Position numbers and translations under genes: made by a program. A DNA stretch of 40,837 nucleotides from an uncultured Pseudomonadota bacterium (GTDB taxonomy: Bacteria > Pseudomonadota > Alphaproteobacteria > UBA3830): the NCBI GenBank assembly GCA_902796155.1, contig CADBNZ010000001.1, positions 1 through 40,837 of the forward strand. Direction: 5' to 3'. Position 1 is the first letter of the stretch, and every line of letters begins with the position of its first letter. Shown in pieces: positions 1 through 40,837 of the stretch. The notes below the pieces were generated by a model. It was not told where the DNA came from. It saw only the letters and a program-made list of their open reading frames with translations, and ran no database searches.

Positions 1-75
1 AATGACAGACCTATGAAGACTCTAAAATGGCACTCGCCTGCCAACGTTGTCTCTCGTCTCCGTTCGGGGTATTAG
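1..75 (+). pseudogene. C-terminal end of an IS30-type transposase (partial at window edge)
   Basis: Frame 1 is open from the first base to the TAG at 73-75 and encodes 24 residues, starting NDRPMKTLKWHSPANVV. The pattern N-x-RP-x-KTL-x-W-x-(S/T)PA is the usual C-terminal tail of IS30-family transposases, just after the DDE catalytic core. Whether the element is intact cannot be judged because the window begins inside it. It ends about 50 bp upstream of ssrA, a common landing site for mobile DNA. I could not define a terminal inverted repeat between 76 and 125. A related IS3- or IS481-type integrase tail is the main alternative. Confidence 0.6.
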
Positions 76-88
76 TTTAATGTGCCAA

Positions 89-117
89 TTGTTTGTTAAT
101 TGTCCTTGTGATAGAGT
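89..117 (+). promoter_or_regulatory. Putative sigma70-type promoter of ssrA
   Basis: TTGTTT at 89-94 and TAGAGT at 112-117 are separated by 17 bases and lie just upstream of the tmRNA acceptor piece. An overlapping alternative is TTGTTA (93-98) with TAATTA (117-122). Both matches are moderate, so this is a positional inference. Confidence 0.35.
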
Positions 118-124
118 AATTACG

Positions 125-425
125 TCGTAGAAATACGAATATGGTAATAAACATCGTGATGAATAGGCGATGTGGACCCGGGGGCAGAGCCCGGCACCTC
201 CACCAGTTATGAAAACGCATGTTATTTTGGGGGTGAATAGATTCGACACACGTTGAAAAGCACGGTTTTTACTCGTGGTGGTTTACGTTATAAGACCAAA
301 AACTATAAATGCGAACGATAATTTCGCTTTGTACGCATGCAATGACAATGTTCCATTCGAAGAAAGGATCTATGCCTAGCATGTGACACGGTCTGGGGGC
401 ACCGGGTAACAGAAGCCCCCGCTGA
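125..425 (+). ncRNA. ssrA: tmRNA, circularly permuted two-piece form
   Basis: The gene has the permuted order of alphaproteobacteria, acceptor piece first and coding piece second. The acceptor piece ends with a T-arm (CCGGG 178-182, seven-base loop, CCCGG 190-194), the acceptor strand CACCTCC at 195-201, discriminator A202 and encoded CCA 203-205. The coding piece begins at 229 with GGGGGTG (229-235), which pairs with CACCTCC over seven base pairs including one G-U, followed by the tmRNA-type D-loop sequence with ATTCGAC. A P2 helix can form between CACA and CGTT near 246-254 and TGTG (171-174) and GGCG (166-169), with A170 bulged. The excised spacer is 206-228. A GGGGGC/GCCCCC hairpin near 395-420 closes the coding piece. 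tmRNA acts with SmpB to rescue stalled ribosomes. The outer ends (125 and 425) are approximate. Confidence 0.9.
311..379 (+). other. tmRNA proteolysis-tag reading frame
   Basis: From the likely resume codon GCG at 311 the frame reads ANDNFALYA, then CNDNVPFEERIYA, and stops at TAG 377-379, giving 22 residues. The ANDNF start is typical of alphaproteobacterial tags. The length is greater than the usual 10-15 residues and the end is YA rather than AA. The two halves resemble each other (ANDNF..YA and CNDNV..YA). The resume codon is inferred from position and from the ANDN signature. Confidence 0.7.
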
Positions 426-475
426 TTTTGTGCTTGTTGCTTGTGTTGTGTAGCAGTATTGGTGTTATAAATTAA

Positions 476-931
476 ATGGAATCTCAAAAATTCTTCCTGA
501 AAGCGTACGATGAAGAAGGATGTGACATAATCTCATCTTTGCTGCAGGATTCTATATTTCATATCAGTTCGCATTCTTTTCACGAGGATAAAAAATGCTT
601 GCGGTTAATGCTTAACAGGTTTTGTTGGGAGCTGTTAAGTGCGGAAGAACATGAAGCGCAATATGTTCCTAATTCGAAAAGAAACTATTATAGGGTTCAT
701 TCAGGATTATATATTCATGATGTGCAAAGCATAACTGTGAACGATAATTTCAAGAACATTGTGCATGAAAGATACCTTAATTTATTGGCAATGCATGCCA
801 CGGGTAACGAAATAAATCTACTGTTTTCCGGTCATAAAAATGTGTGCTTGAAAGTAAATAGCCTGAACGTTTACTTAAAAGATCTGCATGACCGATATCC
901 AGCTCCCGCACGATCTTTTCATAACGTCTAG
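476..931 (+). CDS. DUF2948 family protein
   Basis: A 151-residue cytosolic protein without signal peptide or membrane segment. The N-terminal half has the family layout: an acidic opening (KAYDEEGCDIISSLLQDS), then an RLMLNRFCWE motif matching the LLNRFCWE core typical of DUF2948. This family is found almost only in alphaproteobacteria and has no established function. The ATG at 476 gives the expected family length and follows ssrA by about 50 bases. It is convergent with the SPFH gene at 967, separated by 35 bases of T-rich DNA. I see no catalytic signature. The family call is fairly secure; the role is unknown. Confidence 0.8.
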   Translation: MESQKFFLKAYDEEGCDIISSLLQDSIFHISSHSFHEDKKCLRLMLNRFCWELLSAEEHEAQYVPNSKRNYYRVHSGLYIHDVQSITVNDNFKNIVHERYLNLLAMHATGNEINLLFSGHKNVCLKVNSLNVYLKDLHDRYPAPARSFHNV

Positions 932-966
932 ATAATTTTCTATATTTCTTATCTTCTTACTATTTT

Positions 967-1875
967 CTATTTTTCTGTGCCATCTTCCTTAATCTTTTGT
1001 GCTGCAAATATAGATTCGCGGATTTGCTCTCCTAAATCAGCTACATTACCTGGAGAATGCGGCACAAAAATTACGTTCGATTTAGATCCCGCGCCTATTT
1101 CTTTTAATGTATCTATATATTGTATAAGCAAGACCATATCCATAACATGCGACGCTTGAGTTCCTGGAAGTTGACGCACAAACTCTTCGACCGATTGTCC
1201 TAATCCCTCGATAATCGCTTGCCGTTGTCCCGCAATACCCTTACCATGCAAAATACTTGCTTCGGCCTCTGCTTCCGCTTGCTTCACTTTTAGAATTTTC
1301 TCGGCTTCTCCCTTCTCGCTTGCGGCAACACGCAATCTCTGAGCTGTGTTTATCTCATTCATGGCAGCCTTAACATTTTGATCAGGGTTAATATCTGTAA
1401 CAAGGGTCTCAATAATACCGTACCCAAACTCTGACATAGGTTTTGATAATTCTATCTTCATAGCGTCTGCTATATCATTTTTCTTAGAAAAGACGTCATC
1501 CAAACTTAGTTTAGGAACTTGAGCGCGCACTAGGTCAAAAACAAACGCTTTTATCTGATACTCAGGATTTTGCAAAGCGTAGCATGCTTCAAAGACTTTT
1601 TCGGGAAGAACTCTATATTGAACCGCAACTACAACATTAACAAAGACGTTATCAAGAGTTTTCGTTTCGACTGAAACGCCTAACTGATTAATTCTGAGCG
1701 ATAACGTCGACACGACATCGTCTATTATCGGAATTTTCCAATGCAATCCGGGATGAGCAATGCGATTGAACTTGCCCAGACGCTCAATTACTGCGCAACT
1801 CTGCTGACGAACGATAAAAATACTTCCGAACAGCAGTAAAAATAACAATATGCAAAGAATCGCAAACAAATCCAT
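967..1875 (-). CDS. SPFH/Band 7 protein, HIR/stomatin-like
   Basis: A 302-residue protein with one N-terminal membrane segment (about residues 4-21) followed by a Band 7 domain (about 20-200) and an Ala/Glu-rich helix (about 180-215) typical of SPFH oligomerisation. The segment QQSCAVIERLGKFNRIAHPGLHW is the Band 7 opening, given here as one recognisable stretch: residues 24-46 with key residues E31, R32, G34 and PGLHW at the end. The sequence resembles plant hypersensitive-induced-reaction proteins and bacterial HIR-like proteins more than E. coli QmcA. Such proteins form membrane microdomain scaffolds, often with proteases. No NfeD-type partner is adjacent. The ATG at 1875 gives the normal family length. 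Confidence 0.85.
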   Translation of the reverse strand: MDLFAILCILLFLLLFGSIFIVRQQSCAVIERLGKFNRIAHPGLHWKIPIIDDVVSTLSLRINQLGVSVETKTLDNVFVNVVVAVQYRVLPEKVFEACYALQNPEYQIKAFVFDLVRAQVPKLSLDDVFSKKNDIADAMKIELSKPMSEFGYGIIETLVTDINPDQNVKAAMNEINTAQRLRVAASEKGEAEKILKVKQAEAEAEASILHGKGIAGQRQAIIEGLGQSVEEFVRQLPGTQASHVMDMVLLIQYIDTLKEIGAGSKSNVIFVPHSPGNVADLGEQIRESIFAAQKIKEDGTEK

Positions 1876-1959
1876 AGATTTTCTCCCTAAATAGCCGTTT
1901 ATTTGATAATAACTTTAATAAAGAGAAAAGACCACTTAAAAGAAAATTCTGTAGCAAAA

Positions 1960-2856
1960 TTAAAACTTTTTCCTCGCCGTCTCATCTTTTTCTATTTGAG
2001 CAAGCGGATGGAATTTATTTACGACTTCTCGTAGCTTTTTGCTTGTAACATGCGTGTATATTTCCGTCGTTGATATATCTTGGTGTCCAAGCATTTTTTT
2101 TACGCTCAGCAAATCCGCTCCATTGTCCAAAATGTGCGTTGCAAAAGCATGCCTTAAAACGTGCGGTGAAATTTTTGTTACATCAATTCCTGACGTTGCT
2201 GCTAATTCCTTCAATATTTGGAATACCCTCTGGCGTGTTATATGTTTTTCCGCATTTACAGAAGGGAATAACCAAGGGGATTCTTTGCAGGCCGCAAGCC
2301 ATTCCGGCATTAATGAAACGATTCTCGGGGATATCGGAACAATACGCTCTTTACTTCCTTTTCCGAAAACTCTTATGAATTTATTTTCTACAATCGCATT
2401 CCTTTTTAAAGAAATCAGCTCACTGACTCGTAATCCGCTTCCATACAAAATCAGCAAAATTAATTCCGCTCGAATATCGTCAGGGTGCGGCAGCGTTAAT
2501 ATCGCATTCCGTAATTTTTCTATAACTTCCTCACTTACTATTTTAGGAAGAGGGCGGCGACTTTTCGGCTGATGTATAAAACGAGTGGGATCCTGCGTTA
2601 TTAGTTCCTCTCGATACAAAAATTTGAAAAATTGTTTTAATGCCGATAATTTTCGTTTTACTGATGATGTTTTCAGCTTTTTTTCGTCCAAATTAGCCAG
2701 ATAATCCTTGATGTTTTCTTCTGTTATTTCCTTTTCAAGGTCAACAAATGCGCAAAAATCCGATAAATCCATTATATAAGATTGTACTGTGTTGTTGGCC
2801 ACATTTCGTTCACTTTTCAGATATTCCACGAACAATTCAACATACCTGTGCAGCAT
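1960..2856 (-). CDS. xerD: Tyrosine recombinase XerD/XerC
   Basis: A site-specific recombinase that resolves chromosome dimers at dif. From the internal ATG at 2856 (MLHRYVELF) the protein has 298 residues, the standard XerD length; the open frame extends 44 codons further upstream to 2988 but that part has no family similarity. The N-terminal SAM-like DNA-binding domain spans about 1-85. The catalytic set is complete: R143 (GSGLRVSEL), a Lys in GKGSKE at 165-170, H232 and R235 (HVLRH), H258 (LGHQD) and Y267 (IYTHV). It is divergent from the CorC-type gene. XerD rather than XerC is likelier from the HVLRHAFATH and KMLGHQDIS style, but the two are hard to tell apart by eye. Confidence 0.88.
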   Translation of the reverse strand: MLHRYVELFVEYLKSERNVANNTVQSYIMDLSDFCAFVDLEKEITEENIKDYLANLDEKKLKTSSVKRKLSALKQFFKFLYREELITQDPTRFIHQPKSRRPLPKIVSEEVIEKLRNAILTLPHPDDIRAELILLILYGSGLRVSELISLKRNAIVENKFIRVFGKGSKERIVPISPRIVSLMPEWLAACKESPWLFPSVNAEKHITRQRVFQILKELAATSGIDVTKISPHVLRHAFATHILDNGADLLSVKKMLGHQDISTTEIYTHVTSKKLREVVNKFHPLAQIEKDETARKKF

Positions 2857-3053
2857 TTTTATCTCGATTTCGTTAATAATTTCTTTACCATATCCAATTA
2901 TAAACTTATAATACTCTGAGTAATTAAAATGTGTATGCAAAAATACTTTATGCGAAGTTGTAATTTTCATTCTTATTTTTTTCCGCAAGATTTCGATTTT
3001 TCTTTGTCGCGTGTCGCTGGTTCGGCTTTCCGTTTTATTAATGTTGGAATTTA

Positions 3054-4343
3054 ATGGCTTATATTATTTTTAGTTTAGGCGTTTTGTGCTTGATTGGCAT
3101 TGCCGGTTTTATCGCCGGAGCAGAAACTGCGATTACGGGGGCATCAAAGGCGCATTTGTATCATCTCGCAAAGAAAAAAGACCAGAGAGCGAAAAAGGTT
3201 CTCGAGTTAAAAGGGAAAATGACCACATCAATCGGGACAATTTTAGTTTTGAACCAGATGGTTGTTTACCTCATACCTATAGTGAGCACTTTATTTGCTT
3301 TGAAATATTTTTCAGCAGCGGAAACGGCAATTATGCAGACAATTATAGCCGTTTTGCTTATGACTTATGCCGAAATATTTCCGAAAATGGTCGCAATCAA
3401 ATTTACAATGGAATATGCGCTGTTTGTTGCTCCGTTTGTGGATGTAATTGTTCTTTGTTTGAAGCCGTTAATCAGTCTTTTGGAATGTTGTGCAAGAATT
3501 TCCATGAAACTTTTCAGAATGGACGTAGAAAATGAGCACGCTTCTGAAAATCCTGACGAAGAACTACGAGGAGCAATCGAAATGCACTCTTCCGAAGGTG
3601 ATGAAGACGAAGAACAAAAGAAAATCATGCTCAAAAGTATTCTGGATTTGGAAGCTATTCGAGTCACTCAAGCTATGGTGCACAGAAAAAATATGAGTAC
3701 CATCGATTCCTCTCTTCCTGTCGCGAAAATTGCTGAGGAATTAATGAACTGCCAGTATTCCCGAGTGCCGATGTGGAAGGATAATCCCGAAAACATTATC
3801 GGCATTTTGAAAACAAAAACTTTTTTCAGAGCTTTACAATTGAGTAATGAAAACATCGAAAATGTAAAGATAAACAGCCTTATTTCTCCGCCGTGGTTTA
3901 TTCCGGAAACAACGCATTTGCTTGAACAGCTGCAAAATTTTCGCAAAAAAAGAGAGCATTTTGCGCTTGTTGTAGATGAATACGGCGATCTAATGGGCTG
4001 CATAACTTTGGAAGATATTTTGGAAGAAATCGTGGGTAATATTGGCGATGAATACGATGACGCTACCGACGAAGAAATGAAAATTCAGGCAGATGGCAGC
4101 GTAATCGCATATGGAACAACTCCGGTTCGAGACATAAACAGAGAATTTGATTGGAGCATTCCGGAAGAAGACGCAGCCACTATTGCGGGCTATATTATGG
4201 GAGAATTGCGGAAAATCCCGGACGCCGGACAAGTTTATAACTTAGCGGGATATAAGATGGAGATTTTACGACGGCAGCGGAACCAAATTGTTTTGGTGAA
4301 AATTACGCCGATGTCGATTAGTGAGGACAACAATAGCATTTGA
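3054..4343 (+). CDS. CorC/HlyC-type (CNNM) membrane protein with CBS pair
   Basis: A 429-residue inner-membrane protein with the family layout: DUF21 domain with about four membrane segments (residues 1-140, including GAETAITGASKAHL), an acidic linker (about 160-190), a CBS pair (about 200-330, with SRVPMWKDNPENIIGILKT in the first CBS and VVDEYGDLMGCITLEDILE in the second) and a C-terminal CorC_HlyC domain ending near 415. Proteins of this type are linked to Mg2+/Co2+ export or resistance; haemolysin naming is historical. It lies 56 bp upstream of NAD kinase on the same strand and may be co-transcribed with it. Confidence 0.88.
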   Translation: MAYIIFSLGVLCLIGIAGFIAGAETAITGASKAHLYHLAKKKDQRAKKVLELKGKMTTSIGTILVLNQMVVYLIPIVSTLFALKYFSAAETAIMQTIIAVLLMTYAEIFPKMVAIKFTMEYALFVAPFVDVIVLCLKPLISLLECCARISMKLFRMDVENEHASENPDEELRGAIEMHSSEGDEDEEQKKIMLKSILDLEAIRVTQAMVHRKNMSTIDSSLPVAKIAEELMNCQYSRVPMWKDNPENIIGILKTKTFFRALQLSNENIENVKINSLISPPWFIPETTHLLEQLQNFRKKREHFALVVDEYGDLMGCITLEDILEEIVGNIGDEYDDATDEEMKIQADGSVIAYGTTPVRDINREFDWSIPEEDAATIAGYIMGELRKIPDAGQVYNLAGYKMEILRRQRNQIVLVKITPMSISEDNNSI

Positions 4344-4399
4344 TTAAAATTTTAAATTTTTCTATGCTAGCTTAATGGTAGGGTGGATAAGTTTTTAAA

Positions 4400-5158
4400 A
4401 TGAAAATTCATTTTGTAAGTTCATGTAGTGAAAAATCAAGAAGCGCATACAAGCAGATGACAGAGTTATATGGGCAAGCTGATGTTTCAGAAGCTGATTG
4501 CATCGTTGTTCTGTCAGGCGATGGAATGGTTTTACGGGCTTTTCACGAAAATTATAAACAAGGCCTTCCGATTTACGGAGCGAATCGAGGAAAAATCGGT
4601 TTTCTTACAAATCCGTATTCAGTGGAAAATTTAGAAGAAAGAATTGAAAATGCTGTTCCGCTGAAAATTCATCCTTTGTGGGTAAAGATAGAGACGCGAA
4701 ACGGCGAAATTTTCGAAGCAATAGCGATAAATGAACTGTATTTACTGCGACAAACACACCAAACCGCAAAAATAAAAATCGTGATCGATGATGTCGAAAG
4801 AATGAAAGAAATGGTCTCTGACGGAATCATCGCCGCTACAGCAACGGGAAGCAGCGCATATAACTATTCCGCAAATGGACCTATCATACCGCCGGGAACA
4901 AAATTGCTTGCATTGACTCCGATAAGCTCTTTTCGTCCGAGAGGCTGGCGCGGAGCGTTGCTTGAGTCATCATCTGTCATTGAATTTGATATAATAGATG
5001 CGCAAAAAAGACCAGTATGCGCAGTTGCCGACTATGTCGAGTTCCGAGACGCTTCCAAAGTCACGGTGTCAGAAGCAAAAGACATCACTCTTACTCTGCT
5101 GTTTGATAAGGATAATTTATTTAAAGAGAAAATAATCCAGGAACAATTTACGGCGTAA
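4400..5158 (+). CDS. nadK: NAD kinase
   Basis: A cytosolic enzyme that phosphorylates NAD to NADP with ATP or polyphosphate. The 252-residue length matches the short alphaproteobacterial type. Visible motifs are the nucleotide loop SGDGMVL (near residue 38, normally GGDG), YGANRGKIGFLTN (near 60), and the substrate region ATGSSAYNYSANGPIIPP (near 150), followed by LTPISSFRPRGWRG as in other alphaproteobacteria. The first Gly of the GGDG motif is Ser. The ATG at 4400 is preceded by AGGGTGG at a slightly long distance. The gene is convergent with atpF, with only 8 bases between the stop codons. Confidence 0.9.
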   Translation: MKIHFVSSCSEKSRSAYKQMTELYGQADVSEADCIVVLSGDGMVLRAFHENYKQGLPIYGANRGKIGFLTNPYSVENLEERIENAVPLKIHPLWVKIETRNGEIFEAIAINELYLLRQTHQTAKIKIVIDDVERMKEMVSDGIIAATATGSSAYNYSANGPIIPPGTKLLALTPISSFRPRGWRGALLESSSVIEFDIIDAQKRPVCAVADYVEFRDASKVTVSEAKDITLTLLFDKDNLFKEKIIQEQFTA

Positions 5159-5166
5159 CAAGAAAA

Positions 5167-5655
5167 TTAGTGAATTATTTTGTCGGTGTCTAACAATTTG
5201 CTTAGATCTTCTTTTTTTAAAGACGTTGAAAATTTATATCCGGTTTCTTCGATTCTTTCTGAGATTTTTTCAAGAATCAGATTGGTCAATCTATCGATAA
5301 GCTGATTTTTTTGTTTAACAAACTCTGCTTCTAGCTGCGTTTTAAGTGACATTTCATGACGTTCTCTGAGCATTTTCAGCAAACGTTCATTTTCCTCATG
5401 CAATCTTTTGATTTTCTCTTCCGATTTTATGCGATTTTCCGCAATAATATCTTCGATTTCGCTTTCTTTCTTTTTGGCATTCTCCAGAGCAATTGCAGCT
5501 TCTTCGCGCAACTTTTCAGCTTCCGCAATTTGCTGTTTTACCGCCTCGATATGCTCATCCAATTTTCGTGTAACCATCGGATAAACTTTTTTTGCGAAAA
5601 TCCAGCAGAACCCAAGAAAAGAAATTAAAATGGAAAAACTCGGATCGATACTCAT
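5167..5655 (-). CDS. atpF: F0F1 ATP synthase subunit b
   Basis: A 162-residue peripheral-stalk subunit: one N-terminal membrane segment (about residues 6-25, ILISFLGFCWIFAKKVYP) followed by a long charged coiled coil rich in Glu, Lys and Ala. It links the F0 channel to the F1 head. The start ATG overlaps the end of the b' gene (4-bp ATGA overlap), which implies translational coupling. It is the last gene of the atpB-atpE-atpF'-atpF order typical of alphaproteobacteria; the F1 genes are not in this window, so F0 and F1 are encoded at separate loci, as is usual for this class. Confidence 0.88.
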   Translation of the reverse strand: MSIDPSFSILISFLGFCWIFAKKVYPMVTRKLDEHIEAVKQQIAEAEKLREEAAIALENAKKKESEIEDIIAENRIKSEEKIKRLHEENERLLKMLRERHEMSLKTQLEAEFVKQKNQLIDRLTNLILEKISERIEETGYKFSTSLKKEDLSKLLDTDKIIH

Positions 5656-6116
5656 ACTCGTTTTCTCGCAATATTTCTTTTTGTTGAGTCGTTTATTTTC
5701 AGCATTGCCGCCTGCACTATATCATCTATATCACCAGAGACTTCGTTGAAACATTTTTCGGAAGTTTCAGCCAGTAATTCCGATTTCGATCGTGATTCTT
5801 TTGCGAAAACCTTATACAAAGCCTCTTTTTCTTTCATGCTTTGTTCTCTGAATGACGCTATAAGATTCGACTCGATCTCCGCATAATCTACTTCCACTCT
5901 TTCAAGCGCATCAAAAGCGTTTTTTTCTATTTTTTGCGCATCAGAATTTAGATTTTCAGCTTTTTTGACGAGAGAACCCACATGTTGCGCTCTATTCTCC
6001 AAAGTTTCTTCGAGATTAGGTGCTACAACAGTCGACATAAAAAAATACACGGCAAAAAAACCGATAAGTATCCAAAATATCTGTGATGGAAATGTCTCCA
6101 CCGCAAGCTGAGGCAT
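5652..6116 (-). CDS. atpG: F0F1 ATP synthase subunit b'
   Basis: A 154-residue second b-type stalk subunit. Its opening MPQLAVETFPSQIFWILIGF, membrane segment (about 12-32) and following Ser-Thr-Val-Val-Ala-Pro-x-L-E motif are characteristic of b' in alphaproteobacteria and cyanobacteria. The coiled coil that follows is divergent, as usual. Together with subunit b it forms a heterodimeric stalk. It lies between atpE and atpF, 47 bp after atpE. The symbol atpG is used for b' in alphaproteobacteria; atpF' or atpF2 are synonyms. Confidence 0.87.
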   Translation of the reverse strand: MPQLAVETFPSQIFWILIGFFAVYFFMSTVVAPNLEETLENRAQHVGSLVKKAENLNSDAQKIEKNAFDALERVEVDYAEIESNLIASFREQSMKEKEALYKVFAKESRSKSELLAETSEKCFNEVSGDIDDIVQAAMLKINDSTKRNIARKRV

Positions 6117-6163
6117 CTTACACCTATCGCATATAGATTGCTAATCAATAAAAAGCAAACAAA

Positions 6164-6388
6164 CTATTTGAACAATATCAACAAAGCTATAAGCAAAGCG
6201 AAAAGAGCGATGGATTCTGTAAGAGCGAAGCCAAGCATACCCATGAATCTGACTTTTTCTTCCGCTTCGGGATTGCGAGCTACTGAGCTAATCCAAGTCG
6301 AAAACAGATTTCCCATGCTCATTCCGACTCCGTATAACGCAAAAACAGTGACTGCTGCGCCGATCATACGTGCTGCTTCTGGTGACAT
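6164..6388 (-). CDS. atpE: F0F1 ATP synthase subunit c
   Basis: A 74-residue double-membrane-span protein that forms the rotating c-ring. The first helix includes GAAVTVFALYGVGMSMGNLF, the polar loop is ARNPEAEEK (the conserved R-N/Q-P motif) and the second helix carries the ion-binding carboxylate in FALTESIALFALLI (Glu near residue 58). The hydrophobic residues after ES suggest proton rather than sodium use, although this is inference. The ATG at 6388 is preceded by AAGGAGATT at good distance. It lies 78 bp downstream of atpB. Confidence 0.93.
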   Translation of the reverse strand: MSPEAARMIGAAVTVFALYGVGMSMGNLFSTWISSVARNPEAEEKVRFMGMLGFALTESIALFALLIALLILFK

Positions 6389-6466
6389 TTTTCTAATCTC
6401 CTTAACTTTCTATATTATAAATGAAAAACAACAATATTTTCCAGCATATTCTTTTCTATACGAATT

Positions 6467-7189
6467 TTAATGTAAATGTATCGCATCGTTAAGATATACA
6501 CAAGTCAATATAGTGAATACATATGCTTGAATGATTGCTATGATTATCTCGAATCCTGTTAAAATGACATTTACACCGATAGGAATGAATCCGTACACTC
6601 CGAACATAGCTGTGAAACCCGCGAAAACTTTCATCATCGTATGACCCGCCATCATATTCGCGAAGAGACGAACAGCCAAACTAATCGGACGTGCAAGATA
6701 CGAAATCATTTCTATAGGAACTACGGCAGGCAAGAGAAACGGCGGCAATCCTTTTGGAGCGAACAGGCTCAGGAATTTAAACCCATGTTTAACAATTCCC
6801 AGGAGCGTTACGAATAAAAACACTACCACAGCAAGCGTGAAAGTGGCAATTATGTGGCTTGTGAACGTAAACATATAAGGAACCATACCGAGCAGATTTC
6901 CGAATAGAACGAAAAAGAAAATCGAGAAGACAAAAGGAAAATATTGCCGTCCTTGAGTTCCGACGTTGTTGTCGATCAGACCCGCAATAAGCAAATATGT
7001 TTCTTCAATAAACGCTTGAAGACGGTCAGGAACAAGACTTTTATTTCTGAGGCCAAATGAAAACAAAGCGCATATTAACACGACAGCCGAAATAACCGCC
7101 AATGACGAATTTGTAAAAGATAAATCAAAACCAGCGACATTTATTTTGAATATCGGCTGAATGACGAATTGATGTAAAGGGTCGAGCAT
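6467..7189 (-). CDS. atpB: F0F1 ATP synthase subunit a
   Basis: A 240-residue multi-span membrane protein that forms the proton half-channels next to the c-ring. The opening DPLHQFVIQPIF is the classical alphaproteobacterial start. The essential Arg is in ISLAVRLFANMMAGH (about residue 180), and the last helices contain IIAIIQAYVFTILTCVYLND, with the conserved Gln. It is the first gene of the F0 operon and has a recognisable promoter at 7224-7252. No atpI gene precedes it, although alphaproteobacterial F0 operons often start with one. Confidence 0.93.
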   Translation of the reverse strand: MLDPLHQFVIQPIFKINVAGFDLSFTNSSLAVISAVVLICALFSFGLRNKSLVPDRLQAFIEETYLLIAGLIDNNVGTQGRQYFPFVFSIFFFVLFGNLLGMVPYMFTFTSHIIATFTLAVVVFLFVTLLGIVKHGFKFLSLFAPKGLPPFLLPAVVPIEMISYLARPISLAVRLFANMMAGHTMMKVFAGFTAMFGVYGFIPIGVNVILTGFEIIIAIIQAYVFTILTCVYLNDAIHLH

Positions 7190-7223
7190 CTTATGAATAT
7201 ACTTTCAAAACATCTTGGCGAAA

Positions 7224-7252
7224 AGAATACAATATATTGAGGACATAAGCAA
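7224..7252 (-). promoter_or_regulatory. Putative sigma70-type promoter of the F0 operon
   Basis: On the minus strand TTGCTT (7252-7247) and TATTCT (7229-7224) are separated by exactly 17 bases and sit 35 bp upstream of the atpB start codon. It lies between the atpB start and the stop of the decayed kinase gene at 7308. Confidence 0.55.
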
Positions 7253-7307
7253 ATTTTTGCGAGAGTTTATTTTCTAACTTCACATCGCTGTAAAAAAGAG
7301 TAATACC

Positions 7308-8531
7308 CTAATTCACGACAACGTTTATGCCCTTCAGGAACTGTTTCGGAAGCATTTTTGCGCCAGCAGCGGCGATAACTTCCTGCAATTGGTTATCGTT
7401 GTAAGCGCTTGTCATTATCACAGATTGTTTTACAAGATCGCATTGCAGAACGGTGCTTAAAATATCCTCCGAATCCGAATATGTTGACTCGTAATTTATC
7501 AGTGCGCAAACATTTTGTTTTTCTTCACTGGATAAAGAATCAACAAAATCACTTGTTTCTTGCCCATCGCTGCAGAATTTCAATTTCACCGTATCCATAT
7601 AATTTTTAAACAGTTTTTCCCATTGTTTTTGCGATGCTGTATCGTTATCAAGAACCATAATTATGCTGTCTTTGTGAACATTTATCTGAGTAGATATCCA
7701 ATTCGGCTGTTCAGAAAGAGGGAAAGTGATTACAGTTTTGCTTCCTTCATCATCATTTGATGAAACGACTACTTTTCCTTGGCATGATTGTACAATATCC
7801 GAGATATTACTCACGTTGGCCATCTTAGAATTACTCGAAACTTCAATAATTGCATCGGAATTTTTCGCGGTAAATTTAATGTTGATGATTTCCCTGTTTC
7901 CTGAGCAATTTTGTACCGTTTTATCAATAACATCTGAAATTATATGAGAAAATTCCGCTTGATCGGCATTAATAAAAGCATATTTTACATCGGGATCATA
8001 AAATAAATTGATCTTCACATCTGCTTTTTTGTATTGCGCTTTCTTCTGATTCACCAATTCAAAAAGCGTAAGAGCAACTAAAACACAGTGTTGTTTCGAG
8101 AAATCCAGTTCTTGTTGTGAGTATTTATATTTCTGCAAAAGTTCATCTGCAATATTTTTTATGCTCGATGTAATGCCCCTCAATATATATTGCTGATCTT
8201 TCGGAAGATCTTTACTTGTTTTCGTAAATACTTCAAGACTCACTAAAGGAGACGTAATATCATGTGCCATCTGAGATATAAATCGAGTAAACTCACCTTG
8301 GAACTTCAGTTTAAGTTGCTGCATTCTGTTCAAAAATTCCAAATCCATAGCACGTTTTTTTTCTATTGCGATTCGCTTCGAATCTGTTACATCTATAGAT
8401 ATACCTATTGCACCTTCAATCTCTCCATTTACTTGTAAAGGAGTTTTCATCGATAGGTATGTTCTCCCTCCGCTTCCTTTTTCTTCCCCTACAAACACGT
8501 GGCCGCTACGAATTACTTCATCAGTACTTAC
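7308..8531 (-). pseudogene. Decayed PAS/histidine-kinase half of the second CDPS-kinase copy
   Basis: This open stretch continues in frame after the amber codon at 8532-8534 and lines up with residues from about 307 to the end of the intact paralogue at 9525. It holds the second half of the PAS domain, a HisKA helix with the H-box SQMAHDITSPLVSLEVF, a HATPase region and a receiver-like tail. The ATPase region has lost its N-box (DKTVQNC in place of NNAVEAC), its G1 box (EVSSNSKM in place of EVSDNGNGMP) and the entire G2 box, so it cannot bind ATP normally. The receiver-like part has Asn (LINYE) where a phospho-Asp is expected. A restart at a GTG (8498) is possible, but there is no strong ribosome site. 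I read it as a dying duplicate; a non-catalytic scaffold is the alternative. Confidence 0.75.
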
Positions 8532-9452
8532 CTATGCATCTTTATCTATCTCTTTAGCTGTAAGCTTTTTATTAATTAATCTATCCAATGAGAAATTGCT
8601 ATGAATAAGTTTTCCTTGTTTATCTACAACAAAGAAATTTATGTTTGTCGCTTCATTTCGCATGAAATTTGTAACGGCTGCTTCTATATCGGCTTCTGTT
8701 AAGCTTTTTTCTAAGGTGTCGCTTGCCGCATTTTTTTGCAATTTTTCTTCTTTTTCATTTTCACTTTCTTCATTACCACTCACACGATACGAAATATGCT
8801 TTATATCTAACGAATATTTTTCGATGATATAATCGCCAGTCGAGTACAATTTCATCGGATAAACAATAATTCCACCTGAGCGAAAAGAGGAGCAAAGATG
8901 GGCGCATTCTTCTAAGATAAAATCGACGCACTGCTGCTTATCCTTTTTGTGTTTGTATGCATTAGTCGCTGCTTCGGCGATTACTGTGTCCCTGAACTTC
9001 AGATTGACGCCGTTTCCGTTTTCATCCCCCTGAAAATCCCGCATAATTTGCTTATAGCAATTTCGAAAATCTTCTGAACCAATTTCTGTCGCCCAACATT
9101 TTAATTCAACTTCTGCTTTTATTTTTTCAATCGCTTTTTTATTCTTTAAATACCAATCTATCGGAATTGACACGTCCGTATATTTTGAAAATTCGCTGTA
9201 AAAGTGTCGATATAAATATGTTGTATCAAGAATAGTTACTTTTTTGATTTTTCTGAGAATTCTTTCGTCGTTGATAGCATTAACTAACTCTTCAAACACT
9301 TCTCCTGTTTGACTTTTGCACGAAAGCGATATGATTGCGTTGAGGACAAGGCTGTTATCTTGCGCTTCATCGAAAAATTTTCTGGCGTCGCTAGTCCATT
9401 TCGATTTTTTATCAGTATGTACTGTACTCTTTTTTTGTTCATTTCCCCGCAT
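8532..9452 (-). CDS. CDPS-like domain protein, truncated paralogue (ends at amber codon within PAS)
   Basis: The N-terminal part of the second CDPS-kinase copy, 306 residues from the ATG at 9452 (MRGNEQ), which has AGAGAGGAT upstream at good spacing; an in-frame ATG one codon earlier and another at 9506 are alternatives. Residues about 30-225 match the cyclodipeptide synthase pattern: candidate nucleophile S44 in ISLSCKSQTG, ILDTTYLYRHFY (74-85), the W..N..AIEK..AEVELKCW stretch (100-120), F178-I-L-E-E182 in the catalytic helix, and Y198-P199 in IVYP. It then enters a PAS domain and stops where the paralogue has Trp (IDKDA-W). The CDPS domain is complete, so this short product could still be an active enzyme. 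It lies 72 bp downstream of the intact copy, likely in one transcript. Confidence 0.7.
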   Translation of the reverse strand: MRGNEQKKSTVHTDKKSKWTSDARKFFDEAQDNSLVLNAIISLSCKSQTGEVFEELVNAINDERILRKIKKVTILDTTYLYRHFYSEFSKYTDVSIPIDWYLKNKKAIEKIKAEVELKCWATEIGSEDFRNCYKQIMRDFQGDENGNGVNLKFRDTVIAEAATNAYKHKKDKQQCVDFILEECAHLCSSFRSGGIIVYPMKLYSTGDYIIEKYSLDIKHISYRVSGNEESENEKEEKLQKNAASDTLEKSLTEADIEAAVTNFMRNEATNINFFVVDKQGKLIHSNFSLDRLINKKLTAKEIDKDA

Positions 9453-9524
9453 CATATCCTCTCTTGTAATGATAATCCTATCTAAATAAATATAGACTAT
9501 CAACACAGTCTTTAATGGTTAAAA

Positions 9525-11720
9525 TTATCCTTTGATTTCAATTTTTACGTCATCCAAAAACTTGGTAGGCACCATTTTACCATCAGCCATAGCAACAAAT
9601 TCTTGCAGCCGTTTATCATTATAGGCATTCGTCGTTATTACCGACTGTTTCATAAGACCACACTGCAATATGCAATTTAAAATGTCCTCTGAAACTGAAT
9701 TTATAGGATTATAACCCATCAGAACAAAAACATTTTCTCTTTCGTCTTTGGATAACGAATCTACAAAATCATTTATCGCCTGACTATCTTTGAAGAAATG
9801 TAAATTAGAACGCTCGAAATGATCTTTCAAAGTTTTCTTCCATTCTTTTGGAAGAGGCTCTGAATCGTTATCCATGACTAAAACTATATTATTTTTGTTG
9901 AAATTTATTTCTTTCGATATCCATTCTGGCTGCTCTACAAGCGGAAAAGCAATCTCGAACTTCGTCCCCTTATTTCCTTTTGAAGTTATATTAATTTCAC
10001 CATGATAAAGTCTTGCAGTTTCCATTACCTGACACAATCCCAAGCCGCATCCGTTTTGTTTTGTACTTTCGACAGGAATATCCGACATGATTTGATTAAT
10101 CATTTTTTCGGGCATGCCATTACCATTATCAGAAACTTCAATTATGGCTTTATTATTTTCTGCTTTCAATTTTACATTAATTATTCCGCGTTTATCCTTG
10201 CAAGCTTCAACCGCATTATTAATTAAATTAGAAATCGTGCGTAAAAAGTTAGATTGATCTATGTTTATAAACGAATATTTCGCAGTAGTATCATAAGATA
10301 AATTTATACAAACATCTGTTTTGTTATATTGCAGTTTTTTCTGATTTATTATTTCAGAAAGCGCAAGCGACACTAAAACATTCTGCCTTTTCGAAGAATC
10401 CAGTTCCCTTTTGTTATATTTATACTTTTGCAACAGATCGTCGGCAATGTTTCGTATACTGGAAGTAATCCCAGACAATACATACTGCTGTTCGGAAGGG
10501 AGGTTCTTGCATGTTTTCGCGAATACTTCGAGACTTACGAGAGGTGAAGTAATATCATGAGCCATTTGCGATATAAATTGTGTAAACTCATTTTGAAATT
10601 TGATTTTTATTTGTTGAATGCGATTTAAAAACTCCAAATCAGAAGCACGTTTTCTTTCAATTTCTACTCGTTTTGTGTCTGTAACGTCAATAGAAAGACC
10701 AATCGCGCCTTCAATTGCCCCATTTATTCGCAAAGGAGCTTTCATTGAAAGATAAATCCGTCCGTCTTTTGCTTTTTCTTCACCAACAAACATTTCACCC
10801 GAGCAAATTACTTCAAGAGTTCGTAACCATGCGTCTTTATCGATTTTTGCGGCTATCAATCCTTTGTCAACTAACCGTTCCAGAGCAAAATTGCTGTAAA
10901 TTAATTGGCCTTTTTTATCTACAACGAAAAAATTCATGTTTGTTACTTCATTTTTCATGAAGTTCGTAACTGCGGCTTCTATGTCGGATTTGCTTAAATT
11001 ATAGTTTGTCGCAATGAAATCATCGGCCCCATCATTTTGATTTGGTTTTTCTTTTGCGCTATCAATATCTTTGCTTGTTCTGTACGAAAGATGAGTTACC
11101 TTCAGAGAATGTTTTTCAATCATGTAATCGCCGGTTGAATATAATTTCATCGGGTAAACAATATTTACGCTCGAATGACGGAATGACGAATGCAAATGTG
11201 CGCACTCTTCCAAAATGAAATCGACGCATTGCTGGAAATCCTTTTTGTGTTTGTACGCATTAACAGCTGCTTCAGAGGTTACCGTGTCTCTGAAGTCGAA
11301 GATCGTGCCTTTGCCATTTGAATCTCCTGCGTATTCCTTCATTATTTGCTTGTAGGACTCCTCAAAATTTTTTGTGTTAATTTCATTTGCCCAAGATTTT
11401 AGTTCAACTTCAGTTTTTAGCTTTTCTATTGCCGTTTTGTTTTCGAGATACCACGGAGTTGCAATAGAACTATCGGAATATTTTGAAAAATCTGAATAAA
11501 AATGCCTATATAAATAGGTTGTATCAAGAATATTTACCTTTTTTACTTTTCTGAGGATGTCTTTGCTGTTTATTGCATTGATTAATTCTTCAAAAGGTTC
11601 TCCTGTCTGGCTTTTGCAGGAAATTGATATTATTACTTCCAAAACTAAACTGCAATCTTGCGCTTCGTCAAAGAATCTTCTGGCCTCAGCGCTCCATCTA
11701 GCCATTTTGCTAGTGCCCAA
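9525..11720 (-). CDS. CDPS-like domain fused to PAS, histidine kinase and receiver-like domain
   Basis: A cytosolic protein of about 731 residues without membrane segments. Numbering from 11747, residues 20-225 match XYP-type tRNA-dependent cyclodipeptide synthases, which join two aminoacyl-tRNAs: S43 in IISISCKSQTG (AlbC S37 position), NILDTTYLYRHFY (72-84), WYLEN plus VELKSW (99-119), FILEEC (177-182, with E181 at AlbC E182) and VYP (197-199, Y202-P203 of the XYP class). AlbC Y178 is Phe here. PAS is about 255-358, the H-box has H397 (SQMAHDITSPL), the N-box is NNAVEA (510-515), G1 is DNGNGMP (540-546) and G2 GCGLGL (566-571). Residues 618-740 resemble a receiver, but the phospho-Asp position is Gly (VLMGYN). 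The start is probably TTG 11720, 5 bases after AGGTG; ATG 11705 or TTG 11747 are alternatives. The kinase call is firm; the CDPS call rests on motif order. Confidence 0.8.
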   Translation of the reverse strand: MGTSKMARWSAEARRFFDEAQDCSLVLEVIISISCKSQTGEPFEELINAINSKDILRKVKKVNILDTTYLYRHFYSDFSKYSDSSIATPWYLENKTAIEKLKTEVELKSWANEINTKNFEESYKQIMKEYAGDSNGKGTIFDFRDTVTSEAAVNAYKHKKDFQQCVDFILEECAHLHSSFRHSSVNIVYPMKLYSTGDYMIEKHSLKVTHLSYRTSKDIDSAKEKPNQNDGADDFIATNYNLSKSDIEAAVTNFMKNEVTNMNFFVVDKKGQLIYSNFALERLVDKGLIAAKIDKDAWLRTLEVICSGEMFVGEEKAKDGRIYLSMKAPLRINGAIEGAIGLSIDVTDTKRVEIERKRASDLEFLNRIQQIKIKFQNEFTQFISQMAHDITSPLVSLEVFAKTCKNLPSEQQYVLSGITSSIRNIADDLLQKYKYNKRELDSSKRQNVLVSLALSEIINQKKLQYNKTDVCINLSYDTTAKYSFINIDQSNFLRTISNLINNAVEACKDKRGIINVKLKAENNKAIIEVSDNGNGMPEKMINQIMSDIPVESTKQNGCGLGLCQVMETARLYHGEINITSKGNKGTKFEIAFPLVEQPEWISKEINFNKNNIVLVMDNDSEPLPKEWKKTLKDHFERSNLHFFKDSQAINDFVDSLSKDERENVFVLMGYNPINSVSEDILNCILQCGLMKQSVITTNAYNDKRLQEFVAMADGKMVPTKFLDDVKIEIKG

Positions 11721-11835
11721 TTTTTCACCTACATAACTATTTAACAAAAATCCAACAATAATTTTTTGTGAATATTACAACGAAAAATGTAAAAAATATA
11801 TTAATTTCTACATATCTATTAAAAGAGAACTTTCA

Positions 11836-11864
11836 AAAATATTTTTTCGAACAAACAATGTCAA
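11836..11864 (-). promoter_or_regulatory. Putative strong sigma70-type promoter of the CDPS-kinase pair
   Basis: On the minus strand a consensus TTGACA (11864-11859) and TATTTT (11841-11836) are separated by exactly 17 bases. The site lies between the RNase J stop codon and the kinase start, leaving a leader of about 110 AT-rich bases. It implies the pair is transcribed independently of rnj-birA. Confidence 0.6.
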
Positions 11865-11883
11865 TCTACGTTATTTGATTATG

Positions 11884-13563
11884 TCAATCTTCAACGACAT
11901 GCACAAAAACAACCGGCTTTTTTCCTCTGATATCTACAAAAGCGGTTCGTATAATTTTCTCGACCGCCGATTGAATATCTTTTGCGCTTGCTTTCCCTTT
12001 CGATATATTTTCCAGCGACAATTTAATTTCAGACGCTATATCGCTCTTTAGGTCTTCAAATTCCTCTTGCTCCGATGGTTCAAAAACACCATATGAAGTC
12101 ATGTCAGTCATTTTGATTGATCCGCGCCGATATTTTATTATCGCACTCACAGAACCATTTATCGACAAGGCTTTTCGCTGTTTATAAACAACGCCGTCAA
12201 TTGGAATAAGTTTGTTTCCATCGACCGCCAAAACGCCGACGTCAACTTGGTCTACGATTTTGGAGCTTCCTTCCGATAATTTTATAACACAGCCATCTTG
12301 CGGGATTATGACATTTTTTATTCCGTATTCTTTTGCAATTTCCGCGTGTTTATAAAGCTGCATTGTCTCACCATGAACTGGAATGAGATAACTTGGCTTA
12401 ACCAGCGAATACAAATGTCGCAGTTCTTCTTTACTCGGATGTCCTGAAGCGTGAATTTCACAATCTACATCTGTTATTATTTCTATTTGCCTCTTGACGA
12501 TAGCGTTTTGTATGCCAAGAACCGCAAGTTCATTGCCGGGAATCACTCGCGACGAGAAAATAATCACGTCATTTTCTTGTAGTTTGATAAATTTATGAGT
12601 TCCCTCAGCAATTTTACTGAGAGCCGAGGTCTGTTCGCCCTGACTTCCCGTGCAAACTATAAGAACCTTGTTCGGATCCATGGAATTTATTTTTCGATCC
12701 TCCAAAAACGGCGGAATTTTTTGGAAGTATCCGGCAAGACGTGCAATTCGTTCGATTTTTTTCAAAGATCTTCCAGCAACAACCAATTGCCGACCGCTTT
12801 CTTTCGCAGCAATGAAGCAAGTTTCAAGACGCGCAAGATTTGACGCAAAACAAGTAACCAATATTCTGTTCTTTTTATGCTTCTTTACTATTTCAACAAG
12901 ATTTTTTCTGACATCTTTTTCAGAACCGTATCTTATATCGCGAAAAACATTTGTAGAATCGCAAACAAGGGCAAGAACTCCTTTGTCGCCGTACTCTTTT
13001 AGTTTCGCTTCATCCGTTTTCGGCCCAAGAACAGGATCTTCGTCAAGTCTCCAATCGCCTGTGTGTATAACAACTCCATCCAGCGTACTAATAGCAAGTG
13101 CCGATGATTCGGGAATTGAATGCGCGACAGGAATCAACTCAACAGAAAAATCGCCTACTGAAATCTTCTTTTCTGCAGAAATTTTTACGAGAGGAACCTT
13201 CTGCTCCAAATTAAATTGCTGCAGTTTATCGCGAATCATTTCTATAGCAAACGAACGTCCATAAATCGGACATTCAATCATAGGCCACAAATAAGGTATC
13301 GCTCCAATGTGATCTTCATGCGAATGTGTAATGAACAACGCTTTGATTTTCGATTTATTTTTTATGAGAGTTTCAGGAGATGGCACAAGAAGCTCTCGTC
13401 CAAGCTCGTTATCGAATCCCATGCCCATATCAACCAAAATCCATTGGTCATTATATATATAGGCGTATAAATTCATGCCTATTTCTGTACAGCCACCAAT
13501 CGGAATAAACAGCAAGCCATCTGCTTTTTTCTTATCCGCTTTCTTATCTGTTTTTTTACTCAC
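11884..13563 (-). CDS. rnj: Ribonuclease J
   Basis: A cytosolic metallo-beta-lactamase/beta-CASP ribonuclease (559 residues) with endonuclease and 5'-3' exonuclease activity for RNA decay and processing. After a Lys/Asp-rich N-terminus the metal-binding sites are complete: GGCTEIGMN (22-31), HSHEDH (80-85), HTGDWRLDE (near 165) and the beta-CASP motif with ASGHPSKEEL (near 377). The C-terminal domain is present. It overlaps the end of birA by 8 bp and is probably in one transcript with it. In many alphaproteobacteria rnj follows birA and a type III pantothenate kinase gene; that kinase gene is absent here. Confidence 0.93.
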   Translation of the reverse strand: MSKKTDKKADKKKADGLLFIPIGGCTEIGMNLYAYIYNDQWILVDMGMGFDNELGRELLVPSPETLIKNKSKIKALFITHSHEDHIGAIPYLWPMIECPIYGRSFAIEMIRDKLQQFNLEQKVPLVKISAEKKISVGDFSVELIPVAHSIPESSALAISTLDGVVIHTGDWRLDEDPVLGPKTDEAKLKEYGDKGVLALVCDSTNVFRDIRYGSEKDVRKNLVEIVKKHKKNRILVTCFASNLARLETCFIAAKESGRQLVVAGRSLKKIERIARLAGYFQKIPPFLEDRKINSMDPNKVLIVCTGSQGEQTSALSKIAEGTHKFIKLQENDVIIFSSRVIPGNELAVLGIQNAIVKRQIEIITDVDCEIHASGHPSKEELRHLYSLVKPSYLIPVHGETMQLYKHAEIAKEYGIKNVIIPQDGCVIKLSEGSSKIVDQVDVGVLAVDGNKLIPIDGVVYKQRKALSINGSVSAIIKYRRGSIKMTDMTSYGVFEPSEQEEFEDLKSDIASEIKLSLENISKGKASAKDIQSAVEKIIRTAFVDIRGKKPVVFVHVVED

Positions 13564-14311
13564 AACTATATCCTATCTCATCTTGATTCATAAAAAGATC
13601 GCCGCTGGATATTTGCACACGCTTGCCTTCGCATTCTAATACGGCCTTTCCTGAATCGTTTATATCCAAAAAAATCCCGTTCAAGACAGAATTCCCATTC
13701 TTTATTGTCACTTTACAATTAATATCGTTAATATTTCGTAACCAATATGACCGTACATACGAAAAACCGACGTTACACAAACGCGATATCCAATCATCTA
13801 TATTCTCTAAAAGAATACTCAAGACTTCTTTTCTATGCAACTCCGCACCTGACTTTTGCGAAATTTCACACAAACATGTTGAAGGACGTGCGAGATTCGG
13901 AGAAGAATTTATATTTATACCAACACTAATTATGAGCAGATTATTTGATACAGCCAAAAGCATACCGCTGATTTTTTTCTGTTGATAATAAACATCGTTT
14001 GGCCAGTGCAGCTTTATATTGTTGCTTATTTCGGACGAAATATAATGAAGTATCGTTTCTCTGACCGCACACGCCGCCGTTAATGATAATTGCCCCAAAT
14101 CCATGGCATTGTTATTTGGCATTTCCTTAATAATCGACGTAAAAAGATTGCCTTTTTCTGATACCCACTGCCGTTTACATCGTCCTATGCCGTTCGTTTG
14201 CTCATCTGCGACAATTGCAGCTCCCTCATTTACAAAAAATGTTGACTGCTCGATAAGTCTTAAAGCATAAAGATGGGTACTATCTATTGTTTTTAAGTGT
14301 ATGATTTTCAT
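13556..14311 (-). CDS. birA: Biotin--[acetyl-CoA-carboxylase] ligase
   Basis: Activates biotin with ATP and attaches it to the carrier protein of acetyl-CoA carboxylase. From the ATG at 14311 (MKIIHLKTIDSTH) the protein has 251 residues. It is the short, monofunctional form without the N-terminal helix-turn-helix repressor domain. Visible motifs are IDSTH (biotin-site opening), NGIGRCKRQWVSEKGNLFTS (the GRGRRGR-type adenylate loop, here GRCKRQW), KLHWPNDVYYQQKKISGML (catalytic Lys region) and a small C-terminal SH3-like domain. Upstream in-frame ATGs at 14332 and 14353 are possible but overlap likely control DNA. The 3' end overlaps rnj by 8 bp. Confidence 0.87.
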   Translation of the reverse strand: MKIIHLKTIDSTHLYALRLIEQSTFFVNEGAAIVADEQTNGIGRCKRQWVSEKGNLFTSIIKEMPNNNAMDLGQLSLTAACAVRETILHYISSEISNNIKLHWPNDVYYQQKKISGMLLAVSNNLLIISVGININSSPNLARPSTCLCEISQKSGAELHRKEVLSILLENIDDWISRLCNVGFSYVRSYWLRNINDINCKVTIKNGNSVLNGIFLDINDSGKAVLECEGKRVQISSGDLFMNQDEIGYSCE

Positions 14312-14344
14312 ATTGGAATATAATATCCTCATTTTTAAGCATAA

Positions 14345-14370
14345 TCCAGACATTATTGGCCAAATCTGGA
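14345..14370. promoter_or_regulatory. Dyad in the birA-nfu intergenic region
   Basis: TCCAGA (14345-14350) and TCTGGA (14365-14370) form an inverted repeat with a 14-base spacer that contains the palindrome TTGGCCAA (14356-14363). The right arm overlaps the -35 element of the nfu promoter. The octamer CATAATCC also occurs twice (about 14340 and 14371). A regulator site is plausible but unidentified. Confidence 0.35.
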
Positions 14371-14395
14371 CATAATCCGAAAACCAATGTATAAT
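14367..14395 (+). promoter_or_regulatory. Sigma70-type promoter of the nfu-bax unit
   Basis: TGGACA (14367-14372) and a perfect TATAAT (14390-14395) are separated by exactly 17 bases. The predicted transcript start (about 14402) rules out a translation start at 14387 and supports the ATG at 14444. Confidence 0.7.
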
Positions 14396-14443
14396 GCGCC
14401 CTACTTGATTAGGATATTTTTAACATTGTTGGTTGGTGCGAAA

Positions 14444-14683
14444 ATGACTCATGATTCAGAGCTTTTACAAGCAATTTTAAAGGTAATCGACAACGACATT
14501 CGACCTGCATTAAATGCTGACGGAGGAGATATTTCGGTCGTATCGTTAGACGGAAATGTACTGTCCGTGAAGTTGCAAGGAGCATGCACACACTGTCCGA
14601 GAGCTACTATAACTCTTCAAAAGGCAGTTCAGGCAACTTTAAGAAAAATGGTATCGGAAAGTATCGAAATAAGGGCGGTTTAA
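14444..14683 (+). CDS. NifU C-terminal-domain Fe-S scaffold/carrier protein
   Basis: A 79-residue single-domain NifU-type protein that would bind a 4Fe-4S cluster between two subunits and hand it to client proteins. The pattern is complete: IRPALNADGGDISVV (the R-P-x-L-x-x-DGGD motif), then LQGACTHCPRATITL with the CxxC cluster ligands. It lacks the A-type N-terminal domain of NfuA and matches the short Nfu of alphaproteobacteria. The ATG at 14444 (MTHDSELL) is chosen because the open frame further upstream overlaps the promoter. The stop overlaps the start of the Bax-like gene (TAATG), so the two are translationally coupled. Confidence 0.9.
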   Translation: MTHDSELLQAILKVIDNDIRPALNADGGDISVVSLDGNVLSVKLQGACTHCPRATITLQKAVQATLRKMVSESIEIRAV

Positions 14684-15486
14684 TGAGATTATTCGCTGTT
14701 CTGTTTTCATTATTTTTGATTTTCGGAACTCAAGCGGAAAATACGCGCGATTCAAGGGCCATTCGCGACACACTCTTTAAGTGCAAACATGTTGTGCACA
14801 AAAAACACGCAGCAATTCACACAAATATTTTGAGGGGAATAAATTTTCAGAAAGCCGACAGTCGAACTATCCCTCCGATGGCATTAAGCAGCGTAAAAAA
14901 AATAGATCCTTCTTTAAAAGCCGACCGAGAAATGTTCTTGAAATCTATAATCGCTGCTATCAAATGCGTTAATAAGATAATAATGGAGCATCGAGACTTA
15001 GTTTTGCTTGTCAAGGATCAAGGCATATCGCAACTTTCTGCAGTGCAAAAAGAAAAATTCGATATGATTTGCTCGTTTTATCGTTCATCAAATGTAAATG
15101 AACTTTTGAAACGTGTAGCCCCTGTCCCTGTATCTTTAGCTGCAGCTCAAGCTGCTTTGGAAAGCGGTTTCGGAAGTGATAAATATATCCACAATACAAA
15201 CGCGTATTTCGGAATAATGAAAAACAGCAAGCAACTTCATTCTTTCGATACTTTATTTGAATCCACTATCGCATACGCAAAAACTTTAAACGTCAACAAT
15301 AGCTATAGGCAGTTCAGAGAAGCACGTTCGCAAATGCTAAACGCATCGAAAAAAATAGACGGAATAAAATTGTGCGCATTCATAGGGAAATATTGTGTGA
15401 AAAAAGAATACAGACGAAAAGTAATAACACTAATTAATGACTATAATCTGACTTCTCTTGATCAGACATACCAACATTATAGTTGA
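14683..15486 (+). CDS. Secreted Bax-like glucosaminidase-domain protein
   Basis: A 267-residue protein with a signal peptide (MRLFAVLFSLFLIFGTQA, cleavage after about residue 18) and a C-terminal domain of the Bax/GH73 type: LAAAQAALESGFGSDKYIHN (around 150-170) resembles the AQAxxESGWG motif with the proposed catalytic Glu, followed by NAYFGIM. The C-terminal helical part (YRQFREA, IGKYCVKKEYRRKV) is also family-like. The predicted role is peptidoglycan hydrolysis in the periplasm; Bax itself is poorly characterised. The start ATG overlaps the nfu stop codon in TAATG. An open frame starting at 14584 is out of register with the signal peptide logic and is ignored. Confidence 0.78.
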   Translation: MRLFAVLFSLFLIFGTQAENTRDSRAIRDTLFKCKHVVHKKHAAIHTNILRGINFQKADSRTIPPMALSSVKKIDPSLKADREMFLKSIIAAIKCVNKIIMEHRDLVLLVKDQGISQLSAVQKEKFDMICSFYRSSNVNELLKRVAPVPVSLAAAQAALESGFGSDKYIHNTNAYFGIMKNSKQLHSFDTLFESTIAYAKTLNVNNSYRQFREARSQMLNASKKIDGIKLCAFIGKYCVKKEYRRKVITLINDYNLTSLDQTYQHYS

Positions 15487-15674
15487 AGCGAAAATTGTGA
15501 ATAAAACTGTTGAAAAAGTTGTTGAAAATATATCGATAAGTGGCGTCATTGATTTGTTTTCGCAGCATTTTTATCACATGTTTATTTTCCATGTTGTTTT
15601 TGTGAAATAAATGTCGAAGATCTCGTACTATATGATAATATACAAAAGATATTTGCACTAAAAATAAATAAGCA

Positions 15675-17444
15675 ATGATTGAACGATTAAAACAAAAACT
15701 AAACGATTTTTATATAGTTCGAAACTATAAAAACATATACAAATACGTAAAACCATTTTGGGTAAGAGCTCTAGCTGCAATTCTTGTAACTTTTCCTGTC
15801 GGCATGATGGACTCTGTTATAGCTTGGACTCTAAGGCCATATATGGACGTCGTAATGATAGAGAAAAATCTCGAATCAAGCTGGTACGTTCCTATATTGA
15901 TCATTGGCTTCAGCTTGATGCAAAGCGCTTTGAATTATTCCGCAACATATCTTAATTCTTGGGTAGGATTTAAGATAAGTAGCGACATAAAAGCAGATCT
16001 GTTTAAAAAACTTATCCACTATGAAGCTACGTTTTTTGATAGAAACACTTCAGGCACTGTGGTTTTCAAATTTCATAACGATGTAGATACGGCTTGTAAT
16101 GGTTTATTAAATAATATGAAATTATTTACAACAAGAGTGTTTTCATCTGTGTCTTTAATTGGTGTTTTAATAATAAACTCCTGGAAGTTATCCATTGTAG
16201 CAATAATAGTATTGCTTGCCGCTTTATATCCTTTAACTACACTTCGCAAAAAGATAACCGATATAATGTCGAAAACGGTATCTTCAGGAGCTGGAATAAT
16301 TACTTTTTTTAGTGAAGCATTTAATGGCAATCGTATAGTTGCCTCATACAATTTGTACGATTATTTAGCGAGAAAATTTGATGAAGCATTAAAAGTCGTA
16401 TTTACATTAGGTATGAAAATGGTGCAGCGTACGGGCATTCTCTCACCAATGATGCATTTCATCATTTCCATTGGGATTGCCGCAGTAATATGGATGGGAA
16501 GCTATTTGATTTTCATTAACGATCTAACGCCCGGCGGTTTCGTTTCGTTTATCACTGCCCTGTTGTTACTTTATCAGCCGATAAAATCCATAGGAAACGA
16601 CTATAACGCCATGCAAATGTCGATGATGGCAATGGAAAGAGTTTTCGATTTATTGAAAGAAGAGCCAAAAATACAAAGTGCTCCGGACGCTGTAAAAATA
16701 AACGGTGTAAAGAAAGGGATTAAGTACCAAAATGTGTGTTTTGAATACGTTGAGAAACGTCCAATTCTTTCCGGAATTAATTTGGATATAAAAATTGGTG
16801 AAACCGTCGCATTCGTAGGTAATTCAGGTGGAGGGAAAACCACTATGGTTAATTTGCTGCCAAGATTTTACGAACCGAAATCCGGAAAAATACTGATAGA
16901 CGGAATAGATGTACAAAAAATCGAGCTCGATTCATTACGTGAACAAATTGCTATCGTTTTTCAGGATAATTTCTTATTCGATGGAACGATTAGAGAGAAC
17001 ATTGTTTTGGGAAATTCTGCGGCGAAGAAAAAACAAATCGACCTTGCTGTAAAATCGGCCTGTCTAGATGAATTTATCGCATCACTCGATAAAGGACTTG
17101 ATACACAAATAGGCGAGCGAGGCGTTTTGCTTTCTGGAGGACAAAAGCAACGTGTAGCAATAGCTAGGGCGTTTTTGAAAAATGCGCCGATCGTTATATT
17201 GGATGAAGCGACTTCAGCACTCGATAATAAATCCGAAGCTGTCGTTCAGCAGGCCATAAATAACTTGATGAAAGATCGAACCGTTCTTATTATTGCTCAC
17301 CGTCTATCTACCGTGCGAAATGCCGACAAAATCGTTGTTGTTGATCATGGAAAAATCGTTGAAATGGGTAATCATTCGGAGCTCATCCAAAAGAAAGGAA
17401 CCTACTACGCATTGTATAATTCTGGACTATCGACTATTTCGTAA
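15675..17444 (+). CDS. ABC transporter with fused permease and ATPase, MsbA-like
   Basis: A 589-residue half-transporter: six membrane segments in residues about 20-320, then a nucleotide-binding domain with Walker A GNSGGGKTT (about 381), Q-loop IVFQDNFLFDGTIRENI, signature LSGGQKQR (about 485), Walker B VILDEATSALD (about 505) and the switch His in IIAHRLSTVRNADKI. This arrangement is that of MsbA and related lipid or oligosaccharide-lipid flippases of the inner membrane, working as a homodimer. It leads the glycan cluster on the same strand, so export of lipid A or a lipid-linked glycan is likely. A multidrug exporter cannot be excluded from sequence alone. Confidence 0.85.
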   Translation: MIERLKQKLNDFYIVRNYKNIYKYVKPFWVRALAAILVTFPVGMMDSVIAWTLRPYMDVVMIEKNLESSWYVPILIIGFSLMQSALNYSATYLNSWVGFKISSDIKADLFKKLIHYEATFFDRNTSGTVVFKFHNDVDTACNGLLNNMKLFTTRVFSSVSLIGVLIINSWKLSIVAIIVLLAALYPLTTLRKKITDIMSKTVSSGAGIITFFSEAFNGNRIVASYNLYDYLARKFDEALKVVFTLGMKMVQRTGILSPMMHFIISIGIAAVIWMGSYLIFINDLTPGGFVSFITALLLLYQPIKSIGNDYNAMQMSMMAMERVFDLLKEEPKIQSAPDAVKINGVKKGIKYQNVCFEYVEKRPILSGINLDIKIGETVAFVGNSGGGKTTMVNLLPRFYEPKSGKILIDGIDVQKIELDSLREQIAIVFQDNFLFDGTIRENIVLGNSAAKKKQIDLAVKSACLDEFIASLDKGLDTQIGERGVLLSGGQKQRVAIARAFLKNAPIVILDEATSALDNKSEAVVQQAINNLMKDRTVLIIAHRLSTVRNADKIVVVDHGKIVEMGNHSELIQKKGTYYALYNSGLSTIS

Positions 17445-17519
17445 GTACCATAAAAGATCTTGATTAATCATCTATAACAGCATACTATCAGCACAGAAAA
17501 ATTTTAGGAAAAATCGATC

Positions 17520-18557
17520 GTGAAAATATATGTTGCAGGCCATAACGGCTTGGTTGGATCCGCTGTTTTAAGAAAGTTAAAATCAAAAGGATACAATGAC
17601 ATTGTAACTATGGATCACAATGAACTTGATTTGACTAATCAAGAGCAAGTTAACGCATTTTTTGCAAAAGAACGACCAGAATGCGTATTCTTAGCAGCCG
17701 CAAAAGTCGGAGGAATTCTTGCAAATTCAACATATCCGGCTGATTTCATCTACAAAAATCTGATGATAGGTATAAATGTTGTGCATGCAGCTTATAAATA
17801 TGGAGCTAAGAAGCTGTTAAATCTTGGTTCAAGCTGCATTTATCCCAGATTGGCGCCCCAACCTATGAAAGAAGAGGTTTTGCTATCAGGATATCTAGAA
17901 CCGACAAATGAGGCATATGCAATCGCGAAAATTGCTATAATTAAACTGTGCCGCTATTATAATGAACAATACGGAACGAATTTTATCTCGCTTATGCCGA
18001 CTAATCAATATGGTCCAAATGATAATTTCAACATGGAAACTGCACATTTGCTTCCTATGCTTGTAAGGCGTTTTCATTTAGCTAAGTTATTGAGCAATAG
18101 AGACTTTGATGGTATCAGACAAGATCTCGCAAAATATACTTTCGGTTATGCATTACCTGATAATTGTAATAATGAAGACTTAGAAAAAGTATTAAATTCT
18201 ATCGGAGCATATAAGGATCATGTTATAGTTTGGGGAGATGGATCTGTATATAGGGAACTTATGCACTCCGATGATCTAGCAGATGCATGCGTATATATCA
18301 TGGAGAAGTGCAATGCCGATAATGTCGGTGAATTGGTCAATATAACTTCGGGTGAAGATATACAGCTTTGTGACCTCTATGAAATAATAAAACAGGTTGT
18401 AGATTTTTCAGGTAGTATAGAATACGATCACGCAAAACCAAATGGTATGCCAAGAAAACTAATGGATGCGACTAAGATACGTACTCTTGGTTGGCAGCCA
18501 AAAATATCCCTGCGTGATGGAATAAAAATGTTTTATGAGAGCTACATTAATGAATAA
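17520..18557 (+). CDS. fcl: GDP-L-fucose synthase
   Basis: A short-chain dehydrogenase-fold enzyme (345 residues) that epimerises and reduces GDP-4-keto-6-deoxy-D-mannose to GDP-L-fucose with NADPH. Visible are the dinucleotide loop GHNGLVGSA (8-16), AAAKVGGILAN, the catalytic Ser region LGSSCIYP (about 105-112) and Y-x-x-x-K in YAIAK (about 137-141). A segment of about 25 residues (SNRDFDGIRQDLAKYTFGYA region, near 195-215) is longer than in E. coli Fcl. The start is GTG at 17520, supported by AGGA nine bases upstream. It works after gmd, found 3.8 kb downstream in the same cluster, and overlaps the next gene. Confidence 0.92.
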   Translation: MKIYVAGHNGLVGSAVLRKLKSKGYNDIVTMDHNELDLTNQEQVNAFFAKERPECVFLAAAKVGGILANSTYPADFIYKNLMIGINVVHAAYKYGAKKLLNLGSSCIYPRLAPQPMKEEVLLSGYLEPTNEAYAIAKIAIIKLCRYYNEQYGTNFISLMPTNQYGPNDNFNMETAHLLPMLVRRFHLAKLLSNRDFDGIRQDLAKYTFGYALPDNCNNEDLEKVLNSIGAYKDHVIVWGDGSVYRELMHSDDLADACVYIMEKCNADNVGELVNITSGEDIQLCDLYEIIKQVVDFSGSIEYDHAKPNGMPRKLMDATKIRTLGWQPKISLRDGIKMFYESYINE

Positions 18558-19656
18558 TATTAATACGGAAGAAGAGTTGTTTCCAAAAGTTACAGTAGTA
18601 ACTGTCACTTATAATCTGATAGGAAACGGTCGAGAACAATATTTCCGCCAATGTTTAGAATCTGTACATGATCAAATTTATTCTAATGTAGAACATATAG
18701 TTATCGATGGTGCTTCTGATGATGGCACTTTAGATATATTGGAAGAATACAGAAAGAAAAAATGGATAACTTACTACTCAGAACCAGACAATGGCATTTA
18801 TGATGCTATGAATAAAGGAATAAAAAAAGCTACCGGTAAATATGTGGTTTTTTTGAATTCCGATGATTTTTTTTATCATGCATATGCAATATCATTAAGC
18901 ATCGAAACACTTGAGCGTGAACAAACAGCTTTTTCGTGCGCAAAAGCAAAATTCATTGAGAATGAGAAAATTGTATGTAATATAGCAGCCCAACCAGAAA
19001 TATTTTTTCTGCGTATGCCATTTAGTCATCAGACAATGTTTACACGACGGGATGTACTTTTAAAAGAAAAAGGATTTGATACTAAAAACTATAAAAGCGC
19101 AGCAGATTACGACTTAATTGTACGCCTTTTAATGAAAGGGTATACTGTTTCTGTTGTAAATAAGGTTATTTCATGTTTTAGAGGTGGTGGTTTTTCAGGA
19201 GAAGATAGCGAACTGAGTCATAAAGAAGTTCGATTAATTATGAAAAAATACTTTTCAGAAGTAACATGGAGACTAGAAAAAAAACAAAAATATAAATACA
19301 AAACTTTATTCGGTGCGCCTGGAAATGTTTATATAGTATCTTTATGTACTCTAAATTTGATCAAAGAAAGAGTTTGTCTTTATATTCGCAAATCAATCAA
19401 GAAAATAAAACAAAAAAATCTTGCAAATGGATTCATAAGACTAAAACCTAAAGGCTACTTTGTTCCTATGAGCAATCATGTCTTTTTGTTTAGTAGCATG
19501 TCTTTATTTAATATTGAACATAGTTTTTATCCGAAAGAATGTGTAAAACATGTGTATCGTTTGTTTAGTATAAAGATTTTTGAGATAAAAAAACAAAAAT
19601 TATGGACTGTTTTTAAAATATTATATATACCTATTTTGAAGATAAAACACCATTAA
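18550..19656 (+). CDS. Glycosyltransferase family 2, WcaA/colanic-acid type
   Basis: A 368-residue protein. Residues about 10-225 form a GT-A domain: VTVVTVTYN opening, HIVIDGASDDGT, EPDNGIYDAMNKGIKKATG and the metal-binding FLNSDDFF, followed by SHQTMFTRRDVL. This set is typical of WcaA-like transferases in fucose-containing exopolysaccharide clusters. The remaining 140 residues are Lys/Phe/Ile-rich and not recognised; they could anchor the protein at the membrane face. The ATG at 18550 overlaps the fcl stop; another ATG at 18535 lies inside fcl. The sequence is notably AT-rich compared with the housekeeping genes, as is common in acquired glycan genes. Sugar donor and acceptor are not predictable. 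Confidence 0.85.
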   Translation: MNNINTEEELFPKVTVVTVTYNLIGNGREQYFRQCLESVHDQIYSNVEHIVIDGASDDGTLDILEEYRKKKWITYYSEPDNGIYDAMNKGIKKATGKYVVFLNSDDFFYHAYAISLSIETLEREQTAFSCAKAKFIENEKIVCNIAAQPEIFFLRMPFSHQTMFTRRDVLLKEKGFDTKNYKSAADYDLIVRLLMKGYTVSVVNKVISCFRGGGFSGEDSELSHKEVRLIMKKYFSEVTWRLEKKQKYKYKTLFGAPGNVYIVSLCTLNLIKERVCLYIRKSIKKIKQKNLANGFIRLKPKGYFVPMSNHVFLFSSMSLFNIEHSFYPKECVKHVYRLFSIKIFEIKKQKLWTVFKILYIPILKIKHH

Positions 19657-19668
19657 GGCTTTAAGTTT

Positions 19669-20751
19669 ATGCGCAGAAATAACTATAAAACAGAAGAATG
19701 TGGCGAGAGGCCATGGGGACATTGGAAAGTCGACGAAATTGGCGACGGCTTCGTGAAAAAAACCATCACTGTAAACGTCGGCGGATGTCTATCATTACAA
19801 TCGCATGAGCATCGTTCTGAACAATGGGAAATTATTGAAGGAACAGCAGAAGTTACCATCAATGATACAATCTCTCAATTTTCAGTTGGTGCGGTTATCG
19901 ATATTCCTTTAAAAGCAATCCATCGTTTAAAAAACGCAGGAAATTCGGTTCTAGTTGTCAAGGAAACTCAATCAGGCGATATGCTCGACGAAAACGATAT
20001 TATTCGCTACGAAGATATATATAACAGAAATAAAACAATTTTCATTGCGGATATGGACGGGACATTGACTCCTGCACGCCTGCCTATGACTGACGAGTTT
20101 GCTAATTTCTTTGAAAAATTTATAGAAAAAAATATTTTTTTCGTAGTATCGGGATCGGATTTGCAAAAAGTAAAAGAACAAATGCCGGAAAATATTATCG
20201 ATAAGATCGCAGGTCTATATTGTTCTATGGGAAACGAATTTTATTTGAACAATGAACTAATATATCGCAATGAATTTGTTCCTGCTGATTCGATGATAGA
20301 AAAACTGGAACATTACCGCAAAAACACAAAATATCCAGGAAAATTGTTTGAAAATTACATTGAAAAGCGCCAAGGTATGGTAAATTTCAGCGTTCTGGGC
20401 AGAAATTGTCCGCAAGAAGCGCGAATTGCATACAAAAAATGGGATGATTTGCATAAAGAACGACAGAAAATTGCGGCGGAGTTATCAGAAATGTATCCAG
20501 ATTATGACATTTCTGTCGGAGGGAACATAAGCATCGATATAGTTCCGCATGGATTCGGCAAGGAACAAGTTGCCGCAAAGTTAAGAGAGATATATAAAAA
20601 CGAAAAAATCGTCTTTATTGGTGATCGCACGGAAGAAGGCGGAAATGATTATTCTCTTGCGCAAGAATTATTGAGATTAGGAAATGCGCAAATTGTTGCT
20701 GTGGATGGCCCGAGCGATACATTGAAATTTTTGAAGGAAAACGCATCATGA
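19669..20751 (+). CDS. Phosphomannose isomerase cupin fused to eukaryotic-type (HAD) phosphomannomutase
   Basis: A 360-residue two-domain protein. Residues 1-118 match the C-terminal cupin of type II mannose-6-phosphate isomerase/GMP proteins: ERPWGHW, LSLQSHEHRSEQW (Q44, H46, H48, E51), WEIIEGTAEVT, IDIPLKAIHRLKN (H85) and ETQSGDMLDENDIIRYED. Residues 121-360 match the HAD phosphomannomutase of eukaryotes (PMM1/PMM2 family): DMDGTLTPARLP (D128, D130), VVSGSD, RQGMVNFSVLGRNC with the R-x-GM-x-N motif, GGNISIDIVPHGF and IGDRTEEGGND (GGND 324-327). Together they would convert fructose-6-P to mannose-6-P and then to mannose-1-P. Its stop overlaps the next gene by 4 bp. The order of steps follows known pathway chemistry; the fusion is seen directly. 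Confidence 0.87.
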   Translation: MRRNNYKTEECGERPWGHWKVDEIGDGFVKKTITVNVGGCLSLQSHEHRSEQWEIIEGTAEVTINDTISQFSVGAVIDIPLKAIHRLKNAGNSVLVVKETQSGDMLDENDIIRYEDIYNRNKTIFIADMDGTLTPARLPMTDEFANFFEKFIEKNIFFVVSGSDLQKVKEQMPENIIDKIAGLYCSMGNEFYLNNELIYRNEFVPADSMIEKLEHYRKNTKYPGKLFENYIEKRQGMVNFSVLGRNCPQEARIAYKKWDDLHKERQKIAAELSEMYPDYDISVGGNISIDIVPHGFGKEQVAAKLREIYKNEKIVFIGDRTEEGGNDYSLAQELLRLGNAQIVAVDGPSDTLKFLKENAS

Positions 20752-21176
20752 GTAAATATTATATAGTCAGCGGTGGTTTTGATCCGATTCACGAAGGTCA
20801 TATAGAGATGATAAAAGATGCAGCAAGCAAATCAGACGGCGTAATTTTGTTATTGAATTCTGATGAATGGCTGTGTCGTAAAAAAGGAAAAAATTTTATG
20901 GAATTCAAAACGCGCAAAGCAGTCTGTGAAAATATAAAAGGCGTAATAGCAGCTTATGGATTTGACGACAGCGACAATTCCGCTAGTGATGGTATCAGAA
21001 TCACTCGCAAAAAATATCCAAATGATGAATTGATATTTGCAAATGGCGGAGATCGAACAAAAAACAATATCCCGGAAGGTCCAACCTGTGAAGAGTGCAA
21101 TGTAAAACTTGAGTTCGGAGTCGGCGGAAGTAATAAAGCAAACTCTTCATCATGGATATTGAAAAATTGGAAGTAA
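20748..21176 (+). CDS. HIGH-type nucleotidylyltransferase (cytidylyltransferase-like)
   Basis: A 142-residue single-domain Rossmann nucleotidylyltransferase. The opening VSGGFDPIHEGHIEMIKDA carries the GGFDPxHxGH motif, and LLLNSDEWLCRKKGK matches the NSD..K motif of the RfaE-C/GCT group. The ISSTS-type C-terminal motif is replaced by GSNKANSSSWIL. Family members join a phosphosugar or phosphopolyol to CMP, AMP or another nucleotide. It overlaps the cupin-PMM gene by 4 bp, so its substrate is probably a product of this pathway, possibly mannose-1-phosphate. That link is inference. Confidence 0.78.
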   Translation: MSKYYIVSGGFDPIHEGHIEMIKDAASKSDGVILLLNSDEWLCRKKGKNFMEFKTRKAVCENIKGVIAAYGFDDSDNSASDGIRITRKKYPNDELIFANGGDRTKNNIPEGPTCEECNVKLEFGVGGSNKANSSSWILKNWK

Positions 21177-21199
21177 CGTTTTTTTGATGGAGCTCTGAT

Positions 21200-22351
21200 T
21201 TGTGTCCAGGTTCGTTTTTTAGGATTGAGAATAAAGCAAAACATATAACCTTTCACATAAAAGATGCAATAAAGTTTAGTATAAATAAAAAATATCTTCC
21301 TATACGTCGCAAATATATATCTGATTTTTTTGAGCATAAAGTTGATGAAAATACTGTACTTTTAATCGAGCCAAATGATTGTCATCATGAAACTTTACCA
21401 GGATATTACAATTATTTGAAAGAATTAGGTTATAAAGTTGAGATAGCAGTTTTAAAAAACGGAGACAAATCTTTCTCAAGGGTTGCTCCAAAACCAATAA
21501 CATGGATTTTTTCAGAAAAAGAAATGAAGTTTATTTTATCTGATGAACGTATAAAAAAATATCACAGAATAATCTTCAATTCTAAAGTGACATATAAAGT
21601 AAATACCCATGACGAAATCGATATTGAACAATTTTTTCCGATGCTAAAAAATGGAAAACAGAAAAACATATATGTTCAGCATCATATAGATAGACGTAAA
21701 AGTAATAGTGAAATCATATTAGCAAATCCAACGAACAATCCTGATTTAAAAAAGTTCGTTGTAAATCCGCATTATTTTGGAACAGTAGAAATAACATCAA
21801 AAAATGCTGATGAAACTAATTTCATTCTTGTAGGTGATATCAATAGAAAAAGTAACACTATTTTGTTAGCTCAAGTTCTAGATCAGTTAGCTGAAAAAAA
21901 AGACAAATTTAAAGTCACTATAATTGGATATGGCAATATAGGAACAGTTTCAGATAATGCGAAAAAACATCTTCATATACTTGGCAGAGTAGATTATGAA
22001 ACAATGTATCAAGAAATTGAAAAAGCGGATTTTTTCCTACCGTTGCTCGATCCGGATATGCAATTGCATAAAAGATACTTGAAAGATGGCACTAGTGGTA
22101 CTTTTCAATTAGTGTATGGATTTTTAAAACCTTGCTTAATACATAAAACTTTCGCGGATATCTACGGCTTTTCAAACAAAAATAGTATAGTATACGAAAA
22201 TAATGAAATGTTATATTATGCGATGCTGGATGCAATAAATATGAGTACTCAGAATTATTTAAAAATACAAACAGGCTTAAAAGCAACCGTAAAAAAGATT
22301 AAGGAAGAATCATTAAAGAATCTTGATTGTATTATGAATGTAGAAAACTAA
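21200..22351 (+). CDS. Putative glycosyltransferase (GT-B-like)
   Basis: A protein of up to 383 residues starting at a TTG (21200); no good ATG lies near the start, so the true start is uncertain. The N-terminal half is not recognised (DENTVLLIEPNDCHHETLPGYYNY region). The C-terminal half has a GT-B look: NFILVGDINRKSNT, FKVTIIGYGNI, HILGRVDYETMYQEIEKADFFLPLLDP, then GTSGTFQLVYGFLKPCLIHK with a donor-site-like Gly/Ser and Glu-poor pattern. It sits between the nucleotidylyltransferase and gmd in the glycan cluster and is very AT-rich, which fits a glycan-specific transferase. The donor and linkage are unknown. Confidence 0.65.
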   Translation: MCPGSFFRIENKAKHITFHIKDAIKFSINKKYLPIRRKYISDFFEHKVDENTVLLIEPNDCHHETLPGYYNYLKELGYKVEIAVLKNGDKSFSRVAPKPITWIFSEKEMKFILSDERIKKYHRIIFNSKVTYKVNTHDEIDIEQFFPMLKNGKQKNIYVQHHIDRRKSNSEIILANPTNNPDLKKFVVNPHYFGTVEITSKNADETNFILVGDINRKSNTILLAQVLDQLAEKKDKFKVTIIGYGNIGTVSDNAKKHLHILGRVDYETMYQEIEKADFFLPLLDPDMQLHKRYLKDGTSGTFQLVYGFLKPCLIHKTFADIYGFSNKNSIVYENNEMLYYAMLDAINMSTQNYLKIQTGLKATVKKIKEESLKNLDCIMNVEN

Positions 22352-22366
22352 AAAAAGAGGACAAAT

Positions 22367-23458
22367 ATGATGAAAAAAGCACTAATTACGGGAATAACAG
22401 GTCAAGATGGATCATATTTGGCAGAATTGCTGTTGGAAAAGGGATATGAAGTACATGGCATGAAACGTCGTGCATCATCTTTCAATACGCAGCGCATTAA
22501 TCATTTATATCAAGATTCTCATGAAAAAAATTCACGTTTTAAACTTTACTATGGTGATCTGACAGATTCGACTTGCTTAATTCGTCTTATTCAAGAAATA
22601 CAACCGGATGAGATATACAATCTTGCAGCTCAATCACACGTACGAGTCTCTTTTGACTGTCCAGAATATACAGCAAACTCTGATGGACTTGGTACACTTC
22701 GTATTCTTGAAGCTTTGCGTATTCTCGGATTAGAGAAAAAAACGAAATTTTATCAAGCGTCGACTTCTGAATTATATGGTTTGGTGCAAGAAACACCTCA
22801 AAAAGAAACTACTCCGTTCTATCCACGATCCCCATATGCATGCGCAAAGCTATATGCTTATTGGATTACCGTAAATTATCGTGAAGGATACGGTATGTTT
22901 GCATCAAACGGAATCCTTTTTAATCATGAATCGCCTCGTCGAGGAGAAACTTTTGTTACCCGAAAAATAACAAGAGCAGCTGTAAGAATAAAATGCGGCT
23001 TAGAAGAGAAATTATATTTGGGAAATTTAAACTCAAAACGAGATTGGGGACATGCAAAAGATTATGTCGAAGGAATGTGGAGAGTCCTTCAGCAAAATAA
23101 GCCTGATGATTTTGTTCTAGCTACAGGTGTTACTACTACAGTTCGTGATTTCTGCAGAATGGTTTTTAAAGAAGCAGGAATAGATGTCGAATTTATCGGA
23201 AATGGTATAGGAGAAAAAGGAATAGATAAAGCAACAGGAAAAACTATCATAGAAATTGATCCGAAATATTTTAGGCCAACTGAAGTAGATCTTTTGCTCG
23301 GAGATGCATCGAAAGCACATGAAGTATTAGGGTGGAAACCAAAGTATACACTCGATATGTTAGTAAAAGAAATGGTTACAGAAGATATGAAGGGCGCCGA
23401 GAAAGCCATGCTGTTGCGTAAAGAAGGTTTTCCAGAATTGATACAACAGGAAATATAG
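22367..23458 (+). CDS. gmd: GDP-mannose 4,6-dehydratase
   Basis: Converts GDP-D-mannose to GDP-4-keto-6-deoxy-D-mannose, the substrate of Fcl. The 363-residue length is normal. Motifs are [19 protein letters not shown] (NADP loop), [24 protein letters not shown], the catalytic Thr/Ser region [18 protein letters not shown] with Tyr and Lys, [19 protein letters not shown] and YFRPTEVD near the end. AGAGGA precedes the first ATG by 5 bases. It ends the glycan cluster and is convergent with the frameshifted gene at 23463, with 4 bases between them. Confidence 0.96.
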
Positions 23459-23462
23459 TTTT

Positions 23463-24801
23463 CTACGATACCTCGACGCCTTGAGCTTGTGTCCTCTGCG
23501 TTGACGTTGGTTGAATTATGATATTCGCACGTCGGCTATCCACTTGAATTTCCGACATTCCGCCGTTTCTTGTGTCGTATATGAAGTAGCGATAATTCGG
23601 TTGAGTACATGCGCAAAGAATCCATACGCTATTATCTGCTGTTGAACTGACTCTCTTCCAACCAATGCCTCCGAATTGCCGTTCTATGGCCTGTAAATGT
23701 GCCTGAACATCGTTTGTAAGCGGAAAATTCTGCATTTGTTCACCTGCTCCGATAGTTATGAAGCTCGGATGGCCATTTGCGTCAAGATTTATGCGACAAT
23801 TTTTTAAGCTGGTCACTCCGCTGATACTTCCGGCGTCAATGCTCGAACCATCCGCTAAATTATATCCCACAAGAACCAGTGAATTGTCCTGCAAAACCAA
23901 TTTATAGCAGTAATTTCCCGCAACTGACACGTAAGTCTCTTTGCTAAAGTCGTTTATGTGGTCAATTTGCGCAGCGTTAATATCCGTTCCTCCTTCAGGA
24001 ATAGCGAAAACGTCAAATCCCGATGTCGTTCCCAAAATCGACACTGCGAGTTTGTAGAATATGCGTATTGAGGTTTTTATCAATTACCGGCTTGGCGTTA
24101 CTTTCGGCAATTGACAACATCTGCCCTGTTCTGAGATTGATAGAGTGAGTGGCGTATCTTTGGCCGTTATAACTTATTGTACGAATCGATTCGCTGTTTT
24201 TTGATGGAATGATGTCGATATAAGTTGCATTATTGATTGGCATTAAGTTGTGATAGGTTCTGTTCAATAGATTGATTGCTCTCAGATACCAAAAATTGTT
24301 GTTATTCCTTATAGCGCACACTATTAAATTCGCGCCGACAAAAAATATCTTTTCTATAGATTCCGAAGTATTAAAGACATTTTGTTCGTTGTTTTGCGCC
24401 ATTCTTACTATTACACGCTCTTGGTTTCCGTTTTTGATAATGCGTGCGAAACGAGTACCATCAGGAGATATGCAGGCGGTTTTTATTACGGTCATGTTGT
24501 TCATGGGCTGATTATTCATGGGAAATACGCCTGGCCCATTGTTCATAACACCATTATTTACAAAAGGTGCCTGTTGTTGAGGCCTGAAAAACGGATGATT
24601 TACGCCATTGTTAATCCCGCCATTTTGCATCGCCATAGAACGTTGTTGCTGATTATTGCCGTTGTTATTATTGTCATTGTCGGAAGATTTCGTATTTTTC
24701 ATGATATATTCGAACGCCTGAGTAAAAAAATTCGTTGCGCTGAGATTCTCAGGAAAAAACACAATAGAAATTATGATGCAACAAATTATCCTTATGGCCA
24801 T
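23463..24801 (-). pseudogene. Secreted beta-propeller (S9 peptidase N-domain-like) protein, frameshifted
   Basis: Two overlapping frames together encode one protein of about 445 residues. The first part starts at ATG 24801 (AGGTGG six bases upstream), has a signal peptide (IRIICCIIISIVFF, cut after SA), then an Asn/Gln/Met-rich low-complexity stretch (about residues 40-105) and propeller-like repeats such as ISPDGTRFARII. It runs to a TGA at 24013-24015. The second part, displaced by one base, continues with FDVFAIPEGG, and ISPDG-type and SSTADNSVWILCACTQPNYR blade sequences like those of S9-family peptidases (SVSSDRxPxxYYLYD). No alpha/beta-hydrolase domain follows. The shift point is near 24015-24035. 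It may be a pseudogene, a sequencing error or recoding at ATT-TGA-C. Confidence 0.6.
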
Positions 24802-24921
24802 AATCCACCTTTTCAGCAATATATTTTCTGCTATTATCTGCTTATGATAGGCGAAAAATGTTAATTTGCGGTTAATTTTTACTATTTTTGTTTACCAAAC
24901 TTTCATTTGCTCACAATTATC

Positions 24922-27474
24922 CTACGAATCTAAACGTACTTCATCATTTTTATAATCGATAGTTACGTTCGATCCCTCGTGCAATTTGCCGGAAATAATT
25001 TCTTTTGCGATAAAATCGTACAAATGCTTCTGAATACACCTTTTCAGCGGTCGGGCTCCGTAAATTGGGTCATATCCTATTTCGCCGAGCCAATTTTTCA
25101 AAGCATCAGTGAAGTTAACCGTGATTTTCTTTTCGCTCAATCTATTTTGCAAATCTTTCAATTGAATCTCGACAATTCCTTTTATGTTTTCCTTTGAAAG
25201 ATTGTTGAAAACCACAATTTCATCCAAACGATTTATTAATTCAGGACGAAATGTGCTTTTTACAACATTCATGACTTCATGATTAATCGTTTTCTTATCC
25301 AAAGCTGTCTTTTGAAAAAACTCTGCGCCAAGATTTGATGTAAGTATAATTATAGTATTCTTGAAATTAACATTACGACCTAATCCATCGGTTAAATGTC
25401 CTTCGTCCAATATTTGCAGCAGAACATTGAACACATCATTGTGTGCCTTCTCAATTTCATCGAACAAAATAACAGAATACGGACGTCGTTTTACGCTCTC
25501 CGTGAGTTCGCCGCCTTGCTCGTATCCGACATATCCCGGAGGCGCACCAATCAACCTTGAAACAGAATGCTTTTCCATGTACTCGGACATATCAATTCTA
25601 ATCATATTGTTTTTATCGTCGAACAAAAACAAGGCCAAAGCCTTTGATAATTCCGTTTTGCCGACTCCTGTTGGTCCCAGGAAAAGAAACGACCCGATAG
25701 GCCTGTTCGGGTCAGAAATCCCTGCTCGCGAGCGCCTTATGCAATCCGCAATAACGTTTATGGCTTCGTCCTGTCCAACAACTGACTCTTTCAGACGTGC
25801 TTCTATGGACAATAGGCGTTCTTTCTCTCCCATAACCATTTTTTCGACAGGTATTCCCGTCCATCTGGAAACGACAACAGCTATATCGTCTTCTGTAACT
25901 TCATTATGCCGTTTTATCTTTGACTCTTTTTCCTGCAGTTCAGATAATCTCTTCTGTAATGACGGAAGAACACTGTACAACAGCTCTCCCGCTTTCGCGA
26001 AATCGGCATTTCGTTGAGCAATTTCCGCATTGTTACGTGTGTCTTCTATTTTGCTCTTTATATTTTTTATTTCATCGATGTTTTTCTTTTCCAAATTCCA
26101 ATTTGTATTTAGATCAAGCGACTTCTTCTCTAAAACTTCCAATTCCGACTGGATTTTCTGTAAACGCTCCTTAGAAGACGCATCAGTTTCTTTTTTCAAA
26201 ACCTCTTTCTCGATCTTCAATTGCATTATTTTGCGATCTATTTCGTCAATTTCTTCTGGTTTGGAATCCAAAACCATTTTCAAACGACTCGCAGCCTCGT
26301 CCATCAAATCAATAGCTTTATCAGGCAGAAAACGATCGCTTATATAACGATGCGAATAAGTACAGGCAGCAATTACAGCAGCATCACTAATTCGAACGCC
26401 GTGGTGCAGCTCATATTTTTCTTTCAACCCACGCAATATGGATATGGAATCAGCAACAGTTGGCTCTGTTACAAAAACAGGCTGGAAGCGTCGCGCAAGT
26501 GCCGTATCTTTTTCTATATATTTCCTGTATTCATCCAAAGTCGTCGAACCAATACAGTGCAACTCCCCTCGTGCCAGTGCCGGTTTTAGCATATTCGAGG
26601 CGTCCATTGCTCCTTCAGTTTTACCAGCTCCTATCAACGTGTGGATTTCATCAATAAAGAGAATAATGTCATCTTTTTCTGAAATTTCTTTCAAGATGGA
26701 TTTAAGGCGCTCCTCAAATTCTCCGCGAAATTTTGCGCCGGCAACAAGCAAACCCAAATCCAGCGACATAATTTTCTTATTTTTTATGGAATCAGGGACA
26801 TCTTGCTTGATTATTCTTAGAGCCAATCCTTCCACGATTGCCGTTTTTCCAACGCCAGGTTCACCAATAAGAATAGGATTGTTTTTTGTTCTGCGTGAAA
26901 GCACCTGAAGAGTCCTACGAATTTCTTCATCACGCCCTATAACGGGGTCGAGTTTTCCTTCGCTTGCTAGTTTTGTTACATCTTTTGCATATCTGTTTAA
27001 CGCATCATATTCACTTTCCGCGTTTTCTGATTCAACTTTATTATTCATTCTTAAATCCCCTATTATTTTTTGCAGATTTGCGACATTACCACCCGATTTT
27101 ATAAATAAAGACTTTACTGACTCATTTAAAAATAAGCACAAAATCAAACTATCCAGACTAATGAACTTATCACCCCGCTTAGTCGCCGTTTCTTCCATTT
27201 TTATGAAGATTTGCGCCAAGTCGTCCGACAAAGTCAGATTATTCTGCGATCCGAATACTTCAGGCTGCTTTGCAAGTTGTTCATCGCACAGCTGATTAAG
27301 TTTGCCGCAATTTACACCTTCCAAACATTTGTTGATAACATAATCTCCACGGTTCTGAAGAATACTTTCCAAAATATGATACGGTGTTAGCTGCTGGTGA
27401 TTAGATTTTAGAGCACTCTCCTGAGCCTTTTGTAACAAAAGCAAGACTGACTGAGTCATCATGTTCGGTTTCAT
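24922..27474 (-). CDS. clpB: ATP-dependent disaggregase ClpB
   Basis: An 850-residue AAA+ chaperone that threads aggregated proteins with DnaK. Domains in order: Clp N-domain (about 1-145), AAA-1 with Walker A GEPGVGKTA (204-212) and Walker B IILFIDEIHTL, the long coiled-coil middle domain (about 400-530, which separates ClpB from ClpA and ClpC), AAA-2 with GPTGVGKTE and VILFDEIEKAH, and the C-terminal small domain. The ATG at 27474 (MKPNMM) is chosen because GGGAG lies eight bases upstream and it puts Walker A at the E. coli position. The open frame extends 17 codons further upstream. It is divergent from the ChpT-like gene. No clear heat-shock sigma site was found. Confidence 0.95.
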   Translation of the reverse strand: MKPNMMTQSVLLLLQKAQESALKSNHQQLTPYHILESILQNRGDYVINKCLEGVNCGKLNQLCDEQLAKQPEVFGSQNNLTLSDDLAQIFIKMEETATKRGDKFISLDSLILCLFLNESVKSLFIKSGGNVANLQKIIGDLRMNNKVESENAESEYDALNRYAKDVTKLASEGKLDPVIGRDEEIRRTLQVLSRRTKNNPILIGEPGVGKTAIVEGLALRIIKQDVPDSIKNKKIMSLDLGLLVAGAKFRGEFEERLKSILKEISEKDDIILFIDEIHTLIGAGKTEGAMDASNMLKPALARGELHCIGSTTLDEYRKYIEKDTALARRFQPVFVTEPTVADSISILRGLKEKYELHHGVRISDAAVIAACTYSHRYISDRFLPDKAIDLMDEAASRLKMVLDSKPEEIDEIDRKIMQLKIEKEVLKKETDASSKERLQKIQSELEVLEKKSLDLNTNWNLEKKNIDEIKNIKSKIEDTRNNAEIAQRNADFAKAGELLYSVLPSLQKRLSELQEKESKIKRHNEVTEDDIAVVVSRWTGIPVEKMVMGEKERLLSIEARLKESVVGQDEAINVIADCIRRSRAGISDPNRPIGSFLFLGPTGVGKTELSKALALFLFDDKNNMIRIDMSEYMEKHSVSRLIGAPPGYVGYEQGGELTESVKRRPYSVILFDEIEKAHNDVFNVLLQILDEGHLTDGLGRNVNFKNTIIILTSNLGAEFFQKTALDKKTINHEVMNVVKSTFRPELINRLDEIVVFNNLSKENIKGIVEIQLKDLQNRLSEKKITVNFTDALKNWLGEIGYDPIYGARPLKRCIQKHLYDFIAKEIISGKLHEGSNVTIDYKNDEVRLDS

Positions 27475-27695
27475 GTAACAACACTCCCAAAATTTCTGAA
27501 CGCAATCATTATAGTACTTTTGCAATAGGTCGTAGCATAAATTTTTTTGCTTAAAAACTATGGAAACGTAGCATGCTTAAAATAAGGAAGCATCACATTC
27601 ACAAAATTTTATAAAAAATTTTAAATTTATTTGATATTAACTATTGCAATCTTCTTTTTTATGTTCCAAATTAATCTTGTACATGAGGTTAAACG

Positions 27696-28268
27696 ATGCA
27701 GAGTGAAGCAGCGGTTATCGCTAGGATTTGTCACGATTTAATTACTCCTTTTAATGCTATAAACCTAGGCCTCGAGGCATTTGAAATGTCTCGGGACGAA
27801 TCCTTACTGGCGAGTTTGAGAGAAAGTGTCGATAAAGCAAATGTCGTAATGAAATTCATGAGAGAATTGTTTTCAGACCGAACTCAAACCTTCTGCTACT
27901 CTGCTCTCTCATTGAAGCAACTTATCGCTGAATACCTAAAATTCCACAATATTAACTTCGATTTAATATCAGATATGGAGAGCGTAGCGAGCATAGCCGG
28001 AAAAATCATAATGTATATGGCAATTGTGGCGAAAGAAATATCACCATTCGGTGGCAGTGTGGTTGTGAAAATCGATAATGAAAAGAGCAAAATAAATACG
28101 AGATGTAGCGGACGAAATATTGCTGTGCCGCAAATGTCTCTTGAAGAAGAATTAAACCATAAGAGCATTATAAGACACAAATTTCTGCAACTTTTGCAGG
28201 ATTCAGGATTTGAATTGAACGTATATGCTGATGGTTCAGATGTAGTCTTTTCAAAAAAGATGAAATAA
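27696..28268 (+). CDS. chpT: ChpT-like histidine phosphotransferase
   Basis: A 190-residue protein that resembles the alphaproteobacterial phosphotransferase ChpT, which passes phosphate from the hybrid kinase CckA to CtrA and CpdR. The phospho-His is in ARICHDLITPFNAINLGLE (His near residue 13), which matches the ChpT RLCHDLxxPxGAIxNGLE motif. The rest looks like a degenerate ATPase-type fold (MYMAIVAKEISPFGGSVVVKI), with no N or G boxes, as in ChpT. It is divergent from clpB and upstream of groESL on the same strand, but a separate groES promoter makes co-transcription unlikely. No cckA or ctrA lies in this window. Confidence 0.78.
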   Translation: MQSEAAVIARICHDLITPFNAINLGLEAFEMSRDESLLASLRESVDKANVVMKFMRELFSDRTQTFCYSALSLKQLIAEYLKFHNINFDLISDMESVASIAGKIIMYMAIVAKEISPFGGSVVVKIDNEKSKINTRCSGRNIAVPQMSLEEELNHKSIIRHKFLQLLQDSGFELNVYADGSDVVFSKKMK

Positions 28269-28569
28269 TAATTTTTTTCTTTAACTTTAGATCATCATTT
28301 TTATTTTCAGAGATAATTTCTACCTAATTTTTTTTGATTGCGAAATAACCGAGAATTTCAAAAAATAACACATCTTTCGTTCCCTCAATACAATTCCCCC
28401 TACCATTCCTATTGAATTTTTGCTGTGGCGTTGTTAGAATCCGTATGCCTCGGTGAAGCAGAAGCTAAGGTATCGCAGTTAACACAGTTAATGTGTGAAT
28501 GCAAAAGCGAAAAGCGAGCTGAGAAAGAGGCGTTAGTTTTAGGTGATTTAGGTAAAATTGGAGTAATCA
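28269..28569. other. Intergenic region upstream of groES
   Basis: About 300 bases. The first half is T- and A-rich and shows nothing recognisable. The second half has the groESL promoter (28412-28440) and a leader of about 120 bases. No CIRCE operator (TTAGCACTC-N9-GAGTGCTAA) and no clear sigma32 promoter are visible. A small dyad ACACA/TGTGT occurs near 28482-28496. Confidence 0.6.
28412..28440 (+). promoter_or_regulatory. Sigma70-type promoter of groESL
   Basis: TTGAAT (28412-28417) and TAGAAT (28435-28440) are separated by exactly 17 bases. The predicted transcript start near 28447 gives a leader of about 123 bases before groES. Confidence 0.65.
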
Positions 28570-28866
28570 ATGACAATGAATTTTACACCATTAAAAGACC
28601 GTGTATTGGTTAAGAGAATTGATCAAGAAGAGCGTTCTCCGGGCGGTATTATCATACCTGATACAGCGAAAGAGAAGCCAATGGAAGGTAAAGTGCTCGC
28701 GGTCGGTTCCGGAACAAGAGACAACAACGGCACAGTGCATCCGCTCGACGTTAAAGTTGGCGATCGTATTATGTTCGGCAAATGGGGCGGAACGGAAATC
28801 AAGCTCGAAGGTATTGAGTACGTCATTATCAAAGAGCAAGATATTTTGGGTATCATTAAAGATTAA
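28570..28866 (+). CDS. groES: Co-chaperonin GroES
   Basis: A 98-residue lid protein of the GroEL cage. The sequence [38 protein letters not shown] (positions about 5-42, here named by its key parts [23 protein letters not shown] and EGKV) is a textbook GroES, including the mobile loop. The C-terminal [23 protein letters not shown] region is also typical (here KWGGTEI). GGAG lies six bases before the ATG at 28570; a second ATG at 28576 is possible. It is followed by groEL after 56 bases. Confidence 0.97.
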
Positions 28867-28907
28867 TGAATAACAAGAAAAAAAATTAATTGAGTAGTTG
28901 TTTGTAA

Positions 28908-30566
<1,659 letters not shown>

Positions 30567-30621
30567 TAATTGCTTTTATCATATATAATTATAAGATAGT
30601 TGTCTTAGTTATTGCAAAAAA

Positions 30622-30653
30622 GATCCCCGTGGCTTACTGCGGGGATTCTTTTT
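30622..30653 (+). terminator. Rho-independent terminator of groESL
   Basis: ATCCCCG (30623-30629) pairs perfectly with CGGGGAT (30640-30646) around a ten-base loop and is followed by TCTTTTT. It lies 56 bases after the groEL stop. Confidence 0.92.
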
Positions 30654-30889
30654 ATATCAAACCTTCGTTTAAATCATTAATTAAAGCTGTTTATTCTTTG
30701 GATATATGAATAATGAAACTTTATTTTTCCCTAATAATTTTCTTCCTAACGTTAATTTAAAATAGTGTTCTCAAATACTTTGTAACTTCGCCTTAACTAT
30801 CAGAAAAATTAACCAAAAATTAATTGACTTACACTTTCCGCCCATATAAATATAATAATTGATTGTTCATTAATCGTATGGTGATTTTT
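30654..30889. other. Intergenic region between groEL terminator and RND operon
   Basis: About 235 AT-rich bases. Apart from the putative promoter at 30824-30852, I see no gene, repeat or RNA. A/T-rich partial repeats of the type ATTAACCAAAAATTAATT near 30809-30825 might bind a TetR- or MarR-type regulator, but no regulator gene is adjacent. Confidence 0.4.
30824..30852 (+). promoter_or_regulatory. Putative promoter of the RND efflux operon
   Basis: TTGACT at 30824-30829 is followed after 17 bases by TAAATA (30847-30852), or after 15 bases by TATAAA (30845-30850). The -35 match is good and the -10 weaker. It lies 38 bases before the predicted start of the adaptor gene. Confidence 0.4.
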
Positions 30890-32062
30890 ATGCGTATTTC
30901 CGTATGCTCTGCGTTGTTGGCTGTTTCGGTTTCTGTTATTTCATTAACATTGATTACAGGTTGCAAAGAAAAAAAACAATCTCAGCAAGCTCAAGCGCCT
31001 TTAGTTGGTGTCATTAAGGCCGAGAAGAAAGATGTTCCGTTTCAAATCGAAGTTCCGGCGAAAATTACGGGCTCTTTGGAAATTCAGGTACGTGCGCAAG
31101 TCAGCGGTATTTTGAAATCCCGCACTTTTAACGAAGGACAATACGTAAAGCAAGGCGAAAAGCTGTTCGAGATAAATCCGGAGCAGTACGAAGCCGCTCT
31201 CACCCGTGCGAAAGGAGCTTTGGCGCAAGCGGAATCTGAAGTTCGCCGCACTACACGCGATTATGAACGCATGAAAAAACTGCACAAGGCAGGGGCAATC
31301 AGCCAAAAAGATCACGACGATTCATTATCTGCCTACGAGCGTGCGCAAGCGAATCTGAAAGTTGCTGAAGGTTCTGTGAGAGAGGCAGAAATAAACCTAG
31401 GATACACGGAAGTTAAGGCTCCTATTTCGGGGATCGTCAGCAAAGAAGCTCAATCGGTCGGAAATTTGATAACAGCGAATGCAGAATCGAGTCTGCTAAC
31501 CACAATGGTGCAAATATGCCCTCTGCATGCGGTGTTTTCACTCCCCGGGTCTATGTGGAATGCGCTTGCGAAAGGCTATTTATCAGGAAAAGTTCAGCTA
31601 CCTAAGTTTGATAAGTGCAAAGTTGAAGTTATTATGTCAGACGGCACAAAATACCCGCAAACAGGAAAGATAATCTTCATTGACAGCACAGAAGACCACT
31701 TAACTTCCAGCGTATCAGTAAAAGCAGAGATTCCAAGCGATGAGCAGCAACGGATTTTGCTTCCGGGACAGTTTGTTCGCGTAAAATTGGTTGGTGCTGA
31801 GTATAACGATGCAATTGTTGTTCCTGCATCTGCGCTTATTTCGACATCGCTTGGACATGTAGTTTATGTAGTGAGAGATGATAAAACTGTTGAAGTTCGT
31901 CCTGTAAAAGCAGAATTAGTCGAAAATAACGGAATCATTAACGAAGGTTTGAAAGAAGGGGAAGTTGTGATTTTTGAAGGAGTTTCAAAAGCTCGTCCGG
32001 GAGAAAAAGTCAACGGCATTGAAAAAACAGCTCCGCAACAAGCACAAGAACCTCAAAAATAG
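30890..32062 (+). CDS. RND efflux periplasmic adaptor (AcrA/MexA type)
   Basis: A 390-residue membrane-fusion lipoprotein that joins the inner-membrane pump to the outer-membrane channel. From the ATG at 30890 it has a signal peptide with lipobox LITGC (lipidated Cys near residue 24). Domains follow the family: barrel-sandwich hybrid halves (VRAQVSGILKSRTFNEGQYVKQGEKLF and LGYTEVKAPISGIVSKEA, each cited by its key parts RAQVSG, GQYVKQG and KAPISG), an alpha-helical hairpin (about 100-165, rich in Ala, Glu and Arg), a beta-barrel and a membrane-proximal domain (LLPGQFVRVKL, VVPASALI). In-frame starts at 30863 (TTG) and 30878 (ATG) are less likely. It is the first gene of an intact three-gene efflux operon. 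Confidence 0.92.
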   Translation: MRISVCSALLAVSVSVISLTLITGCKEKKQSQQAQAPLVGVIKAEKKDVPFQIEVPAKITGSLEIQVRAQVSGILKSRTFNEGQYVKQGEKLFEINPEQYEAALTRAKGALAQAESEVRRTTRDYERMKKLHKAGAISQKDHDDSLSAYERAQANLKVAEGSVREAEINLGYTEVKAPISGIVSKEAQSVGNLITANAESSLLTTMVQICPLHAVFSLPGSMWNALAKGYLSGKVQLPKFDKCKVEVIMSDGTKYPQTGKIIFIDSTEDHLTSSVSVKAEIPSDEQQRILLPGQFVRVKLVGAEYNDAIVVPASALISTSLGHVVYVVRDDKTVEVRPVKAELVENNGIINEGLKEGEVVIFEGVSKARPGEKVNGIEKTAPQQAQEPQK

Positions 32063-32102
32063 CAACGTTTGATAATCATAAGATAAAGGAAGGAGCCCAA
32101 AA

Positions 32103-35100
32103 ATGTTTTCTCGTTTCTTTATAGACAGGCCAATTTTTGCTTCGGTCGTTTCTTTAGTGATCGTAATTGCAGGATTGGTTTCTATATTCAATCTCCCCGT
32201 GGCTCAATATCCTGATCTTACGCCTCCTTCGATTTTCGTTACGGCGAATTATCCCGGAGCCAGCGCAGAAGTTTTGTCAGAAACAGTACAAGCTCCTCTT
32301 GAGCAAGCCATAAATGGCGTTGAAGATATGATTTACATGAACTCCGTTGCATCGAATGATGGTAGTTCAACAACATCGGTATTTTTTAAGGTTGGTACGA
32401 ATCCCCAAGAAGCGATGGTCAACGTAAACAACCGTGTTCAAATGGTTCTAAATACTCTTCCTGAAGATGTAAGAAGACAAGGCGTTACAGTGCGCAAAAG
32501 ATCGTCATCGATTTTGCAGGTTATCGCATTATATTCGGAAGATCAGCGTTACAATTCGACCTACCTCGGAAATTATGCTTTGCTCAACATTGTGGATGAA
32601 TTAAAAAGGCTCGAGGGAGTGGGCGATGTTGTAATTATTGGTAGCAACGACTACTCAATGCGCGTATGGCTGAAGCCTGATAAGCTGGCGAAACTCGGTA
32701 TCAGCACAAGCGAAGTTGCCGCGGCTATTTCATCGCAAAATTTGCAGCGTGCCGCAGGAGGAATCGGAAAAAGGCCTGTTGATTTGAAGGTCGATCGCAA
32801 CTATATGATAGTTGCACAAGGGCGTTATTCGACAGTTGAGCAGTTCGAAAACATCATATTAAGAGCAAACTCAGACGGTACGGCTCTGCGTCTTAAAGAT
32901 GTTGCGGATGTGGAACTTGGAGCGCAAAGCTACGACGTTATAGCACGAAACAAAAATTTTGAAGCCGTTCCTATGCTTATTTCGCTTTCTCCGGGAGCGA
33001 ATGCGCTTGCGACAGCAAATCGAGTAACTGCAAAACTTAACAAAATGGCGGAAGCATTTCCAAAGGGAATCAAGTACACAGTAACGTTTGAAACAAGCCG
33101 ATTCGTTCAAAATTCCATCAATGAGGTGGTGAAAACGCTTGTCGAGGCGTTCGTGCTTGTGTTTTTGGTCGTCCTTTTGTTCTTGAAGAATCCTGGAGCG
33201 ACGCTTATCCCGTGTCTTGCCGTTCCTGTGTCGATTATCGGCGCATTTTCGGGCATGATGGTATTTGGATTCTCGATTAATACGCTGACTCTGTTCGGAT
33301 TGGTTCTCGCAATCGGAATTGTTGTTGATGACGCCATTATTGTTATCGAAAATGTCGAACGAATAATGCGAACTGAAAAACTCACGGCACGAGAAGCGAC
33401 CATAAAGGCAATGGACGAGGTTTCAGGAGCGATTGTCGCTATTGTTTTGGTTCTGTGCGCCGTTTTCATTCCTGTTTCATTCATGGGGGGTTTGGCAGGA
33501 ACCATGTATAAGCAATTTGCGATCACAATTGCGGTTTCCGTTACGATTTCCGGCATTTGCGCACTGACTTTGACGCCTGCTTTATGTGCTATTTTCCTTG
33601 ATAATAAATCCTCTGTCGCTGAAAAAATGAGCAACAGCAAGTTCTTTGTTGCTTTTGATTACTGGTTCGCGTGGCTGACTAACAAATACACATCAACGGT
33701 TAAGTTTTTCCTGAAAAATGCGAAAACCGCATTCGTATCAATGGGAGTCATCTTTGCTTTGACCTACACGCTGTTCATCTATACTCCAAGCAGCCTCGTT
33801 CCCGATGAAGATCAGGGAGCATTTATGGCAACAGTTATATTAGATCCAGGTGCTTCTTTGGATAGAACCCATAAAATTGTCGCAGAATTTTCCAAGAATA
33901 TTTTAAAAGATTCGACAATTGAAGGCTCAATGTATGTCACGGGCTACAACATGCTTAGCAACTCTACGGCAACAAATGCGGCTTCGATGTTCTTCATTCT
34001 CAAAGATTGGAGTGAAAGAAGCAAAGATCAGACAGTGCAAGCTCTTGTAAAAAAGGCGTTTGGTATTGGTGCAGGAATAGCCGACGGACGAGTAATCGCT
34101 TTCTGTCCTCCTCCGATAGTTGGCATGAGTACTACAGGCGGCTTTGAAGGATATATCCAGCAAACAGGTAACATGGACAGTAAAGCTCTAGAAGCAAAAG
34201 TAAATGAAATTGTAGCAGAAGCTGCAAAATGTCCTGAATTAAGTGGCGTTACGTCGACATTCAACTCCAGCACTCCGCAATTGAATATGGAAGTAGATGA
34301 CTTAAAAGCTTTGTCTATGAACGTTCCTATCAATGAGATATACAACACTGTCGCTTCGACATTCGGTTCTTACTATGTGAACGATTTTTCGCAATATGGT
34401 CGCGGATTTAAGGTCATGATGCAGGCCAAAGGAGCGTATCGCGCCTATCCTGATCAGATAAAGGAGATATACGTTCGTTCAACAACCGGCTCCATGATTC
34501 CTCTTTCTTCTTTCGTAAAGCTAACACCGGGAGTTGGGCCTGACATTTTGGAGCGTTTCAACGTATTTCCGGCAGCAAAAATCATGGGAAACCCGGCACC
34601 TGGATATACATCGGGACAAGCGCTCGCCGCCGTGGAGAAATTAGCCAAGCGTGTTCTTACCGATGGATACCAAATGGCTTGGGCAGGTTCTTCATATCAG
34701 GAAAAGGAAGCAGGAGGCACTGCCGGCATTGCCCTTTCTCTCGGTTTGATAATCGTATTCCTGATTCTTGCGGCACTCTATGAAAGATGGACCCTGCCAT
34801 TTGCGGTTATATTTGCGGTTCCTTTCGGAATGTTTGGCGCTGTTGTTTCGGTGCTTCTACGAGGTCTGAGCAACGATATTTATTTCCAAATCGCTCTTAT
34901 TACTTTGGTCGGATTATCCGCCAAAAATGCGATTTTAATCGTTGAGTTCGCCGTAATGTTGCGAAAAGAAGGATTATCGCTTGTAGACGCTGCAATAAAA
35001 GCCGCGAATTTGCGATTCCGTCCTATTATTATGACCTCTCTCGCATTCATTTTGGGATGTTTCCCGTTGGCTGTAAGTTCAGGAGCAGGTCACGCAAGCA

Positions 35101-35243
35101 GAAATTCGCTCGGAACAGGAGTTGTCGGCGGAATGATTGGCGCTACAGCACTTGCGCCGCTATTCATTCCTTTGATGTATGTATTGATAACTATGTTAAG
35201 TGAAATGTTCAGAAATAAGAGAGGGAGTAAAAAGCATGCTTAA
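32103..35243 (+). CDS. RND efflux pump permease (AcrB/MexB, HAE1 family)
   Basis: A 1046-residue inner-membrane proton-driven exporter with 12 membrane segments and two large periplasmic loops, working as a trimer. The start FSRFFIDRPIFASVVSLVIV is typical of the HAE1 family. Proton-relay residues are present: the Asp pair in GIVVDDAIIVIENVERIM and Lys in LVGLSAKNAILIVEFA. The ribosome site AAGGAAGGAG lies just upstream of the ATG. Likely substrates are hydrophobic drugs, dyes or detergents, but this cannot be read from sequence. Its 3' end overlaps the outer-membrane gene by 8 bp. Confidence 0.95.
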   Translation: MFSRFFIDRPIFASVVSLVIVIAGLVSIFNLPVAQYPDLTPPSIFVTANYPGASAEVLSETVQAPLEQAINGVEDMIYMNSVASNDGSSTTSVFFKVGTNPQEAMVNVNNRVQMVLNTLPEDVRRQGVTVRKRSSSILQVIALYSEDQRYNSTYLGNYALLNIVDELKRLEGVGDVVIIGSNDYSMRVWLKPDKLAKLGISTSEVAAAISSQNLQRAAGGIGKRPVDLKVDRNYMIVAQGRYSTVEQFENIILRANSDGTALRLKDVADVELGAQSYDVIARNKNFEAVPMLISLSPGANALATANRVTAKLNKMAEAFPKGIKYTVTFETSRFVQNSINEVVKTLVEAFVLVFLVVLLFLKNPGATLIPCLAVPVSIIGAFSGMMVFGFSINTLTLFGLVLAIGIVVDDAIIVIENVERIMRTEKLTAREATIKAMDEVSGAIVAIVLVLCAVFIPVSFMGGLAGTMYKQFAITIAVSVTISGICALTLTPALCAIFLDNKSSVAEKMSNSKFFVAFDYWFAWLTNKYTSTVKFFLKNAKTAFVSMGVIFALTYTLFIYTPSSLVPDEDQGAFMATVILDPGASLDRTHKIVAEFSKNILKDSTIEGSMYVTGYNMLSNSTATNAASMFFILKDWSERSKDQTVQALVKKAFGIGAGIADGRVIAFCPPPIVGMSTTGGFEGYIQQTGNMDSKALEAKVNEIVAEAAKCPELSGVTSTFNSSTPQLNMEVDDLKALSMNVPINEIYNTVASTFGSYYVNDFSQYGRGFKVMMQAKGAYRAYPDQIKEIYVRSTTGSMIPLSSFVKLTPGVGPDILERFNVFPAAKIMGNPAPGYTSGQALAAVEKLAKRVLTDGYQMAWAGSSYQEKEAGGTAGIALSLGLIIVFLILAALYERWTLPFAVIFAVPFGMFGAVVSVLLRGLSNDIYFQIALITLVGLSAKNAILIVEFAVMLRKEGLSLVDAAIKAANLRFRPIIMTSLAFILGCFPLAVSSGAGHASRNSLGTGVVGGMIGATALAPLFIPLMYVLITMLSEMFRNKRGSKKHA

Positions 35244-36669
35244 AAAAAGTATCGTTGTTAGAGGCATTTTGTCATCATCCGTCCTTTTTCTAATAGCAGG
35301 TTGCGAAGTTGGCCCTGATTATGAGCGGCCGAAATTGAATCTTCCGCAAACACAAGCGAAAGCAGATGAAGAAGTCGCAGAATTTTTGGTAGAAGGCTGG
35401 TGGCGAATCTTCAAAGATAAAACATTGGACGATCTCGAAACGCAAGCCCTGAAAAATAACGCAGATATAAAACAGGCAATCGCAAATATCGAGGAAGCGG
35501 CAGCTATGGCAGATGTTTCCGTTGCGGATTACTTCCCAACAATCGGTTTGAATGCAAGCGGAACACAGGCGGGATTGTCAAACGCAGCACCGTCATCTCA
35601 GGGAGGCAAATACAGACGCGCAATCGACTATACAGGAACCATCGGAGCATCGTACGAACTGGATTTCTTCGGCAAATATAGAAGAGCAAATGAAGCAGCT
35701 AGAGCCAATTTACTGGCATCGCACGCAACCAAAGAAGTCGTGCTGCTTACCGTTACGTCTGAAGTCGCAAAGACCTATTTTGCGTTGCGAGCCTTTGATT
35801 CGAAATTAGCTATAGCGAGACGTACACTTAAAACACGTCAAGAAAGCTATCTGGTTTATAAATCGAGGTTCGAAAACGGCTATTGCACTGAATTTGATTA
35901 TCTGAGAATGAAATCCGAAATGGATTCGGTAAAATCCACGGTTTTGGATTTGGAATCTGCGGCGGCAAAAATCGAAAATGCGTTGAGTGTTTTGATTGGT
36001 ACAAGCCCAAAGAACATGATTACTAGAAAAACCTCAAGAGCCTCGACGCTTGAAAGCCTGAAAATACCAACAACACTTCCAAGTGGGCTGCCATCGAACT
36101 TATTGGCGAGACGTCCTGATGTTGTTGCAGCAGAAGGCCAACTAATAGCGGCAAACGCAAATATCGGACAGGCTATTGCCGCGAATTTTCCATCATTTTC
36201 GCTTACGGGAGCATTCGGATTTGAGGGAGCATCGCTCGGGCATGTATTTACACCGTCAACGGAGATGTGGAATTTGAATCAAACGATATCTTTGCCACTT
36301 TTTGCGGGCGGGCGTATTGAAGGAATGACCGAAGTCGCAAAAGCGAGATACAAAAAGGCACTGGCGATATACGAAAAAACCGTTCTGACAGCCTTTAGAG
36401 AAACTCTCGATGCTCTTATAACAGCAAAAAAGAGCAGTGAAATTGTTGCCACAAGAAGCAGGCAGGTTGAATCTCTCAAAAAGAGCTACCATATTGCTCT
36501 GACTCAGAAGGAATCAGGCTTAATTGGTCTATTGGACTTGCTGGATGTTGAAAGAGGGCTCCTCTCCACTGAAATGGAGCTGACGAATGCTCTGCAAAAC
36601 AAACTAAACGCAATCGTCGATCTGTGTAAGTCTCTCGGAGGCGGCTGGAATATCGAGAAAACAAAATAA
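35236..36669 (+). CDS. Outer-membrane efflux lipoprotein, NodT/OprM family
   Basis: A 477-residue TolC-like channel. From the ATG at 35236 it has a lipoprotein signal with LIAGC (Cys near 23) followed by EVGPDYERPKL, the typical NodT start (C-x-VGPDYxRP). Two repeated TolC-type helical units follow, including SYELDFFGKYRRANEAARA, the family LDxFGKxRR motif, and LLARRPDVVAAEGQLIAANANIGQA, represented by RRPDV. The start lies within the end of the permease gene, implying coupled translation. It completes the pump with the adaptor and permease. It is convergent with cysS, separated by 35 bases without a clear terminator. Confidence 0.93.
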   Translation: MLKKSIVVRGILSSSVLFLIAGCEVGPDYERPKLNLPQTQAKADEEVAEFLVEGWWRIFKDKTLDDLETQALKNNADIKQAIANIEEAAAMADVSVADYFPTIGLNASGTQAGLSNAAPSSQGGKYRRAIDYTGTIGASYELDFFGKYRRANEAARANLLASHATKEVVLLTVTSEVAKTYFALRAFDSKLAIARRTLKTRQESYLVYKSRFENGYCTEFDYLRMKSEMDSVKSTVLDLESAAAKIENALSVLIGTSPKNMITRKTSRASTLESLKIPTTLPSGLPSNLLARRPDVVAAEGQLIAANANIGQAIAANFPSFSLTGAFGFEGASLGHVFTPSTEMWNLNQTISLPLFAGGRIEGMTEVAKARYKKALAIYEKTVLTAFRETLDALITAKKSSEIVATRSRQVESLKKSYHIALTQKESGLIGLLDLLDVERGLLSTEMELTNALQNKLNAIVDLCKSLGGGWNIEKTK

Positions 36670-36704
36670 TAAGTTTTTTCACAAAAAATGAAAGCAAGTT
36701 AATC

Positions 36705-38135
36705 TTAATCCGACACGATCCGCCAGGTAGTTCCGGATTTTGTGTCTTCGATTTGGATGTGCATATCCAGTAATTTTTGGCGAATTTCATCGGCCGTTTT
36801 GAAGTCTTTTCGTGATTTCGCTTCTGCTCGTTCAGATATCATTTTCTCAATTTCATCATCTGAGACAGTAGCGGTATCGGCACCGTTTTGCTTAAACCAA
36901 GCGTCAGGATTTTTGTTCAACAATCCCAGAAAATCTGCTTCCTGCTTTAAAACAGCGCACAAGGTTCGGATTTCGGCTCTATCTTCTGTTTTATATATCT
37001 TATCAGCAATTTCATGAAGTGCCGTTAGTGCCAGCGGAGTATTCAAGTTCGTACAAAGAGCGTCCAGAACAACTGATTCACCGTCGCCGTGATTCTGTCG
37101 GATACTTTCATCGCTATCTTGCTTATTCTGCTGTATCAGAACCTCGCAGTCCGCCTTTTTCAAAGCTCCATATAAGCAATTCAGCGCCTGTTTTGCCTGA
37201 TGAACCGCCTGTTCAGTCCAATTCAACGTTTTCTGATAATGCGAACTTAGCAGTACATATCGAATTATTTCTCCATCATATCGTTTAAGCACGTCATCAA
37301 GCGATATGATATTCCCCAACGATTTCGACATTTTCTGACCATCAATCAGCAACATGCCGTTATGCAGCCAATAATTGGCCATCAAACATCCGAAAGCACC
37401 ATAATTTTGCGCGATTTCGTTTTCATGATGAGGAAACATCAAATCTTGCCCGCCACAGTGAATATCAAATTGCTTCCCAAGATATTTCGAGCTCATTGCG
37501 GAACATTCAATATGCCACCCCGGACGTCCCGCAGAATATTTGCTTTCCCACGCCGGTACGCCTTCCTCAGAAGGTTTCCATAGCACAAAATCCATCGGAT
37601 CTTCTTTATACGGCGCCACTTCAACACGACTTCCGGCAATCATTTCGTCAATATTCCGCTTGGACAGCATGCCGTAATTCGCCAATTTTTTCACACGAAA
37701 AAGCACATGCCCTTCCGCTTCGTATGCGTATCCGTTGTCTATCAATTTTTGTATGATATCTAACATATCGCTAATGTGGTCAGTTGCGCGCGGTTCGCGG
37801 GTCACAGGGCAGACATTCAATTTTGATATATTCGAGTGAAACTCTGCTATAACTTCATTCGTCAATTCTCTTATAGAAATTTCCAATTCACGCGCTTTTT
37901 TATTAATTTTGTCGTCAATGTCAGTAATATTTCGAACAAAAGTTACTTTTCCATCATGGATTTTTTTCAACACTCGAAACAAAACGTCGAATACAACAAT
38001 CGGACGAGCATTTCCTATATGAGGACTGGCGTAAACAGTTGGTCCGCAAGCATACATCCGCACATTTTCGGGATCTATCGGCTTAAAGTCTTCAATTGAG
38101 TTAGACAGTGAATTATAAAGCTGGATTTTTCGCAT
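36705..38135 (-). CDS. cysS: Cysteinyl-tRNA synthetase
   Basis: Class Ia synthetase that charges tRNA-Cys. From the ATG at 38135 it has 476 residues; a GTG at 38150 that overlaps the gltX stop is an alternative start. Zn-binding and active-site motifs are YACGPTVYASPHIGNARP (Cys and HIGN), WHIECSAMSSKYLGKQFDIHCGGQDLMFPHHENE (cited by its parts WHIECSAMS and HCGGQDLMFPHHENE) and KMSKS in DGQKMSKSLGN. The DALR-like C-terminal helical part is complete. It follows gltX closely, which suggests one transcript with two synthetases. Confidence 0.96.
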   Translation of the reverse strand: MRKIQLYNSLSNSIEDFKPIDPENVRMYACGPTVYASPHIGNARPIVVFDVLFRVLKKIHDGKVTFVRNITDIDDKINKKARELEISIRELTNEVIAEFHSNISKLNVCPVTREPRATDHISDMLDIIQKLIDNGYAYEAEGHVLFRVKKLANYGMLSKRNIDEMIAGSRVEVAPYKEDPMDFVLWKPSEEGVPAWESKYSAGRPGWHIECSAMSSKYLGKQFDIHCGGQDLMFPHHENEIAQNYGAFGCLMANYWLHNGMLLIDGQKMSKSLGNIISLDDVLKRYDGEIIRYVLLSSHYQKTLNWTEQAVHQAKQALNCLYGALKKADCEVLIQQNKQDSDESIRQNHGDGESVVLDALCTNLNTPLALTALHEIADKIYKTEDRAEIRTLCAVLKQEADFLGLLNKNPDAWFKQNGADTATVSDDEIEKMISERAEAKSRKDFKTADEIRQKLLDMHIQIEDTKSGTTWRIVSD

Positions 38136-38146
38136 TTGTTCAATCT

Positions 38147-39520
38147 TCACTGTTTTATATGCTTTTTTATTCGTTCTTTGATAGCGTCATAGCCCAAAAA
38201 CTGAACGATTTTCTTTAATTCCGGACCGTTTTCAAGGTCTGTAAGAGCGATTCTTATGGGATGAAACAAGTCTCGACCTTTCTTTCCCGAAATCTCCTTC
38301 AATTTGCTAATCCACTGGTCGAAATCCGCACTACTAGGCAGAGTGTCGAGCATTTGCTTCAGAAATGTGTCATCGAGTTTTTCTGTCGACATTTTCATTT
38401 TTCCATGAAAAACATCATCCCAAAAACTCACTTCGGAAAGTTTGTTGATATTCCCCTTTACCGTGTCCCAGAGAGCATGCATTTTCTTATCATCTGTGAG
38501 ATTTTTCAGGCTTGCTTGCAGCTTCGATTTCACCTCATCAAAAGTTTTTTCCGCCAGAATTTTTTTGTTAATTAAACGCACGTCCTCAATATTAAATTTC
38601 GGAGACGCAAGACTCATTTTGCTGAAATCAAATTTCTTTATTAGGCTTTCTAAATTGTCTCGGTAATCAATATTGTTTGAAGTTCCAAGGTTCGCTAGCA
38701 CATTTATGAGAGCTTCCGGGAACATACCATCATTGCGCATATTTATCACACTCAGCGACGAACCCGTTCTTTTCGAGACCTCCTGACCATCCATGGAAGA
38801 CATAAGCGGCAAATGCGCGAATTTCGGATACTTTCCTTCGCAAATAGCTTTGAAAATATCAATCTGGACGGCTGTATTTGTTACGTGGTCATCTCCACGT
38901 ATAATATGAGTTATGCCAAGATCTGCGTCATCAACAACAGAAGCAAACGTATACACGAAGTCACCATCTGGTTTTACGATAACAGGATCGCTTACGGTAT
39001 TCAAAGGAATGCGAACTTTTCCATGCACAAGATCGTCCCACTCTGCGGCGCTTGTATCATCCAATTTAAAACGCCAATACGGCTTTGAATCGCTTTCTTC
39101 GAGCTTTTTGCGCTCGCTATCCGTAAGTTTCAGAGCTCCTCTGTCATAAACAGGAGGAACGCCGCTCATAGTTTGTGTTTTTCTTTTTAGAGCAAGCTCT
39201 TCTTTTGTTTCGTAGCAAAGATATACACGACCTTCTGCTTTTAATTTTTCGAAAACAGCAGCATATTTGTCGATACGTTCGGATTGCCTATAAAATTCAT
39301 CATATTTTATGCCAATCCAAGCAAGGTCTTCTAATATCAGATCTTCAGATTCTTTCGTTGAACGTTCTTTGTCAGTATCATCAATGCGCAAAATGAATTT
39401 TCCGCCGAATTTCTGCGCAAAAAGGTAGTTGAACAGCGCAACTCGAACATTTCCGGCATGCAAAAAACCGGTTGGAGAAGGCGCAAATCTGACTCTTATC
39501 TCTTCTTTTTTACTTATCAT
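38147..39520 (-). CDS. gltX: Glutamyl-tRNA synthetase
   Basis: Class Ib synthetase of 457 residues that charges tRNA-Glu and, in organisms with GatCAB, often tRNA-Gln. Motifs are VRFAPSPTGFLHAGNVR (HIGH variant HAGN at 21-24), LRIDDTDKERS, and the KMSKS-type loop VSKRTGSS. Many alphaproteobacteria have two GluRS paralogues; the FLHAGN variant and the short length fit the GltX2 type. Whether a second copy exists cannot be seen in this window. The ATG at 39520 is the first in frame and matches the family start. Confidence 0.95.
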   Translation of the reverse strand: MISKKEEIRVRFAPSPTGFLHAGNVRVALFNYLFAQKFGGKFILRIDDTDKERSTKESEDLILEDLAWIGIKYDEFYRQSERIDKYAAVFEKLKAEGRVYLCYETKEELALKRKTQTMSGVPPVYDRGALKLTDSERKKLEESDSKPYWRFKLDDTSAAEWDDLVHGKVRIPLNTVSDPVIVKPDGDFVYTFASVVDDADLGITHIIRGDDHVTNTAVQIDIFKAICEGKYPKFAHLPLMSSMDGQEVSKRTGSSLSVINMRNDGMFPEALINVLANLGTSNNIDYRDNLESLIKKFDFSKMSLASPKFNIEDVRLINKKILAEKTFDEVKSKLQASLKNLTDDKKMHALWDTVKGNINKLSEVSFWDDVFHGKMKMSTEKLDDTFLKQMLDTLPSSADFDQWISKLKEISGKKGRDLFHPIRIALTDLENGPELKKIVQFLGYDAIKERIKKHIKQ

Positions 39521-39613
39521 GGCTGTTATACTTGCTAATAATTAGTCGAATTTTAGCACTTGCGCAGCTTACGAGCAATCATACTTTATATTTATGTAAA
39601 CAGTGCCGAAATC

Positions 39614-40237
39614 TTACTTTCCTGAATCGATGATGTCTTTCAAATATATGAATACCAGAATTTTTCCGTCGACATCGAGAGTTACTGTTTCATCGGAGAC
39701 CCTATTGCTGCAAGAGCAAAAGCCTGCAAAAGATAATCTCGTCTCTTTTAACTCCCATTTCAGACCGTGACTCGTTACGACAGCTTCGTTCGCTCCCATT
39801 AATGAAATTTTCGTATGTTTTGGCAGCTGCAAGACCTTATGTTTGGAAATTACCATGCCTACCATATCTTCAGAAAAAAAAACCGAATCAGTTTGAGAAA
39901 AAATACACAAATTCATAAGGATTCTGTCCAAATACCCGCCGTTGATACCTGTAATTATCGATGGAGATAAGTTGTTATCATGGGCATAATCCAACGCTTT
40001 TTCGTAATCCGTAGAATTTTGGCTTGCAATCTCAATACAATTGCAGCGACTGCGAACTTTATTGTTGATACTGTCCAGATCACCTATGACAACCAACGGA
40101 TGAATGTTATTCTGAAGTAATTTGTTGGCGGCTCCGTCCGTAGCAATAATTTGCAAATCCGTTTTTTGGAGAAAATCAAACGGAAGATCGCCGTCCAAAC
40201 AAATAACAGACTTATACTCTTTTGTATCTATTATCAT
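39614..40237 (-). CDS. thiN: Thiamine pyrophosphokinase
   Basis: A 207-residue enzyme that transfers pyrophosphate from ATP to thiamine, making thiamine diphosphate. The catalytic domain shows ATDGAANKLL, VVIGDLDSI, the metal/nucleotide motif STDYEKALDYA and ITGINGGYLDRILMNL (the G-x-x-x-DR motif, with GGYLDR here). The C-terminal thiamine-binding beta domain holds SLMGANEAVVTSHGLKWEL and SFAGFCSCSNRVSDETVTL, which keep the family pattern (S-x-S-N). Its start overlaps the end of the SemiSWEET gene by 26 bp, implying one transcript. No thiamine biosynthesis gene is in the window, which suits a salvage route. Confidence 0.9.
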   Translation of the reverse strand: MIIDTKEYKSVICLDGDLPFDFLQKTDLQIIATDGAANKLLQNNIHPLVVIGDLDSINNKVRSRCNCIEIASQNSTDYEKALDYAHDNNLSPSIITGINGGYLDRILMNLCIFSQTDSVFFSEDMVGMVISKHKVLQLPKHTKISLMGANEAVVTSHGLKWELKETRLSFAGFCSCSNRVSDETVTLDVDGKILVFIYLKDIIDSGK

Positions 40238-40481
40238 ATTTCAGCTTCTGAACAATTGAAACCAAAGAAACCGCTCCGCCCAATATGTTGCTCCAAACCA
40301 CGAAATTGGAATTTATACTCAATCCGTGAATAATCCAAGCGACTGAACCAATGAAATAATTTAATAGCATTATCATGGAAATATCATCCGTAGAATGCGT
40401 TCTGTATGACTTAATCACCTGCGGCAACAGTCCTATAATGGCGGTAATTAAGGCAACATATCCGAAAAATTCTCCAATCAT
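40212..40481 (-). CDS. SemiSWEET/PQ-loop transporter
   Basis: An 89-residue protein with three membrane helices, the size of bacterial SemiSWEETs that work as dimers. The PQ-loop motif is in ITAIIGLLPQVIKSYRT (about residues 12-28), followed by STDDISMIMLLNYFIGSVAWIIHGL, cited by its key parts DDIS, NYFIGSVAW and HGL, and an Asn/Trp-lined second and third helix (WSNILGG). The ATG at 40481 has GGAG ten bases upstream; the open frame extends 24 codons upstream without family similarity. Known SemiSWEETs carry sugars, but the 26-bp overlap with thiN suggests a thiamine or related substrate here. That is inference. Confidence 0.88.
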   Translation of the reverse strand: MIGEFFGYVALITAIIGLLPQVIKSYRTHSTDDISMIMLLNYFIGSVAWIIHGLSINSNFVVWSNILGGAVSLVSIVQKLKYDNRYKRV

Positions 40482-40750
40482 TTTACGTATTCTCCGAAGA
40501 TTGCGTTTGCATATTAGATACTTTGCGAAAGTAATTCCAGAGTTTTTTATCAAGAGAAGATTATTGAAGGAAAATATAAGTTTTGAACATTAAAATACAT
40601 TGGAAATACGGAGAATTTACAAAATCAATTGCGAATATTATAGGAAATTAACCCTTTATAAAGATATATTGCCTAAAATAATACAAGAGTAAGATTTTTA
40701 ATGAATACCGCTTCGTTCGATTCAGAGCTTTGCGGAGGAGGTATTTCCGC

Positions 40751-40836
40751 TGGTGCCCGTGGAGGGACTCGAACCCCCACGCCCGAAAGGACAACAGATT
40801 TTAAGTCTGTAGCGTCTACCATTCCGCCACACGGGC
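40751..40836 (-). tRNA. tRNA-Leu (anticodon UAA)
   Basis: A complete 86-base tRNA with encoded CCA (complement of 40751-40753). The acceptor stem GCCCGTG (starting at 40836) pairs with CACGGGC, followed by discriminator A. The anticodon loop is CTTAAAA with anticodon TAA, the long variable arm is TGTCCTTTCGGGC-like, typical of class II tRNA-Leu, and the T-loop is GGTTCGAGTCC. The gene is complete; its promoter lies beyond the window edge. Confidence 0.96.
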
Positions 40837-40837
40837 A

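Follow-up and report, generated by a model that had tools for sequence, protein, structure and literature searches.

CqsA/CqsS and LqsA/LqsS are pairs formed by an autoinducer synthase and a sensor kinase, and in the eukaryotic protein GCN2 a HisRS-like domain senses tRNA and controls the eIF2alpha kinase. Cyclodipeptide synthases (CDPSs) are known as secondary-metabolite enzymes, with product roles that are mostly unknown and a function in signalling for which gene neighbourhoods have so far been the only hint. PAS domains rank among the most frequent non-biosynthetic neighbours of CDPS genes, for which a quorum-sensing role was suggested (PMC5767969); the clusters with PAS neighbours treated there are from other organisms, and the accessible portion of that work describes no fusion or kinase architecture. 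Contrary to a preliminary description of the locus studied here, known CDPSs are not always small stand-alone enzymes, since fusions of a CDPS to a methyltransferase, a P450 or an ABC transporter have already been published, and the isolated CDPS domain of one P450 fusion was found to be active (PMC5816076).

The gene described here lies in a window of 40,837 nucleotides (the whole stretch of DNA that was analysed) from a reduced alphaproteobacterial genome of the UBA3830/Holosporales type. Its product joins a CDPS-like domain to a PAS-histidine kinase and can be compared with each of the systems mentioned above. As in CqsA/CqsS and LqsA/LqsS, a small-molecule synthase is linked to a kinase proposed to read its product, with the differences that here the synthase is a tRNA-dependent peptide synthase, the PAS domain is cytosolic, both parts often reside in one polypeptide and the ligand is putative. 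As in GCN2, a tRNA-handling enzyme fold is joined to a kinase, whereas GCN2 is a eukaryotic Ser/Thr kinase with a catalytically dead synthetase domain of an unrelated fold class. The NYH-type CDPSs with fused tailoring domains (PMC5816076) also carry the CDPS at the N-terminus of a larger protein, but their partner is a tailoring enzyme or a transporter, while here it is a sensor kinase. Literature searches for a CDPS-histidine kinase fusion gave nothing relevant, in line with the preliminary description, whose author likewise knew of no characterised case.

The open reading frame 9525-11720 on the reverse strand is a genuine gene. Counted from the first TTG (11747), the frame 9525-11747 (-) comprises 740 amino acids; the TTG at 11720 and its Shine-Dalgarno-like site, which probably constitute the actual start, are also present in the sister genome G019 (locus L045). 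Residue numbers of the window protein are given from the TTG at 11747, and "domain" numbers from the Met at 11705. The features of the gene are the following:

9525..11720, reverse strand: CDPS-PAS-HisKA-HATPase-REC gene, likely start TTG 11720 with Shine-Dalgarno-like AGGTG just 5' of it
11070..11705, reverse strand: XYP-CDPS-like domain, ORF residues 15-226 (phmmer, profile A1, AF2, Foldseek)
11625..11627, reverse strand: Ser41 codon, putative equivalent of the CDPS catalytic Ser37 (AlbC) or Ser34 (Nbra) (HMM alignment)
11217..11219, reverse strand: Phe177 codon, at the position of the CDPS catalytic Tyr178 (aligned with the Y of 5ocd CLDYLIEEC and Nbra CRAYLLEEC)
11205..11207, reverse strand: Glu181 codon, putative equivalent of CDPS Glu182 (HMM alignment)
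11151..11156, reverse strand: Tyr198-Pro199 codons, putative equivalents of Tyr202-Pro203, the YP of XYP (HMM alignment)
10671..10991, reverse strand: PAS domain (Pfam PAS_4, 0.019 for this copy and 5.7e-6 for the best family member; PAS topology in the model)
10557..10559, reverse strand: HisKA phospho-accepting His397 (AHDITSPL), invariant in 31/31 full-length homologues
9939..10259, reverse strand: HATPase_c with N and G boxes present (Pfam PF02518, 9.4e-19; alignment)
9528..9887, reverse strand: receiver-like domain with Gly instead of the phospho-acceptor Asp (alignment and full-length model)

By homology, as judged from sequence profiles and a predicted fold, the N-terminal domain is a CDPS of the XYP-like type. 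A phmmer search of the PDB with the single sequence found the CDPSs of Fluoribacter dumoffii (5OCD, 1.2e-4) and Rickettsiella grylli (5MLP, 0.045) and nothing further. Profile A1, made from 37 homologues of the domain, matched six PDB chains, all of them XYP-subfamily CDPSs: 5OCD (1.1e-8), 5MLP (4.5e-8), the Nocardia brasiliensis CDPS in 9I5M/5MLQ (7e-7) and 9IAM (1.9e-6), and the Glomeribacter CDPS 6Y4B (2.4e-6), with the next match at 0.5. The AF2 model of the domain has a mean pLDDT of 94.3, and the best 32 Foldseek matches of this model in the PDB consist entirely of CDPS chains, with XYP members ahead (top match 5ocd, 7.9e-12) and NYH members next, followed by tyrosyl-tRNA synthetases, as is expected of a CDPS fold. 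The reading of the N-terminal part as CDPS-like in the preliminary description is therefore confirmed, both by matches to XYP-CDPS profiles and by a predicted fold that resembles the Rossmann domain of class I tRNA synthetases and has CDPSs as its nearest solved structures. The Pfam profile PF16715, which had been proposed for this comparison, misses the domain, for which neither Pfam nor NCBIfam rendered a match, and it found nothing in the window genome and 398 Pseudomonadota genomes. We do not take this as absence of CDPSs, since the model performs poorly on XYP members: a fragment of the solved R. grylli enzyme (Rgry) scores 15.3 bits against a cut-off of 27 bits, the Nbra fragment reaching 35 bits. 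Identity to the solved XYP-CDPSs (Fdum 5OCD, Rgry 5MLP, Nbra 5MLQ/9IAM and Cglo 6Y4B) is 15-19%, and the fold, the order of motifs, the catalytic Ser, Glu182, Tyr202-Pro203 and the L-x-R-H and W-x3-N motifs are common to both groups; the window family differs from them in its Phe at the catalytic Tyr178, in its reduced beta2 and beta7 strands and in being fused to PAS-HK-REC.

Active-site residues were counted in 54 complete homologous CDPS-like domains, with equivalences taken from HMM alignments and the numbering S34, Y172, E176 and Y194 of Nbra-CDPS (PMC13062777). The position of the catalytic Ser37, S41 in the window protein (domain S27), holds Ser in 52 and Cys in 2 domains; that of Glu182 (E181) holds Glu in 50 and Lys in 4; Tyr is found at the Tyr202 position (Y198) in 53/54, and Pro at the Pro203 position (P199) in 54/54. 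The alignment thus bears out the placing of the key Glu and the Tyr-Pro pair at a putative CDPS active site in the preliminary description. Its candidate for the nucleophile position, S43, has to be rejected, given that this position is occupied by Gly, Ala or Ser in the 54 homologues, and the Ser both conserved and aligned with the catalytic one is S41, two residues earlier. At position 178, 53 domains including that of the window protein (F177) carry Phe, and a single one Tyr. As aligned, the window family would keep three of the four catalytic residues and have changed one almost without exception. The Y178F substitution in AlbC substantially impairs both activity and formation of the aminoacyl-enzyme (PMC5935735), which makes catalysis by the window protein doubtful. 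The position of Nbra Q69, which H-bonds the substrate amine and the catalytic Tyr172, is an invariant Tyr in this family (Tyr80), a candidate source of the hydroxyl missing at 178. Val or Ile occupies the position of AlbC G35 and Nbra L32, from which a small P1 pocket, suited to an Ala-like first residue, is predicted.

In XYP enzymes, the acceptor stem of the tRNA is docked by the strands beta2 and beta7 (PMC7566563), which are long and basic, with K-phi-X-F in beta2 and L-R/K-F-K-K in beta7. The model of the window domain, in an uncertain reading, has beta2 and beta7 as strands of only two residues (3-4 and 208-209) with one basic residue each, Lys or Arg being present at position 3 in 50/54 and at position 209 in 38/54 domains. 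On the other hand, the residues of the A76/aminoacyl site (Ser, Tyr202, the Cys169 equivalent, R-H and W..N) are conserved in the 54-domain alignment. It is possible, though on balance doubtful, that sensing is done by the CDPS domain itself, which would bind aminoacyl-tRNA or be trapped as an aminoacyl-Ser enzyme in an incomplete synthesis, its occupancy being transmitted to the kinase. The near-universal Y178F change, which would slow acyl transfer while the binding site is kept, and the conservation of the A76/aminoacyl site fit such a sensor; that beta2 and beta7 retain a single basic residue apiece speaks against it. The change at Y178, the sporadic E182K and S37C and the reduction of the docking strands could also indicate that the CDPS fold has been repurposed as an ordinary cytosolic module sensing another small ligand, for instance a free amino acid, a nucleotide or a host dipeptide. 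We consider this unlikely, as the CDPS site retains its Ser, Glu and Tyr-Pro almost completely.

The remainder of the protein is as the preliminary description had it, with the PAS domain, HisKA with H397, an intact HATPase and a receiver-like tail recovered by Pfam and alignment, and no transmembrane segment in the window protein (maximum Kyte-Doolittle value 1.03; full-length AF2 model). Only the tail calls for a qualification: the fold is present, while the phospho-acceptor Asp, kept by 21 of the 25 receiver-bearing family members in the alignment, is replaced by Gly in the window copy. The full-length AF2 model shows a PAS topology leading into a long signalling helix and then DHp, CA and receiver folds, and its best structural matches are PAS/LOV-histidine kinases. 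In an alignment of 28 full-length members, mean column identity is 0.60 in both the CDPS and the PAS domain, 0.52-0.53 in the kinase and 0.45 in the receiver, and drops to 0.24 in the linker between CDPS and PAS, which is disordered in the full-length model. The equal conservation of the CDPS domain and PAS would agree with the CDPS domain acting as a tRNA sensor, whereas a disordered and variable linker would not. Between G000 and G019, with dS about 1, dN/dS of the CDPS domain is 0.07 for copy 1 and 0.04 for copies 2 and 3, that of the PAS and kinase regions 0.02-0.09, and that of the copy-1 receiver 0.11. No Hpt protein was found in the window genome at E 1e-3, and none of the candidate response regulators of this genome, which from our own reading of the sequences we take to be CtrA-like, NtrX-like and others, could be linked to the window gene.

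Downstream of the window gene lies a tandem paralogue (7308-9506, reverse strand), absent from the preliminary description like the third copy treated below, that is 61% identical to it and is split into two parts:

8532..9506, reverse strand: tandem paralogue part 1, with the CDPS domain (8778-9404) and the first portion of PAS, terminated by an in-frame TAG at a position that is Trp in relatives
7308..8531, reverse strand: tandem paralogue part 2, with the remaining portion of PAS, then HisKA, a HATPase lacking G boxes and a receiver-like tail

Its orthologue in G019 (L034) is an unbroken frame that also lacks the HATPase G boxes, from which it follows that the kinase part had already degenerated by the time the TAG arose; judging from these sequences, the downstream paralogue is likely a pseudokinase in tandem with a putatively active copy. 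A third copy (L003, contig 34) is fully intact and 36% identical. The nonsense codon and missing G boxes of the downstream copy, the many broken copies of Endomicrobium and the receiver without its Asp in the window protein might be seen as signs that these genes are paralogues which spread laterally, are decaying and no longer have a function in the window organism. This is highly improbable in view of the dN/dS values given above for the CDPS, PAS and kinase regions, of the intact HATPase and His of copy 1, and of the intact third copy.

A search of the order with A3, the profile of the PAS module of the family, rendered related PAS-HK-REC proteins with other partners. One of them is a 747-aa fusion of an NYH CDPS to PAS-HK in G021 (PF16715 9.6e-58; PDB 6EZ3 2e-27), and scanning the order with PF16715 added a second NYH fusion of 718 aa in G012 (2.4e-44). 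A further NYH CDPS of G012 is one in-frame stop away from PAS-HK-REC, and in G030 a 246-aa NYH CDPS frame stops 22 nt before a PAS-HK-REC frame. On the Endomicrobia side, NYH CDPSs are found in 4/8 genomes, the complete ones as separate genes, each followed directly by a PAS-containing frame; kinase domains are confirmed in three of these neighbours, and the fourth is truncated at a contig end. Altogether, two of the eight complete NYH CDPSs are fused to PAS-HK-REC and six are located immediately upstream of a PAS-containing frame, some with ATGA overlaps. S37, N40, Y178 and E182 are present in 8/8 of them, Y202 in 7/8, and the position of H203 is Lys in 8/8. This retention of the catalytic tetrad by NYH members in the same role argues against a CDPS fold repurposed for another ligand, while the H203K change in every NYH member would suit an enzyme arrested as a sensor of aminoacyl-tRNA.

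The same kinase type, here lacking the CDPS domain, follows other biosynthetic genes as well. In L243 (G028) a nonribosomal peptide synthetase (NRPS) adenylation-carrier-reductase module (3-3233, truncated at the contig edge) overlaps the start of the PAS-HK-REC gene (3188-5068), and in L209 (G014) the overlap is between a SAM methyltransferase gene (389-1276) and the PAS-HK-REC gene (1246-2790). From the NYH CDPS, NRPS and methyltransferase partners, this kinase type appears to be repeatedly paired with makers of small, often peptide-derived molecules. In 10/50 genomes of the order, the same PAS-HK-REC kinase bears yet another N-terminal domain of ca. 250 aa, A4 (L213:1909-2682, L203, L200, L205-L208, L214, L199), with the motifs NAVVYFWESH, RTGYLSRYNYL, LYIVEE and IYLIHVG, and its presence would be in keeping with a fold repurposed for some other ligand. 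The order of its motifs (W, R-Y, Y-x-x-E-E) hints at kinship with CDPSs, but no support came from a profile search of the PDB, from Pfam or from hhalign. As the last of these misses even the link between the true XYP-like and NYH alignments, its negative result does not refute such kinship.

Taking these data together, we lean tentatively towards a cassette composed of a synthase and a sensor of its product, a reading which may hold but on which we would not quite rely, rather than towards direct sensing of aminoacyl-tRNA. The cassette is favoured by the NYH CDPSs that stand alone as genes just ahead of PAS-kinases and by the NRPS module in the same position, neither of which needs a CDPS domain acting as a physical sensor, and a diffusible product fits the separate genes better than a built-in allosteric sensor does. 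Separate genes, the NRPS and the variable, disordered linker, together with a PAS domain that leads into the signalling helix, suggest that PAS reads the product of the enzyme. The homology to CDPSs, the retention of Ser, Glu, Tyr and Pro in nearly all 54 domains, the low dN/dS of the CDPS domain, the independent recurrence with eight NYH CDPSs in the order and in Endomicrobia, and the published frequency of PAS domains next to CDPS genes (PMC5767969) give further support. Against it count the Phe at Y178 in 53/54 XYP-like domains, given its strong effect in AlbC (PMC5935735); the Lys at H203 in all NYH members, H203A impairing AlbC; and the occasional loss of E182 (Lys in 4/54) or Ser (Cys in 2/54), as well as the apparent reduction of the basic strands. 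The fixed Y178F and the NYH H203K indicate that catalysis is altered and keep the sensing of aminoacyl-tRNA, or of a trapped aminoacyl-enzyme, under consideration.

If the synthase and product-sensor reading is correct, the window gene would be one form of such a cassette. The CDPS-type domain, fed by aminoacyl-tRNA, would make a small product (a cyclodipeptide or a dipeptide-like compound) that would be bound by a PAS domain, located in the same polypeptide or, in other members, in the protein encoded by the next gene, and would thereby set the histidine-kinase activity. The output would pass to the receiver domain in most copies and to another response regulator in the case of the window copy, whose receiver appears to be dead. 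Because the substrate would be drawn from charged tRNA, the signal could report how well tRNAs are charged with amino acids, or how densely the symbionts populate the cell of their protist host. In more general terms, we consider it probable that a peptide-bond-forming, tRNA-dependent enzyme fold serves as an input module of two-component kinases, that this arrangement arose with the one CDPS subfamily as well as the other and was passed between different phyla among the endosymbionts of protists, and that it couples the aminoacyl-tRNA pool, directly or via a self-made cyclodipeptide, to a phosphorelay. The fusions and their neighbouring-gene relatives point to an unreported kind of system sensing a self-made signal or tRNA charge. 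A covalent CDPS-PAS-kinase that recurs with both subfamilies and in stand-alone versions makes the earlier suggestion of a signalling role directly testable, at the level of product, PAS and output, and if sensing of charged tRNA were the case, it would represent a bacterial two-component counterpart of GCN2.

A survey of homologues with the same domain order, proposed as a check in the preliminary description, revealed a recurring family. Among 50 genomes of the order, which are metagenome-assembled and in some cases incomplete, 25 carry the XYP-like CDPS-kinase fusion, all within one family, whereas a sample of 384 other alphaproteobacterial genomes contained none. When 84,980 species genomes were scanned, 69 loci were obtained, which belong to uncultured Holosporaceae/Alphaproteobacteria of termite guts and of ruminants, to termite-derived Endomicrobium/Endomicrobiellum (Elusimicrobiota) and to a single Prevotellaceae MAG; one locus (L102) carries the name UBA3830. 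A published study (mBio 2024, PMC11257099) regards UBA3830 as putative endosymbionts of flagellates from which Endomicrobiellum acquired genes, and reports that ATP/ADP antiporters moved from this order to Endomicrobiellum; a term search of that study found neither a histidine kinase nor a cyclodipeptide. In our tree, the Endomicrobia sequences are interleaved with the alphaproteobacterial ones, and their grouping as one clade is rejected (p-AU 2.7e-6). The CDPS-kinase would add to what unrelated endosymbionts of gut protists are known to exchange. No XYP CDPSs were found on plasmids, and no relatives in viral contigs.

In Endomicrobia, a genome can hold as many as nine match segments, of which many lie in broken frames. 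In three copies of Endomicrobium (L062, L066 and L073) the HisKA His is replaced by Asp (VDDICSPG), and from this replacement they are probably pseudokinases. Some members have a second C-terminal receiver (L083:7962-10466). Finally, a stand-alone XYP-like CDPS domain of 226 aa (L047, G035:C18, 1417-2094, reverse strand) was found in divergent orientation to an adjoining CDPS-PAS-HK-REC gene (2382-4541, forward strand).
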